Part shown: positions 1-64,000 of the stretch, piece by piece | How the letters are laid out: each line of letters begins with the position of its first letter | How positions within the stretch are numbered: the first letter of the stretch is position 1 | Source of the DNA: an uncultured Planctomycetaceae bacterium | GTDB taxonomy: Bacteria > Planctomycetota > Planctomycetia > Pirellulales > UBA1268 | Direction of reading: 5' to 3' | DNA length: 64,000 nt | NCBI GenBank assembly: GCA_903885565.1 | Contig: CAISJI010000098.1 | Location: 1-64,000, forward strand | Program-made: the position numbers and the translations under genes | The notes under the pieces: generated by a model | What the model was told of the DNA's origin: nothing | Database searches by the model: none | Seen by the model: only the letters and a program-made list of their open reading frames with translations

Positions 1-918
1 CGTCGATCGCCAGCGACGCCATCACGGCGCCAGTGGTGCTTACGTTGCCGTTGCCCGCAGCGTCGGTGAAGGCGTTGTCGTAGACAACCGCGTAGCCAGT
101 GCCTTTGGAATTTGGGGTGGGAGTAAAATCGGCAGCGAACGTGGTGCCGCTGACATAGCGGAAGCCGGAGAGCGTGCCACCGACGGCATAGAGATCACTG
201 ACGGTGAATGTGCCGGAGGGTTCGCTGAGGGTGTAGGAGATAACGGCAGTCTCCCCCGCCTTGAGACTCGCCTTGTTCGACTGGATCGAGATCGTGGGGC
301 GAACGGCGTCGATCGCCAGCGACGCTACCACGGCGCCGGTGGCACTTGTGTTGCCGTTGCCGGCGGCGTCGGTAAAGGCGTTGTCATAGACCACGGCATA
401 GCCAGTGCCGGTGGAATTGGGGGTGGGGGTGAAGTCGGCGGCGAACGTGGTGCCGCTGACATAGCGGAAGCCGGAGAGTGTGCCACCGACGGCATAGAGA
501 TCGCTCGCGGTGAACGTGCCGGAGGGTTCGCTGAGCGTGTAGGAGATGACAGCGGTCTCCCCCGCCTTGAGGCTCGCCTTGTTCGACTGGATCGAGATTG
601 TGGGGCGGGCGGTATCGATGGCGAGTGAAGCGACAACGGCACCCGTGGCGCTCTTATTGCCGTTGCCGGCAAGATCTCGGAATGCGTTGTCGTAGACAAC
701 GACATAGCCAGTTGATTTGGTGTCGGGAATGGGGGTGAAGATGGTTGTGAAACGGGTCTCGTCAACCTGCGTAAGAGGCCCCACCGTTCCGCCCACGGCG
801 AAGACGTCATCGGCGGCAAACGACGACACAAACTGCCCCGCGCCGATATGCAGTCCAGCCACGCTTCCCACGACATCCTTCGCAGTCGGTTCGCTCAGCG
901 TGAACGACACAAGGGCAG
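1..918 (-). repeat. 306-bp (102-codon) in-frame tandem repeats encoding Ig-like domains
   Basis: cgtcgatcgccagcgacgc recurs at 1 and 307, with a diverged third unit from about 613. The first two units are nearly identical at DNA level. Confidence 0.85.
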
Positions 919-1093
919 TCTCGCCCTTTCTCAGGCTGACGTGATCAAAACTGATGGTGATTCCAGGCGGCGTGGCATCCACCGCAGCCAAGAGAAGACG
1001 CGGTTCCATGAACTCCCACTGAAGCACGGGGTGGCAGACGGAAGGCCTCCGCGTTGGCTTCTTCGGGCGAGGATGCACTCCGCGTCCCATCAT
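1..1093 (-). CDS. LEPR-motif, tandem bacterial Ig-like repeat protein (C-terminus runs off the window)
   Basis: Open frame on the minus strand with no stop before position 1, absent from the ORF track because it is incomplete. Hand translation starts MMGRGVHPRPKKPTRRPSVCHPVLQWEFMEPRLLLAAVDATPPGITISFDHVSLRKGETALVSFTLSEP, then repeats of TISIQSNKASLKAGETAVISYTLSEPSGTFTxSDLYAVGGTLSGFRYVSGTTFAADFTPTPNS.GTGYA.VYDNAFTDAAGNGN. Confidence 0.8.
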   Translation of the reverse strand, partial: MMGRGVHPRPKKPTRRPSVCHPVLQWEFMEPRLLLAAVDATPPGITISFDHVSLRKGETALVSFTLSEPTAKDVVGSVAGLHIGAGQFVSSFAADDVFAVGGTVGPLTQVDETRFTTIFTPIPDTKSTGYVVVYDNAFRDLAGNGNKSATGAVVASLAIDTARPTISIQSNKASLKAGETAVISYTLSEPSGTFTASDLYAVGGTLSGFRYVSGTTFAADFTPTPNSTGTGYAVVYDNAFTDAAGNGNTSATGAVVASLAIDAVRPTISIQSNKASLKAGETAVISYTLSEPSGTFTVSDLYAVGGTLSGFRYVSGTTFAADFTPTPNSKGTGYAVVYDNAFTDAAGNGNVSTTGAVMASLAID

Positions 1094-1406
1094 TCGCCAC
1101 GCTTTATCCCAGAGTCGGAATCTTCCCATGGTGGAGCCCCCCAAGAGTCCCGTTGAATAGTTCGATTGTGAAAGGTGTCTGAGGGCGCTGCAAGCCTTTT
1201 TTTCAACAGCGTGTCGGTTGCGTACGAGGCAACATGCCGCGAGCCATTCCGGCCCTATGGGGAAAGGGCTTGAGTTGCGATTCGGCATAGCGACAGGCCC
1301 GGGAAGTGAAGATCTCTGCGCCTCCATCTTTAAATAGGCGGGATGCCCCTTAAAAGCGGACACAAGCTAGGCAAAAAAATTTGCCCACCCCCGGCTGCCG
1401 TAGGGA

Positions 1407-1683
1407 CTACCGGTCAAAAACGGCCGGTTCGGCGGTGAGGCCTGGGCCAAACGCCAGCGCCACACAGGGAGGGAGGGCTCTTCCCGCAACAGCCGGTCGA
1501 GAATGAAGAGAATCGTGGCACCCGACAGAGTGCCATGCTGGGACAGCACGCCGCGGGAGGCGGTCAACGCCCCTGAGTTCAGCCCCAACGCCTCTTCCAC
1601 CCGGCGGCCCAGCCGGCAGCGTCGGCCTGCTTGATCTGCCAGGGTGGCACGGCGGTGCCGACTCCCAGTATCGCCAAGCTCAT
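1407..1683 (-). pseudogene. Type III polyketide synthase (chalcone synthase-like) remnant: N- and C-terminal ends retained, centre deleted, frameshifted
   Basis: Frame a: MSLAILGVGTAVPPWQIKQADAAGWA. Frame b: VEEALGLNSGALTASRGVLSQHGTLSGATILFILDRLLREEPSLP. Frame c: CVALAFGPGLTAEPAVFDR*. In order these match the N-terminus, the GN(M/L)S-type region and the C-terminal GPG loop of CHS-like enzymes. Confidence 0.78.
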
Positions 1684-3026
1684 CCGTGCGTTGCCTCCGC
1701 AAGCAGAGCAGGTTGCGCACCAGCCGGCGACCAGCCAGCGCCGATGAGCCCCGGCACCACGTGGCCAGCAGCCCAGGGGAAGCATTGGGCCAATCGCACA
1801 GCTCCCCCCACCAGCCCCGGCCGCCGCACCGCCCAAGCCACGCGCCGGCAGCGGGCGTGGTGGGCTCCCAGCAGCCGCCGGTGGAGATTGCCGTAGCGGC
1901 TGGCGATTTCGGCGGTGGCGAGCGCGGCGGCATATTCCGGGGCAGATGCGGCTGCGGCCAAGACTCGCGCACTGGCCAGCGCCCAGCCGATCCCCTCGCC
2001 GGTGAACGGCTCAACATAGCCAGCCGCATCGCCGACGCGGAAGATCCGGCCCGCCTTCCCCACGACGAGGCTGGCAGCGTGCGTCAGCGCCGGAGTGGCC
2101 CGAAAGGTGGCGGCGGCCAGAGAGGCTGCGCTGGGCACACGCCTGTCGCCCGGGCCGCATCCCTGGTTCACAATCGCTCCCGCGGCAGCAGCCGGGCTGC
2201 CGGCTTGGGCCAGCAGCCGCTTGTCAACAGCGGCGGCCAGATCGATCCGCCCATCCTCCAGCCGCACCAATCCACAATAGCCCTGCTCTGCCACCGCCAT
2301 CAGCAGTTCGCCTGCCGGCAGGTCGCTCGCCTCAGGGGGCAGCGTGGCGCCGATGCCGATTCGGCTCTGCGCCGCCACATGCCGTCGGGGGCTTTCTGCG
2401 GGATCGCCCGCCGTGGGGAGGCGCACGCTAGCGGCCAAGCCGGTGGCCAGCACCACCATCTCGGCCTGCAGGTGGAGCGCTGCGTCGCCGGCACTTGAAT
2501 CAAGCAGCCGGGTGGTGATCGTCAGGGGTGACGGCCGCAACGCCGTGCTGCCAGTGCCAGGGCCCTCGCCGAGGGCTGTGACCAGCACCTCCGGTAGCCA
2601 GTGGGCTCCCGCGGCGATCGCCTGCTGCACGAGGTGCGTGTCGAGCGTTTCCCGGGAGATCACGCCGCCGGAGGGCAAGGGGATGCGTGCCACCCGGCCC
2701 GCTGCCGCCAGAGAGACACCCGCCAGGGGCGTGGCTGGTATCCGCCCTGCTGTGTCGTGCTGTGCGGGCAGAAGCGATTCGAGCATTTGCAGTTCGGCAT
2801 AGGCCACCGGCGAGAGACAGCAGCCGCAGACTTTCCGCCGCGGCATCGAGCTCCGATCGATCAGCAGCACCCGCCACCCCTGCGCGGCCAGTCGCAGCGC
2901 CGCAGCACTCCCGGCGGGGCCGGCACCGATCACAATACACTGCCAGGGAGTCGCGGCGGCCGCTCCAGCCGAGAGCGTCGCCGGCAGCGTGGCGGGGGCT
3001 GAAAAATGGAGTATGGGAAGGCTCAT
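1680..3026 (-). CDS. FAD-dependent oxidoreductase, geranylgeranyl-reductase-like
   Basis: Rossmann motif CIVIGAGPAGSAAALRLAAQGWRVLLIDR, CGCCLSP, and GRIFRVGDAAGYVEPFTGEGIGWALASA. Start placed at MSLPILHF, overlapping the upstream stop as ATGA. Confidence 0.85.
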   Translation of the reverse strand: MSLPILHFSAPATLPATLSAGAAAATPWQCIVIGAGPAGSAAALRLAAQGWRVLLIDRSSMPRRKVCGCCLSPVAYAELQMLESLLPAQHDTAGRIPATPLAGVSLAAAGRVARIPLPSGGVISRETLDTHLVQQAIAAGAHWLPEVLVTALGEGPGTGSTALRPSPLTITTRLLDSSAGDAALHLQAEMVVLATGLAASVRLPTAGDPAESPRRHVAAQSRIGIGATLPPEASDLPAGELLMAVAEQGYCGLVRLEDGRIDLAAAVDKRLLAQAGSPAAAAGAIVNQGCGPGDRRVPSAASLAAATFRATPALTHAASLVVGKAGRIFRVGDAAGYVEPFTGEGIGWALASARVLAAAASAPEYAAALATAEIASRYGNLHRRLLGAHHARCRRVAWAVRRPGLVGGAVRLAQCFPWAAGHVVPGLIGAGWSPAGAQPALLAEATHG

Positions 3027-3877
3027 CGCCGCTGCTCCCGGGCGATGCGGTCGCGGTGGGCAACCGGCCAGACAAGCAGCGCCCGCTGCGGCCAGCGGCG
3101 CAGGATGCGTGCCGATTCCATGCCGGAGCGGTCGAGCAGTTGGCGGTATTCCGGCAGCGTGCGGCTCGCGCGCACGGAGAGAGGGCCGTCCACCCGCGCC
3201 ACCCGCGACGATGAGAGGAACGTCGTGCCGAGCTGCGCCAGCCACAGGCCCATCCGGCTGCGGAGCAGATCAGAGACCACGACTCCGACACTGGCGGCAG
3301 CGGCCATGCCCGTCAGAATCTGTTCGGCCTCGGCATCGGAGAGATGGTGGAGAAAGAGCGAGTTGACGGCGAAGTCGCAGGGGGGGCAGCCCTCGGCCAG
3401 CGCGTCGTGCACAGCAAAAGTAACGCCCGTGACACCCCGCGCATCGGCCATGCTCTGGGCGCGGGCCACTGCCCGGGGGCTGATGTCGATCCCCGTCACT
3501 TCCGCACCCACGCCCCGGGGCAGGCGGCGCTGGAGCTTCCGCGCCAGGGCCACGGTGACATCCCCGCCGCCGCTGGCCACATCGATGATCCGCAGCGGTC
3601 GCGTCCACTCGATGCCCTGCGACAGTTGCAGGATCGCCGTGGCAAGCGCCGTGGCGGTGCCGGAGAGGGCATTGATCCGCGTGAGCGCATTGAGCGCGTC
3701 GAGGTGATCCTGATCGGGCAGGGACGGATCGTCCATCAGTTCCGGCTGCCGCGACGGAGCAACTGACCAAAGTGGCAAGAGAGAGCCCCTGCTGAGAAAC
3801 GGTGCGCGGGATGAACGTGTGCCGGCTGAGGGCGGCTGTGCCGCCTGCCACAGCATCACTCTATCCGGTCTGGCCAC
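3023..3877 (-). CDS. Class I SAM-dependent methyltransferase
   Basis: RQPELMDDP... and SAM motif LRIIDVASGGGDVTVALARKL. Start uncertain. Confidence 0.75.
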   Translation of the reverse strand: MARPDRVMLWQAAQPPSAGTRSSRAPFLSRGSLLPLWSVAPSRQPELMDDPSLPDQDHLDALNALTRINALSGTATALATAILQLSQGIEWTRPLRIIDVASGGGDVTVALARKLQRRLPRGVGAEVTGIDISPRAVARAQSMADARGVTGVTFAVHDALAEGCPPCDFAVNSLFLHHLSDAEAEQILTGMAAAASVGVVVSDLLRSRMGLWLAQLGTTFLSSSRVARVDGPLSVRASRTLPEYRQLLDRSGMESARILRRWPQRALLVWPVAHRDRIAREQRR

Positions 3878-3963
3878 AGCCCGGGGGGAACAGGCTGAGA
3901 TCTGGTCAGCAGCGGCGGCAAAACCCTTGTGTGTGGGGCCTGGGCCGGCCCGGCGGGCAGTTC

Positions 3964-4341
3964 TCAGTACGCGGTCGGACAGGGGGGCGTTTGGCCGCCG
4001 CCGTCGACCACCATCTGGCTGCTTCCCATGACGACATGCCCCTCTCCCATCACCATTTCAGGCGGGCAGGCCATTTCGGTCGCGGCCATCACCGGGGCTC
4101 CCATGACCGGCGCCCCCATTGGCTGCCCGGGCGCCATCATGACGCCGCCGGTGGCGGGCATCACCTGCCCCTGCACGGCTCCAGGCGCCGCCGCATAGGC
4201 GACCGGCTGGGCCGTCGGTTGGTGGGGCTGCGGATAGACCGGCGGAGCGTAGGGGGGGGCGTAGGCGTAGTTGTTGCGATTCTGGGCGCACCCGGACGTG
4301 AGCAGGGCCACGGCCAAGACACCGAGTAGGGAAACGCGCAT
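3964..4341 (-). CDS. Small Pro/Met/Gly-rich lipoprotein
   Basis: Signal with lipobox MRVSLLGVLAVALLTSGC followed by a low-complexity PPYAPPVYPQPHQP region. Confidence 0.6.
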   Translation of the reverse strand: MRVSLLGVLAVALLTSGCAQNRNNYAYAPPYAPPVYPQPHQPTAQPVAYAAAPGAVQGQVMPATGGVMMAPGQPMGAPVMGAPVMAATEMACPPEMVMGEGHVVMGSSQMVVDGGGQTPPCPTAY

Positions 4342-4429
4342 CGTAAACCGGCTCCCGGAGGGCAGTCAGAAGAGAGGACGGTAGAAATCGCCTCTCTGGC
4401 CAGTCAAGCCCAAAGATCGGGGGCTCCAG

Positions 4430-4562
4430 CTGGCTGTGGAAAAAGCCATCCATGGCCTCTGGTTTGAATACAGTCCACGAAGTCGACCGGTGAAAAAGCC
4501 GAGGTTTTCCACAGTCGACGGGCATCGCATCCAGCGATGCTGCACTATCCACAGCCTGCCAG
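4430..4562. repeat. Family B multi-hairpin intergenic repeat, copy B1
   Basis: ctggctgtggaaaaagccatccatggcc...gaggttttccacagtcgacgggcatcgcatccagcgatgc...tatccacagcctgccag. Same sequence as copies at 15653 and 44414. Confidence 0.85.
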
Positions 4563-4591
4563 CGATCCCTGATGCGCGCTGGTGAACCGGT

Positions 4592-6373
4592 TCACTCGGC
4601 TTCCGACAGATCCTTTTTGTAGACGTTTCCCAGATCCTCAAGGGGAGAGTCTGGTGGCGGGGCCTCTGTTGGGGTGGTGCGGTCGCCGGACGCTGTGCCC
4701 CAATAGGGGTTGGGCGGGGTCTGCCATCCCCCCACGCGTTCCTGCCAGATCAGGCGGCAGCGACGCTCGAGTTCAACCTGATCGGCGAGTGGGTCCCAGA
4801 TGGTTTCCGCGACCATCGCCGGAACGCGGCGCATTTTGAGATCGATCAAGCCGGCCTCGACCAGCGGAAAGATCCCCTTCGACCGGGGTGGTCCCTGGGC
4901 CAGTTCGCCAGACCACTCCAGCAGCGTCTGGAAATTCGGGTTGTCGAGCAATCGCCCTCCGGTCGGAGGCCGCCAATCAGAAACGCAGGGATAGCCGACA
5001 TCCTTGCCGTCCACCACAATCGGCCACGTGCTCCCCGATTCGGGCAGCTGGCCTTCTTCGATGTAGTGCCAGAGTTGGTCCACACGGTTCAACCACACCC
5101 GGTCTTTTTCCCCGCCGTACGACTGCCCGAGCAGATCCATCCCGCAGTTCATGGTGATCCGGTAGATCCCGGCACAATCCTCCTCGGCCCCGCGGTAGGT
5201 CATCTGGGTTTTGAATTCCTCGAGGCTGGAAGCCCAGGTGGTGCCTGCTTCCCAGCAGATATTCACATAGCTGGGCAGGCCGCGGAGAGCGGCGTACTGC
5301 TCCCCTTTGTTATGCATTCCGGCTGAGATTTTCAGCGTTGGATGGCGGCGGTGGAGTTCTTCAATGATCGGAAGCACCGTCTGCATCACACTCTCGCCAA
5401 TCGGGATCTGCTGGCAGCGCTGGCACGGGCAGACCGCCTCGGTGGCCGTCTGGAAGTAGATGCCGTCGATGTCGGGAATCCAGGCGTACTGGTTTTCGTA
5501 AACGTCGAGGACGAAATCCTCAAGCGCCTGCGCCGTCTCCGGTTCCTGAGGGCAGAGATTGGCCAACGTCGGGCCGATTTTTGCCTTCTGGGCTTCGTAG
5601 AGCGCCTGCAGCCGCGCTGCGAGGGCTGGAGAGGCATCCTGAAAATCGCCGGCTGTCCATCCGAAACTGAAGCCCCACCAGATTTTGACGCCGCGCTGGT
5701 GCGCATAGTCGTTGATCCGATCGGCATTCATCGGTACGCCCCGGTTCCAGAAAATGATGTGGTTCAGCTTCCATTCGCTGGCTCGATCGATGTAGGCAAA
5801 CACATCCTTGCAGCCGTAGAGCCAGGTCCAAAAACCACGGACCTGCACTGACGGCGCGGAGAGCCTGTTGAGCTCCAGCGGCCTCCCCTTCCGCAGCCCC
5901 TCCAACCAATCTCTGCAGTAGTAATGTTGAAAGTCTCGTACTGCCCACAGCAGGCCTGAGCCATCCGCAGCGATCAACTTCACCGAGCCGTCCGTGGCGG
6001 CGATGATTCGGAAGCTTTCCGGCACCACGTCGGCCGGAGGGTTCACGGCGGCAGGATCGACGAGCAGTTCAATCTGACAATGAGCAGGCGCAGTGGGGTC
6101 GTCGGCAAGAGAACCGACGGCCCCTTCGCTGGCGAGGTGTTTCTGCAACTCTGTCACGGCGTGGCGGACCACAGGTTGCCCGTTGTGGTGAGGCACAGAA
6201 AGCCTTGCCACAATTGAACCGGCCGCTTCGGCCCCCACGGCGGCCTGTGGCACCACTCCAGGCAGCAGGTGCAGCCCAACCAGGAACAGGCAGGCCACGC
6301 TCCCCCTCCATGCAGCTTTGAAGATGGCGCTCAGCCCGTCAGAAATCAAACAAGCCATGAAAGCACCCCCCAA
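4592..6373 (-). CDS. Secreted glycoside-hydrolase-like TIM-barrel protein (GH20/alpha-glucuronidase-like N-terminal fold), hypothetical
   Basis: Long ORF with hydrophobic N-terminus, HAVTELQKHLASEG and DGIYFQTATEAVCPCQRC-type barrel segments. Confidence 0.55.
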   Translation of the reverse strand: MGGAFMACLISDGLSAIFKAAWRGSVACLFLVGLHLLPGVVPQAAVGAEAAGSIVARLSVPHHNGQPVVRHAVTELQKHLASEGAVGSLADDPTAPAHCQIELLVDPAAVNPPADVVPESFRIIAATDGSVKLIAADGSGLLWAVRDFQHYYCRDWLEGLRKGRPLELNRLSAPSVQVRGFWTWLYGCKDVFAYIDRASEWKLNHIIFWNRGVPMNADRINDYAHQRGVKIWWGFSFGWTAGDFQDASPALAARLQALYEAQKAKIGPTLANLCPQEPETAQALEDFVLDVYENQYAWIPDIDGIYFQTATEAVCPCQRCQQIPIGESVMQTVLPIIEELHRRHPTLKISAGMHNKGEQYAALRGLPSYVNICWEAGTTWASSLEEFKTQMTYRGAEEDCAGIYRITMNCGMDLLGQSYGGEKDRVWLNRVDQLWHYIEEGQLPESGSTWPIVVDGKDVGYPCVSDWRPPTGGRLLDNPNFQTLLEWSGELAQGPPRSKGIFPLVEAGLIDLKMRRVPAMVAETIWDPLADQVELERRCRLIWQERVGGWQTPPNPYWGTASGDRTTPTEAPPPDSPLEDLGNVYKKDLSEAE

Positions 6374-6496
6374 GGTCGAGCGGATATGTGCGGACTGAAT
6401 CAGGACGATGATATGAAAGAAGGCTTCAAGGCGCGCATGGGGTCTCTATTTTGCAGCGGAAGTAGAAGCTACGGCGGCCCTGGCCAAGCGATTGCC

Positions 6497-7723
6497 TCAC
6501 GCCTGCTCAAACAGCGCGATGCTGGCGGTGAACCCGTGCAGGCAGTTGTGGCGGCCGATCGGGCCGATCTCTCCCTGCGCAAAAAAGCCTGCCGCTGCCA
6601 CCGGGCCGAGGCACTCCTGCAGGCAGCGGGCATCGTGGCTGGCCTCGGGGAAGAGCCGGCTGCCGCGGCCGTTGCAGGTAAAGACCAGGGCCCCGGCCGG
6701 GGATGAGGCGGTGGAGGCCTGTGCCGAAAGGAGATGGTGGAGGTCATCGTGGGCGCTGGCCGCATCGCGCACATGAAACTGGATCGTCTGCCCGGTGCGC
6801 ACCAGATCCCCCACGGCGATCACGCCCGAATCGGGATCGGCACCCACGACGTTGCGCACCAGAAAATCGCCGCGCTGAAAGCTCTCCTGATATTCACTCG
6901 CCACCCGCCCCACATGGAGGCTCGAGCGCACAAGCTGCCGATCGGCATCGTTGAGATCGCCGTAGATTTCGCGCAGCCGCTCAAGCGCCGGCCGCCCGCC
7001 GAGCTCCACGATCACGTTCTCCTCCGCCTTGGTGATCACCAGCGGCCGGCCGATCGGCTTGCAGCCCTGCGACACCACCGGCCGCACCCGCACGCCGCCG
7101 CCGATAATGGCGCCGACAGCGCCTGAGTCGTACGACCGCGGCCCCACGAGGAGTGTGTTGCTGCCGGGAGCATGGCCGCCGCTGGCCATGCCGCCGATGA
7201 TCGGCACGCCGGGATGGTCTTCCTCAAAGCGGCGGATCAGCGTGTCGACCGGAAACGAAAACGGATCGGCCAGAAGCAAAAGCGACGCTCCTTCCGGCCA
7301 GCCGCCCGAGAGCTCTGCCGGCCAACCGACAAACATGCCGCCGTCGGGGGTCTGTTGGTATTCAAGCGCCAACGGCACGATGCTGGCTCCCGGCAGGCGG
7401 GCCAGCCAGACCACGACCGCCGGTCCCGTTTCGATTTCGGTGTCGCCGGCGAGCACCCCCTCGGCCGTCGTGCCGATCAGGGCGGGCACCCGCAGTTGTT
7501 CGCCGAGGGTTTCCAGTGCCGGGCGGATCGACTGCCCGTAGGCGCTTGAGACAAACACCACCGCAAGATCGGCGGGGAGCGTCGAGGTGATCGGGCCGGT
7601 GGGGGCGTCGAGGCCCAAGAGCGCCTGGCTCGTCGCCTCAGCGAGAGCCATCTCGATTCTTGGCTGTGTGGAGAGGCCGACGGCACACCGCAGGGACGGG
7701 GCAGGAGGAGTGGCGGCGTGCAT
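6497..7723 (-). CDS. FIST N/C domain sensory protein
   Basis: LIGTTAEGVLAGDTEIE, GGMASGGHAPGSNTLLVG, GALVFTCNGRGSRLF and GPIGRHNCLHGFTASIALF are characteristic FIST segments. Confidence 0.8.
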   Translation of the reverse strand: MHAATPPAPSLRCAVGLSTQPRIEMALAEATSQALLGLDAPTGPITSTLPADLAVVFVSSAYGQSIRPALETLGEQLRVPALIGTTAEGVLAGDTEIETGPAVVVWLARLPGASIVPLALEYQQTPDGGMFVGWPAELSGGWPEGASLLLLADPFSFPVDTLIRRFEEDHPGVPIIGGMASGGHAPGSNTLLVGPRSYDSGAVGAIIGGGVRVRPVVSQGCKPIGRPLVITKAEENVIVELGGRPALERLREIYGDLNDADRQLVRSSLHVGRVASEYQESFQRGDFLVRNVVGADPDSGVIAVGDLVRTGQTIQFHVRDAASAHDDLHHLLSAQASTASSPAGALVFTCNGRGSRLFPEASHDARCLQECLGPVAAAGFFAQGEIGPIGRHNCLHGFTASIALFEQA

Positions 7724-7809
7724 CGCGAAAGATTCCCCAAAGAAGTGAGCCAGAGAAGTGAGCCAGAGAGGTGAGATTTGAAGCGTGGCAGAACTGCCGC
7801 GGGAATGAG

Positions 7810-8508
7810 TCAGAAGACGATGTCGGCAAACGATTGAAGCGCCTCGTGCTCAAAGAGACCGCCGGCTGGCCTGTTGCCGGGCCGCTCGGCGAGGGCTGTC
7901 GCCATGCCGGCTTGGCGGGCGGCGTCGAGTTCCTCCCCGATATCGCTGACAAACAGAATCTGCCGCGGCTCAAGGCCCATATCGGCCGCTATTTTTTCGT
8001 AGCTGACAGGATCGCGCTTCGGCCCGGTGGTGGTGTCGTAATAGCCCCGCAGATGCTCGGTGAGATCACCATGGGCAGTGTGGCCGAAAAAGAGCTTTTG
8101 CGCCTGAACCGAACCGGAGGAATAGATCCGCACGTCGAGCCCCGAGGAGGCCCAGAGTTCAAGCGCCTCAGGCACATCGTCAAACGTGTGGGCCACCAGT
8201 TCCCCTGACTCAAATCCCTCACGCCAGATCATCCCCTGCAGCGCCTTCAGGGGCGTGCTCTTCACGTCGCGGTTCATCAGATCGATCGCAGCGAGCGCCA
8301 GTTGCACTCCATCGCTGGTCGGCGGTATGCCGGCATCGGCAGCCAGCGCGGGGAGCAGGGACAGCACAGCAGGGGCGCCTGAGTGCCGAGTGAGAAAATC
8401 GGCCACATGCTCCCGCGCGAAGGCGAAGAGCACGTCATACACAAAGCTGATGGAGGAGGTGGTTCCCTCCACGTCGAGCAGAATGCCGCGGCCGGCAAAG
8501 AAGATCAA
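7810..8508 (-). CDS. mtnC: Acireductone synthase (enolase-phosphatase E1)
   Basis: [67 protein letters not shown] start overlaps the mtnD stop. Confidence 0.88.
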
Positions 8509-9095
8509 GAGGGCGTTCCTCCCGATCCGTCGACCCAGGCTGGCCCCAGGCAGAGCGGGATGTAGCCGGCGTGAACGCCGTTTTCGAGGTAGTGGGGAGT
8601 CCAGCCGGTCATATCCTGAAACAGGCGGATCGCCCGGATGCGGCGGTCGGAGCAGAGATCAAACCAGTGGCGGGTGCCCAGCGGCACGCTGATGAGATCC
8701 CCCGCCCACACCTCAATCGCAAACACGAGTCCCGGCTCCGCCGCGCCGGCAGCAGGCGGGGCATGGATATGAAACACCCCCCTGCCCTGCAGGATGAACC
8801 GCACCTCGTCTTCGGTGTGCGTGTGTTCCTTGCTGAATTTGGCGAGCATCGTGTCGAGGTTGGGCGTGTCGGGCCGCACGTCAATCACGTCGGCGGTCAC
8901 AAACCCGCCGCGGCGTTTCAGTTCGTCGATCTCGGGGGAGTAGGCAGCGAGAATCGCCTCGGCAGGGGCGCTGGGGTCGACCCGATCTTCCAGCGGCCAG
9001 ATCTCGTAGTGGAGCCCTTGGCTGGCCAGAAATTGAATGATCTCAGGGATCTCGGTGATGCGCCGCCCGAGGGAGGGAATCGTGACGATGGCCAT
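8505..9095 (-). CDS. mtnD: Acireductone dioxygenase
   Basis: Cupin motif [26 protein letters not shown]; located between mtnC and mtnB. Confidence 0.85.
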
Positions 9096-9161
9096 GGAGA
9101 AAACCTTCTACTGGAGTGAGACGCGAGGCTTTGAAAACTCTGGTGCGATCGGGCGTTACGA

Positions 9162-9905
9162 CTACTGCTGTGGCTGGGCTTGCTGCTGCCGGCCGGGGGC
9201 TGGCCCTGCGCCTGCCAGCGTGGCGGCCCGGGCGGAAACCTCAAACAAAAACTCAAAAATTTCAATGTGGCGGCGAGCCTCAGCCAGATCCTTCCCCCAG
9301 GTGTAGAGGCCGTGGCCCGAGAGCAGAAATCCGTGAAACGGCTGCCGCGGCAGGCTGAAATCGGCGTGAGCCAGCCGGGCGGCGATCCGCTGGGAGAGTT
9401 CGCGCATGTCCTGGCTGTTGGCGAAGATCGGCACCTCCTCAAAGGTGTCGTGCGTGCCGATCCCCTCGAGACCTTTGAGCATCTCGTAGCCCTCGATCCG
9501 CAGGCAGCCCTGCGGCAGATACTGCCGGGAGAGAATCGTGCCCCACACGGAGTGAGTGTGGAGCACCGCGCCGACGGAGGGAATCTTTTCGCAGATCAGG
9601 CAGTGCAGGAGTGTTTCTGCGGAGGACTTGCGGGCGGAGCCATCGACCACCTTGCCGTGGGCATCGACGCGCACAAAGTCGTCCGGGCCGAGGGCCGATT
9701 TATCCTTGCCGCTGGCGGTGATGAGCAGTTCCAGCGGGTTGCGGGAGGCGACCACGCTGTAGTTGCTGCTGGTGCCGAGCGACCAGCCGCGGGCATGAAA
9801 TTCCCGGCCGATGGCCCGCAGCTGTTCGGCTGGGTTGTCGTGCGACGGGGTGGATGGTTCGCGGTGCGTGGCAAGCGTTGACGTCGGCATGGATTCTCCC
9901 CGCAC
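9162..9905 (-). CDS. mtnB: Methylthioribulose-1-phosphate dehydratase (class II aldolase family)
   Basis: REFHARGWSLGTSSNYSVV and VGAVLHTHSVWGTILSR; synteny with mtnD and mtnC. Confidence 0.85.
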   Translation of the reverse strand: MRGESMPTSTLATHREPSTPSHDNPAEQLRAIGREFHARGWSLGTSSNYSVVASRNPLELLITASGKDKSALGPDDFVRVDAHGKVVDGSARKSSAETLLHCLICEKIPSVGAVLHTHSVWGTILSRQYLPQGCLRIEGYEMLKGLEGIGTHDTFEEVPIFANSQDMRELSQRIAARLAHADFSLPRQPFHGFLLSGHGLYTWGKDLAEARRHIEIFEFLFEVSARAATLAGAGPAPGRQQQAQPQQ

Positions 9906-10137
9906 AATAAAACACCGAATCTAAAGCACGCCCGCCCCGCTGGCAACGGGGCCGATGCGGGAGCCGCTGCCCTTTGGCCGTAGATCCCCAGCTGGCCCTG
10001 CGACGGGGGGCGTTTTCACCGGTCGACGGCGAGGAAAACGCACACCTTCACGGGAATCGCCGGCTCATACGGTCGCCCTTGGCGGGCCGAGCGATGCGCC
10101 GATTATGCCCGCGTGTGGTTGCGGCGCAATCGATGAT

Positions 10138-11331
10138 TTACGAATGCTGGAAACGACGCCTGAGCAGGATCGCGACGAGCACGACGAAGAAACCGGCGTT
10201 GAGAAGCATGAGAACGATCTGCCAGGAGAACCATTGTCGCGTTGTCGGAGCTTCATGACTGGTTGCGAGAGAGGCAATCTGCTGCAGGCTCGATCGCGCA
10301 ACATCGCGCATCTGGTCCGTACAATCAAAACTCTGCTTCGAGTCGATGAACGCCTGAAAATACTCGCCTGCCCGCTCGTTCTCTCCGAGGTCATGCAGCA
10401 GAACTCCCAAGCTGAACTCATGTGATGCGCGGCGTGAATCAGCCGGAAATCGGTCAATTGCTTCCTCGCGATAGTGCACTGCTTCATCTAGTCTGCCGCA
10501 CAGGATGCTGGCGGCAGCGAGGTTCCCGTAGAGGTTTGGCGACCGACTTTCGGGGGGCATGGCACGATAGGTTCCCAGAAGGATCTCCCGGCTGGCGGAA
10601 TGATTCCCCACCGCGGCTGCGTCACCAGCAAGTCGCAGGAGTGCGGCCTCGATGCTGCCGGTATGGCCGGGCAGGCGGTCGACCAGAGCTCCAAGTGCGT
10701 CTCCAGCAAGAGTCCAATCCCCCTCCCCTCTGTAAGCTTCCGCGATCACGGCTGTCAGTTGAATCACACGCTCCGGATCTTCAGTGCGGGAAAGCTGTTC
10801 CTTGGCTGCTGCCAGCATGGCGACGAAATCGCCCATCGCCCGAGGCCGATCGATCAGTTCCGCTGCCGCATTTTGAACTCGGTCGCTCTTTGGGAAGCGG
10901 TCATAAATGACGCGGGATGCTTGCATCGACTCTCGGTGATCGCCAATGACGCGAAAAAAATCGGCTCTCAACTCCCAGACAAGAGCCTGAGCGGCAGGTG
11001 ATTCAACGCGACTCAATACGGAGTCAAACACTTTTGCCGCCGTTTCCCGTGAAGCGATCGGCATATCCCAAGACTGGTCACCCCAGACAGTGTCGTGGAT
11101 CTCCCTGATAACGAACAGATCTACCTCAGGAACAGTCTCCGCTGCCGCCGTTATCGCCCAAGCCGATGTGATCACCACGAAAGGCACATAGAAGAGCATT
11201 CGCAAGACCGTGGGGCCCGCCAGTCCTTGTCGCGAATCGTTTCCTTGAGAACCATAGACCTGAGCCATAGAAATCCTTCTCGAAGTCTTAAGGAGAGTTA
11301 ACAAGGATGCTCCGATGACGGTCCCGATCAC
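10138..11331 (-). CDS. TPR-like membrane-anchored hypothetical protein
   Basis: Repetitive helical composition and C-terminal TM segment IVLMLLNAGFFVVLVAILLRRRF. Confidence 0.55.
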   Translation of the reverse strand: MIGTVIGASLLTLLKTSRRISMAQVYGSQGNDSRQGLAGPTVLRMLFYVPFVVITSAWAITAAAETVPEVDLFVIREIHDTVWGDQSWDMPIASRETAAKVFDSVLSRVESPAAQALVWELRADFFRVIGDHRESMQASRVIYDRFPKSDRVQNAAAELIDRPRAMGDFVAMLAAAKEQLSRTEDPERVIQLTAVIAEAYRGEGDWTLAGDALGALVDRLPGHTGSIEAALLRLAGDAAAVGNHSASREILLGTYRAMPPESRSPNLYGNLAAASILCGRLDEAVHYREEAIDRFPADSRRASHEFSLGVLLHDLGENERAGEYFQAFIDSKQSFDCTDQMRDVARSSLQQIASLATSHEAPTTRQWFSWQIVLMLLNAGFFVVLVAILLRRRFQHS

Positions 11332-11340
11332 CAGTAGAAA

Positions 11341-13206
11341 TTATGGTGACGGCGGATCGGCGTCGACGCGCAGGATGTGGATCGAATAGCCAACGCGATC
11401 GACCTCAGGGAGCGTTCTGAATCGGCTCGAGGCTGTGCCATCGCCGCCGGTTCCCTCGTCGTACGATCCGGCCAGCAGCGTGGCGCTGACAGCATACCAG
11501 CCCGGCGGCAACGGTTCGCCGGCATTGCCGGCTGTGATCAGCCCGGAAACTTTCTCGCCCTCCACGCCCGCCAGCCCAGGCTCGCAGGGGCCGAAATAGG
11601 CAATGTGCAGCGGCTTTGCCTCAGGGTGGGCGAGCTGCCATTGCCGCAGAAAGAGCAGGTCTTGCCCCCAGTCGAGATTGCTGTGGATGAGGTGGCGGAT
11701 ACCGCCGGCGGGGCCACCAGCCAGTTCGTTGAAGTAGGAGAGATTGTGGGGAAACGAAAACTGCGGCTGCACCATCGCCCACACCAGCGCCGCCCCGGCT
11801 GCGACAGCAAGCCGGCCGTCTCCACTGGTCAATTGCGCTGGCGGAAGGGGCCAGATGGCGGGAGTGAGCCTGCCGATCCAGATAAAAAAGAAAGGCAGAA
11901 TCGGCAGCACATACCGCACATGCTCATTGAGGCCCGTCTGCAGGCTCACAAATCCGAGGATCACCAGCGCCGGAGTGAGCAGCACCACTTCGTCCCGCCT
12001 GGCGGCCGGCCCTCTGCGCCAAAATCCCGCCAGCGCAGCCAGCCCGAGCAGGCACCACGTTCCCAGCGGCAGCTTGCAGCCCAAGCCGTAGAGATAGTAA
12101 TACCACCAGCCCGTTTTCTGCCAGCGGCCTCCCAGATAAAACCAGTGGTGATACTGCTCGAAATCGCGGCGCTGCAGATCGATGCCCAGGACGTAATGTT
12201 CAGGAAGCGGCACCGGAACATGCCCCAGCCACGTGCCGGCAAACCGGTTGCCGCCGGCTTGGGTGTGCTGGTTTTCATCGCGAGGGCCGGTGAGGGCGCT
12301 ACTTACAAAGCGGAATTCTCCGAGTGGCTTGCCGGTTCCCTCGTAGCCATACCCCAGATTCACGACATAGATCGCCAGCACCGTGCGGACGACGAGCATC
12401 GCCCCCTCCCGCCCCCACCGTCGGCGGTTCATCTGCTGCCGCTCTGCCCAGCGATAGCCGGCCCACATCACAAACCAAAGCGGGTAGAAAATCACGAGCG
12501 TGGTTTTGGTGAGTTCGGCGATTCCCAACACAGCGCCGCTGATCAAGGCCGATTCCCACGTCGGATTTTTGAGCCACAGCCAAAAGGAGTAGCAGGCGGC
12601 CACTGCCAAACTGGTGGAGGCCATGTCGGAGGTGATCAGGTGGCCGGCAGCGCCGATATTGGGGCAGGTGCACCACAGGCCAAGCGCCACCAGTCCCGCC
12701 GGCCAGCCGTAGAGCGCGCCTGCCCAGCGGTAGCAGACCCACCCTCCCAGCAGGGCAAAGGGGATGCAGGCCCAGCGGGCCAGCGTGATCAGCCAGAACG
12801 TGCGCTCGCCATTGGCCCGGCAGAACGCAGCCCCCAGCCCCATTTCCGGCCGCGCTCCCGGCCCCGAGTAGAAATCTTTCCAGTCGGTTTTGCAGCCGGC
12901 AAGCAGCACCGGTGCCGCTGCCACCATCCGCACCAGCGGCGGATTGACCGCATACACATCAAACCGGTTGAAGTGCCAATAGCTGATCCCCGCCACGAGG
13001 TGCGCCGGTTCATTGAGGGTGGGACTGTCAACCTGCGCCGCAATTGCCAGCAGGACTGTCTGGAGCAGAAGCAGACCGGCCGCCAGCCAGGGGGCAAACC
13101 GCGGCGCGGGGCGCAGCGAGCCCATGGCAGGCTGGGCGGCAGCATCAACAGTTTGCCGCTCCGGAGCAGCCGGACCATCCTGAGCAGCAGGGGGAGTGGG
13201 ATTCAT
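11341..13206 (-). CDS. Glycosyltransferase family 39-like membrane protein
   Basis: Multiple TM helices; ARPEMGLGAAFC, LNEHVRYVLPILPFFFIWIG, LIHSNLDWGQDLLFLRQW. Confidence 0.7.
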   Translation of the reverse strand: MNPTPPAAQDGPAAPERQTVDAAAQPAMGSLRPAPRFAPWLAAGLLLLQTVLLAIAAQVDSPTLNEPAHLVAGISYWHFNRFDVYAVNPPLVRMVAAAPVLLAGCKTDWKDFYSGPGARPEMGLGAAFCRANGERTFWLITLARWACIPFALLGGWVCYRWAGALYGWPAGLVALGLWCTCPNIGAAGHLITSDMASTSLAVAACYSFWLWLKNPTWESALISGAVLGIAELTKTTLVIFYPLWFVMWAGYRWAERQQMNRRRWGREGAMLVVRTVLAIYVVNLGYGYEGTGKPLGEFRFVSSALTGPRDENQHTQAGGNRFAGTWLGHVPVPLPEHYVLGIDLQRRDFEQYHHWFYLGGRWQKTGWWYYYLYGLGCKLPLGTWCLLGLAALAGFWRRGPAARRDEVVLLTPALVILGFVSLQTGLNEHVRYVLPILPFFFIWIGRLTPAIWPLPPAQLTSGDGRLAVAAGAALVWAMVQPQFSFPHNLSYFNELAGGPAGGIRHLIHSNLDWGQDLLFLRQWQLAHPEAKPLHIAYFGPCEPGLAGVEGEKVSGLITAGNAGEPLPPGWYAVSATLLAGSYDEGTGGDGTASSRFRTLPEVDRVGYSIHILRVDADPPSP

Positions 13207-13239
13207 CGCAGTCGGTTCTCGTGGGGATGCGGCAGATAC

Positions 13240-14103
13240 TTATGGTTTGGCGGGAGCCTGGGCCGCTGCGGTCGCTGGTAGCTGTTGGCTCCACAGCCAG
13301 TTGAGGAGTGCGGGGTTCTGGTAGACGTCGTCCCAGACGTTGTGTTGGCCCTCGGGATCGATCGTCAACTGGGGCGTGCCCCCCGCATCGCGGATCGCGT
13401 CGACCATTGTGATCGATTCAGAAACCAGCACCGCCTGATCGTGCTGCCCATGGAAGGCCCAGACGGGCATCCCTACGAATTGAGCCGCCTGAGCCGTTTC
13501 GCCACCGCCGCAGATCGGCACGATCGCCGCAAACCGCCCGGGATTGAGTGCGGCTGTCCGCCATGTGCCTGAGCCCCCCATGCTGTAGCCAGTGAGGGAG
13601 ATCCGGCGGGGGTCGATATTGAATTGACGCTTGAGATAATCGATGACCGCCATCACCTTGGCTGCATCCCAGATGTGGTCCGGCGGGCACTGTGGCGAGG
13701 CCACCACAGCTGGCGGGTGGAGGCCATTGTCAATCTGACGGGGCAGGCTCTCGCGGCGCACAATTGCCAGATCGGTTCCCCGCTCACCGGCGCCATGCAG
13801 ATGCACCACCAGCGGCTGCGCCGGCCCGCTGGCAGAATAGCCAGCGGGCAGAAAGAGGAGCATTCGATAGGGGAGCGTGCCGTCTGCGAGCCGCGAGTCG
13901 CCAGCCGCGGGAAACTCTCCCTGATATCCCGGACGCGGGCGCAGCCACCAAGCAATAGCCGACGGGACAAGCAACTGTGCGACGAGCGTCCCCGCGGCCA
14001 GCAGCAGGGTGAATTCCAGCAGACCGTACTTCAGCAGTCTACAGAGGGGGCGCACGGGGGGCGGAGGTGGCTGCATGGGAGGCACGTATCGAGCTTGTGG
14101 CAT
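13240..14103 (-). CDS. Alpha/beta hydrolase (esterase/phospholipase-like)
   Basis: LVVHLHGAGERG, ISLTGYSMGGSGTW, VWAFHGQHDQAV. Confidence 0.75.
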   Translation of the reverse strand: MPQARYVPPMQPPPPPVRPLCRLLKYGLLEFTLLLAAGTLVAQLLVPSAIAWWLRPRPGYQGEFPAAGDSRLADGTLPYRMLLFLPAGYSASGPAQPLVVHLHGAGERGTDLAIVRRESLPRQIDNGLHPPAVVASPQCPPDHIWDAAKVMAVIDYLKRQFNIDPRRISLTGYSMGGSGTWRTAALNPGRFAAIVPICGGGETAQAAQFVGMPVWAFHGQHDQAVLVSESITMVDAIRDAGGTPQLTIDPEGQHNVWDDVYQNPALLNWLWSQQLPATAAAQAPAKP

Positions 14104-14166
14104 GGCCGTGGCCGGCAGGCAGCGGAAGAGAGTATCGGCAGAGGTTTTGGCGGAATGCAGGTGAGG

Positions 14167-14637
14167 TTAGCGGTCGGCCTGGGTGCGCATCCTGACTTGC
14201 GCCTGTGTGCGGGCCACAGCGCGCAGTTCGCAGATGTATTGCCCTGCGGTGGGAATCGTGACGCTGAATTCCTGGGCATTCTTGCCGGAGATCGTGTCGA
14301 GCCAGCGTGGATTCGGTTGCGGTTCGAGGGCCGTGCGATACTCTCGGGCCCCGATCTCCATTGCCCGCCAGGTGACGTCGCCGAATTTCAGAAAATAGGT
14401 GCCCGGCTCGAGCAGCAGCGTGCAGACATAGGTTTGCTGGCCGACAAACGTCATCCGGTTGCGGTCGTCGCAGATGGCTCGACTGGCCGCGGCATCGGAA
14501 TCGAGGAACGTGCCGCGGACAAAAATATCGCAGCCATAGGGGCGCGCGCGGCCGGGAGGCGGCGGATCGCAGCCCAGCACTGCCGCGAGTACAAGCAGGA
14601 GCAGCAGACGAGGGGCAATACAGCGGGGGCGTTTCAT
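14167..14637 (-). CDS. Lipoprotein, hypothetical
   Basis: MKRPRCIAPRLLLLLVLAAVLGC lipobox. ATG overlaps the upstream stop (ATGA at 14634-14637). Start trimmed relative to the track ORF. Confidence 0.6.
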   Translation of the reverse strand: MKRPRCIAPRLLLLLVLAAVLGCDPPPPGRARPYGCDIFVRGTFLDSDAAASRAICDDRNRMTFVGQQTYVCTLLLEPGTYFLKFGDVTWRAMEIGAREYRTALEPQPNPRWLDTISGKNAQEFSVTIPTAGQYICELRAVARTQAQVRMRTQADR

Positions 14638-15587
14638 TGTGCTCTTCTCCGGCGAGACAATTCCTGTTTGATGGCGATTCCGACCACGAGCAGGACGGTC
14701 GCTCCCGCAGCCACCATTTTCCAATCGATAGGCTTGAGCCCCGGCGGCACCAGTCGGTTGGGCCCGCCGCGCCGCTGCCAGAGCAGCCACTCCAAGAGGC
14801 CATGGTTGCGAAATGCAGCGGTCCAGCAGTCGTGGGCGCCCGAATCGATCTCCGTCAGGCTGACGCTGCCCCCTGCTGCTTTGAGCGCAGCAACTGTGTC
14901 GCGCACGCTTTGCGGCGAGAGGCTGTCGTCGGCCCGGGAATGAAAGGCCCACACCGGCAGGTGTGTCAGCGGGGCGATCCGCTGGGGATCGGTACCATAG
15001 CCACTGCCTGCCAACGGCGCGGCCGCAGCGAAGAGATCGGGCCGCCGCGCCAGCATCTCCCAGCAGGCACTGCCCCCGGCCGAGAGGCCGGAGAGATAGA
15101 CCCGCTCGGGATCGATCGGCTCGGTGCGCAGAAGGTGGTCTACAAGATCCAGACAGACAGCCGCCGGATCGTCGCCGGCGGCAGCGGCCTGATTGTCAGT
15201 CCAGCCGGTGGCATCGGCTGGCAATTGCATGACAACGCAAAAAAATGGGGGGCCGAGCTGCCCGGTTGGCTTGTCAAACATCATCTGCAGGTGCCGCAAC
15301 TGCGCGTAGTTATTATCCCCTTTCTCGCCGAAGCCGTGCATCCACACCAGCAGCGGCCAAGCTCGCTGCCCCCCCTTCGGCCGCAGCAGCCGATAGGGAA
15401 TCTCCTGATCCTGATAGCGGCCCCGAGGACAATGGAAAGAGTGCGGCTCGAAGAGGTCGACAAGATACGCGGGCACGATCCCACCAACCCATCCGCCGTT
15501 GCTCTGCGGCGCGGCGGGAGCGAGCTTGTCGAGAGCGGGAGACTGCCCATAGCTGGTGGCAGGAATTGCCAGGGAGCAGGCGATCAT
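14634..15587 (-). CDS. Alpha/beta hydrolase (PHB depolymerase/esterase-like) with C-terminal TM
   Basis: PLLVWMHGFGEKGDN, VYLSGLSAGGSACWEM, VWAFHSRADDSL. The longer track ORF reads through a Family B repeat. Confidence 0.72.
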   Translation of the reverse strand: MIACSLAIPATSYGQSPALDKLAPAAPQSNGGWVGGIVPAYLVDLFEPHSFHCPRGRYQDQEIPYRLLRPKGGQRAWPLLVWMHGFGEKGDNNYAQLRHLQMMFDKPTGQLGPPFFCVVMQLPADATGWTDNQAAAAGDDPAAVCLDLVDHLLRTEPIDPERVYLSGLSAGGSACWEMLARRPDLFAAAAPLAGSGYGTDPQRIAPLTHLPVWAFHSRADDSLSPQSVRDTVAALKAAGGSVSLTEIDSGAHDCWTAAFRNHGLLEWLLWQRRGGPNRLVPPGLKPIDWKMVAAGATVLLVVGIAIKQELSRRRRAQ

Positions 15588-15652
15588 CGTGATGGTGATC
15601 CAGCAGATGTCTCCCAGTGCTGCCCTCCTCCACGGCCAAGAGGTTTTGCTGG

Positions 15653-15775
15653 CTGGCTGTGAAAAAAGCCCTCCATGGGCTTTTTCCACGAAGTCGACTG
15701 GTGAAAAAGCCGAGGTTTTCCACAGTCGATGGGCATCGCATCCAGCGCAGCAGAACTTTTTCCACAGCCTGCCAG
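15653..15775. repeat. Family B multi-hairpin intergenic repeat, copy B2
   Basis: ctggctgtgaaaaaagccctccatgggctttttccacgaagtcgactggtgaaaaagccgaggttttccacagtcgatgggcatcgcatccagcg...tccacagcctgccag. Confidence 0.85.
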
Positions 15776-15795
15776 GAAAGCTGCTTCGGAATGGA

Positions 15796-16818
15796 TTATT
15801 TGGGGAGTTCGGTGGCTTTGCCATCTGCTCGGTTGCCGAGGTCGCGGTGGGTTTGGGCATCGATGTCGTAGGAGTAGCTGTGCGTCGAGCCATCGCACAT
15901 CACCGCCTGCCAAACCGAGGGGTGAGCGCTGCCGAAGGAATTGGTGGTGTTGGCGTAGTTCTGATCGTTGTCGGGGGTCAGGAACGTGGAGCGGCAGGTG
16001 TCGTTATCACTCCCGGTGTACACGCTTTCGTTGTCGCCTGCGTCGGCGGTGGGATCAGACTGGCCGCTGAAGATATATTTTTCCCCCAGCAGATATGTTT
16101 TGGTAAGGCCGTCGCTGATCTGGGGAAATGTCGTCTGGCTGTGGCCGTAGATCACCCCGGTGAACGGGGGCTGGATGGTGGGCCAAGCAAATTCATCGCT
16201 GTCCCCTTCCTCGAGCGAGGTGGGGCCGCCCCACGGAGGCCGGTAGGAACGGCTGAATTCGGCGTCGAAGGTATCTCCGGCATTCGCTGCATAGTCGCTT
16301 TTGGCCCCCATCTCGAGAGGCTGCGTGAGCGGGCCGCCGAGCGTGAATGGGGTTTGCCATTTGGTGTAGGGCCCGACTCCCTCAGCGCGTCGTGAGGGGC
16401 ACAAAAGCAGCGGCAGGGGCGTTTTTACGCGGGCCACCAGGGCCAGCGTGCGGTCCGTTCCGGTGAGCCCCAGCCCCATGCTTCGTAGCGCCGGTTCCTC
16501 GATGTAATCAAGGATGCTAAACACCCAGCTGCCCGGCTGTTTGAGCCCCGTGCTGCGTTCCGGCTCGCCGATCCAGGTGAAATGCCAGCCCCCGGATGGC
16601 AGGCGCCGCGTAGCCGATTCATGGCTGAGCACCCCGACTCCCAATTGCCGCAGCCGATTCCCGCAGGCGGCCCGGCGGGCCGCTTCACGTGCCGCTTGCA
16701 CTGCCGGCAAGAGCATCTGCAGCAGCAACCCAATAATGCCAATCACAATCAGCAGTTCAATCAGCGTGAACGCGGCCGGCGCACCACGCCGGCGGTGGAA
16801 AGGAATCGGAAGTGCCAT
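15796..16818 (-). CDS. DUF1559 prepilin-like protein
   Basis: AFTLIELLIVIGIIGLLLQMLLPAVQAAREAARRAAC at the N-terminus; C-terminal H-X9-type FGSAHPSVWQAVMCDGSTHSYSYDI. Confidence 0.92.
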   Translation of the reverse strand: MALPIPFHRRRGAPAAFTLIELLIVIGIIGLLLQMLLPAVQAAREAARRAACGNRLRQLGVGVLSHESATRRLPSGGWHFTWIGEPERSTGLKQPGSWVFSILDYIEEPALRSMGLGLTGTDRTLALVARVKTPLPLLLCPSRRAEGVGPYTKWQTPFTLGGPLTQPLEMGAKSDYAANAGDTFDAEFSRSYRPPWGGPTSLEEGDSDEFAWPTIQPPFTGVIYGHSQTTFPQISDGLTKTYLLGEKYIFSGQSDPTADAGDNESVYTGSDNDTCRSTFLTPDNDQNYANTTNSFGSAHPSVWQAVMCDGSTHSYSYDIDAQTHRDLGNRADGKATELPK

Positions 16819-16875
16819 GGAAATGATCCCGGTGGGGGCAAAAGCGCGCGGCGGCTGAACCAGAACCTGACCGAC

Positions 16876-17229
16876 TCAAATACGGTGGCGATACCTCTCG
16901 GCGATTTCGTGGGCGAGTTCGCGTTCCTGCTCCTTTTCCAGTTCAAGCTGCCGTTGTCGCCAAGCTCGCCGCCTCGTTGCGCGGAAGGTAGCCCAGTCGT
17001 TGGCCCATTCGGGGCCATAGCGGAAGCCAACCAGCACCGCGACAACAGCGAGGTTCGCGAGAAACCAGGCTGTTCGAGACCACGTTCGCATGTCCAGCGC
17101 CGCCAGCAGCCAAACGCCGAGTTCTGGCACAAGTTGCCCGGCCAGCGAGAGCAGCGTGGCCAACAGCAGCAGTTCCAGCCAGGGGATATGCGAGAAGATC
17201 CGGCGCATCGGGAAAGGTCCTCCGACCAA
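16876..17229 (-). CDS. Small membrane protein, hypothetical
   Basis: Two TM stretches followed by a charged coiled-coil-like C-terminus. Confidence 0.45.
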   Translation of the reverse strand: MVGGPFPMRRIFSHIPWLELLLLATLLSLAGQLVPELGVWLLAALDMRTWSRTAWFLANLAVVAVLVGFRYGPEWANDWATFRATRRRAWRQRQLELEKEQERELAHEIAERYRHRI

Positions 17230-17416
17230 ATATCCGTCATGTCAGGAAGGCTGACGCGGTATGTCGTGTACAGCTCGAAGAAATGCAAACCAAGGTGCCG
17301 CCCAACCTGCGTAAAGGCAACCCAAAAGCGCGTCTCGACGTATCATGTGATGATCAAGCATTGCAGCATAGCCACCCCCCTCTTCCGCCCTGTATGATAC
17401 TCCTCAGGGGAATCGC

Positions 17417-18154
17417 GTGCAATCAATTTCCGGCGAACAAAGCGGCGCTTTTTTCTACCGGATCTCGGTCGTGATTCCGGCTTTCAACGAGGCTGCCACG
17501 CTCAGTGAGGTGATCGCCCGTCTGGAGCGGCTGCAGGGGGCGGTGGAGATTGTGATCGTCAACGACGGCTCCGACGATGGCACCGCCAAGATCCTTGAGG
17601 CGGCCCGCCCCACGCGGCCGTTGGTGGTGCTCCATCATCCGACCAACTGCGGGAAGGGGGCGGCCCTGCGCACCGGCTTTGCTGCGGCCCGGGGACGCGT
17701 GGTCGTGGTGCAGGACGCAGATCTGGAATACGACCCGCTGGAGATTGAGCGGCTCGTCAGCCCGATCGAACGCGGCGCGGCAGACGTCGTGTACGGCAGT
17801 CGATTTCTCCACAACAGTCGGCAAGCCAATGGCCCGGTCCATCGGTTCTCGAACTGGTGTCTGACCGCGCTCTCCAATCTGGCTACGGGCCTGCAGCTGA
17901 CCGACATGGAGACCTGCCAAAAGGCCTTCCGTCGCGAGGTGCTCGCGGGGCTGGAGCTGCGTGAGAACGGGTTTGCGATTGAGCCGGAGATCACCGCGCA
18001 GGTGGCCCGCGGGGGGTGGCGGGTGGTGGAAATTCCCGTTTCCTATGCGGGGCGGACCAAGGCGTCTGGAAAGAAGATCACAATCGGCGACGGCCTGAGG
18101 GCGGTAGCAACCATTCTCAGGCAGTGGTGGAAACGCGAGCAGCATCTGGGATAG
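17417..18154 (+). CDS. Family 2 glycosyltransferase
   Basis: ISVVIPAFNEAATLSEVIARLERL, IVNDGSDDGT, VVQDADLEYDP. Confidence 0.9.
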   Translation: MQSISGEQSGAFFYRISVVIPAFNEAATLSEVIARLERLQGAVEIVIVNDGSDDGTAKILEAARPTRPLVVLHHPTNCGKGAALRTGFAAARGRVVVVQDADLEYDPLEIERLVSPIERGAADVVYGSRFLHNSRQANGPVHRFSNWCLTALSNLATGLQLTDMETCQKAFRREVLAGLELRENGFAIEPEITAQVARGGWRVVEIPVSYAGRTKASGKKITIGDGLRAVATILRQWWKREQHLG

Positions 18155-18180
18155 CCGAAGCGAATGCTGCCTCCATACAC

Positions 18181-18254
18181 CGGTGGCTGAAGGCGGAGGG
18201 CTCGACGAACGGTTGAGGAGCGCCAGCGACGAAACTTTTGCCGGCCCGCAGCCG
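18181..18254 (+). repeat. Family A hairpin repeat, copy 1
   Basis: gctgaaggcggagggctcgacgaacggttgaggagcgccagcgacgaaacttttgccggcccgcagccg; convergent gap 18154/18362. Confidence 0.8.
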
Positions 18255-18361
18255 ACCCTCCATGGACGTCGGATTTCCATTGGGAAAATCACAAAAAAAC
18301 CCAAGGCTGTTGGGGGTGGCTCTCCTGCCTTCAGCGGCAAACCGCATGAATCCAGAGCCAG

Positions 18362-19510
18362 TCAGGGGGCGGCGGTGATGGCGACGGCGATGCAGGGAAC
18401 GACTGCAGAAAAGGGCCTGCCGTCGACAGTGCCCGAGAGTTCGAGATCAAACTGCCGCAGGTCGGCAGGGGGTTCGCTCGTAGCGAACGTCACGTCGAGC
18501 ACAACCGCCGACTTTCCTGCGAAGCAGGCATGGCTCGCCCCCGCCCAGGCCGGGGCTGTAACCCGCTCGATCGTCACAGCCCGGGGCTCCCCGCGCGCGG
18601 CGATATCGAAGCGGAGTGTCTTGGTTTTCCCCGGCATGAGCATGCCGACAAACCCCGTGGGGGGATGGATTGTCACTCCCCCCACCACCCTGCCCCGCAC
18701 CGGCACCTCATACACCACATCCCGTCCCCGGTAGCCCGCCACCTCAACGCGCACAATCCCCTGAATCTCGCGGGCCACCTCCGGCGCTGCGAGGGCGCAG
18801 GAGATCGTGTATCGGCCGGGCCTGTCCGGGCTTTCAGCCACGCGCACCGCGAGCCCTTCGATGCCACTGCGGGCACTCACTCCAGTGATCAGATTGCTCG
18901 CGGGAATCTCGATCGAAATCTCGCCGGCTGCGGTGGAGGCCAGCGGCACCTCGCCCAAGTCGAGCGGCGCGCCCTGCAGCCGGATCGACTCGGCGTGGTC
19001 GATCTTGATCTCCTTATCGGCAGTGATTGTCTTGCCATCGGCGAGGGTGATAACGATCGGGAACTGCAGATCGATCGCTGCACTGTGGGAAGAATCGTAA
19101 ACAATCTCGACCGTGGTTGTTTCGCCCTGCCCGATCGTCTTCGGCTGAAACGACGCCGTCCGGCAGGCACAGCCGGTGGAGATCGACGCGATCTCAAGGG
19201 GCCGGCCGGTGGCGTTGACGAGCCCACAGGCGATGCTGCGGATTTCACCGAGTTCAACCTCAAAGGGCTTGTCGACGCCGATAGCTCTGATGCCGCCAGT
19301 GGCCCCGGCCCCCGACGGCTCGCGAGCCGCTGACGCCACTGACGCCACTGACGCCACTGACGCCACTGACGCCACTGACGCCACTGACGCCACTGACGCC
19401 GCAGGGGCCGCAGCGCCTGGCGAGCCCGTCCACGCTCTGGCCACAAGCAGCAAAGCGAGTACCGCCGCGCCTGAGATGAGCAAGAGCCGTTCTTTGGTGA
19501 TTGGCCTCAT
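18362..19510 (-). CDS. DUF1573 protein, membrane-anchored
   Basis: N-terminal TM, then an (ASV)n linker, then ISTGCACRTASFQPKTIGQGETTTVEIVYD typical of DUF1573. Start at MRPITKERLLL (ATGA overlap). Confidence 0.75.
   Translation of the reverse strand: MRPITKERLLLISGAAVLALLLVARAWTGSPGAAAPAASVASVASVASVASVASVASVASAAREPSGAGATGGIRAIGVDKPFEVELGEIRSIACGLVNATGRPLEIASISTGCACRTASFQPKTIGQGETTTVEIVYDSSHSAAIDLQFPIVITLADGKTITADKEIKIDHAESIRLQGAPLDLGEVPLASTAAGEISIEIPASNLITGVSARSGIEGLAVRVAESPDRPGRYTISCALAAPEVAREIQGIVRVEVAGYRGRDVVYEVPVRGRVVGGVTIHPPTGFVGMLMPGKTKTLRFDIAARGEPRAVTIERVTAPAWAGASHACFAGKSAVVLDVTFATSEPPADLRQFDLELSGTVDGRPFSAVVPCIAVAITAAP
19330..19401. repeat. 9-bp tandem repeat (ctgacgcca x7 plus ctgacgccg) coding (ASV)n
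   Basis: Direct reading of the sequence. Confidence 0.95.
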
Positions 19511-20829
19511 TGAGCGGTTCCCCCAACATCCGTCTGGCGGCGCAGGAGCAACTTGCGGATCGTGAATGCCGCCAGCACAAGAACGGCCAAGAGGTTGAGG
19601 CCCCAAAGCCAATTTGTAGGGCGAACGCCCAAAGGCAATTCAGGCTTGATTGCCGGGGTACCCCAGCCGTCTTTACCAATCAGGTAAACCTTTGAGTCGG
19701 TCGGCGGATTGAAATCAAATTCCGCCGGCGGTGCATCGTAGTCGGTATCTGCCTTCAATATCAGGTATGAGGTCTTTTCCCAAAGCCCGTCAGGTCGCCG
19801 ACGCTCCCATATCTTCTCCCGCGGAATTCCGAATGCGTCGAAGCCGTCAGCTGTCACCTTGAGCACGACATCGCCATTCGCCGCGTAAAACGTCTGCTCT
19901 AAGACGCGACGGAAGTCTTTCTTGTCGACTGTGATCGTGGCAAACGAATAGCGGCCACCAAAAGAAAGGATCCCTTTGGAGCGGACCTCCACGCTTATCG
20001 CTAAACGCTGGTCTGGCTCACTCGGGATCTCGGCCACTCGCAAGACAAGATCAGCCTCACCTTGCAAGAAGGCGCGTGTTTTTTCGGGACTCAAGCCAGC
20101 CCATGGAACGGCTGCCGACGATGCTTGGCTGTCATCCGATGAGGCGGAGCACATGGCCAACACGAGGTCTTGAAGCAGTGGTTCGCACCCGACCAATTCA
20201 CGCCAGATATCGCGGATAGAGCTGGAATTCGAATTTTCCTTGGTCCATGCGGAAGCTGGCGGATTTCCTGTGTTTCCATAGCAATAGCCATGTGACCGCC
20301 GGTCTCTGGCTTTCCAGTCGCCGGGTTCAACTACCGTTTCCCAAAAAGGCGTCGATGGTGTGATCTCTCCTTCAGCAAATCCCGAAGAAACCATGTCGAT
20401 GCGTTTCGCCTCGCCACGCTTGACAAACCGTTCTCTGGCGAGCCGAGGGGCGATCTCATGATCGAGATTTCCTTGGACGTTGATTGCGATCCAGTGTTTC
20501 TTGTCTTTCTCTGACCAAGTTCTCCCGGCAGCCTGCATTTCCTCAGCAGACTGGCTGCAGATTCTCTCCAACTCCTCGCGGGTTTTTTTGGGCTTATCAA
20601 TCGCTGAAAATATTTCGATCTCGTACGTTTTAGGGGGTTGCCGCGTGAGGACCATGAGGAGTTGGTCCAGTTCATCCGCATCAACCAGCCGTTTTTCGTC
20701 GCCGACTGCCTCGACGGCAAAGCATATTTGTTGGGTGCCTGCCGGAGCGATGAGCGCGGCTACGATGGCGAGCATAACGGCAGTAATTCGCAAAGGGAGC
20801 CGATGGCGACGATCTCTGAATCGGTACAT
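19507..20829 (-). CDS. Exported/membrane-anchored hypothetical protein
   Basis: N-terminal signal-like segment; C-terminal TM (WLWGLNLLAVLVLAAFTIRKLLLRR). Confidence 0.55.
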   Translation of the reverse strand: MYRFRDRRHRLPLRITAVMLAIVAALIAPAGTQQICFAVEAVGDEKRLVDADELDQLLMVLTRQPPKTYEIEIFSAIDKPKKTREELERICSQSAEEMQAAGRTWSEKDKKHWIAINVQGNLDHEIAPRLARERFVKRGEAKRIDMVSSGFAEGEITPSTPFWETVVEPGDWKARDRRSHGYCYGNTGNPPASAWTKENSNSSSIRDIWRELVGCEPLLQDLVLAMCSASSDDSQASSAAVPWAGLSPEKTRAFLQGEADLVLRVAEIPSEPDQRLAISVEVRSKGILSFGGRYSFATITVDKKDFRRVLEQTFYAANGDVVLKVTADGFDAFGIPREKIWERRRPDGLWEKTSYLILKADTDYDAPPAEFDFNPPTDSKVYLIGKDGWGTPAIKPELPLGVRPTNWLWGLNLLAVLVLAAFTIRKLLLRRQTDVGGTAQ

Positions 20830-20907
20830 GAAGTTGCCTTCAAATGGTTTAGGGGGTGTGTGGATTGAGAGGGCTACGGCAATAGAAGGCCCCCAATCAG
20901 CTGATAC

Positions 20908-21525
20908 CTACGACCCGGTGACACAACCAGGAACCCAAAGATCGTAGAAAGGCTCGTAGACAGGTATTGCATCCCCCACCGGAGAGCATTCTTCGACGGC
21001 AAGGCAGGTGAGGCGAACCCCAAGGTTTCCGGCAGATGCCCCACCGACAACGGTGAGCCATGCCGGGGAAGATGCAGCACAGGTGTTCATGCAGGGGACA
21101 AAGAGCGGACCAGTGCCTGCGCACACAGTTCCGCAGGCTACGACGATAGCGGCCACCACGCCCGATCCCATGCCAAGGATTAGTTTCGCAGTATTATACT
21201 TCGGCCCACATAGTCTTTTCGTACCGACCGGGACACTCTTGTATGTCGATGGAGAGCATACGACGTGACCGGATGATGCTGGAGCGCAGATGTCAAAAGC
21301 AAAGGTGCGATAGGCGGGCATTGCGCATCCTCCTGAGGAGCACGCTCCGCAATCCGTAATGCGAACCGGACCGTCTGCTCTGCGTATCCAGCATTGAGCC
21401 TGTCCAGTATTTTGAGCGTAGGCTTGAGACCAGAGTGCAGTGCCCGTGAGCTGCAAAACGCTCATCGACACCACCAGCCCCCACGCCACATTCTCAAGCC
21501 ATGCTTTTTTTGATCGCTTGTTCAT
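20908..21525 (-). CDS. Cys-rich exported hypothetical protein
   Basis: MNKRSKKAWLENVAWGLVVSMSVLQLTGTALWSQAYAQ signal, followed by about 14 Cys and an internal hydrophobic stretch. Confidence 0.5.
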   Translation of the reverse strand: MNKRSKKAWLENVAWGLVVSMSVLQLTGTALWSQAYAQNTGQAQCWIRRADGPVRITDCGACSSGGCAMPAYRTFAFDICAPASSGHVVCSPSTYKSVPVGTKRLCGPKYNTAKLILGMGSGVVAAIVVACGTVCAGTGPLFVPCMNTCAASSPAWLTVVGGASAGNLGVRLTCLAVEECSPVGDAIPVYEPFYDLWVPGCVTGS

Positions 21526-21880
21526 CGTCCTGCCCCTAGTAGGTGAACCGATCCCCTCTTCGGCCCCAACCCAACTTAATTGAGCAACGGGGGGGCGCGT
21601 CAAGGTTTTGGCGCGACGGAGGCGGCGGTGAGCGCCAAGTGAAAAGAGGAACGCCGGGGGGGGGTAAAAACGGACTCGCCAAGCCTGGTACCCCAGGGAT
21701 CGATCTCTCATGCCGCTGGTGCCTCGCCGCTGCCGCCTGCGGGCATCGCAGAGGGGGGAGCGGCGGCCGCGGCGAGACACTCGCGGCAGGGCTAGCCTTG
21801 GCAAACGCTTCTCGGGATGCCTATCCAGAGCCAGAGGGCGCACTCGCGTGCGCGGGCACGAGGGGCGACTGTGACCGGTG

Positions 21881-23377
21881 TTACAGATAGGGGGAGAAGA
21901 GCCGGGCGACGCCGTCGCGCAGGCGCACAGGCAAACTGCGGCTATCGACCTCGGCGAGCGTTTTGCGGCGGGAGCGGCTGATCACTCCCTGAATGTGCCG
22001 GTCGATCCGGCCGCAGAGATCGGGATCGTACGTCTCGACGTTGAATTCAAAGTTGAGCCGCATGCTGCGGTCGTCCCAATTGCCACTGCCGAAGAGCCCC
22101 CACGCCCCGTCCACCACCATCAGTTTCGTATGGTCAAACGGCGGCGGCGACATCCAGACCGCGCAGCCCCGCCCGAGCACCTGCCAGAGCATCGCCGTTG
22201 AGGCCCAGCCGACCAAGGCAAGATTGTTTTGCTCCGGCAGCACGATATCGACCTGCACTCCCCGCATCGCCGCCACGTCGAGCGCCTGGCAGACGGCGTC
22301 GTCGGGCAGAAAATAGGGGGTCATGATCCGCACGGAGCGCTGCGCTGCGGCGAGCGCGCCGACCAGCACCAGCTTGATGCGGCCGATGTCGGGATCGTCG
22401 GGGCCATAGCGAACCCCCCGGGCCAACTGCGTGCCGGCGGGAGAAAGGTCAGGAGCCCAGGCGGAGGGGCTCGCTGTCGGTTCGGGCCCACCATCCAGCA
22501 GCGCTTCGCCCGAGGCAAAGGCCCAGTCTTCGACAAACACCTCCAGCAACTGCGCCACCACCGGGCCCTGCAGCTGAAAATGCATATCCCGCACCGGATG
22601 CTTTGGATTGTGGGAGAGCCAGCAGCCATCGCGGATGTTGAGGCCGCCAGTGAATCCGGTGGTGCCGTCGACGACGAGAATCTTGCGGTGGTTGCGCAGA
22701 TTGGCATAGGGGAAATAGATCGGCACACCGGTGGGCAGAAACCGCTCCACCCGCACCCCCTGCTCCGCCAGCAGGCCCACGATCGACGGCCTGCTGTAGC
22801 TCGAGCCGATGCCGTCGATGAGCACACGCACCGCCACTCCCCGTTTCACCGCCCGGCCCAGCGCCGCGGCGAAGATCTTCCCGGTGGGATCGTTATCAAA
22901 AATATAAGAGGCCAGCCCGATGCTGCGGGTGGCTCCGTCGATCGCTGCGAGCATCCGCGGATAGGCCTCATCGCCGCCGTCGAGTGGCTCAATCGAGTTG
23001 CCGTCTATCAGCGGCCGCTGCGTCACCTGCTCCACCAACTGCGCGAGGGAAACCAGCGGTGAGCATTCCTGCCCGATCGCCGCGTGCAGCCGCTCGGGGC
23101 TCGCGGGAGTGAGCGCCCGGTTGACGCGCAACTGCCCCGCCCGCAGTTGGCTCGCTCGGGAGCGGATTCGGTTGACGCCCAGAATCGCATAGGCCACGGC
23201 ACCAAACACCGGCGAGAGCCAGATCAGGCCGACCCAGCCGATCGTGGAGCGGGTATCGCGCTTCGTGAGGATGGCATGGCAGGTGGCCCCCACGGTGATC
23301 GCCAGCACAGCGGCGGCGAGGATGTGGGGCCAGAGGGCCAGCCACCAACTCCAGAGTGTGGCAAGAAAGGCTTCCAT
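21881..23377 (-). CDS. cls: Cardiolipin synthase (phospholipase D family)
   Basis: N-terminal TMs and two HKD motifs (NHRKILVVDGTTGFTGGLN; DHTKLMVVDGAWGLFGSGNWDDRS). Confidence 0.88.
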   Translation of the reverse strand: MEAFLATLWSWWLALWPHILAAAVLAITVGATCHAILTKRDTRSTIGWVGLIWLSPVFGAVAYAILGVNRIRSRASQLRAGQLRVNRALTPASPERLHAAIGQECSPLVSLAQLVEQVTQRPLIDGNSIEPLDGGDEAYPRMLAAIDGATRSIGLASYIFDNDPTGKIFAAALGRAVKRGVAVRVLIDGIGSSYSRPSIVGLLAEQGVRVERFLPTGVPIYFPYANLRNHRKILVVDGTTGFTGGLNIRDGCWLSHNPKHPVRDMHFQLQGPVVAQLLEVFVEDWAFASGEALLDGGPEPTASPSAWAPDLSPAGTQLARGVRYGPDDPDIGRIKLVLVGALAAAQRSVRIMTPYFLPDDAVCQALDVAAMRGVQVDIVLPEQNNLALVGWASTAMLWQVLGRGCAVWMSPPPFDHTKLMVVDGAWGLFGSGNWDDRSMRLNFEFNVETYDPDLCGRIDRHIQGVISRSRRKTLAEVDSRSLPVRLRDGVARLFSPYL

Positions 23378-24876
23378 CAATCGTTCGCTGCAGCGCGGGC
23401 CTTGATCGCCTTCACCGCAGACGCCTCCGGCTCGAGCGTTTTGTAATAGGGATCGAGCGGATAGCAGCCGCTGCGGAGGCCATGGCGGGGAGCGGTGGTG
23501 CAGTCGCTGAACGTGCGGCAGATCTGCGGGCGGGTCATGCTGCGGCCGGCGAGTGTGTCGGCGGGCAGTTCCGGATAGGAAAGCACCATGCGGCCGAGGC
23601 CGACCAGATCGATCCATCCCGCCCGCACCGCCGCCTGCGCGGCATGGGGCACAAATTCCTGCAGATAGGTGTAGCCCGAGCCAACCATCACCATCCCCGG
23701 CACCGCCTCCTTCGCCTGCCGGGCCGCATCGATCTGCCGCCAGACACCCGCCAGCGGATCCTCCGGCGGGGGATAGCCATCGGAGGGAGGAAAGGCAGCC
23801 GGCCGCGTGATGTGTGGGGCGGCATAGGGACAGCCAGCGGAAAGATTGACGGCCGCCACGCCGAGGCCCTGGAGCAACTTTAAAAGCTCGATCGGCTCGC
23901 GGAGATCAAACTGGGTGGGGTCATTGATATCGACGCCAAACCCGCAGTCGTAGGGGAGCGAGTCGGCAAAGGGCCAAGGGGCGCCCACGTCGCCAGCCTT
24001 CCGCCAGGGCACGATGTCAAACAGCGAGAGCCGCACGCCGATGACAAGCTCTGGGCAGGCGGCACGCACGCGGCCGATGAGCGTGGTGAGCAGTCGGGTG
24101 CGGCCGGCGAAATCGCCGCCAAACTTTCCGGGGCGCCGGCGGGCCGAAAGAAATTCATGCACGAGATAGCCATGGCAGGCCTTGAGGTCGACCATCGCAA
24201 AGCCAGCCGCGGCGGCGTCGGTGGCCGCCGTTACATAGCGATCGATCAGCCGCTCCACATCATCGTCGCTGAGCACGCAGGCGGGATCGGCCGGCGGTGT
24301 GCCATGGCGGGCGTCGAGGAGCGGATGGTGGCAGGGGATGCGCGGCTGTCGGCCGGCGGACGTGGGTTGGGAGAACCGGCCGGAGTGGGTCAGTTGCAGG
24401 GCCACCAGCAGATCGTCGGTGGCGCCATGGTGCTGCCGATGGCTCGTCTGCAGGGCGTCGAGCAGTTGGGCAAACCCCTCGCGGCCGCAGGCTGGAGCGC
24501 ACAGCTGCCGGGGATTGGCCCGCCCCTCCGGCACCACCGCCACCGCCTCGCCCCCCCAGATCAGCTTGGCACCGCTGGCGCCAAACCGCTCCCAGCGGCG
24601 CAGGAGCGGCTCGGTCGGCAGGCCCTCAGGTGTCGCGTCCCAGCCTTCCATCGGATGGATGCACCAGCGGTTGCCTACCTGCCTGCCGCCGATCGAAATC
24701 GGCGCGGCCAGCGGCGAGCCTTCGGCGGCTGAGAGGGGCTCATCGTCGAGCGGGATCGGCGCGCCGAGATCGGCCAGATGGGCCCGCAGTTCGGCGGGGG
24801 AACGAAACCGGGCAACGCGGGGAAAACTCACTTGTGTATCCAGCTTATCGAGGTGTTCAGGCGGCTGATTCGCCAT
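23377..24876 (-). CDS. NADH:flavin oxidoreductase / Old Yellow Enzyme family
   Basis: RWCIHPMEGWDATPEG, LQLTHSGRFS, DLKACHGYLVHEFLSARRRPGKFGGDFAGRTRL. Confidence 0.88.
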   Translation of the reverse strand: MANQPPEHLDKLDTQVSFPRVARFRSPAELRAHLADLGAPIPLDDEPLSAAEGSPLAAPISIGGRQVGNRWCIHPMEGWDATPEGLPTEPLLRRWERFGASGAKLIWGGEAVAVVPEGRANPRQLCAPACGREGFAQLLDALQTSHRQHHGATDDLLVALQLTHSGRFSQPTSAGRQPRIPCHHPLLDARHGTPPADPACVLSDDDVERLIDRYVTAATDAAAAGFAMVDLKACHGYLVHEFLSARRRPGKFGGDFAGRTRLLTTLIGRVRAACPELVIGVRLSLFDIVPWRKAGDVGAPWPFADSLPYDCGFGVDINDPTQFDLREPIELLKLLQGLGVAAVNLSAGCPYAAPHITRPAAFPPSDGYPPPEDPLAGVWRQIDAARQAKEAVPGMVMVGSGYTYLQEFVPHAAQAAVRAGWIDLVGLGRMVLSYPELPADTLAGRSMTRPQICRTFSDCTTAPRHGLRSGCYPLDPYYKTLEPEASAVKAIKARAAAND

Positions 24877-24918
24877 GGCAGTGGCAGCCCTGACGCCGTC
24901 GGGCGATACTACCACACC

Positions 24919-25905
24919 ATGACACCAACCCCACTCAGCGTCCGTGAGTCTTTCGCCCCTCCCGCTCCTTCCCAGCGGCTCCGCCGGACGATCCAAGGGA
25001 TGTCGGCTGTGCTCGTGCCATTTGCCCCCTCCGGTCAGATCGACTGGGAGGCGTTTGCCCGCCATGTGGCCCGCACCTCTGGCGTGGGGCTCGTGCCGGC
25101 GATCAACATGGATACCGGTTATGTGCAGCTGCTCGACAATGCCGACCGGCTGCGGGCCCTCACCGTGGCCCGCGAGGTGCTCGGACCGACGGGCGAGATG
25201 GTGGCGGGGGCCTGCGTCGTCGATCGGCCGGGAGATCCGTTTGACCGGCAGGCCTACGGCGAGCAGCTGGAGATGATTGCCGCCGCCTGCGCCCTGCCGG
25301 TGATGTTTCCCTCGTTTGGCCTGACGGCCGGGGGGGATGCCGAAACGATCGCCCGGCTGGCAGAGCTGGGCCGGCAGGCGGGCCGCTTCATCGGGTTTGA
25401 GCTCTCGACTGAGTTTGTCCCCTGCGGGCGGATCTTTTCGCTGGCTGCCTATGAGCAGTTGCTGCAGATCGAGCAATGCATTGGCGCCAAGCATTCGTCG
25501 CTCTCGCGGCGGGCGGAATGGGAGCGGCTGGCGGTGCGCGATCGGGTGCGGCCCGACTTCGCCGTCTTCACCGGCAACGATCTGGCGATCGACATGGTGC
25601 GCTACGGCAGCGACTGGCTGCTCGGCCTTTCAACGGCGGTGCCGGAGGCGTTTGCCCAGCGCGATGCATGGTGGGCCGCCGGGGATGGCCGGTTCGACGA
25701 ACTTGACGACGCCCTCCAGGCCCTCGGCGACTTTGCCTTCCGCCGGCCGGTGCCCGCCTATAAGCACACGATGGCGCAGGCACTCTTTCTGCGCGGCCTG
25801 ATCGCCACCGACGAGCCCCACCCCGAGAGCCCGCGCCGCCCGGCGAGCGACCGGGAGATCGTGGCCACGATCCTGGGGCGGATCGATCAGGCGCAGCACG
25901 CGTAG
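24919..25905 (+). CDS. Dihydrodipicolinate synthase/N-acetylneuraminate lyase superfamily protein
   Basis: GMSAVLVPFAPSGQIDWEAFARHV..., candidate Schiff-base Lys in IGAKHSSLSR. Confidence 0.8.
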   Translation: MTPTPLSVRESFAPPAPSQRLRRTIQGMSAVLVPFAPSGQIDWEAFARHVARTSGVGLVPAINMDTGYVQLLDNADRLRALTVAREVLGPTGEMVAGACVVDRPGDPFDRQAYGEQLEMIAAACALPVMFPSFGLTAGGDAETIARLAELGRQAGRFIGFELSTEFVPCGRIFSLAAYEQLLQIEQCIGAKHSSLSRRAEWERLAVRDRVRPDFAVFTGNDLAIDMVRYGSDWLLGLSTAVPEAFAQRDAWWAAGDGRFDELDDALQALGDFAFRRPVPAYKHTMAQALFLRGLIATDEPHPESPRRPASDREIVATILGRIDQAQHA

Positions 25906-25950
25906 AGCGCCTTCGGGTTGGCTGGAGCGCCAATTAGGCACATCCATCGA

Positions 25951-26050
25951 GCGGCGGAGGCGGAGGGGTCGGCGAACGCTCGAGGAGCGCAGGGCCGCTG
26001 CGGCCCAAGCGACGAGACTTTTGCCGTCCCGCAGCCGGGGGCACACCGGA
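25951..26050 (+). repeat. Family A hairpin repeat, copy 2 (with inserted GGGCCGC-T-GCGGCCC hairpin)
   Basis: Direct alignment by eye with the other copies. Confidence 0.9.
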
Positions 26051-26075
26051 AAGTCGTAACCAACCGAACACAGCG

Positions 26076-26177
26076 GGCGACGGAGGCGGAGGGGTCGGCG
26101 AACGCTCGAGAAGCGCAGGGCCGCTTCGGCCCAAGCGACGAGACTTTTGCCGTCCCGCAGCCGGGGGCACACCGGAA
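26076..26177 (+). repeat. Family A hairpin repeat, copy 3
   Basis: cggaggcggaggggtcggcgaacgctcgagaagcgcagggccgcttcggcccaagcgacgagacttttgccgtcccgcagccgggggcacaccggaa. Confidence 0.9.
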
Positions 26178-26197
26178 ATCGGAACCGCTCTAGGTCC

Positions 26198-26332
26198 GGG
26201 GCTGCCCATGCCCGACGCCTGCCGTTCGCTGCGGCCCTCCAGGCCTTTCGCTCACTCGAAAGTCGGCTGCGCTTCGCCATCCATGGCTCCGCTGGCCGCC
26301 TACGCCGGCTCCTGGGGCACGGGCAGCCCCTC
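26198..26332 (+). repeat. Family C repeat, copy C1 (terminal inverted repeats ggggctgccc/gggcagcccc)
   Basis: ctgcggccctccaggcctttcgctcactcgaaagtcggctgcgcttcgccatccatggctccgctggccgcctacgccggctc matches the reverse complement of 59150-59250. Confidence 0.82.
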
Positions 26333-26366
26333 CCCGAACATCGATCAGGAAGGGTGGTGAAGGATG

Positions 26367-26468
26367 AGCGACGGAGGCGGAGGGGTCGGCGAACGCTTGA
26401 GGAGCACCAAGCCGCTGCGGCCCAAGTGACGAAACCAGTGCCGTCCCGCAGCCGGGGGCATTACGAAA
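26367..26468 (+). repeat. Family A hairpin repeat, copy 4
   Basis: Direct alignment by eye. Confidence 0.85.
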
Positions 26469-26491
26469 GTCGTAACCAACCGAACACAGCG

Positions 26492-26563
26492 AGCGGTGGA
26501 GGCGGAGGGGGCGGCGAACGCTTGAGGAGCTTTCGCAAAAAACTTGTGCCGGCCCGCAGCCGA
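26492..26563 (+). repeat. Family A hairpin repeat, copy 5
   Basis: Preceded by the same gaaagtcgtaaccaaccgaacacagcg spacer that precedes copy 3. Confidence 0.85.
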
Positions 26564-26612
26564 GGATGTACGTACGTCGCATGCGCTCTCCTGTGCATGC
26601 TGTCGGCCACCG

Positions 26613-28514
26613 TCAGCGGTCGCCCTCCTGCCACCAGAGTCGCCGAAATTCAGGCTGAGTTCCCACCCAGTTCTTGGTACCGAGCAGTGTTTCACCACTC
26701 TCGTAGTAAGCCCGCAGGGTGAGCAGATCGATATTTTTCCACGAGGAGAGCCGCTGGCCGTCGAGCGTCTGAAAAGCCTCCGGTGTCAGCGCCACCGATT
26801 GCCACTGGCCGCCGCCGTGGAGCTGCGCGACCGCCACGAATTCCCGCGTCTGGCCCCGGTAGGGACGGAAGAGGTTTTCCGTGAGGATGACGATCAGTGC
26901 GTTCGGCTTCTCAGCCCTCAATTCCAGCGTGAGCCGCTGACTGGCTTCTCCCTGCCACTTGGGATCGGTCAGCTTGCGGGTTGAGTATTCCCAATGATGG
27001 GGATTGTCTGTCGAGAGTTGGTACCAATCGCGATAGCCGTGGGCGAAGTCATCGATGAGTGCGGAAGGGGTGTCTGTGGCCTTTATCCCCGCACGCTGCA
27101 GTTCGGCCGGAGACACGGTGTGAAGGAGTGAGCTGAGCGAAAAATGGTCGGTGGGGTGGGCGTACGGCTCCGATTCCCTGCTGGTCATCGTGTACACGAC
27201 GTTGGCGAAGGCGAAGAGGGGTTGTTCGGTGGTTAACACAGGGAGGCTGGCCGTCCAGGAATCCCCCACCCGCTCTACGGTTGCAGATCTCCAGAACCGG
27301 GCCCGTGGATCAGGGTCGACCGAGTAGTAAACGCGTACATCGGCCACTGGCTGCGAGGCATCAGGGACAACCTGCAGCCGGGGAACCCGGTCTTCCGTGG
27401 CAAGGAGAAGGTGTGTTGCCGGTGTGGTCGGAAACGTAAAAGCCCCCTTGAGGTGCTGGTCGAACCAGAGCGGTCTGGTGACAGCAAACTCGGGCGTGAA
27501 GCGATGGTTCAGATGCGGCGTGAAGGCATAGCGGATGTTGTGATGCGGAATCAGGGCGCCGGTGCGGTAGGTGTCATCGATGATGCCGTGGAAGTCGTTG
27601 GTCGCTCCCAGCCACAGCAGCGGCGCCTCGATGAGCGGTGCATACGACTCAAGTCCGATGGTGGCGTCGAACAGATCGACAGCGCCGGTCGGAGTCTCAA
27701 TGGCCGCCTGCTGCGGCAGGAGGGGCCACTGCTTCGTGCGGAAGCCCGAGCCGCCCACGGAAGGAGCCGCGGCCTTGGTGCGTCGGTCGGTTCCGGCGAC
27801 GTAGGTGGTCAGGCAGCCCCCCATCGAGTCGCCATACACACCGAGGCGTCCGGCATCGACTTCCGGTTGTTGTTCCAGAAAGGTAAGTCCCCGTCTGGCA
27901 GCGACAGTCAGCAGATACCAGTTGTTATTGCGGGGCGACTCAAACGGATCGAGGGAGTTGGGGCCGGGCTTGAGATTGAAATATCCCGGGACGTTGGTCT
28001 GTGTCGGATCGACGGCTCCCCAGTCGGTATTCGGATCGCCGGGCATGGCGTTTTCCATCTCCCGACCACCCCAATTGATCGTCAGGCAGGCATACCCCTG
28101 TTTGGCATAAAACTCGATCTGGTGCAGGAAGGCCCGCTGGCCCCCGCCGTGGAGATGGAGCAGGCCGGGCAGATGTGTGGCCCCCTTGGGAAAGCCGAAG
28201 AAGGCCGCCATCCGGGCCGGTTTGTTGTGAAACGTGCCGATGTGATAAACGATAGAGCGATAGACGATGCCATCTTTCTCCCATTCCCGCACCACCGAGG
28301 CATCGAGCGCATCCTGGCGGGGGTCGAAATCAGCCCAGAGTTCCTCGACGGAATTGGGGGGCTGCGGTTGGTCGGTGGCGAAGGCGATGGCCGGAACCAG
28401 GAGCGTCAAAACAACGGCAACGCACAGCCAGATCATGCGCAGGCAAAGACGAGAACATTTTTCTGTGATAGCGCCGCTGTTGGCCACCGGGCTGTCGTTC
28501 AACCTCTTCAGCAT
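26613..28514 (-). CDS. Secreted alpha/beta hydrolase (acetyl xylan esterase/dienelactone hydrolase-like)
   Basis: LPGLLHLHGGGQRAF, GRLGVYGDSMGGCLTTYVAG. Confidence 0.72.
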   Translation of the reverse strand: MLKRLNDSPVANSGAITEKCSRLCLRMIWLCVAVVLTLLVPAIAFATDQPQPPNSVEELWADFDPRQDALDASVVREWEKDGIVYRSIVYHIGTFHNKPARMAAFFGFPKGATHLPGLLHLHGGGQRAFLHQIEFYAKQGYACLTINWGGREMENAMPGDPNTDWGAVDPTQTNVPGYFNLKPGPNSLDPFESPRNNNWYLLTVAARRGLTFLEQQPEVDAGRLGVYGDSMGGCLTTYVAGTDRRTKAAAPSVGGSGFRTKQWPLLPQQAAIETPTGAVDLFDATIGLESYAPLIEAPLLWLGATNDFHGIIDDTYRTGALIPHHNIRYAFTPHLNHRFTPEFAVTRPLWFDQHLKGAFTFPTTPATHLLLATEDRVPRLQVVPDASQPVADVRVYYSVDPDPRARFWRSATVERVGDSWTASLPVLTTEQPLFAFANVVYTMTSRESEPYAHPTDHFSLSSLLHTVSPAELQRAGIKATDTPSALIDDFAHGYRDWYQLSTDNPHHWEYSTRKLTDPKWQGEASQRLTLELRAEKPNALIVILTENLFRPYRGQTREFVAVAQLHGGGQWQSVALTPEAFQTLDGQRLSSWKNIDLLTLRAYYESGETLLGTKNWVGTQPEFRRLWWQEGDR

Positions 28515-28638
28515 GCAAGACCCCCGTGACACGATGCCAGCAGTTCGTCCACCTCTCGGCAGCAAGACGACTGGCTGGTTGTAAGGGCTGGTTGTAAGGA
28601 TAGCGGCGATCGCCGGTTGGAGAGGCGAAATCGGCCCG

Positions 28639-29994
28639 TTACACCCGGCGCAGCGCCTCGTCGAGCACCTCCAGCAAAAAGTCGGCGTCGGCTTCATGCA
28701 GGCACATCGGCGGCTTGATCCGCAGCGTGTTGCCATGGAGGCCCCCCTTGCCGATCAACAGCCCCAGCTCCCGGCAGGTTTCAAACACCTGCATGCACTC
28801 TGCCTTGGCTGGCTCCTTCGTGGCCTGGTCCCGCACCAGTTCCACGCCGAGCATCAGCCCCATCCCGCGGACGTCGCCGATGAGATCGTGGCGGCCGGCC
28901 AGCTTCTCCAGCCCAGCTTTGATCCGGGCACCGATGCGGGCGGCATTGGCCTGGATCCCCTCGGAGTCGATCACCTCCAGTACCGCCCTGCCCTGCGTGC
29001 AGGCGACCGGATTGCCGCCAAAGGTGTTGAAATGGATCCGCGAGGCGAGCGCCTGAGCGATCTTCGGCGTCGTCACAACCGCCGCCAGCGCCGCGCCGTT
29101 GCCGATCCCCTTGGCCATCGTGACGATGTCGGGGGTCACTCCCTGCGTTTGGAAGCCCCAGGTGTGGGAGCCGGTGCGGGTGAAGCCGGTTTGCACCTCG
29201 TCGGCAATGCAGAGGCCACCGGCTGCTCTTGCATATTCGTAAGCGGCCTTCAGATAGCCGTCAGGATAGACCACCACGCCGCCGACCCCCTGGATCGATT
29301 CGGCGATGAAGGCGGAGATTTTCCCCGGCGTGCCGTATTCGATGAGATTCTGCACGTCGGCAGCATATTTCGGACCGGCGAGCGGGTCGCTATAGCCATG
29401 CACGCCGCGATACCGGTCGGGACAGAGGGCATGGTGCACGCCAAAGCTGTGCGGCACATTGAATTTCCAGGTGTGGTGGCTGGTGAGCCCCATCGTCTGC
29501 ATGCTGCCGCCATGGTAGCCGTTGCGCAGTGCGATCACATCGAAATTGCCGGTGGCGGCCCGGGCCATCAGGATCGCCAGATCGTTCGCCTCGGAGCCTG
29601 AGTTGACGAAGTAACAAACCTTCAGTTCACCCGGCATCCTCGCGGCGAGATCGCGGGCATAGAGGGCGATGGCGGGATTGAGATAGATCGTGGTGGTGTG
29701 CTGCAGCGTTTCGTTTTGGCGCTGCACCGCGGAAATCACGTTGGGGTGGCAGTGGCCCACGCTCACGGTGACGATGCCGCCGAAGCCGTCGAGATACCGC
29801 CGGCCGGTTTCGTCGTAGAGGTATTGCATCTGCCCCTCCACGATCATCAGGGGCGTTTTGTAATAGGTGAAGATCGCCGGATTGAGAAACTCGCGGCGCA
29901 GATCGGCCACCTCCTGCTTCGACGGGCCGTCGTAGCGGCGCGGCTGATGGGAGGTGGGGGGGAGCTGGGGGAGAGCGGGTGAAATCGTGGCCAT
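28639..29994 (-). CDS. Class III aminotransferase, AGXT2-like
   Basis: [74 protein letters not shown]. Confidence 0.88.
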
Positions 29995-30040
29995 CGAGAA
30001 AAAACTCCTGCTGAGAGCGTTGGTGATTCGGTGCTATTGA

Positions 30041-31534
30041 TTATTTATCGGCCCAGATCGTGCCTTCCCCGGCGCCAAACCAGCGCGTGGTGGTCACTTT
30101 CTGCTGCGTGAAGAAGGCGACGCCATCCCGCCCCTGCAGGTGGAGATCGCCGAAGAACGAGGCATGCCGGCCGCTGAACGGGAAAAAGGCGAGCGGTGCC
30201 GGCACACCGATATTGATCCCCACCATGCCGGCCGAAGAGCGATGGCGGAACTCCCGGGCGGCCTGACCGCTGCGGGTGAAAATCGCGGCGCCGTTGCCAT
30301 AGGGGGAGGCGTTGGCCAGTTCGATGGCGGCCTCGAGCGTTTCCACGCGGGCCACGTTGAGTACCGGCCCAAACACCTCCTCCTGCATCGTGATCATGCC
30401 CGGGGCCACCCGGTCGAGGATCGTGGGGCCGACATAGAATCCCTGCGGCACAGCACCGATCTTCACGTTCCGCCCGTCGGTAAGTGGCTCGGCCCCTTCC
30501 CCTTCTGCCTGCGAGATCAATTGGCACACCCGATCGGCATGCTGCCGCGTGATCACAGCCCCCATCTGCGCGGCGGGATCGCGATCGGTCGGGCCGACCC
30601 GGATTTTTGTCACGGCTGCGACCAAGTGGGGCAGCACCGTCTCGGCTGCCTTCCCGACCATGATCGCTGTTGAGCCGGCCATGCAGCGTTCACCGGCGCA
30701 GCCAAAAGCTCCCTCCAGAATGCCGGTGGCGGTGGGGCCGACATCGGCGTCGGGCATCACGACGATGCTGTTTTTGGCACCGCCGGCCGCCTGCACCCGC
30801 TTGCCGTGGGCGATCCCGGTGGCCTGGATGTATTGTGCGATCTTGGTTGAGCCGACAAACGAGATCGCCTTGATCTGCGGATGCTTGAGCAGTGCATCGA
30901 CCACCTCGCGGCCACCATGGACGACATTGAGCACTCCCGGCGGCAGCCCCGCCTGGCGGGCGAATTCGGCGATCCGGTTGGTGGTCAGCGGCACCTTCTC
31001 GCTCGGCTTGAGCAAAAATGTGTTGCCGCAGGCGATGGCGAGCGGCCACATCCACAAGGGGACCATGGCAGGGAAATTAAACGGCGCGATTCCCGCCACC
31101 ACACCGAGCGGTTGGCGGATCGAATCGCAGTCGATCCCGCGGGCCACGTTTTCAAGTGCATCTCCCATCAGCAGGCTGGGGATGCCGCAGGCATATTCGA
31201 TGTTCTCCAGCCCCCGGCGCACATCGCCACGGGCCTCGGTGAGCGTTTTGCCATGTTCCTGTGTCACCCCCTGGGCAAGTTCCTCGAAATGGTCTTCGAG
31301 CAACACTTTGAGCCGAAAGAGAAGCCGGGCCCGTTCCACCGGCGGCGTTTCGCTCCAGCGGGGAAAGGCGGCGGCGGCTGCAGCGACTGCCTCTTCGACA
31401 ACGCCTGCGCCGCACTGGGGCGTTTCGGCGATCACGCTGCCGTCGGAGGGATTGTGTACCGGCGTGGTGGCCGTGCCGCTGACAGTGGTCCACTCACCAT
31501 TGATAAACAGCGGGCAGGGAATGAGCTTGGTCAC
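30041..31534 (-). CDS. mmsA: CoA-acylating methylmalonate-semialdehyde dehydrogenase
   Basis: FPAMVPLWMWPLAIACGNTFLLKPSEKVP, GCAGERCMAGSTAIMVG. Confidence 0.9.
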   Translation of the reverse strand: MTKLIPCPLFINGEWTTVSGTATTPVHNPSDGSVIAETPQCGAGVVEEAVAAAAAAFPRWSETPPVERARLLFRLKVLLEDHFEELAQGVTQEHGKTLTEARGDVRRGLENIEYACGIPSLLMGDALENVARGIDCDSIRQPLGVVAGIAPFNFPAMVPLWMWPLAIACGNTFLLKPSEKVPLTTNRIAEFARQAGLPPGVLNVVHGGREVVDALLKHPQIKAISFVGSTKIAQYIQATGIAHGKRVQAAGGAKNSIVVMPDADVGPTATGILEGAFGCAGERCMAGSTAIMVGKAAETVLPHLVAAVTKIRVGPTDRDPAAQMGAVITRQHADRVCQLISQAEGEGAEPLTDGRNVKIGAVPQGFYVGPTILDRVAPGMITMQEEVFGPVLNVARVETLEAAIELANASPYGNGAAIFTRSGQAAREFRHRSSAGMVGINIGVPAPLAFFPFSGRHASFFGDLHLQGRDGVAFFTQQKVTTTRWFGAGEGTIWADK

Positions 31535-31561
31535 AGAAGGTGTTCCGTGGGAGAAGAGGCG

Positions 31562-32473
31562 TTAAAAAATATTCGGAATAAACCGGCCACCACGGCAGCG
31601 TTTGAGGTAGTCGAGGGCCGCCACCTGGCCGGTCGTTTCCAGCCGATCGCGGTAGACGGGGTCGTGGAAGCCTTCGATATCGATGCTGCCGCGCCAGCCG
31701 CACATCCGCAGCGTGCTGATCAGGTCGGTCCAGTTGGTGTCGCCAAAGCCGGGCGTGCGGTGGTGAACATACGGCACACCGCCGCGGATGCCGTGGGTCT
31801 TCACCACATCCCACAGCACGGTGGCATCCTTGCCATGGATGTGCCAGATGCGATGGGCCCACGCCCGCAACTGCGGCAGCGGGTCGACGAAGCTGACAAG
31901 TTGGTGGCAGGGCTCCCACTCCAGGCCGAGAACGGGGCTTTGCACCTCGTTGAACATCGCCTCCCAGGCCTGCGGGGCGTGGGCGATGTTCCAGTCTCCC
32001 TGCTCCCACGTGCCGCGCTTCTCGCAATTTTCAAACGCCAGCCGCACGCCCCGGTCTTCCGCCCGCTTGGCCAGCGGCCGAAACACCTCGCCAAATTTTT
32101 GATACGACTCCGGCACCGGCCGGCCCGGAATCCGGCCGGCAAATCCGGAGACGATTGAGCAGTTGAAATCGGCCGCGGCATCGATCAGCCGTTCCCAGTC
32201 GGCGACCGTTTCGGGGCTGGTGAGCGGATTGCCATAGACGCCTAGCGCGCTTACCACCGGGGGCAGGTCGGCGCCGGGCTGGGCGGTGTGATGCGCGGCA
32301 AAAACCTCCCGCACAGTTTCGGCGAGCGCCGGGAGCGGAAAATCGCCCACGCGGGTGCCGAAGGCGATCTGAAAACTTTCAAAGCCATGGGGGAGCAACT
32401 GCCGCACGATCTCTGCGGTACGGTCGTGGGCGGGAATGAGGGTTCCCAAGCGGATGTCGTCGTGGCCGTTCAT
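31562..32473 (-). CDS. Sugar phosphate isomerase/epimerase (AP endonuclease 2-like TIM barrel)
   Basis: GVRLAFENCEKRGTWEQGDWNIAHAPQAWEAMF, GLEWEPCHQL, IWHIHGKDA. Confidence 0.78.
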   Translation of the reverse strand: MNGHDDIRLGTLIPAHDRTAEIVRQLLPHGFESFQIAFGTRVGDFPLPALAETVREVFAAHHTAQPGADLPPVVSALGVYGNPLTSPETVADWERLIDAAADFNCSIVSGFAGRIPGRPVPESYQKFGEVFRPLAKRAEDRGVRLAFENCEKRGTWEQGDWNIAHAPQAWEAMFNEVQSPVLGLEWEPCHQLVSFVDPLPQLRAWAHRIWHIHGKDATVLWDVVKTHGIRGGVPYVHHRTPGFGDTNWTDLISTLRMCGWRGSIDIEGFHDPVYRDRLETTGQVAALDYLKRCRGGRFIPNIF

Positions 32474-32577
32474 TTTGGGCAGCGTAGCATGTTCCGCTGG
32501 TATCAGGCACCCGTGAACCCCGTGCGTTACCAGCCCGCAGGGGCCAGCGAACCGGCCTCTGCGGCTATACTTTTCGT

Positions 32578-33027
32578 ATGAACAAGGCCTTCTGCCGGGA
32601 GCCCGATGCTGACATCCCCCCCCGTTGCCCGCAGTGCGGTGGCGAGGGGGCTGCGGTGGGATCTGCCACGCTGCAGGCCCATCTGCTCCCTGCGGCGCAG
32701 GGCCTGCTCGGCGATCCGGCCTATTTCTGCCCCACCGATTCCTGCCCGGTGGCCTATTACGATCTCTGGGAGCGGTCGATTCCTGTTGCAGAGGCCTGCG
32801 GTCTGTTCTGGCCGAAGGATCCGGCCGGCCCCCTCTGCACCTGCCATGGCCTCACCTGCGACGATGTCGATCTCGACATTGCCGAGGGGAAGCCGGCGCG
32901 GGTGCGTGAAGCGGTGCGGCGGGCGGGGCTGCCGGGGGCCGAGTGTGCCACCCGCAGTGCCGACGGCCGGCCCTGCACAGCCAGAGTGCAGCGTTATTTT
33001 CTGCGCCGACGCGCCGCGGGTGGCTAA
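32578..33027 (+). CDS. CopZ N-terminal-like zinc / [2Fe-2S] protein (standalone)
   Basis: CPQCGGEGAAVGSATLQAHLL...AYFCPTDSCPVAYYD and LCTCHGLTCDDVDLDIAEGKPARVREAVRRAGL. No HMA domain. Confidence 0.65.
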   Translation: MNKAFCREPDADIPPRCPQCGGEGAAVGSATLQAHLLPAAQGLLGDPAYFCPTDSCPVAYYDLWERSIPVAEACGLFWPKDPAGPLCTCHGLTCDDVDLDIAEGKPARVREAVRRAGLPGAECATRSADGRPCTARVQRYFLRRRAAGG

Positions 33028-33030
33028 CAG

Positions 33031-33762
33031 ATGCGGCTCCTCAGCTGGAATATCCACAAGGGGATCGGCGGCCGCGATCGGCGGTACTCGCTGCAGCGGG
33101 TGATCGATTGCATCGAAGCTGAAAACCCCGATCTGATCTGCCTGCAGGAGGTCGATCGGTTGGTCAAACGCAGCCAGTTCGACGATCAGCCCCGGTTGCT
33201 GGCGCACTATTTCCAATTTTCTTCAGTGTTTCAAAGCAACGTCCATGTCGGTAACGGCACGTATGGCAATCTCGTTCTCTCCCGCTGGCCGGTGAGCCAT
33301 TGCCATCGCATCACGCTACGGCAGGAAAACCGCAAGCCACGGGGGGCGCAACTGCTGGTGATCGAGACGCCCGAGGGACCGCTCCATCTGGCGCACATGC
33401 ATCTGGGGCTGGCGGAGCGCGAGCGCCACTGGCAGGTTGCCCGCCTGCTCGGGCACACGCTCTTCCGCTCGGCGGAGCCGCTGCCGACGCTGGTGGTGGG
33501 GGATCTCAACGACTGGCGCAACACGCTCGCCGACGCGGCCCTGGCGACGGAGGGCTTTCAGCACATCACCAGCCCGATCTCAAAATTCCGTTCGTTTCCC
33601 TCCTGGCTGGCGATCGGCAGCCTCGACAAGGCATTCTGCCGGGGGAAGCTGGCTGTTCGGCAGGCTCGCATCAGCAAAACGAGCCTGTCGCAGGAAGCCT
33701 CCGATCACCTCCCGCTGGTGATCGATTTTCATCTGCGCGAGCCGGTCACTCCATCCCGCTGA
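33031..33762 (+). CDS. Endonuclease/exonuclease/phosphatase family protein
   Basis: LLSWNIHKGIGG, DLICLQEVDRL, TLVVGDLNDW, ASDHLPLVIDF. Confidence 0.88.
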   Translation: MRLLSWNIHKGIGGRDRRYSLQRVIDCIEAENPDLICLQEVDRLVKRSQFDDQPRLLAHYFQFSSVFQSNVHVGNGTYGNLVLSRWPVSHCHRITLRQENRKPRGAQLLVIETPEGPLHLAHMHLGLAERERHWQVARLLGHTLFRSAEPLPTLVVGDLNDWRNTLADAALATEGFQHITSPISKFRSFPSWLAIGSLDKAFCRGKLAVRQARISKTSLSQEASDHLPLVIDFHLREPVTPSR

Positions 33763-35107
33763 GCACTTCCTCGGCGGCGGCCAGCGTGGCCGCGATGTCG
33801 GCGTCGGTGTGCATGCTGGAAAAGAAGAGGGCCTCGTATTGGCTGCAGGGGAAGTAGAATCCGCGGTCGATCATCCCCCAGAAAAACTCAGCATAGCGCC
33901 GCGTGTCGCTCTTGCTGGCCGTCTGCCAACCGGTGACGGGGAAACCGGCCGCTGCTGGTTTCTGCCGCGAGCCAGGTTGAAAAAACATCGTCAGCATGCT
34001 GCCCCGTCGGGCAATCCAGACCGGCAGCCCCGCTGCCTGTGCCGCCCGGCGAAACCCTTCTTCAAGCACAGCGCCATGGCGCTCCAGTTGCGCGTAGGGA
34101 GGCCGATCGCGCAGTTCTTCAAGCGTTGCCGTGCCAGCCGCAACCGCCAGCGGATTGCCTGAGAGCGTGCCGGCCTGAAACACTTTGCCAGCCGGGAGCA
34201 CATGATCCATCACATCGCGGCGGCCGCCATAGGCCCCCAGCGGCAGCCCGCCCCCCACAATTTTGCCGAGCGTTGTCAGGTCGGGCGTGACGCCGAGGAT
34301 CTGCTGCGCGCCGCCGTAGGAGAGCCGAAAGCCGGTCATCACTTCGTCGAAGACAAGCAGTGCACCACTCTTGGCAGTCAGCCGGCGCAAAGCAGCCAGG
34401 AATTCTGGTGTCGGCACCACCAGCCCCATGTTTCCCACCACCGGCTCCAGCAGCACTGCCGCAATCTCAATTCCCCGGGAGCGGAAGAGCGTTTCGAGAG
34501 CCTCAGGATCGTTGTATTCCAGCACAATCGTGTCTTGCGATGTGCCGGGCGTGACGCCTGGAGAATCGGGCACGCCGAGCGTGGCCGCTGCGGAGCCAGC
34601 GGAGACGAGCAGGCTGTCGACATGGCCGTGATAGTTGCCGGCAAACTTGACAATTTTCACTCGGCCGGTAAACCCTCGCGCCAGCCGCACAGCGCTCATC
34701 GTCGCCTCGGTGCCGGAGCTGACCATCCGCACTTTCTCGACGCAGGGAACGGCACTGATGATCAGTTCGGCCAGATGCGATTCGGCCTCGGTCGGCGCGC
34801 CGTAGCTTGTGCCCCGCGCCAGTGCCGCTTCAATGGCCGCCACCACGCGGGGATGGCGATGGCCGAGGATCATCGGCCCCCAGGAGCCGATGTAGTCGAG
34901 GTAGGTGTGGCCGTCGATGTCGGTGAGCCATTGTCCCTGGGCGGAAGCAAAAAAAATCGGCTCCCCACCGACCGCTCCAAAGGCGCGGGCGGGAGAATTG
35001 ACGCCGCCGGGAATGAGCTGGCATGCCCGGGCAAATGCGGCATGGCTGCGGGGGCGGGCACTGGCTCTTGAGAAGGCGTGTGTCATCGGCGCGGAGTCTC
35101 TCGGCAA
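33746..35107 (-). CDS. hemL: Glutamate-1-semialdehyde 2,1-aminomutase
   Basis: LIPGGVNSPARAFGAVGGEPIFFASAQG, VSSGTEATMSAVRLARG, KFAGNYHGHVDSLLVSAGS. Confidence 0.93.
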   Translation of the reverse strand: MPRDSAPMTHAFSRASARPRSHAAFARACQLIPGGVNSPARAFGAVGGEPIFFASAQGQWLTDIDGHTYLDYIGSWGPMILGHRHPRVVAAIEAALARGTSYGAPTEAESHLAELIISAVPCVEKVRMVSSGTEATMSAVRLARGFTGRVKIVKFAGNYHGHVDSLLVSAGSAAATLGVPDSPGVTPGTSQDTIVLEYNDPEALETLFRSRGIEIAAVLLEPVVGNMGLVVPTPEFLAALRRLTAKSGALLVFDEVMTGFRLSYGGAQQILGVTPDLTTLGKIVGGGLPLGAYGGRRDVMDHVLPAGKVFQAGTLSGNPLAVAAGTATLEELRDRPPYAQLERHGAVLEEGFRRAAQAAGLPVWIARRGSMLTMFFQPGSRQKPAAAGFPVTGWQTASKSDTRRYAEFFWGMIDRGFYFPCSQYEALFFSSMHTDADIAATLAAAEEVLSGME

Positions 35108-35134
35108 CGGGGAACCTGGCAGGAGGGATGGTCT

Positions 35135-37186
35135 TTACGGCGTGGGTTGGGTGGCCGGGGCTGCGGCCGGCGGCGGGGACGGCAAAGCAGCGAGTCTTTG
35201 CCGGGCGATTGTGAGCAACGGTTCGGCATGCATCCGATCGGCGTAGGTTTCAATCATGCTGCCTAGGAGGAGGCGGGCCTGAGATTCAAGCTCGCTCTGG
35301 CGGGCGCTGGTGGAGGCAGCGGCTGCTTCGGCGGCGAGCGTCGCGGCGGAGGCGAGGATCGATTCGATACGGGCGAGATCCTGCTGCTGCTCTTCCAAGC
35401 CCAGCGGTCGGAGCCGGTCGATCTGCCGGTTGGCAAGCGCGATCCAGAGATCGGGATCGGTCTCTGGGTCAGCCGCTCCACCCTCCCGGGGCGCATGGGA
35501 ATAGAGTGCCACCAGCGCCTCCAGGCCTGCCACGGCGGCCGACGGACTCTGCTCCTCTCGTCCCATCGCCGCCCGGTAGTCGCGCTCGATGGGGGAGAGC
35601 ACTTTATCGGTGCGAATGCGGCGACGGGCCCTTTTTTCCAGCAGATTGAGAGCGAGCGTGCGGTCGAGAACGCGCACCGCATCGGCCCGCGGATCGCTTG
35701 GATGGCGCTTGAGAAACAGGTCGATCGATGCGCGGGCGTCACGCAGATCGGCATCGGTGTTGGTCGCCACGGCCTGAATCCGGGCATACAGCTCATCGGG
35801 GGTGAGCGGGCGCAGCAGCAGATAGGCTCCCAGGAGAAGCAGGCCCCCGATCGCGATGGCAGCCACTCCTTGATTGCGCGACTGGAGGTGGCGGGTGGCC
35901 TGAGCCTCAGCGGCGGTTTGCCGCTGGAGTTGTTCGACGGTGGTGAAATGGTTGCGGCTGCCAGTATCGACTCGGGTGGTGGCGCTCGACTCCAGCGTGG
36001 AAGGCTGGGACGGGCCGCCGGCCCGCTGCGTGGGGGGAGCAGGTTTCGCGGGGTTGCTGGCTGGCCGGGTGGGGCCCGGTGCGGCGGCAGTGCCGGCGGG
36101 GCGCGGGTCACTGGCAGTCACTGCTCGCGTCTCGCGGTCGTCAAATTCGTATGGCCGATTCTGCTCCTTCTCCGTCTGCAGGTCGCGTGTTTCGGCCCCC
36201 CCCACGTCGGCCGCTGGGGGCGGCGTGTGCGCGGAGGTCGTCCTTTCGCTGGCGGGGTGTGTGCCTGCCGCGTTGGGCCGCGTGTCTGCCGCGATGATGA
36301 TCTTGCTGGTCTGGCCTGCCGGGCTGGCCGGCCCCTGCCCGGCTGCCGCTGGCTGCCGATTGTCGTCGTCCACCAGCGTGTCGATCGCGGTGAGCACCCG
36401 GCCAAGCGCCAGCGCGCTTGCCGGCCGGGCCGCTGGATCCTTCGACAACAGCCTGTCGATGAGGGTGTCGAGTTCCGGAGGCACGCCCGGCACCAGTGAG
36501 GCGACGTGAGCAGGAGCCTCATGCCGCTGTTTTTCGATGATCTCAGTCACCTGACCGCCGCGGAACGGCGGCCGCCCCGCGAGCATGGCAAACATCACCA
36601 TGCCGAGGGCATAGAGATCGGCACGGTGATCGACCACCCGCCCCATCGCCTGCTCGGGCGCCATGTATTCGGCCGTGCCGATGATATTCCCCTGAGCTGT
36701 GTGTGCTTCGCCCCCAAACAGCTTGGCAATCCCGAAGTCGGCCAGCTTCACGGTGCCGTCCTCGCTGATCAGCAGATTGGCCGGCTTGAGATCGCGGTGC
36801 ACCACGCCATGGTCGTGGGCAACCTTCAGCGCCTGCGCCACCGTCAGGCCAATCGCCACCGTTTCCCGCCAGGAGAACGTGCGGCCGCTGCGGAGAATCT
36901 GCTCCAGACTCTGCCCCCGCACCAGTTCCATGGCGAAGTAGGGCTGGTCGTCCTGCTCACCATAGGCGAGCAACTGCACGATGCTGGGATGGCGAAGGGC
37001 CTTGAGCGTGTCGATCTCGGCACGAAACCGCGACCGCAGGCCGGGGTCATCGACCAGATGGGCCGCCAACACCTTCACCGCAACGGTGGCGCCGGTGGTG
37101 GTGTCGGTCGCCTCGTAGACAGCCCCCATCCCCCCGCGGCCCAGGCGCGTTCCGATGCTGTACGGTCCTAGCTGCGTGGGTTGCAT
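35135..37186 (-). CDS. Serine/threonine protein kinase with C-terminal TM and extracytoplasmic helical region
   Basis: YSIGTRLGRGGMGAVYEATD, VVHRDLKPANLLIS, KLADFGIAKL. Confidence 0.93.
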   Translation of the reverse strand: MQPTQLGPYSIGTRLGRGGMGAVYEATDTTTGATVAVKVLAAHLVDDPGLRSRFRAEIDTLKALRHPSIVQLLAYGEQDDQPYFAMELVRGQSLEQILRSGRTFSWRETVAIGLTVAQALKVAHDHGVVHRDLKPANLLISEDGTVKLADFGIAKLFGGEAHTAQGNIIGTAEYMAPEQAMGRVVDHRADLYALGMVMFAMLAGRPPFRGGQVTEIIEKQRHEAPAHVASLVPGVPPELDTLIDRLLSKDPAARPASALALGRVLTAIDTLVDDDNRQPAAAGQGPASPAGQTSKIIIAADTRPNAAGTHPASERTTSAHTPPPAADVGGAETRDLQTEKEQNRPYEFDDRETRAVTASDPRPAGTAAAPGPTRPASNPAKPAPPTQRAGGPSQPSTLESSATTRVDTGSRNHFTTVEQLQRQTAAEAQATRHLQSRNQGVAAIAIGGLLLLGAYLLLRPLTPDELYARIQAVATNTDADLRDARASIDLFLKRHPSDPRADAVRVLDRTLALNLLEKRARRRIRTDKVLSPIERDYRAAMGREEQSPSAAVAGLEALVALYSHAPREGGAADPETDPDLWIALANRQIDRLRPLGLEEQQQDLARIESILASAATLAAEAAAASTSARQSELESQARLLLGSMIETYADRMHAEPLLTIARQRLAALPSPPPAAAPATQPTP

Positions 37187-37277
37187 GCAGGAAATTGTAG
37201 CGGGCAGGCTCCCTTCGCGGCACCGCAGCCATTTTTTTGCCGGTTCGCTACAACTTGGGTGGAGTGGCGAGCGCTCC

Positions 37278-37333
37278 CAGTTCCAGAAAACCAGCTCCAG
37301 AAAACCCGTTCCAGAAAACCGGTTCCAGAAAAC
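37278..37333. repeat. 4 x 14-bp tandem repeat (c[a/c/g]g[t/c]tccagaaaac) directly upstream of the prpD-like start
   Basis: cagttccagaaaac / cagctccagaaaac / ccgttccagaaaac / cggttccagaaaac. Confidence 0.93.
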
Positions 37334-37345
37334 CGGTTGAACACC

Positions 37346-38923
37346 ATGCCTGTGACATCCCCCGTGCCTTCATCATCATCATCCGATCAAACGCTCCTGC
37401 TTCCCAAGGCTTCCAATCAGGCCCGGGGGCTCGCCCGCTATGCGCTTGAATTCCTCCGCCGGTCGGGCGGGGTGGGGCGGCGCACGCTCGAGCGGGTGGA
37501 GCAGTTTCACCTCGATAGCGTTGGTTGCGGGGTATCGAGCCTGGCGCTGTCCGCCAATGCCCCCGCAGTGCTGCGACGCGAGGCAATGGCGACCTCGCCC
37601 GCCAGGGGATCGCGTGGGGCGATCTGTTTTGGGGCCAGCCGGCCGGTAGCTGTAGAAAAAGCGGTCGCGGCGAATGCCTCAGCTGTGCGGGAGTGGGATT
37701 CCAACGGTACGAACTTCGGCTACGACGCCGCCCGCGGCCGCACCGCCGGGGAATTCGGCCACAACGATTTCTATCCCGTGGCGGTGGCGGCCGCAGGAGA
37801 GGCGGGGCTCGATGGCGACGCCACGCTGCGGCTGATGCTCTTGATCGACGAGATCCGCGGCCGGCTAGCGGAGGTTTTTGCGCTGCGTCGCTACTCGATC
37901 GACCACGTTCACCATGGCGCGGTCGCCTGTGCCGCAGCCTATGCGGCGGCGCTTGGCGGCACGGAAGACCAGATCGAATCGGCGATCGGGATGGTGGTGG
38001 CCCACTATGTTCCCTTTCGCGCCATCCGCGCCGGCCACCAGCTCTCCGACAGCAAGGGAGCCTCGGCGGCGCTCGCTGCAGAGGCGGCGGTGATGAGCGC
38101 GAGGCGGGCGTTGGCGGGGTTTGTCGGTCCGCCCGATGTATTTCGCAATCCCTTGGCGATCTACCGGCTCAACGAGCCCTGCCCCGAGGGAGAGAGCCCG
38201 TTTGATCTGGAACTGGGGGTCGCGGGAGATGCTTTTGCGATCCACTCGATGCACTTCAAGCTCGGCCTCTACGAACATCAGTCAGCCGGGGCCCTGCAGG
38301 GGGTGGTCGATATTTTCAAAAAGCATCCGCAACTGGCGGGCGATCTGGCGGGGGTTCGCAGTCTGCGGGTGAGGATTTATGAGCCCGCTTTTTCGATCAT
38401 CGCCGATCCGGCCAAACGCACCCCCAGCACCCGGCAGTCGGCCGACCACTCCCTCCCCTACATCCTCGCCCGCACGCTGCTGAAGGGGTCTCAAGTCAGG
38501 GGATCTCAAGGTGCTGGTGACGGCAAGGCACTCGGCTGGGAGGAACTGATGCTCCTGCCGGCCGATTACGATGACGATTCACTCCGTGATCCCGCCGTGG
38601 CCGATCTGATCGCCAAGATGGAGATTGTTCGCGGCGGGCCGAGCTACGATCGCCTCTACCCGGAAGGCATTCCCACCAGCCTCGAGGTGGTGCATGCGAC
38701 GCTCGGCACGCTCGACAGCGGGCTGGTGCAGTATCCGCTGGGGCATGCCCGATCGGATGCGGGGCGGACTGCGGCAGTGGTCAATCTGAAATTCGAGCGG
38801 TTGGTGGCAGGAGCAGTGGACGATCCGCAGGCGTTGCGGGCGCGAATGCAGGTGGCAGGCAGGACGCCCGCCGAGATCGTGGAGCTGTATGGATTTCCCA
38901 TTCACGGGTGTGATCGCAGTTGA
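37346..38923 (+). CDS. MmgE/PrpD family protein (2-methylcitrate dehydratase-like)
   Basis: NDFYPVAVAAA, DHVHHGAVACAAAYAAALGG, SDSKGASAALAAEAAVMSARRALAGFVGPPDVF. Confidence 0.82.
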   Translation: MPVTSPVPSSSSSDQTLLLPKASNQARGLARYALEFLRRSGGVGRRTLERVEQFHLDSVGCGVSSLALSANAPAVLRREAMATSPARGSRGAICFGASRPVAVEKAVAANASAVREWDSNGTNFGYDAARGRTAGEFGHNDFYPVAVAAAGEAGLDGDATLRLMLLIDEIRGRLAEVFALRRYSIDHVHHGAVACAAAYAAALGGTEDQIESAIGMVVAHYVPFRAIRAGHQLSDSKGASAALAAEAAVMSARRALAGFVGPPDVFRNPLAIYRLNEPCPEGESPFDLELGVAGDAFAIHSMHFKLGLYEHQSAGALQGVVDIFKKHPQLAGDLAGVRSLRVRIYEPAFSIIADPAKRTPSTRQSADHSLPYILARTLLKGSQVRGSQGAGDGKALGWEELMLLPADYDDDSLRDPAVADLIAKMEIVRGGPSYDRLYPEGIPTSLEVVHATLGTLDSGLVQYPLGHARSDAGRTAAVVNLKFERLVAGAVDDPQALRARMQVAGRTPAEIVELYGFPIHGCDRS

Positions 38924-39773
38924 TAAGCCGCGGGGCATTTCGTCGCGGCGTGTGGTCGATGCGGTCACGCGGGCGCTCTCCATGCGCGCTGTTGGCCATG
39001 CCGGCACGCTCGATCCGCTCGCCAGCGGCGTGATGATTGTGTGCGTGGGCCATGCCACAAAACTGGTCGACCACCTGCACATGCTCCCCAAACACTATTC
39101 AGCCTCATTTCTCCTTGGTCGCAGCAGCCCCTCGGATGATTTCGAGACGCAGATCGAGGTGCAGGAGAATCCGCCGCAACCGTCGCGCGACGAGGTCGAG
39201 GCGGCAGCGAATGCCTTTCGTGGCGAGATCCTCCAACGCCCCTGCGACTATTCTGCGGTGCATGTCGACGGCAAGCGGGCCTACCGTCTGGCGCGAAAGG
39301 GACGGCCGCTCGAACTGGATGCAAAGCGGGTGCGGATTGAGAGCCTTGTCATCACCGACTACCAATGGCCCAGGCTCGCGGTCGACGTCGTCTGCTCGTC
39401 GGGCACCTACATCCGGGCGCTCGGCCGCGATCTGGCCGAAAGCCTCGGCACCCGGGCCGTAATGGAATCGCTGGTGCGTTCGGCCGTGGGGCCGTTTACG
39501 CTCAGACAGTGCGTGGCCCTCGAGGCACTCGATCGCGACACCACCCCCGGCCACCTCCGCCCGCCGCTGGTTGCCGCAGCGCATCTGCCGCGAATCGATC
39601 TGGATGCTGTGCAGTTGGCACTCGCGGTGCGCGGCGGCCTGTTGCCGTTTGACGTGCCGGCGGGCGTGGAGCACTTTGCAGCGGTGGGACCGACGGGGGA
39701 GCTGGTCGGCATTCTGAAAATCCACTCCTCGGGAGCGTTTCGGCTGCGGCCCAATTTTTTCGGGCTGGGCTGA
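38889..39773 (+). CDS. truB: tRNA pseudouridine(55) synthase
   Basis: GVIAVDKPRGISSRRVVDAVTRAL, VGHAGTLDPLASGVMIVCVGHATKL, SSGTYIRALGRDLAESLGT. Confidence 0.93.
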   Translation: MDFPFTGVIAVDKPRGISSRRVVDAVTRALSMRAVGHAGTLDPLASGVMIVCVGHATKLVDHLHMLPKHYSASFLLGRSSPSDDFETQIEVQENPPQPSRDEVEAAANAFRGEILQRPCDYSAVHVDGKRAYRLARKGRPLELDAKRVRIESLVITDYQWPRLAVDVVCSSGTYIRALGRDLAESLGTRAVMESLVRSAVGPFTLRQCVALEALDRDTTPGHLRPPLVAAAHLPRIDLDAVQLALAVRGGLLPFDVPAGVEHFAAVGPTGELVGILKIHSSGAFRLRPNFFGLG

Positions 39774-40015
39774 GAGGCCATGCACGACCTTTGAACGCCG
39801 CGCACAGGGATGCCGGTAATTCGCCCCGCTTGTGTGATCGTTCAGGTCGCTGGCAATAACGCGCTCAGCGTGCGATGAATGTCATACGTCGGGGCATGGC
39901 GGCTGCAATGAATCCCGAGAAAAAGGGTTTTAACGCATGTGTCGCCGGGGCTGTGCCGATTCTTCCGAGGGGTGGGATTCCTTGGCTTGCAGCAAGCTCA
40001 AAGAAAGAATGAAGA

Positions 40016-41644
40016 ATGGGTCCGATTTGGCCGTACGCTCTCTTCGGGTGTCCGCGGAAAAAGTCATCCCGCTGGCTCAAACCGATTATTGGCGTGTGTC
40101 TACTCCTGGGCCTGCTTGTCCAGTCTGGCGGGAAAGCCTTTGGTCAGGGAGGTAATTTCGACGGCTTCGGCAACCTGATTGATGCCGAGTCGGCTGCTCC
40201 TGTTTCTCCTCCTGCCGCCCCCCTTCCAACGGCTCCCCGCGAACCGGCCGTCGACTTTGGCCCGGTGGAGACCGATCGACTCTCGCTGGCCAATGCGGCG
40301 CCTGTGCTCCTTCCCTTCTTCAATAACGGCCCAGTCTTCGGCCTGCCGGGCACCGTCACTGGCGGCTTCTGGGACCGCACCCAACTCACCGGCGACTGGG
40401 GCGGCCGTCGCACCGATTTGGCCCGCCGCGGAGTGTTTTTTGATGTCTACACCACGAGTGCCTATCAGGATCTGATGTCGGGCGGCCTCGATCCGGGGGA
40501 TTGGTTCGTGCAGAACACGCAGATGTCGATCAACATCGACACCGGCCGGGCCGGCTGGTGGGACGGCGGTCTCATCCACTTCACCACGCAGGCCCGCTAT
40601 GGCGGCACTCCGGAGCAAACGTTCAACTCGGGCGCGAGCGTTCCAACCTACACCGGCCTCCTTGAGCCCGATCCGATCGCTTACTCAACGATGCTGCCGT
40701 CGGAGTATTTTCTGGTGCAGGGCCTCAGCGAGCACACGAGTGTTCTGGTGGGCAAGATCAGCGATATATTCATCCCCGACCAAACGCTCTTCGGCGACAG
40801 TTACAAGTTCTATTTTGCCAACTTCGCCTTCAATAAGAATCCGATCACCACCAATTTCTACAATCCGACCGCCTGGGCCGTGCTGGGCGTGTGGGCCCCG
40901 AGCAAGCGGCTCGCCTTCGCCGGCGGCGTGCTCGATCCCAACAGCCGCTCACAGAATCTCGCCACCAATGCGTTCGATCGGGTGAACCTCTATTTCACCG
41001 CCGTCGCCTCCTACGATATCGGCGGGCTGCCGGGGCAGTTTTCCCCCGCCTTCAACTGGTCGAATCAGTATCAGCTCGATCTCGCCAATCCCTACGGGGC
41101 GCTCAGCCCGGGCCAGATTCCGCAGGCAGTCGGCTATCTCCTCGGCAGCCCCAACTCGGCCGGCCTGCCGATCAACAACTCCACGAGCAGTTGCTTCCTG
41201 ATCGCGAATGCCTCGCAGTATCTCTATGTGGCCGATCGGCCCCAGGATGTGCCAGGAAAACTCAAAAGCGGCCAGCCGCTCCGCGGCGTTGGCGTGTTTG
41301 GCCGTGCCGGCTGGGCCCCGCAGCAGACCAACACAATCACTGGCGACGGCAGCGTCGCCCTTTTTGCCCGTGGGCTCGCCGAATCACGCCCATACGATAG
41401 CGCCGGCGTCGGCTGGTATATGAACGGCATCAGCCCCGATCTGCAAAAACAAGTTCGCACGTATACCGGCGGGGCGCTCAACGTGCAAAACGAACAGGGG
41501 ATGGAAGTGTTTTACGACTACGCCATCACGCCCGCCATTCGCTTGATTCCCAGCTACCAGCACATCTGGAACCCACTCTCGGCCATCGCTGCCGGCCATG
41601 ATTCAGCCGACCTGTGGATGATGCGGGGCACGGTGGTTTTCTGA
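40016..41644 (+). CDS. OprB-like carbohydrate-selective porin
   Basis: Signal segment; LTGDWGGRRTDLARRGVFFDVYTTSAYQ; C-terminal aromatic MMRGTVVF. Confidence 0.8.
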   Translation: MGPIWPYALFGCPRKKSSRWLKPIIGVCLLLGLLVQSGGKAFGQGGNFDGFGNLIDAESAAPVSPPAAPLPTAPREPAVDFGPVETDRLSLANAAPVLLPFFNNGPVFGLPGTVTGGFWDRTQLTGDWGGRRTDLARRGVFFDVYTTSAYQDLMSGGLDPGDWFVQNTQMSINIDTGRAGWWDGGLIHFTTQARYGGTPEQTFNSGASVPTYTGLLEPDPIAYSTMLPSEYFLVQGLSEHTSVLVGKISDIFIPDQTLFGDSYKFYFANFAFNKNPITTNFYNPTAWAVLGVWAPSKRLAFAGGVLDPNSRSQNLATNAFDRVNLYFTAVASYDIGGLPGQFSPAFNWSNQYQLDLANPYGALSPGQIPQAVGYLLGSPNSAGLPINNSTSSCFLIANASQYLYVADRPQDVPGKLKSGQPLRGVGVFGRAGWAPQQTNTITGDGSVALFARGLAESRPYDSAGVGWYMNGISPDLQKQVRTYTGGALNVQNEQGMEVFYDYAITPAIRLIPSYQHIWNPLSAIAAGHDSADLWMMRGTVVF

Positions 41645-41649
41645 ATATA

Positions 41650-41830
41650 CGCGGGCGAAGCCCTCCATGGCCTTCGCCCGCTTGAGTCGGCCGAGGGAAA
41701 CGCCAAGGGTTTCTGTATATACGCAGACAAAGCCCTCCATGGCCTTTGTCTGCTCGAGTCGGCCGAGGGAAACGCGAAGGGTTTCCTTGGCCGACGGGCA
41801 TCGCATCCGGCGATGCTTGGGGTGGGGCCA
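41650..41830. repeat. Family B variant pair: two H1/H2 hairpin units followed by H3 (gggcatcgcatccggcgatgc)
   Basis: gcgggcgaagccctccatggccttcgcccgc and gcagacaaagccctccatggcctttgtctgc, each followed by gagtcggccgagggaaacgc.aagggtttc. Confidence 0.82.
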
Positions 41831-41870
41831 CGAACTGCGTGCGCTCTCCATGCCCGTCGCCCATCGGTTA

Positions 41871-41939
41871 ATGGAGGCGGAGGGGTCGGCGAACGCTCGA
41901 GGAGCGCACGCGACGAGACTTTTGCCGTCCCGCAGCCGA
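41871..41939 (+). repeat. Family A hairpin repeat, copy 6
   Basis: ggaggcggaggggtcggcgaacgctcgaggagcgcacgcgacgagacttttgccgtcccgcagccg; convergent gap 41644/42008. Confidence 0.9.
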
Positions 41940-42007
41940 TGCGCCACGGAAGGCGAATCCGCTCAAGCCGACGGGCATCGCATCAGGCGATACTTGCGGA
42001 GGGGACG

Positions 42008-42394
42008 CTACCAAAACGTCCGGACGGGATAGCGACCGATGATGGCGTCGTCGGTGACGATCACCATGCCGTGGCAATGTGCCTGAGCGATCAGCATTCT
42101 GTCGAACGGATCTCGATGAATCGGCGGCAGCTTATGCACCTGACACGCTTCGGCCTCGCCAATCGGCAGCAGATCAATCCCCGACCGCTGCCGCATCTCG
42201 GGAATATAGCGATCGGGAGCGTCTGGCAACGGAAGTTTTCCCAGGCCGTATTTGACCGTGATCTCCCACGCTGACGCGGCACTCAGCCAGACAGAGTTCT
42301 CCGCCGATAAGAGTTCCTACCGCGCCCTCGACGACAACGCAGGATCGTCGAGCAGCAGCCAGAGAAAAGCATGCGTGTCGAGCAGCAGGTTCAT
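42008..42394 (-). pseudogene. PIN-domain (VapC-like) toxin gene with in-frame amber codon
   Basis: Hand translation from the ATG overlapping the antitoxin stop: MNLLLDTHAFLWLLLDDPALSSRAR*ELLSAENSVWLSAASAWEITVKYGLGKLPLPDAPDRYIPEMRQRSGIDLLPIGEAEACQVHKLPPIHRDPFDRMLIAQAHCHGMVIVTDDAIIGRYPVRTFW. TAG at 42319-42317. Confidence 0.82.
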
Positions 42395-42645
42395 TCACCA
42401 GCCCCGAAGCTGGCGAGCATGTCGTCCGGCAGCGGTTCGCTGAACGAATCAGGCACAACGAATGCGCCCTTGGCCAGGCCAGCGTGACGTTGGCGCTTTT
42501 CCACCGCGGCGGGGCGCAGCCGTCGCACTTCGGCCACCGGTTCGTTGCGGTTGCAGATGATGATTCGATCGTCCCCCTGCAGGTCGGCGATGTGCCGCGA
42601 GAGGTGCGTCTTGGCCTCATGCATGTTCAGCCGAATCGATGCCAT
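42391..42645 (-). CDS. Phd/YefM-like antitoxin
   Basis: MASIRLNMHEAKTHLSRHIADLQGDDRIIICNRNEPVAEVRRL; stop overlaps the PIN start (ATGA). Confidence 0.8.
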   Translation of the reverse strand: MASIRLNMHEAKTHLSRHIADLQGDDRIIICNRNEPVAEVRRLRPAAVEKRQRHAGLAKGAFVVPDSFSEPLPDDMLASFGAGE

Positions 42646-42753
42646 AGCTCCACTGTAAAAAACTAAGAACTTAGTTCACTCAAGGCTGTTGTTCAGGCAG
42701 TCAGTCAAGGGAGCTGAGTTGTAGATGCGTCCGCCCGCAGTGCGGCGAACCGG

Positions 42754-44328
42754 TCAGTCGTTGCGGTGGCCACGGACGTATTCAAAGAGCGACTTTGAGG
42801 CGAGGCTCATGATGCCGCCGCCGTCGGAGCGATCCTCGATGCCAAAGCACTCCACGAGGCCGTAGATCGCCCCTTCGCGGGCCAGCTGGGATGGCGAGTG
42901 GGGCACCTGCGGGGCGGCAGCCGGCAGGTCGTCCCAGCCGGTCGTGTCGGGCATTGAGTTCATCAGCGTCGGATGCCGGTGGGCGTGCGATGGCGTGTGG
43001 CTGAATTCCACCGCCGGAGCGATCCGCGTAAAGATGCCGGCCGGCGACGGCTGATCGATCGCATGTGCAACCAGATCCTGCATCCGGACAGGCTCGTAGG
43101 GCTCGGCGTCGAGCGGTTCGGCCAGGCTCGGGGCGAGCGTCGAGCAGCGGGCCAGCGACGAGGCGACGTGGTAGAATCCCCCCTTCTGTTCCCGCTCGGC
43201 CAGCGCCGCCACCGCGCCAGTCGCCACGAGATAGCCGGTGAGATAGTCGTTGATGAGTGCCGGAACAACCGTCGGCGACTCCATGCCGGCGGAGTGCACA
43301 TGCATCGTGCCGCTCACCGCCTGCGCGATCTGCTCAAAGCCGGGCCGCGTGCCCCAGGCTGTGCCAATCGGGAAGCACGAGAGCGAGGCATGCACGAGAT
43401 TGGGATTGATTGCCTTGAGTCCAGCATCATCGAGCCCCAGCGCCGCCAAAACGCCCGGCCGCTGGCCGTCGAGGAGCACGTCGGCAGAGGCGAGGAGCTC
43501 CTGGAAGCGGGCCTTGCCGCGGCGGCCCTTGATGTCGAGGAGGATGTTTTTCTTCCCCCAGCTGCCATCCATCCAGATCGGCAATACCCAGTCGCCCAGC
43601 GGCGGCTGCACCTTGATCACGTCGGCCCCCTGCTCCGCCAGCAGCCGGCCGCAGGCCGGGCCGGCGACCATGTGGGTCAGTTCCACCACCCGCACTCCTT
43701 CGAGCGGCCTGTGCTTCGCCTTGCCGAGGAGCCGTTTCTTGTCGCTCCCCGAGGCGGCGAAGTCGATCAGCGGCCGCTTCGCGATTTCCGCGCCGAGCGG
43801 ATGGGCGAGCCATTCCTGCGGAGTGCGCACGATTCCCATCGGCAGGTGGAGGCGGATCGCGTCGTCTTCGAGTTCCTGCGAGGTCTTCTTCTCGACGGCC
43901 GCCTGAATGGCTGGTGCCGAGTTGGCGCAGTTGAGATAGACCAGCAGCCGATCCCGGAGATGGGGATGGATGCCGATCATCGTCACGAACCGGCCGTCTT
44001 TGGCCCGGTAGGTGCCGTTGTCGGGGTTCACGCCCCAGGTATCCATGATCGTGCTGTAGCCATTTTGGAAATGGAGCTGCAGCGAGTTGAGCAGGAGGCC
44101 ACAGCGGCGCCGGTCGAGCTTCATCGTCTGCGCAGGGAGGCCGCGAACGGTGCCGAGGTGCTCGACGACTGAGCCGAAAGCGGCCATCACGCCGGCCGCA
44201 TAGTCGTGCGCCTTGACGGGGCTTTTGACATACGAGATCCCGGGGGCCACGCTCACCTTCGCGGCGTCGAGCGCGAAGGGGAGGCTGGCGGCGACGGTGT
44301 CAAAAGCGGTGCGCTGTTTCGGGTTCAT
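42754..44328 (-). CDS. CaiB/BaiF CoA-transferase family protein
   Basis: PLEGVRVVELTHMVAGPACGRLLAEQGADVIKVQPP, NILLDIKGRRGKARFQELLASADVLLDGQRPG. Confidence 0.88.
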   Translation of the reverse strand: MNPKQRTAFDTVAASLPFALDAAKVSVAPGISYVKSPVKAHDYAAGVMAAFGSVVEHLGTVRGLPAQTMKLDRRRCGLLLNSLQLHFQNGYSTIMDTWGVNPDNGTYRAKDGRFVTMIGIHPHLRDRLLVYLNCANSAPAIQAAVEKKTSQELEDDAIRLHLPMGIVRTPQEWLAHPLGAEIAKRPLIDFAASGSDKKRLLGKAKHRPLEGVRVVELTHMVAGPACGRLLAEQGADVIKVQPPLGDWVLPIWMDGSWGKKNILLDIKGRRGKARFQELLASADVLLDGQRPGVLAALGLDDAGLKAINPNLVHASLSCFPIGTAWGTRPGFEQIAQAVSGTMHVHSAGMESPTVVPALINDYLTGYLVATGAVAALAEREQKGGFYHVASSLARCSTLAPSLAEPLDAEPYEPVRMQDLVAHAIDQPSPAGIFTRIAPAVEFSHTPSHAHRHPTLMNSMPDTTGWDDLPAAAPQVPHSPSQLAREGAIYGLVECFGIEDRSDGGGIMSLASKSLFEYVRGHRND

Positions 44329-44413
44329 CGTGATCGTTTCAGCTCCAAAGAACCTAAGGGGAAGACGGGCTTAGCTGCAGACGCTCAAAAAAAGCCCACC
44401 CTCCCCAGCGGTG

Positions 44414-44546
44414 GTTAGCAGGCTGTGGACAAAGTGCAGCGTCGCTGGATGCGATGCCCGTCGACCGTGGAAAACCTCGGTTTTTCCACCGGGCGACCGA
44501 GTGGCCTGTCTTCAATCCAGAGGTGCATGGAGAACTTTTTCCACGG
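44414..44546. repeat. Family B multi-hairpin repeat, copy B3 (reverse orientation)
   Basis: ttagcaggctgtggac...gcgtcgctggatgcgatgcccgtcgaccgtggaaaacctcggtttttccac; reverse complement aligns over its length with B1. Confidence 0.82.
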
Positions 44547-44633
44547 GAGGTTAGCATAATAATCGAAAAAAGCTGTGGACACAGTGGTTTGCCGCAGAAT
44601 GCGGCGAGCGGGCACCTGCGGGGGAGGCAATGC

Positions 44634-45098
44634 ATGCAAACTGCTGATTGGCCGGCCGTTCTCGGCACCGTGGCCACGATTTTCAGCGTGGCGATCGCGG
44701 GCTATGCGCTGTGGCGGCAGTTGGCCGTTCTGCGGTCCCAGATGGTGATCCAGCACTTCTCCGACTACGCCCGCCGCTATGCGGAAATCATGGAGCGATT
44801 TCCCGAGCGGGTGCATGAACAGCAATGCAGCCTCAACGATCTTGGCGACACTGCCGCCGTCATGCCGATCATGCGGACATTCTTCTATCTCTGCTTCGAA
44901 GAATGGGCTCTCCACCAGCGGGGCTATTACGATCCCAAAATGTGGAGCCTGTGGCACCTCGGCATGCACAACGCCCTGGCCAAGCCGGCGTTTCGACAGG
45001 CGTGGGAACGGATCGCCAGCGATACGCAGTTTGGGGCCAGATTTATCCACTTCATGGCCGAGGAAATAGCTGCGGCGACCAAGCCGCAGACGGTGTAG
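44634..45098 (+). CDS. Small N-terminally membrane-anchored hypothetical protein
   Basis: MQTADWPAVLGTVATIFSVAIAGYALWRQLAVLRSQMVIQHFSDYARRYAEIMERF; start trimmed because the track ORF reads through repeat B3. Confidence 0.55.
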   Translation: MQTADWPAVLGTVATIFSVAIAGYALWRQLAVLRSQMVIQHFSDYARRYAEIMERFPERVHEQQCSLNDLGDTAAVMPIMRTFFYLCFEEWALHQRGYYDPKMWSLWHLGMHNALAKPAFRQAWERIASDTQFGARFIHFMAEEIAAATKPQTV

Positions 45099-45122
45099 GA
45101 ATCCTTGAGATAGCAGCGGGAA

Positions 45123-45148
45123 TGCACTTGATCCACAGCCTGCTAAAC
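45123..45148. repeat. Isolated Family B terminus, inverted relative to 44414-44440
   Basis: tgcacttgatccacagcctgctaaac versus gttagcaggctgtggacaaagtgca. Confidence 0.75.
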
Positions 45149-45191
45149 TGAGGCGGTGGGGCGATGCCCAAGGCCTCCGGAGACAGCCGCC

Positions 45192-45461
45192 ATGACTTCA
45201 CTGACGATCGATCTGGAAACCGCGAATAAAATTCGCGTTGCCATGGCTTCGGGGGAAACCCGTCTTGAGGTGCGTGATGCCAGCGGAGCGTTGCTGGAGG
45301 TTCTCATCCTCAAGGGTGTGCTGCGCCCGATCGATGCACCAGCGACCCCGCAGCCCCCTGCGATCTCATGGGAGGAAATGCGTCGCCGGGCCGAGCGCCG
45401 CGGTGGGCACACCACGGCTGATATTCTTGCCGACCTCGACGAACTGGAAAGTCAGCGGTGA
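45192..45461 (+). CDS. Putative antitoxin of a RelE/ParE-like module
   Basis: Small acidic/helical protein ending RRGGHTTADILADLDELESQR; stop overlaps the next GTG start (GTGA). Confidence 0.5.
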   Translation: MTSLTIDLETANKIRVAMASGETRLEVRDASGALLEVLILKGVLRPIDAPATPQPPAISWEEMRRRAERRGGHTTADILADLDELESQR

Positions 45462-45720
45462 AGTTTTTCGTCGAATGGGATCCCGAGGCACGCAGGGAAA
45501 TTCAGGCCGCTGGCGTCGCGGACGCCGTGCGCATGAGCCTGCGGGAAGCTGTCGAGAAGACCGATCGGGCTTTGGCTCTTGACCCACTTCAGGCGGGTGA
45601 ATCACGCGACGACGTTACGCTACGGGTGGCAATCTTTCACCGCTAACGGTCTACTTCGCCGTCATTCCAGAGCAGGGAACTGTGCGGATCGTCCATTGCG
45701 TAGTGTCACTTCCAGGCTAG
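45458..45720 (+). pseudogene. RelE/ParE-like toxin gene with probable 1-nt deletion near 45637
   Basis: (V)KFFVEWDPEARREIQAAGVADAVRMSLREAVEKTDRALALDPLQAGESRDDVTLRVAIF, then in the shifted frame PLTVYFAVIPEQGTVRIVHCVVSLPG*. Confidence 0.6.
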
Positions 45721-45744
45721 AGCGCATCCGACTTACGCGTGGAA

Positions 45745-45817
45745 CCGGCTTCGGGGCGGCAAAAGTCTCGTCGCTTACGCTCCTCGAGCGTTCGCCGACC
45801 CCTCCGCCTACATCGCT
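45745..45817 (-). repeat. Family A hairpin repeat, copy 7 (reverse orientation)
   Basis: ccggcttcggggcggcaaaagtctcgtcgcttacgctcctcgagcgttcgccgacccctccgcc. Confidence 0.88.
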
Positions 45818-45967
45818 CGATCTATTTACCCAGTCGTCGCTACAATTATGCCGGATGCGCTCTAATGGGTGAGCCCACCGCAACTCTGGCGCGAAAACTG
45901 GAGGCGGGGCGGCCATCCTGCGGGTGTGTGGTGGAGATGGTACAGCCCGTTGATCGGTCCCGTTTCA

Positions 45968-47662
45968 TCACCCCGCTGCTGCCGGCTCGGCCTGCTGCTG
46001 CTTTTTCTTGTTCTTCTTGGCTGGTTTCTCGTTGGGCTCTGGCGCGGGCTCAACATGGGCCCGCTGCGCCCAAGCCTGCCAGCGAGCGGCGAGATCGGCC
46101 GCCATCTTTGGTTGCGCGGCGGCGAGATCGTGCTGCTCGGTTCGATCGGCTGCGAGGTCGTAAAGTTCCCACTTCCCCGCCCTGCCCGTCCGCACCAGTT
46201 TCATGCTGCCCACGCGGACTGCTGCATTTCCCTCGTGCTCCCAGTACATCGCCTCGCGCTCAATTGGCTCGTTGCGAAAGGCGGGCACGAGGCTGCGTCC
46301 TTCCAGCGGCAGAATCGGCGTATCACCAAATGCCTTGGGATAGCTCGCTCCGCTGACTTCCACAAGCGTCGGCAGGATATCGATCAGGTGGGCGGGCTGG
46401 GAACGCAATTCACCCTGGGCGGCGAGGCCGGCCGGCCAGTGGACCACCAGCGGCGTGGCGATCCCCCCTTCGTGATTGAAATGCTTGTAGCTGCGGAAGG
46501 GGGTGTTCTGCAGATAGGCCCAGCTCTCGCCGCAAAACCAGTCAGAATCCCCCTGCGTCGGATCGCCGACAGTGCGGCCGGTGGGCCCCTGCTCCGCATT
46601 GCCGCCGTTATCGCTCATAAAGAGGATCAGCGTGTTGTCGAACACGCCGCGGGCCTTGAGCCCCGCCACCAGATCCCCCACCGCCTGATCGAGCCGCTGC
46701 ACGCAGGCGGCGTAGGCTGCCATGATGTGGTCGAAGCGATCCTGCTCTGTGGCAGAGAGATCGGACCAGGCTTGGATTGCTGCAGGGCGAGGAGCGGGCG
46801 TCCAGGCCCGATCGATGATCCCCATCTCCACCTGCCGCTGGTGCCTGAGCGTGCGGAGGGTATCCCAGCCGGAGCGATACGTTCCGCGCCGGGCCTCGAT
46901 GGCGGCGGCCGGCGCCTGCAGCGAGAAGTGCGGGGCATTGTGACACAGATGCAGATAGAACGGCTTTTTTTCTGCCAGCGCCTCGTCGATGAAGCTCAGG
47001 CCGAACGTCGTCCAGAGGTCGGTTGAATACCAGTCTTTCGGAAGCCGGGGATCATCGCTGGCGATTGAGGTGCCATTGAGAAAGAGCGCGGCTTTGGGGT
47101 GGGAGGCAAAATAAAATCCCCCCGCCGCCGCATTGAGGCTGCGGTCGAAGCCTCTTGTCCAGGGGGCAACGCCATGGTTCTGGCCAATGTGCCACTTGCC
47201 CGTCATGGCGGTGAAGTAGCCGGCGGGGCGCAGCACTTCGGCGATCGTCACGCATTGATTATTGAGACGCCCAGAGTAGCCGGGCAGGTTTTGGTCCTGC
47301 GTCATGTGCCCTACTCCTGCCTGATGGGAATAGAGGCCGGTGAGGAGCGCGGCCCGCGTTGGGCAGCAACGGGCGGTGTTGTAAAAGCTGGTAAACCGCA
47401 GGCCGTTCTGCGCGAGGGCATCGAGATTCGGCGTGGGGATCTCGCTACCGTAGCAGCCGATATCGGAGAAGCCGAGATCGTCGGCGAGGACAACCACGAT
47501 GTTGGGAGGGCTGGTGGCTGGCCCAGCCGCAGGGCAGCGGAGCGCCGCGGCAGCCATGCAGAGCCAGACGAGCAGCAAAAGCAGGGCCGATCGTGATGCG
47601 GCAGAGTGGCGTGCTCTGGTCTGCCGCGGGCGGGAAAGCGGCTGGGATTGGGAGGCAGTCAT
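45968..47662 (-). CDS. Arylsulfatase
   Basis: PNIVVVLADDLGFSDIGCYGSEIPTPNLDALAQNGLRFTSFYNTARCCPTRAALLTGLYSHQAGVGHM (C-x-P-x-R sulfatase motif). Confidence 0.95.
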   Translation of the reverse strand: MTASQSQPLSRPRQTRARHSAASRSALLLLLVWLCMAAAALRCPAAGPATSPPNIVVVLADDLGFSDIGCYGSEIPTPNLDALAQNGLRFTSFYNTARCCPTRAALLTGLYSHQAGVGHMTQDQNLPGYSGRLNNQCVTIAEVLRPAGYFTAMTGKWHIGQNHGVAPWTRGFDRSLNAAAGGFYFASHPKAALFLNGTSIASDDPRLPKDWYSTDLWTTFGLSFIDEALAEKKPFYLHLCHNAPHFSLQAPAAAIEARRGTYRSGWDTLRTLRHQRQVEMGIIDRAWTPAPRPAAIQAWSDLSATEQDRFDHIMAAYAACVQRLDQAVGDLVAGLKARGVFDNTLILFMSDNGGNAEQGPTGRTVGDPTQGDSDWFCGESWAYLQNTPFRSYKHFNHEGGIATPLVVHWPAGLAAQGELRSQPAHLIDILPTLVEVSGASYPKAFGDTPILPLEGRSLVPAFRNEPIEREAMYWEHEGNAAVRVGSMKLVRTGRAGKWELYDLAADRTEQHDLAAAQPKMAADLAARWQAWAQRAHVEPAPEPNEKPAKKNKKKQQQAEPAAAG

Positions 47663-49137
47663 GGAACAGAGTTTCTCCAGGCAAGGATTTGCGTCCTGAG
47701 TTGGACGACACGATCGGGTTGGGTGGCGGCCAGATTGGTCGATTCGGTGGCGTCGGCGGAGATGTCGTAGAGCTCAGGAGTGGTGCCATCTGGCCCGACG
47801 AGCAGTTTGAAAGCGCCCACCCGAACTGCCAGTGGCGGGCTCCTGTCGGCTGCCGCCTGTGGATAGTGAAAGGATGTCTCGTTGCGGCCATATTCCCAGC
47901 AGAGGGGCGTGGATCGCATCGGCTGCGCCGCGCCGATCATGGCCTGCGAGAGGTCTTCGCCGTCGGGCAGAGAGCCGGGGGGAAGGTGAGCGCCACACAG
48001 CGTGCAGAGGCTCGGCAGGAGATCGACTGTGGCGAGAACTGTTTGGGTATTCATGATGCCAGGCTGCACAATCCCCGGCCCCCAGACGATTCCAGGCACA
48101 CGGATGCCCCCTTCGTAGAGACTCAGCTTGCTGCCCCGCAGCCCGGCGGTGCGTTTTCCGGCGAACGTCGGCAGTGGGCCGTTGTCGCTGAGGAAGATTA
48201 CAAGCGTAGGCAGGCGTGGCGGTTGCTTTCGCAGGTGGGCAAGGAGCCGGCCGATCTGCCGATCCATTTCCGCGAGCACGCCGGCGAGTTTCTCCGGGCT
48301 GTCGCCCGCCCCGCGGGCCCGGCCGTCTGGGCCGGTCTGCTGGTCAGGCTCACTCGGCACCCAGGGGGTGTGTGGATCATCCAGCCAGAGATTCACAAAG
48401 CAGGGGCGATCGGCATGGTCGGCGAGAAACTGCAGCGTCTGATCGACCATCCAGCCGGTGCGATCCCAGCGTTTGACCGGGTCGCCTGCCGACCAAACCC
48501 AATTTTCTGCCGTGAGGGAGGGATGCGGTGCGGGGCTCTCCCAGGTGCCAACGCCCATGTCATAGCCATAGGCGGCGAAATTGGGCGCGTTGTCAACATC
48601 CCGTCCGCCCCCCAGATGCCACTTGCCGACATGGGCCGTTGCGTAGCCGGCCGCGCGGAGTTGTCGCGGCAGCGACGGTGCAGCAGGATTGAGAAAGTCG
48701 ACCATCTCGCAGGCGGCGTTGCCCGCCTTCGTCTGGAGAAAGCTGGTGATTTTGGAGCGCGCCGGAAACTGGCCGGTGATGATCCCGCAGCGCGATGGCG
48801 AGCAGATCGGCGCCGCAGAGTAGCACTGGCCAAAACGCACCCCCTCCGCGGCCATGGCATCCAACTGCGGCGTCTGAGCCCCCTGCGCCTCCGGCTGGCG
48901 ATAGCAGGAGAGGTCTCCCCAGCCGAGGTCATCGGCCAGCACGATGATCACATTCGGCTGCGCCGGAGGGCTGGCAGGTGCCAGGGCCGACAGCAGCAGG
49001 AGGGCGTGCAGAGCTACCCCCGTGGAAAAAAGATTCCCACTCACCAGAGCGCCCGCAAGACTGCATTTCCAGCTGCGCAGGGGGGAGAATAGAATGGTTG
49101 TTGGGGCTGTGTGCCTTCTGTCGCGATGCGCCAGCAT
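47659..49137 (-). CDS. Sulfatase
   Basis: PNVIIVLADDLGWGDLSCY, SAAPICSPSRCGIITGQ (C-x-P-S-R). Start uncertain. Confidence 0.92.
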   Translation of the reverse strand: MLAHRDRRHTAPTTILFSPLRSWKCSLAGALVSGNLFSTGVALHALLLLSALAPASPPAQPNVIIVLADDLGWGDLSCYRQPEAQGAQTPQLDAMAAEGVRFGQCYSAAPICSPSRCGIITGQFPARSKITSFLQTKAGNAACEMVDFLNPAAPSLPRQLRAAGYATAHVGKWHLGGGRDVDNAPNFAAYGYDMGVGTWESPAPHPSLTAENWVWSAGDPVKRWDRTGWMVDQTLQFLADHADRPCFVNLWLDDPHTPWVPSEPDQQTGPDGRARGAGDSPEKLAGVLAEMDRQIGRLLAHLRKQPPRLPTLVIFLSDNGPLPTFAGKRTAGLRGSKLSLYEGGIRVPGIVWGPGIVQPGIMNTQTVLATVDLLPSLCTLCGAHLPPGSLPDGEDLSQAMIGAAQPMRSTPLCWEYGRNETSFHYPQAAADRSPPLAVRVGAFKLLVGPDGTTPELYDISADATESTNLAATQPDRVVQLRTQILAWRNSVP

Positions 49138-49180
49138 CCGTTGGCCCGTCGTGTCGCTCGTTCGGTGGAAAAAGTCGCCC

Positions 49181-52100
49181 ATGAATGCCCCCAGATATCT
49201 GCTCGCGCTGCTGGTTGCCTGCGCGGCGCTTGGAAGAGCGCGGGCCGACGAGCCCCTCTCGTTCGACCGCGACATCCGCGGCATTCTCTCTGAGAACTGC
49301 TTCCAGTGCCATGGTCCCGACAGCGGCAACCGTCAGGCGGGCCTGCGGCTCGATCTCCGCGAGAGTGCCGTCGCAGAACTCGAAAGCGGTGCCCGGGCGA
49401 TCCAGCCGGGCGAAGTGGCCACGAGCGAACTGGTGGCCAGAATCAGATCGACCGACCCCGACACCGTCATGCCGCCCCCCGAGGCCAAGATCGGCCGGCT
49501 TTCGGCGGAGCAGGTGGCGGTGCTGGAGAAGTGGATTGCCGCGGGGGCCAAGTATGAACCGCACTGGGCATTTGTGGCGCCCCAGCCGCCGGCGGGCACG
49601 GCAGCCGGTCCCGATCTGATCGACGAGATTGTCGCCCCCCAGCTCGCCGCCCGAGGGTTGGCCCTCCAGTCTGAGGCCGACCGGCGCACGCTCATTCGCC
49701 GGGCCAGCTTTGACATCACCGGCCTCCCCCCGACGCCCGCCGAAGCGGAGGCTTTTTGTGCAGACACCTCTCCCGACGCTTATGAAAAGCTCCTCGAAAA
49801 ATTGCTTGCGAGCCCTCGCTATGGGGAACGGATGGCGGCCGACTGGCTCGATCTGGCCCGCTATGCCGATAGCTACGGCTTTCAGGTCGACCGGGAACGA
49901 TCGATGTGGCAGTGGCGCGACTGGGTGATCAGCGCCTTCAATCGCAATCTCCCCTGGGATCAGTTCACCACCTGGCAGGTCGCCGGCGACCTCCTTCCCA
50001 ATGCCACCGATGAGCAGATTCTCGCCACCGGCTTCAGCCGGCTCCACCAGCAGGAATGCGAAGGGGGATCGGTGGAGGAGGAATACCGGGTCAATTCGGT
50101 CAACGATCGGGTAACCACATTCGGCACGGCGTTCCTGGGACTCACGCTCGAATGCTGCCGCTGCCACGACCACAAATTCGATCCCCTCACGCAGCGCGAG
50201 TTTTATCAGTTCTTTGCTTTTTTCGACGACGTCGATGAGGCGGGGCTCTATTCCTTTTTCACGCCTTCCACACCGACGCCGAAGCTGCGACTGCTCAACG
50301 AGGCCTCGCGCACAGCCCTGGCTCGTGCCGAAGAAACCTGCGGCGAGGCGGCCGCCGCCCTCCTTCTCGCGCAGCAGCAGGCGCAGCAGCGCGTGGCGCA
50401 ATGGATGGCAGGGCCTGGCGAAGCTCCGGCAGAGATCGTGGCGGCCGCTGGTGGAATCCCGCATGAACTGGTGCGGTATTCATTCGATGAGCGCAATGCC
50501 CAGATCGCCTTTTCCAGCACGCTCGATGGCGATCATCCCGCCAGCTCGCCGCCAGAAAATATCCTTGTGCCGGGGCATGCCGGTCAGGCGATCGAGCTGA
50601 CCGGCGATCATCCGGTGCAGACGCCGGTGGGCAATTTCCGCCGCAGCCAGCCGTTCTCTGTTGGCCTGTGGCTCAAGGCACCGAAGCGGTTTGATCGCGC
50701 GGTGATCTTCCACCGCTCGCAGGCCTGGACCGACGCCGCCAGCCGGGGCTACGAACTGCTCGTTGAGGAGGGGCATCTGCAGTGGTCGCTGATCCATTTC
50801 TGGCCGGGAGATGCCGCCAGCGTGCGCTGCCTCGAGCCACTGCCGGTGGGCGAATGGGTGCATGTGGCGGTCACCAGCGACGGCTCTGGGCTCGCCGCAG
50901 GCTTGAAGATTTGGGTGAATGGGCATCCGACGGCAACCACGATCGTGCGCGACAACCTCACCCGCGAGATCACCGGTGGCGGTGGCGATCACATCCGGAT
51001 CGGCGAGCGGATGCGCGACCATGGCTTTCAGGGCGGGCTCGTCGACGATTTCCGGGTGTTTGACCGCGAGCTTTCGGCGCTGGAACTGCGCGAACTGGCC
51101 CATCCCGGCACGCTGGCCGAGACGGTGGCTCTTCGCACTAGCGTCGCTGAAGAACTCGTGGGCGGATGGTATGCCACCGCCCTCGATTCTGGCTCGGCTA
51201 CCGCCCGGGCCGCGCTCCAAGCGGCCCGGCTGGCCCGCGATGACCTGGCTGAAAAGCCGGAGGAGATCATGGTGATGCGGGAGTTGGCCCAGCCCCGCAC
51301 CGCCTATCTGCTCACCCGCGGCGAATATGCGCAGCGGGGCGAGGCGGTGCAGCCGGGCACACCGGCGATCCTCCCTCCGTTCCCCGCCGATCAGCCGCGC
51401 AACCGACTCGGCCTGGCCCGCTGGCTCACCGCGTCTGATCACCCGCTCTTGGCGCGCGTCACGGTCAACCGGCTCTGGCAGGCGCTCTTCGGCACCGGCC
51501 TCGTGAAGAGCCCCGAGGATCTCGGCAGCCAGTCGCTGCGGCCGGAATACCCTGCCCTGCTCGACGCCTTGGCATGGCGGTTTTCCCACAGCCGCGAACA
51601 GGGGGGATTCGGCTGGGATCTCAAGCACCTGATCAAGACGATCATGCTCTCAAAAACCTACCGCCAACGCAGCAGCGCGCCTGAGCAGGTGATGGCGGAC
51701 GATCCGCTCAATCTCTGGCTGGCCCGCGGCCCACGGCATCGGCTCCCGGCGGAGATGATCCGCGATGGCATCCTCGCCGGCAGCGGGCTGCTGGTGGAGC
51801 AGATCGGTGGCCCGTCGGTCAACACCTACGACGTTGCCGAGTCGTTTAAACCGGCCAAGGCGGGAAAGGGCAACGATCTCTACAGGCGCAGCCTCTATAC
51901 ATTCTGGCGCCGCACGGGGCCGGCCCCGGTGCTGGAGAGTTTTGATCTGCCGAAGCGCGTTGTCTGCGTGGCCCGCCGCGACACCACCAACACGCCGCTG
52001 CATGCCCTGGTGCTCCTGAACGGGCCGCAGTTTGTGGAGGCAGGACGGGCGTTGGCCGAGAAGCTTCTCAAAGAGAGGCCGGCCGGAGCCGCCCCGCAGG

Positions 52101-52345
52101 TTCTGCTGGACGAGGCGTTTGTGCGGCTCACCAGCCGCGCTCCCGACGCCACCGAGCGGGAGATCCTGCAGGGAATGCATGCCCAGCAACTCGCCTGGTA
52201 TCAGGCCCACCCCGACGAGGCTGAAAAGCTGCTGGCTGTGGGCGATTTCCCGCGGGATACGGCGCTTGATGCGCGTGAAGCGGCGGCGCTGACGGCGGTC
52301 GTCAATGCACTGCTGAACTACGATGGGTGTGTCGTGAAACGCTGA
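49181..52345 (+). CDS. PSD1 / planctomycete cytochrome c protein (DUF1549/DUF1553) with LamG-like insert
   Basis: [79 protein letters not shown]-type core. Confidence 0.93.
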   Translation: [1054 protein letters not shown]

Positions 52346-52387
52346 TACTCAGATTCGCCACTCAGCTGCAAAAACCCAGAGGCTGCC

Positions 52388-53845
52388 ATGAACTCTGCCG
52401 AATCCTTTCCTGCAGGCACATCCCCGCTGAGCCGCCGTCGGCTGCTGTCGAGCATGGGGATGGGGCTCGGCGGTATTGCGCTGGCTGAGATGCTGGCCGG
52501 GGGGGCGGAGGCCAAGGCGGCCGCAGCGGGCCCAAGCGGCGTGATGCAGGCGTTTGACATGGCGCCGCGGGCGAAGCGGGTGATCTATCTGTTTCAGTCG
52601 GGGGGGCCGTCGCAGCTCGATCTCTACGATCCCAAGCCGACGCTCGTGCAGCGCAGCGGCGAGCAACTCCCCGAGAGCGTGCGGGGCGGACAGCGGCTCA
52701 CCGGCATGTCAGGAAATCAGAGTTCACTCCCCCTGCAGGGATCGCCGTTTGGGTTTACGCAGTATGGGGAATCGGGCGCTGCTGTGAGCGAACTGCTCCC
52801 CTACACCGCGGCCATCGCCGACAAACTCTGCTTTGTGCGCTCAATGCACACCGATGCGATCAATCATGGCCCGGGCGTGACGTTCATGCAGAGCGGGTCG
52901 CAGATCCCGGGGCGGCCGAGCATCGGCGCCTGGCTCGATTACGGCCTCGGCTCTTCAAATGAAAATCTCCCCTCCTTTGTCGTGCTCATCACCAAAGACA
53001 AGGGTGGCCAGCCACTGATGTCGCACTTGTGGGGGGCAGGATTTCTCCCCACCCGGCATCAGGCGGTGCGGTTTCGCTCCGGTGGCGATCCGGTGCTCTA
53101 TCTGGGCAATCCGCCGGGCGTGGGAGTGGAAAACAGGCGGCAGGTGCTCGATGGGCTCAGGCAGCTCCATGAGCATCAGTTTGTCGGCACGCCCGATGCC
53201 GAGATTGCCGCCCGGATCGAAAACTACGAACTCGCCTTCCGCATGCAGGCGAGCGTGCCGGAGGTGGCCAACTTTGCCGATGAGCCGGCGCATGTGCTCG
53301 ATGCCTACGGCCCGAAGGCGCGTGAGCCGGGATCGTTTGCCGCCAACTGCCTGCTGGCCCGGCGGCTGGCGGAGCGGGGTGTGCGCTTTATCCAGCTCTA
53401 TCATTCCGACTGGGATCACCACGGTCATCTGCCCAATCTCATCCGCAAGGAATGCCAGGAGACCGACCAGCCGGCCGCGGCGCTGGTAAGCGATCTGGCG
53501 CAGCGCGGCATGCTCGACGACACACTCGTGGTGTGGGGCGGAGAATTCGGCCGCACGAACTACTGCCAGGGGCTGCCAGAGGCGGGTAATTTTGGCCGCG
53601 ACCATCACCCCCGCTGCTTCACCACCTGGCTGGCCGGCGGCGGCATCAAGCCGGGCACCACCTACGGCGAAACCTGCGACTACGGCTACAACATCGTCCG
53701 CGACGGCGTGCATGTGCACGATTTCCATGCCACGCTGCTCCACCTGCTGGGAATCGACCACGAGCGGCTGACCTACAAATTCCAAGGCCGCCGCTACCGG
53801 CTCACCGACGTGCACGGGAAAGTGGTGAGCGGGATTTTGGCCTAG
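52388..53845 (+). CDS. DUF1501 family protein with Tat-like signal
   Basis: SRRRLLSSMGMGLGGIALAEML; VIYLFQSGGPSQLDLYDPKP; VVWGGEFGRTNYCQG. Confidence 0.93.
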   Translation: MNSAESFPAGTSPLSRRRLLSSMGMGLGGIALAEMLAGGAEAKAAAAGPSGVMQAFDMAPRAKRVIYLFQSGGPSQLDLYDPKPTLVQRSGEQLPESVRGGQRLTGMSGNQSSLPLQGSPFGFTQYGESGAAVSELLPYTAAIADKLCFVRSMHTDAINHGPGVTFMQSGSQIPGRPSIGAWLDYGLGSSNENLPSFVVLITKDKGGQPLMSHLWGAGFLPTRHQAVRFRSGGDPVLYLGNPPGVGVENRRQVLDGLRQLHEHQFVGTPDAEIAARIENYELAFRMQASVPEVANFADEPAHVLDAYGPKAREPGSFAANCLLARRLAERGVRFIQLYHSDWDHHGHLPNLIRKECQETDQPAAALVSDLAQRGMLDDTLVVWGGEFGRTNYCQGLPEAGNFGRDHHPRCFTTWLAGGGIKPGTTYGETCDYGYNIVRDGVHVHDFHATLLHLLGIDHERLTYKFQGRRYRLTDVHGKVVSGILA

Positions 53846-53892
53846 GGTCTATCCCAGTAAACCGTAACGTTCACTGGCTCAATACACCGGTT

Positions 53893-53961
53893 GATGGAGG
53901 CGGAGGGATCGGCGAACGCTCGAGGAGCGCCAGCGACGAGACTTTTGCCGTCCCGCAGCCG
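53893..53961 (+). repeat. Family A hairpin repeat, copy 8
   Basis: atggaggcggagggatcggcgaacgctcgaggagcgccagcgacgagacttttgccgtcccgcagccg. Confidence 0.92.
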
Positions 53962-54002
53962 GGGGCGCACCGGAAACCCGTGGGTGGCTGACCACATCGA
54001 AC

Positions 54003-54071
54003 GATGGAGGCGGAGGGATCGGCGAACGCTCGAGGAGCGCCAGCGACGAGACTTTTGCCGTCCCGCAGCCG
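54003..54071 (+). repeat. Family A hairpin repeat, copy 9
   Basis: Near-identical to copy 8, offset 110 bp. Confidence 0.92.
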
Positions 54072-54089
54072 GCGATCTGACGTCCCCTC

Positions 54090-55016
54090 TCACCTCAGGT
54101 CGATCGCATAGAGCGCGATCGCTGCGGTCATCAGCGCCGCCGCTGCCATCCGCTTGACGAGCGTGCCCCGATCGACCCGTTGCTCGAGGTCGTGCCAGCC
54201 GAGATGGGCAAGCATCGCTCCCAGCACCACAGACATAAGGCCACGCGTCGACTGCAGAATATTGCCAAACACCACGCCGATCTGGCCGAAGCAGATATAG
54301 AGCGCTGCCATCGATCCGAGCCAGGCAGCCGCATACTGCCCGGCAGCGATCCAATCGCCGCGGTGCCGTGGCCGGTAGCAGGCCACCAGCGGTAGCGCTA
54401 CAACTCCACAGGCGGCATACGTAACCGTCATCGCCAGTCCGCCGGCATGGATCCGGCTCAGGGGCGGGAAACCCTCCACCGGCACAACCAGCGCCTTGAT
54501 GAGGTCCAGAATAGCCAGATCGGAGAGGCTGAATGTCAGGCAGGTGAGCAGCACCAGCGGGAGTTCGCGCCAGGCGATCCCCCCTGCCCCGGTCTGCAGC
54601 GCCAGCGCCGCCACAGTGCCGAGGCCGACGGCGGCCCACTGCCAGGAGTCGAGCGGTTCTCCGAGCAGGAAGGAGGTGATGCCGGCGAGCATCACGATTT
54701 TGAGGCCAAGCAGCGGCGCGATGCGCGAGGCGTCGCTGCGCCGCAGAAGGAGCGCCAGCGCGCATTGGCCGAGCAGATAGAAGCCAGCCGAGGCGAGCAG
54801 CGGCAGCCAGTAGGAGGCCAGCGGCGGCAGGTGCTCGGGGCTCAAGAGAAGCGCCAGCGGCAGACTCACGCCCGCCATGAGTGCATGCGACAGCCCGAGC
54901 AGACGCAGGCGGGAACCTCCCGCGGAAAGGCTGTGGTGGCGGGAGACAAGATAGGAGAGCGAGCTGAGCAGCGCCGTGATCAGGCCAGCGAAGAGTCCGA
55001 TGGCGACATCACTCAC
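54090..55016 (-). CDS. EamA/DMT-type transporter
   Basis: Roughly 10 TM segments; GTG start at VSDVAIGLFAGLITALLSSLSYLVSR. Confidence 0.7.
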   Translation of the reverse strand: MSDVAIGLFAGLITALLSSLSYLVSRHHSLSAGGSRLRLLGLSHALMAGVSLPLALLLSPEHLPPLASYWLPLLASAGFYLLGQCALALLLRRSDASRIAPLLGLKIVMLAGITSFLLGEPLDSWQWAAVGLGTVAALALQTGAGGIAWRELPLVLLTCLTFSLSDLAILDLIKALVVPVEGFPPLSRIHAGGLAMTVTYAACGVVALPLVACYRPRHRGDWIAAGQYAAAWLGSMAALYICFGQIGVVFGNILQSTRGLMSVVLGAMLAHLGWHDLEQRVDRGTLVKRMAAAALMTAAIALYAIDLR

Positions 55017-55308
55017 GGCTGCGGTTCTCAGAGGGGCTGGCGGGGAAGTGAGGCGGGGGGGATTCAGGCGGCGGCGAAGATGGGCCGCCGCTCTCATCGG
55101 CATCGGATCAGGACCACAGCTTGCCTGAGAAGCGCCGGCAGAACCAGCCTGATCGACACCACCGGCAGAATCGGCAAACAGCAGTCCCGCCGCCGTCCCC
55201 CGCCCTGCCGCCGCGCAGCGAAGTGGCCTGTAGAGTTGACGTGGAACGTGGGCTCGGGGGGCAGGCTCCCGGGGCAGCGGTTCCATCTTCCCGCTCCCAG
55301 GATTCCCC

Positions 55309-58300
55309 ATGGCAAGCATCTCCCGCAGTGGTTCAGCCACGAATTTCAATTCCGGTGCGGCCCGCGCGCTTGCCACGCAGCGGAGCGAAGCGGCCTCCAT
55401 CCCAACTCCAACGGGTGAAGCCGAACGCGATCGCGTTCGCGATTTGACGGCGCTTGCCCTGCTGGCCGCCTGCGCTTTTGTGATCGCAGCCCTGCTCACA
55501 TTCGATCCGGCCGATCCCCCTGTGCCGAGCATGTTTCCGCCCCACGCCCGGGCGACCAATGCCTGCGGATTCGTCGGATCGCTGGTGGCAGGAGCGCTCT
55601 ACCAATGGCTCGGCCTCGGGGCCTGGTTTGTGCTGGGGCTGGTCGTGGCCCTCGATCTGATGATGCTCAAGCGGCGGTCGCTTGCCGATCTGCCGCTGCG
55701 GACCCTCGGGGCCGTGGTGGCCACGCTCAGCATCTGCACGCTGCTGGCGATGTTTCTGCCCGCCGGCGTGGGGCGGCCTGTGTGGGGGCCCGGCGGGCTC
55801 GTCGGGGCGACCGGCGCACTCTTTGCCGAAGGCTATGTGGCCAGGGCTGGTGCGGCGATCGTGGTGACCGGGATCGCTCTGGCGGGGCTCTTCGTCGCCT
55901 GCGATGCCCTTCTGATCGCCTCGGCTACAGCGGCTCTGGCCACGGGGGCATATGTTCTGGCCGGGGTGAGCCGTCTGGCGGATGGTACACGGCAGACGAT
56001 CGGCTGGATGCTGCCGAGTTCCTCCGCTGCCACAGCAGAAGAGTCGCTCGATTCCGCTGCCGCCGAGCCTACCCTCGACTTCCTCACCCGAATCAGGCGG
56101 GCCCGGGCCGAAGCGAACGAGGATGACGAAACCGATTCGACTTTCGAGCAGACTCCTGCCCACGTGGCGGCAGAGCCCACGATCCGCCTGCGGCGTCGCG
56201 ATGCGGCGCCCCGCGCAGAGCAGGCTGAGGAGACCGTCATCCCCGTGGCCGCTCCAGCCGCTGCGAAGGTGGCGAAGCTGGCCGCCTTCGATGCAGATGA
56301 GTTTGCCGACGATGATCTGGCCGACTCGCAGGAGGAAGAGGAGAGCGAGTTCTCGTCCGAAGAGGAATTTGAGCCAGCCGGTCCGGTGGCAGTCCCGCTG
56401 CCGATCCGCTCGCAGATGAGCCGGCGCCGCAGTGTTGATGTGGTCGATATCGCGCCCGATCCGCTGGCAAACTACGAACTGCCCTCGCTCGAACTGCTGC
56501 TCCCCTCCGAGCAGCTGGAAACGGAAGCGCAGGAGCAGGAGGTGCGCGAGCGGGCCCGTGTGCTCGAGAAGACGTTTGCCGATTTTGGGTTCCGCGTGAA
56601 GGTGGTCGAGGTGGAGACCGGCCCTGTGATCTCGCAGTATGAGATCGAGCTGGAGGCGGGGCTGCGGCTGGCGAAGATCAGCAATCTGGCCGACGACATC
56701 GCCATCGCCCTGCGGGTGCCGAGCGTGCGCATTGTCGCCCCGATCCCCGGCAAAAACTCAGTCGGCATCGAGGTGCCCAACACCGATCGGCAGATGGTGC
56801 GGCTCCGCGAGGTGATCGAAGAGACGCAGGCCAAGGCCCGCACGATGAAGGTCCCGATCTTCCTCGGCAAAGACGTGGCGGGCAATCCGATGGTGGTCGA
56901 CATGGCGAGCATGCCGCACTTGCTGATCGCCGGCCGCACCGGCACGGGCAAGAGCGTGTGTCTCAATTCGCTGATCGTCTCGATACTGATGACGCGCCGG
57001 CCCGACGAAGTTCGCATGCTGATGATCGATCCCAAGATGGTCGAGCTCACCCCCTACAAGTCGCTGCCGCATCTGATGCATCCGGTCGTCACCGACATGA
57101 AGAAGGCGGAGGCGATTCTGGCCTGGGCGGTCGACAAGATGGAGGAGCGCTATGCGATGCTCGCCCGCGTTGGCGTCCGGCATCTCTCGCAATACAACCA
57201 GCTCGGTCGAGACGAGCTGCTCAAGCGGATGCGGCCGGAGACCGACGAAGAAGCCGCCGCCATCCCCACCACGATGCCCTATATCGTGATGATCGCCGAC
57301 GAGATCGCCGACATGATGATGACGGCCGGCAAGGAGATCGAGGGCCACATCATTCGGCTGGCGCAGAAGAGCCGGGCGGTCGGCATCCATCTTGTGCTCG
57401 CCACGCAGAAGCCGACGGTCGACGTGATCACCGGCCTCATCAAGAGCAATCTGCCGGCCCGCATCGCGTTCCAGGTTGCCAGCCGCACCGACAGCCGCGT
57501 GGTGCTCGACGAATGTGGCGCCGAGCGGCTGCTCGGCAACGGCGACATGCTCTTCCTTTCGCCGGGAACCAGCCAGATCCTCCGCGGCCAGGGCACCTAT
57601 CTCAGCGACGACGAAATTGGCCGGGTGATGGCCGCCATCGGCACCACCGAGCCGCAGTATGCCGCGGAGCTGGTCAACCTGCAGCCGGCCCCTTCCGCCG
57701 ATGCCCCCAAGGGTGTTTCGCCGAAGGAACGCGACGATATGTACGAGGCGGCTGTGGAAGTCGTGATCCGCGAAGGCCGCGGCAGCGTGTCGCTGTTGCA
57801 GCGGGCCCTGGGCGTCGGCTACGGCCGCGGTGCCCGGCTGATCGATTTCATGGCGGAGGATGGCGTGGTGGGGCAGTATGCCGGGTCGCAGGCCCGCGAG
57901 GTGCTGCTCACGCTGGAGCAGTGGGCCGCCCGCAACGGCACCGCCGCGCTGCCGGCTGATCCCGTCCCCCGCCGGCTGAAGATCCAGCCGCATGCCGGTC
58001 CGGCCGAGCCCCCCGCTGTCAAAGCCAAACGGCCGGCCGCGGCCCGCAAGATCGCTCCGGTGATTGAGGAAGTGTCTGAAGATGACTCAGAACTCAACGC
58101 CGACGAAGAGGCCGATGAAGAACTTTCGTTCGTCGTCGATGATGAAGCGACCAGCGCCGAATTCCGGGCGCTGGCCCGTGGCGCTGACGACGAGGAAGAA
58201 GAGGAAGAGGAAGAAGACGAGTCGGGAGTAGACGACGAAGAAGATGATCTGGACGAGGAGATGGATGAGGATCAGGACGAACCGGAAGAGAGCGAATACG

Positions 58301-58326
58301 ACGAGGAGGCGTCGCGGGTGGGGTGA
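55309..58326 (+). CDS. ftsK: FtsK/SpoIIIE DNA translocase with acidic C-terminal extension
   Basis: [24 protein letters not shown] Walker A; gamma-like winged helix [32 protein letters not shown]; then an E/D-rich tail. Confidence 0.95.
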   Translation: [1005 protein letters not shown]

Positions 58327-58380
58327 GCGCGGCCCCTTCAGCAGGCTCGCCTTCCCTCCCTCCCTTCTTTCAGCCCGCCC

Positions 58381-59103
58381 ATGACTCCCACCAAACTCAA
58401 GCTCCCCCACTCGGTGCCCCTGCCCTTCTGGGCTCGCCACCACTCGTTCGCCCATCACGGCCTGGTGATCTTTGTGGTGCAGATCGGCCTGCTGGCGCTG
58501 GTGCCGATTCTCGACGATGGCAACCCGCTGATGCCGCTCCCCTACACGACGGCTGTTCTGGCGGGGAGCAGCTTTACGATTTTTTGCCTTGGCTATCGCC
58601 GATTGGCTGTCACGTTCGCGGTGGCAGGGGCGCTCGGCCTGGCCTTCGTCGCCTCGATGCCGAATCATGATCAGGTGATCCGGTTTCCCACGATGATCGT
58701 GCTGCTGCTCGGCTACGGGCTCTCGGTCTATCTGGCGATCTATCAGGCCTTTGCCGGTGACCTCACGTCGGCGCAGCGCATCCTCTGCGGGGCGGCGAGC
58801 TTTGTGATGATCGGGTTTGTGTTTGCGGTGGCGCATGGCCTCGTGCACTACATCCACCCCGATGCCTACACGCTCGCCACCCAAACGGAGCTGCTGCGAA
58901 CCCGTCGCTGGCTCGATTTTCTCTGGCTCAGCTTTTCCACGCTCACGACCGCCGGCTTCAACGATGTGATCCCCGTCACCCCCTGGCCCTGCACGCTGGC
59001 GACGCTCGAGGGGCTCTGCGGGATTCTTTTTCCTGCCACGCTGATCGCCCGGATCGCCTCGCTGCCGCCAGGAAAAAGATCTGGCAGCAGCCACGCCCCC
59101 TGA
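58381..59103 (+). CDS. Ion-channel (6TM/one pore loop) family protein with atypical filter
   Basis: About six hydrophobic segments and LWLSFSTLTTAGFNDVIPVTPW before the last TM. Confidence 0.65.
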   Translation: MTPTKLKLPHSVPLPFWARHHSFAHHGLVIFVVQIGLLALVPILDDGNPLMPLPYTTAVLAGSSFTIFCLGYRRLAVTFAVAGALGLAFVASMPNHDQVIRFPTMIVLLLGYGLSVYLAIYQAFAGDLTSAQRILCGAASFVMIGFVFAVAHGLVHYIHPDAYTLATQTELLRTRRWLDFLWLSFSTLTTAGFNDVIPVTPWPCTLATLEGLCGILFPATLIARIASLPPGKRSGSSHAP

Positions 59104-59149
59104 AAAGGCATGAAGTTCCGTGTCTTCTTCGCGGTATAAGATCGCGGGA

Positions 59150-59285
59150 TGGGGTGCCCATACCCCGTGAGCCGGCGTAGGCGGCCAGCGGAGCCCATGG
59201 AAGGCGAAGCGCAGCCAACTTCGAGAGAGCGGAGGCCTGGAGGGCTGCAGCTTTTCTCCGGCGATGGAGTGTGGGCACGCCCGAC
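59150..59285 (-). repeat. Family C repeat, copy C2 (reverse orientation)
   Basis: ggggtgccca...tgggcacgccc ends; interior gagccggcgtaggcggccagcggagcccatggaaggcgaagcgcagccaacttcgagagagcggaggcctggagggctgcag. Confidence 0.8.
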
Positions 59286-59469
59286 CTGTGTGACGGGCAA
59301 GCTCTGCTGTCTCCCAAAAAAAACAGCGATAGACCCCCTGACTGTCCGTGGCGGCTGCAGAAGTCGACGGTCGCCACAGAGCCCCAGAGCGGAGCGACTA
59401 TACTCAAGTCCAAGATTCGCGGAGGAACTGCGGCGTGCAGTACACCGCTTTGAGCAGAGGAGTTTTGTT

Positions 59470-61077
59470 GTGCGGCGCATCGAGATCTACGACACCACCC
59501 TGCGGGACGGTTCTCAGGGGGAAGGAGTGAATTTTTCACTTGAAGACAAGCTCGCGATCACGCGCCGGCTCGACGAAGCGGGGATCGATTTCATCGAAGG
59601 GGGCTACCCGCTCTCCAATCCCAAGGATGCGCAGTATTTCGAGCGGGCCCGCGGCTTCAATCTCGCCCACTCGCGCGTCGTTGCCTTTGGGATGACGCGG
59701 CGGCGCGGCATGGCAGCCGGCGACGATCCCGGCATGAAGGCGCTCCTCGATGCCGGCACAACTGCGATCACGATCGTCGGCAAGACCTCCGCCTTTCATG
59801 TGGCGGAAGTGCTCGGCGTGAGCCGGGAAGAGAATCTGGCCATGATCGCCGACACGGTTGCCTATCTCACCGGCTGCGACCGCGAAATCTTTTACGATGC
59901 CGAGCACTTTTTCGACGGCTGGAAGCTCGATCCGGCGTACTCGCTCGAAACGCTCTTGGCAGCGGCGCAGGCGGGGGCAACCCGGATCGTGCTCTGCGAC
60001 ACCAACGGCGGCACGCTGCCGGGGGAAGTGGCGACGCTGGTTGCCGCGGCGATCGCGGGGCTGGCTGCGGCCGGCTGCCCCGTGCCGGTTGGCATTCATT
60101 GCCACAACGATTGCGATGTGGCCACTGCCAATTCGCTGGCGGGCGTGGCGGCGGGCGCCTCGCAGGTGCAGGGCACGATCAACGGCGTGGGGGAACGCTG
60201 CGGCAATGCCGATCTGATTGCCGTGATCGCCAATCTGGCGCTCAAGCTCCCCGACTACGCCCTGCTCGGCGCCGCCGGCACAACCCATCTCACGGAGTTG
60301 TCGCGGTTTGTCTACGAGACGGCCAACATGCTCTATCGGCCGGGCCAGCCATTTGTCGGCTCAAGCGCCTTCGCTCACAAGGGAGGGATGCATGTGCATG
60401 CGGTGGCCAAGGCGACCGAATCGTATGAGCACATCCATCCCGAGGCGGTGGGCAATTCCCGGCGGATCCTCGTCAGCGAGCTGTCGGGCCGGTCGAATAT
60501 CGCGGCGCTGGTCAAGCATCCCACGGTGAAGAACGATCGTGTGCTCCTCGATCAGGTGCTCGCCGAGGTCTGCCGGCTGGAAAATGAGGGGTGGCAGTTT
60601 GAGGCGGCCGATGCGTCGTTCGACCTGCTCGTGCAGCGCTTTGCCGGCACGTTTCAACCGGCGTTTGAAAAGCTCGCCTACAACGTGGCTGTGGAGAGCC
60701 GCGAGGAACAGGGGAGCAATGTGCGGACCGAGGCGACGGTGAAGCTGGTCGTCAATGGGGTGCAACGGCATGAGGTGGCCGAGGGGGATGGGCCGGTCAA
60801 CGCCCTTGATGCCGCTCTGCGGAAAGCCCTCGAGCCGGTTTTTCCGGCCCTGTCGAGGATGAATCTGCTCGATTACAAGGTGCGGGTGATCAATGCCCAG
60901 GAAGGAACTGCCGCTCGCGTGCGGGTGTCGATCGAGAGCACCGATGGCCAGCGGGTGTGGGGCACGGTGGGTGTGAGCGAGAATGTGATCGAGGCGAGCT
61001 GGCTGGCGCTTGCCGATTCGTTCCACTTCTTTTTGTTGAGCCAGCCGGAAAATCGGGGACGGGAGCCAATTTCCTGA
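59470..61077 (+). CDS. cimA: (R)-citramalate synthase
   Basis: RRIEIYDTTLRDGSQGEGVNFSLEDKLAITRRLDEAGIDFIEGGYPLSNPKD; HNDCDVATANSLAGV; C-terminal LeuA-dimer region. GTG start chosen; the longer track ORF reads through Family C repeat C2. Confidence 0.92.
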   Translation: MRRIEIYDTTLRDGSQGEGVNFSLEDKLAITRRLDEAGIDFIEGGYPLSNPKDAQYFERARGFNLAHSRVVAFGMTRRRGMAAGDDPGMKALLDAGTTAITIVGKTSAFHVAEVLGVSREENLAMIADTVAYLTGCDREIFYDAEHFFDGWKLDPAYSLETLLAAAQAGATRIVLCDTNGGTLPGEVATLVAAAIAGLAAAGCPVPVGIHCHNDCDVATANSLAGVAAGASQVQGTINGVGERCGNADLIAVIANLALKLPDYALLGAAGTTHLTELSRFVYETANMLYRPGQPFVGSSAFAHKGGMHVHAVAKATESYEHIHPEAVGNSRRILVSELSGRSNIAALVKHPTVKNDRVLLDQVLAEVCRLENEGWQFEAADASFDLLVQRFAGTFQPAFEKLAYNVAVESREEQGSNVRTEATVKLVVNGVQRHEVAEGDGPVNALDAALRKALEPVFPALSRMNLLDYKVRVINAQEGTAARVRVSIESTDGQRVWGTVGVSENVIEASWLALADSFHFFLLSQPENRGREPIS

Positions 61078-61113
61078 CCGTTTCCTAGAAGTCGCTCCCG
61101 TCCCCGATTTTCC
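61047..61113. repeat. 20-bp perfect inverted repeat spanning the cimA stop codon
   Basis: ggaaaatcggggacgggagc (61047-61066) / gctcccgtccccgattttcc (61094-61113), 27-nt loop. Confidence 0.93.
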
Positions 61114-61122
61114 CCGATTGAC

Positions 61123-61153
61123 TTCCCGTAAACACGGGAATACGCTTTCCCGT
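61123..61153. promoter_or_regulatory. Candidate TA operator: TTCCCGT-N4-ACGGGAA-N6-TTCCCGT abutting the antitoxin ATG
   Basis: Three alternating half-sites immediately 5' of the ATG at 61154. Confidence 0.6.
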
Positions 61154-61402
61154 ATGAAAACCACCGTCGATCTCCCGGACGAGCTGTTTATCGCTGCCAA
61201 GAAGCGGGCGGCCGAACTGCGCCAGCCATTGCGGGCACTCATCGAACGCGGACTGCGAGCTGAGATCGGTCGAACGACTGTTCAGGGGGATGGAGGGAAG
61301 CCGGTGACAATCCGTTGGGTGACCGTTCCCGGAGGAATCCCTGCCGGTGTCGATGTGGCTGATCGGTCCGCCATGCACGATTGGCTGCGGCAGCAGCGAT
61401 GA
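61154..61402 (+). CDS. VapB-like antitoxin
   Basis: MKTTVDLPDELFIAAKKRAAELRQPLRALIERGLRAEI (RHH-like N-terminus); ATGA overlap with the PIN gene. Confidence 0.75.
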   Translation: MKTTVDLPDELFIAAKKRAAELRQPLRALIERGLRAEIGRTTVQGDGGKPVTIRWVTVPGGIPAGVDVADRSAMHDWLRQQR

Positions 61403-61827
61403 TCGCGATCGACACGAATCTGCTCATCTACGCGCATCGCTCCGGAACACCCGAGCACCACTCGGCTCGTTCCGCTATCGAGGCCGCCTGTGGTTCGTCT
61501 GGCGGGTGCGCCATCACCCTCCCCAGCATCGCCGAGTTTTTCAGCGTCGTCACGCATCCAGCGGCGAGCGGCCGGCCGTCATTGCCTGAGGATGCCGCCG
61601 CATTTTTGGCGGCGCTCGAAGAGGTGGGGGCCGTCATACTCCGCCCCGGCCCGGCCTTTTCTACGCGACTGGTCCAAACGGCCGCCGATCTTGCCGTGAA
61701 AGGCCCTCGTATTTTCGATCTCCAGATCGGCCTGTGTGCGCTTGATGGCGGAGCGACCGAACTTTGGACCCACGATGCCCACTTCGTGAAAATTCCCGGT
61801 TTGGTCATCCGCGATCCATTGCGGTGA
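61399..61827 (+). CDS. PIN-domain toxin (VapC-like)
   Basis: MIAIDTNLLIYAHRSGTPEHHSA...ITLPSIAEFFSVVTHP...RIFDLQIGLCALDGGATELWTHDAHF. Confidence 0.88.
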   Translation: MIAIDTNLLIYAHRSGTPEHHSARSAIEAACGSSGGCAITLPSIAEFFSVVTHPAASGRPSLPEDAAAFLAALEEVGAVILRPGPAFSTRLVQTAADLAVKGPRIFDLQIGLCALDGGATELWTHDAHFVKIPGLVIRDPLR

Positions 61828-61854
61828 ACTGTTAGGCGGTGCCGCCTGGCCAGG

Positions 61855-62313
61855 TCAGCCAGCCACGCTCATCATCCACACAGCGAGAATCGCCCGGATC
61901 GTCCAGAGGGCAGTGCGCAGCCAGTTTGATGCCACGAGTTTCGTCACCACCTCCGGCGGATGCCCTTCCCGCTCCAGCCGCGCATGCAGCGGCATCTGTA
62001 TGCCGGCGGTCGATCCCCAGATCACGAGGATCAGCCCCACGCCGACAATCGCCATCCCGCGGCCTATTGCGACTGGCGGCCAGGCTGCCAGGCAGAGAGC
62101 CGTAATCATCTCCATGAGCATCAGTGGAATCACAACCCAGGGGGTGCGGCGCTGGTTGTCGAGGGAATACTTTTGGGCCTGCTCCCCCTCGAGGTGCCGA
62201 AAGAGCGGGTAGTGCACCAGCTGCACAAACCAGATCAGGCCGCACATGCTCCCCGAAGCAATCGCCTGCAAGGCAAGGATCGAGGCTGAAAAAGCTGTGG
62301 AGTCGGGGGCCAT
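61855..62313 (-). CDS. Four-TM membrane protein, hypothetical
   Basis: Hydrophobic segments LIWFVQLVHYPLF, VIPLMLMEMITALCLAAW, GVGLILVIWGSTAGIQMPLHARLE. Confidence 0.6.
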   Translation of the reverse strand: MAPDSTAFSASILALQAIASGSMCGLIWFVQLVHYPLFRHLEGEQAQKYSLDNQRRTPWVVIPLMLMEMITALCLAAWPPVAIGRGMAIVGVGLILVIWGSTAGIQMPLHARLEREGHPPEVVTKLVASNWLRTALWTIRAILAVWMMSVAG

Positions 62314-62316
62314 CGA

Positions 62317-62766
62317 TCAGGTTCCGTTCCGGTCGGCTGCCGCTGGATGATGCGCCCGCCAGGCCTGCAGCAGCAACAGCCCAAACGGGATCCACCAGAC
62401 CAGATCATTCGTCGGCAGCGTCCAGCCAAACTCCACCGGCACCTCCCCCTTCCAGACCCCCGAGACATAGCCGAGCGGCCCAAAGATCTTGCCGAGGAAT
62501 CCCACCAGCACGATCGGCCAGTGGCGGATCGGATCGCGGGCCGCCGCCAGATAGCCGATGCCATAGACGCCGACGATCATCCCCACACACTGCCAGATGA
62601 AGGGATAGTTGGGGGGCTGCATGCCGGTGAGGTCGAAGAGCCAGCCGGGGTAAAGAACCGTCAGTGCGCCCCACAGCAGGTTGTAGATGCCGGCGGCGAC
62701 GAGCCACCAGGAGGTGCGTGGAGGGGCAGAAGCGGGCCGGCCGGATGGTGGGACTGGGTCTGTCAC
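62317..62766 (-). CDS. Four-TM membrane protein, hypothetical
   Basis: WWLVAAGIYNLLWGALTVLYPGWLFDLTGM...WIPFGLLLLQAW. Confidence 0.6.
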   Translation of the reverse strand: MTDPVPPSGRPASAPPRTSWWLVAAGIYNLLWGALTVLYPGWLFDLTGMQPPNYPFIWQCVGMIVGVYGIGYLAAARDPIRHWPIVLVGFLGKIFGPLGYVSGVWKGEVPVEFGWTLPTNDLVWWIPFGLLLLQAWRAHHPAAADRNGT

Positions 62767-62806
62767 AATGCGGGTTCCTTGGCAGAAAGGCTGGAGGTGA
62801 ACTCTA

Positions 62807-62858
62807 GCAAGCTGCGCCGTGGTGGCAAAATCTTTGAGCCGTCCGTGGCCCTGCGCGG
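62807..62858 (-). pseudogene. Decayed duplicate of the PfkB kinase 3' end
   Basis: gcaagctgcgccgtggtggcaaaatctttgag-ccgtccgtggccctgcgcgg aligns with kinase codons at 62923-62974. Confidence 0.55.
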
Positions 62859-62898
62859 AAATCGCTTCCGGCCGCGCTGATTGCGCGCGGGTTCCCCG

Positions 62899-63882
62899 TC
62901 AGTGTGTCTCCGGCTGCAGGCCGGCCAGCTCCGCCGTGGCGGCGAAATCTTTGAGGCCGGCGGTCGCCCCGCGGGCTGTCACACAGCAGGCGGCAGTCGC
63001 GGCGCCGAGCAGCCCCGCCTCGCGGGCCGGCAGGCCGCGGAGCCAGCCGGCCAGAAGGCCAGCCAGAAAGGCATCGCCGGCGCCCGTCGTATCGATCACC
63101 GAACCTGGCGCCGGCAGGCAGGGGATGTCGAGCCATTCGTCAGGGGCCGGAGAGAGGAGCGTGCCCCGGGTGCCGAGCTTGATCCCCAGCATTCCTGTCG
63201 CCCCCTGCTCTCGATAACACTCAATGATTCCGCGGGGGTCTTCGAGCCCCGTCTGATGGCTCGCCTCGAGCAGGCTCGGCACATAGATATCGACCAGCGG
63301 CAGGCAGGGGGCGATCTCGGCGAGTGTGCCGCCGTTCCCCCCGGTTTCCAGCGCCACCCGGCAGCCGGCGGAGCGGATCGCGGCCACCGCGCCTGCCAGC
63401 ACCGGCTCCAGCCCCGGCAGCAGCCCGACATAGCCGAGCAGCGCCAGCCGGGCAGTGGCGAAGTGGGGCCGCTGTTTGAGGATGAAGGGAAGATCGATCG
63501 CCTGCGGCGCCCCCACATGATGGGCAAAGCTGCGCTCGCCGCTGGGATCGATCAGCGCGGCGGTGGTGCTGGTGGCGAGCGTGGGATGGGTCTGCAGCGC
63601 GTCTGTGGCGAGTCCCTCAGCCTCCAGCCGCCGGCGAATCTCGGCCCCCCAGAGATCGTCCCCCACCAGGCTCGAGGCGGCCACGCGCATCCCCAGCCGC
63701 CGCAGGCCGGTGCCCGAATTGCAAACGATTCCCCCCAGCGCCAATTCGATCGGCTCGACGAGAAAAAGCCGGCCAGCCCCCAGCGGCTGCGTGAGCGGCA
63801 CCGGCCTTACCAGCATGTCGGCCACGCAGGTGCCGCAGACGATGCAATCGACGGGGAGTGAGGATGGGGCGGGAGTGGGCAT
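62899..63882 (-). CDS. PfkB family carbohydrate kinase
   Basis: VDCIVCGTCVADMLVRPVP, ELALGGIVCNSGTGLRRLGM, VIDTTGAGDAFLAGLLAGWL. Confidence 0.9.
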   Translation of the reverse strand: MPTPAPSSLPVDCIVCGTCVADMLVRPVPLTQPLGAGRLFLVEPIELALGGIVCNSGTGLRRLGMRVAASSLVGDDLWGAEIRRRLEAEGLATDALQTHPTLATSTTAALIDPSGERSFAHHVGAPQAIDLPFILKQRPHFATARLALLGYVGLLPGLEPVLAGAVAAIRSAGCRVALETGGNGGTLAEIAPCLPLVDIYVPSLLEASHQTGLEDPRGIIECYREQGATGMLGIKLGTRGTLLSPAPDEWLDIPCLPAPGSVIDTTGAGDAFLAGLLAGWLRGLPAREAGLLGAATAACCVTARGATAGLKDFAATAELAGLQPETH

Positions 63883-64000
63883 GAGCGGTGCCAAACGTGT
63901 GGGGAGTGCGCTGCATCGCGGGCTGCGATGGCCGTCAACCAAGATTGCGTTCCTGAAACTCGAAGACTCCACCGGGCGAACGAAACAACCGGCCCTATCG

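Follow-up and report, generated by a model that had tools for sequence, protein, structure and literature searches.

Three-Hairpin Blocks of a Miniature Transposon and Their Possible Capture behind Stop Codons in a Planctomycetota Family

Three dispersed hairpins in the genome of a freshwater planctomycete belong to a MITE. Its full copies are 119 bp long, with terminal inverted repeats and a 4-bp YTAR target duplication. On balance, we lean towards the view that this MITE has repeatedly been captured as a sense-strand 3'-UTR hairpin block. The selected molecule would then be the mRNA, and the molecular role may be sought in protection of the mRNA 3' end, in release or in termination. The initial annotation, made from the letters of the 64,000-nucleotide stretch analysed here (the window), had described the hairpins as a structured family; both the MITE, with its terminal inverted repeats and 4-bp duplication, and the stop-codon placement of the old copies had escaped it.

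The Hairpin Unit

Hairpins of type H1 that keep their apex while their stems differ and stay complementary are indeed present in the window, with small corrections of the coordinates. The first, at 41651-41681, reads GCGGGCGAAG-CCCTCCATGGC-CTTCGCCCGC. The second exists as GCAGACAAAG-CCCTCCATGGC-CTTTGTCTGC, but at 41723-41753 and not from 41716 as given earlier; three pairs differ between these two stems, all of them compensated. The H1 reported near 15657 is found as GTGAAAAAAG...CTTTTTCCAC at 15659-15689, with one A.C mismatch in its stem. H2 is complete at 41758-41795 and truncated at 41686-41713. Variants of it do occur, but the second sequence quoted for them is actually GTGGAAAAACCGAGGTTTTCCAC (44.4 kb, minus strand) or GGTGAAAAAGCCGAGGTTTTCCAC (4.5 and 15.7 kb). 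H3, GCATCGC-ATCC(A/G)-GCGATGC, was found as described, at 4522-4540 and 41798-41816.

The three hairpins are parts of one H1-H2-H3 unit of about 95 nt. The window contains five units (4.4, 15.7, 41.65, 41.72 and 44.5 kb) and a solo H3; CCTCCATGG occurs in it five times against 1.4 expected, three of the five inside hairpins. The features are the following.

40016..41644, plus strand: host gene, carbohydrate porin of the OprB family (Pfam PF04966, E 1.7e-24; ORF list; gene caller)
41645..41718, plus strand: unit 1, truncated; H1 41651-41681, H2 41686-41713 cut within the 3' arm, H3 absent (covariance model match 41648-41719)
41719..41820, plus strand: unit 2, complete; H1 41723-41753, H2 41758-41795, H3 41798-41816, right transposon end eroded (covariance model 106 bits, E 3.6e-19; folds)
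41970..41996, plus strand: solo H3-like fragment GACGGGCATCGCATCAGGCGATACTTG (BLAST E 2.2e-7 at 41967-42004)
4426..4562, plus strand: MITE copy 4430-4558 with terminal inverted repeats, target duplication CCAG/CCAG, H1 interrupted (model match 4433-4544)
15649..15775, plus strand: MITE copy 15653-15771, 119 bp, flanks CTGG/CCAG, H1 15659-15689 (model match 15656-15755)
44415..44554, minus strand: MITE copy 44550-44419, target duplication CTAA/CTAA, H1 interrupted (model match 44435-44547)

Units 1 and 2 stand in tandem directly 3' of the porin gene, whose TGA stop (41642-41644) lies 6 nt ahead of H1; their period is 72, and the 72-bp repeats are 88% alike. The complete unit at 41719-41820 folds far below shuffled sequence, as RNA (-58.5 kcal/mol, z -6.3) and as DNA (z -6.4) alike. 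No promoter-like site was found at the 41.6 kb locus and no terminator-like site at 41600-42100, where both a U tract and a canonical terminator are absent; a looser terminator match, whose tail is T-rich, lies at 4432-4457 but does not rise above background. The comparison with Rfam that had been proposed gave no Rfam 15 family at the gathering threshold within the window.

A second dispersed repeat, GGAGGCGGAGGGGTCGGCGAACGCTCG..GGAGCGCA.GCGACGAGACTTTTGCCGTCCCGCAGCCG, is located at 41870-41945 and about 18240 of the window and also at loci L003, L005, L023, L027 and L042; it often adjoins hairpin units, in another genus too. Just downstream of the units, on the minus strand at 42008-42645, a Phd/YefM-like antitoxin (weak Pfam match) is followed by a PIN-domain fragment, and this is probably a type II toxin-antitoxin locus.

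A Miniature Transposon

Matching ends, of the CTGTCCGTGGACAAAG type on the left and the CTTTTTCCACGGRCTG type on the right, are carried by about half of the copies studied. These terminal inverted repeats of about 16 bp are imperfect and enclose the three hairpins; the right end has at least 13 of 16 matches in 113 copies. The element is non-coding, present in many copies and shorter than 600 bp, with a full-copy length of 119 bp in 72 of 109 cases. The flanking 4-mers are identical in 42 of 109 copies, against 14.7 in shuffles, none of 10000 shuffles reaching so high a value, and CTAG, CTAA, TTAG, CCAG and CTAT are frequent among the duplicated targets. Deletion derivatives exist, down to the two ends alone. 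Two mini-derivatives of about 43 bp, L255 (G000:C230:59627) and L267 (G000:C209:26890), consist of only the two MITE ends.

Searches by terminal repeat and for IS701-type transposases found no autonomous partner with the same ends in this draft genome (279 contigs), nor did the loci read contain one. Terminal-repeat matches outside the model matches, where read, are deleted, solo or decayed derivatives, and between one pair of ends spanning 862 bp (L171) lies a gene for an integral membrane protein, judged MarC-like by eye, and no transposase. An IS701-type transposase was ruled out as mobiliser, the DDE_5 domain being absent from this genome. Mobilisation of the RAYT/REP kind is unsupported as well: the sole Y1_Tnp gene of the genome is surrounded by different repeats, and Y1_Tnp is absent from four relatives (G019, G029, G034 and G021), each rich in unit copies. 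At L101 (G000:C247:15535-15873), a Y1 (RAYT-like) transposase gene is bracketed by a repeat of its own, ATGGGGACGGGAGC, that has no relation to the hairpins.

Distribution

With the locus as query, BLAST matched 50 places in its own genome, and a covariance model built from 45 diverse copies found at least 149 copies of the three-hairpin unit there. All copy totals are lower bounds; nor are the counts fully independent, since BLAST and exact patterns seeded part of the sample and a few of the eroded copies are mutually orthologous. The model has matches in 34 of 36 genomes of the same Planctomycetota family, spanning all 12 sampled genera, and in none of the 23 genomes that represent the order's other families. 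When 199 genomes were drawn more widely from the class, the matches came from three members of the family and, outside it, were limited to one degenerate homologue. This single homologue (L269, G107:C21:39228-39321), in another family of the class, lies shortly after a TGA and looks real on reading.

When species representatives were scanned for the exact pattern, the matching records were MAGs titled as planctomycetes, with several from lakes and a few under the title Candidatus Kuenenia. Four loci (L054, L056, L076 and L085) come from genomes titled Candidatus Kuenenia stuttgartiensis that carry the family's element at the same gene as in family members; these labels look wrong. Viral contigs contained no copy by exact pattern, and carriage by phages was dropped from consideration.

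Intact and Eroded Copies

The copies were classed by the state of their transposon ends, with genes called by a codon-usage script. When both ends are intact (99 first copies), the upstream gene runs in the same direction as the copy in 53 cases and in the opposite direction in 44; contact with a stop codon involves a co-directional gene in 15 copies and a convergent gene in 13. When both ends are eroded (30 copies), the upstream gene is co-directional in 28 and opposite in 1, and 22 of the 30 abut a stop codon. Among the sorted copies, no corresponding eroded class with the reverse orientation was found. Of the 63 first copies whose right end is eroded, 44 have a stop codon 6-9 nt before the H1 anchor, and in the own genome the upstream gene of such copies is co-directional in 21 of 21; the strand of the upstream gene differs between eroded and intact right ends with a Fisher p of 1.8e-6. 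Of the right end itself, eroded copies retain a faint remnant (7.2 of 16 matches, against a background of 6.3).

The structure has fared differently from the ends. In 36 eroded copies that abut a stop codon, 96.9% of the stem cells are paired and 30 of 34 pairs covary. Pairwise identity in this set falls from 0.86 at apex positions to 0.61 in the outer stems and to 0.30 in the tail, whereas 101 intact copies show hardly any difference between apices (0.81) and outer stems (0.80). In view of the sense bias, the paired stems and the eroded ends of this class, the hairpins outlast the transposon mainly in one orientation, as selection at the level of the transcript predicts. A CTGA target is present at 23 of 44 eroded stop-abutting copies, and its asymmetry could lie behind part of the orientation bias. 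Creation of the stop codons by the insertions was ruled out, because the distances to the stop share one preferred value and do not spread over three frames.

Persistence and Turnover

At orthologous places, pairing is kept and the stems have changed. Next to one and the same tRNA gene, copies from two genera (L014 in G033, L018 in G027) differ by seven double and two single changes, and two copies behind the same gene end (L016 and L100) by 13 double changes and no single one, the flanks in sister copies being about 90-94% alike. In a further orthologous pair (L079/L069), the changes are mostly single. The tRNA-associated block (L014:425-616, L018:1491-1587) is antisense to the tRNA gene and separated from its 5' end by about 11 nt, with compensated stems in the two genera. 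These long-lived copies have no co-directional stop ahead of them and fall outside the stop-codon rule.

The positions themselves turn over. Behind dksA the block is present in 2 of 30 genomes read, and the place is empty in three species of the same genus as one genome, G025; behind gcvH it is present in 1 of 30. Recent insertion exactly at stop codons is seen, sister species having empty sites. Since the position of the block is not fixed across the family, its gain is recurrent and lineage-specific. At L024:4950 (G000) and L277:2647 (G007), two genera have a block after the stop of apparently the same gene end, with differing H1 stems; the gene in G000 encodes the formaldehyde-activating enzyme, and the unit in G007 is without H2.

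Covariation: RNA or DNA?

Paired stem changes around conserved apices, which the initial annotation had proposed, stand far above two controls. In 45 aligned sequences, 94.5% of the stem cells are paired and both partners vary in 27 of 34 pairs; the alignment reaches a covariation score of 0.398, compared with 0.136 for shuffled alignments and 0.04-0.11 when the 3' partners are slid. The apices are near-invariant (AAGCC-N-TCCAT-GGCCTT, AACGCCRAGGGTT and CGC-ATCCN-GCG). The further claim, that selection acts on the structure, is supported for copies without transposon ends. Selection at the RNA level, however, is not proven by covariation alone, because G-T cells are not favoured over A-C cells and because one orthologous pair combines 13 double changes with no single one. 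Among 6838 stem cells, 87 are G-T (1.3%) and 135 are A-C (2.0%); in the eroded stop-abutting copies the numbers are 15 and 16. By contrast, the stems of 20 tRNAs from the same loci, assigned crudely, have 20 G-T (8.5%) and 4 A-C cells (1.7%). A preference for the G-U wobble over the A-C mismatch is therefore absent from the hairpin stems and present in the tRNA stems.

RNA under selection normally tolerates G-U pairs. It follows that either pairing is renewed at the DNA level, most simply by template switching between the arms, or a perfect duplex is required. Given the contrast with tRNAs of the same genomes, much of the covariation was probably generated by template switching in DNA. Both the lack of wobble and the pair with 13 double changes fit correction of palindromes by this process, which produces such paired changes (PMC8794818). 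As a footprint of template switching, inversion of the loop was sought and practically never found: none of 157 scanned H1 apices is inverted. One inverted H1 apex (AAGGTCATGGACGACTT) was seen by eye, at L118:1639, and is a possible footprint of template switching or inversion. The kept orientation of the apex and the biased orientation relative to the host gene are left unexplained by a purely mutational account. Because of these two features, both views are combined here: template switching would be a source of the paired changes, and selection would retain the block in sense 3' UTRs.

Host Genes

The hosts include several beta-barrel proteins, but also Fae, DksA, NusG, SOD and topoisomerase VI; a link to outer-membrane genes was dropped, as they belong to no single functional class. 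A co-directional downstream gene is always at least 42 nt away from the block, while 31% of co-directional gaps in general are below 60 nt. These wide gaps place the block at the ends of transcription units, although a neutral insertion would hardly be tolerated elsewhere.

Proposed Explanation and Alternatives

The MITE inserts at 4-bp YTAR targets and duplicates them. In a genome of 64% GC, a YTAR site that tolerates insertion would often be the stop codon itself (C|TAG or C|TAA), so that a copy can land exactly after a gene, harmlessly. Copies in sense orientation behind the stop codon would then be retained, serving the host mRNA as a hairpin block in its 3' UTR: transposon ends and linkers would drift to randomness, but all three apices would be preserved and the stems would stay paired. 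The likeliest site of action would be the message end, where three stable hairpins, starting about 6-7 nt past the stop, may guard the 3' end against exonucleases and/or aid the ending of transcription or the release of the ribosome, in the manner argued for REP/BIME elements. Many of the paired changes would probably be supplied by template switching between hairpin arms.

A bolder form of this explanation can be put forward tentatively. The block might be a family-wide, recurrently recruited, transposon-supplied 3'-UTR module, its three hairpins, with their fixed apices, following the stop codon at about 6-7 nt in tens of genes per genome that have nothing in common (porins, Fae, DksA, SOD, GcvH) and acting on translation termination or the mRNA end, possibly via a dedicated protein that reads the apices.

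The main alternative, which we consider rather unlikely but deserving of weight, is a purely selfish MITE without host function, its location set by the target site and by the purging of harmful insertions, its paired changes due to template switching and copy replacement. Double changes almost without one-sided intermediates or wobble agree with it, being a known product of template switching (PMC8794818), as does the fast positional turnover; an asymmetric target like CTGA would by itself give orientation. On the other hand, the apices exceed the stems in conservation solely in the eroded, non-mobile copies, these copies have no mirror class in the other orientation, and the orientation of the loop is kept in all 157 H1 apices scanned, the inverted one at L118:1639 having been noticed by eye.

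Action of the hairpins as single-stranded DNA in transposition, of the REP/RAYT or IS200/IS605 type, is improbable. Here, a Y1 transposase would recognise the hairpins and place them, always in one orientation, on the 3' side of a CTRR-like target; such a mechanism would account for the contact with stop codons, the target immediately before the left end, the single orientation of the eroded copies and the missing wobble; yet target duplications flank both ends, full copies occur in both orientations, the only Y1 transposase of the genome has another repeat, and the four relatives named above are without any. Most improbable of all is an independently transcribed, trans-acting small RNA whose loops NTCCAT and ATCC are aimed at other messages: the loop sequences are conserved as it would require, but the 41.6 kb locus has no promoter-like site, no Rfam family was found, eroded copies begin about 6-7 nt after host stop codons and the wobble signature is missing.

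The preferred reading, capture as a 3'-UTR block, arranges the copies in a series from mobile to eroded, sense-only and structure-preserving, which makes exaptation of a MITE as a 3'-UTR element testable copy by copy. Furthermore, the family holds a caution for RNA discovery. Covariation in 27 of 34 pairs would be impressive in any screen, yet G-U pairs are few, which points to correction of palindromes in DNA as a contributor.

Comparison with Known Systems

BOX, RUP and SPRITE of Streptococcus pneumoniae are bacterial MITEs, and terminator or riboswitch roles have been proposed for such elements (PMC10969869). Like these, the present family is short, non-coding, dispersed between genes and able to form stable hairpins, with terminal inverted repeats and a short target duplication. 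It differs from them in having three separate hairpins whose apices are conserved while the stems covary, in the retention of eroded copies only in sense directly after stop codons, and in its restriction to one planctomycete family.

REP and BIME elements are palindromes tagged by GTAG and CGTC, with proposed roles in transcription termination and mRNA stabilisation (PMC3733652). They too are dispersed intergenic palindromes beside gene ends, sometimes arrayed, but they measure 20-40 bp, whereas the present unit has three hairpins in about 95-119 bp, no GTAG or CGTC head that was noted and no link to a RAYT gene, and it does have terminal repeats and target duplications. Integron attC sites were set aside; copies of the unit are dispersed singly or in short near-identical tandems.

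IS5- or IS701-type transposons duplicate a YTAR target, and the 4-bp YTAR-like duplication is shared by the MITE; in its case, however, no transposase with matching ends was found, and DDE_5 (IS701-type) is missing from the genome. Finally, hairpins maintained by template switching have been described for RNA genes by Monttinen and Loytynoja in 2022 (PMC8794818). Multi-base compensatory changes without one-sided intermediates are common to both cases, but here they occur in a dispersed transposon family.
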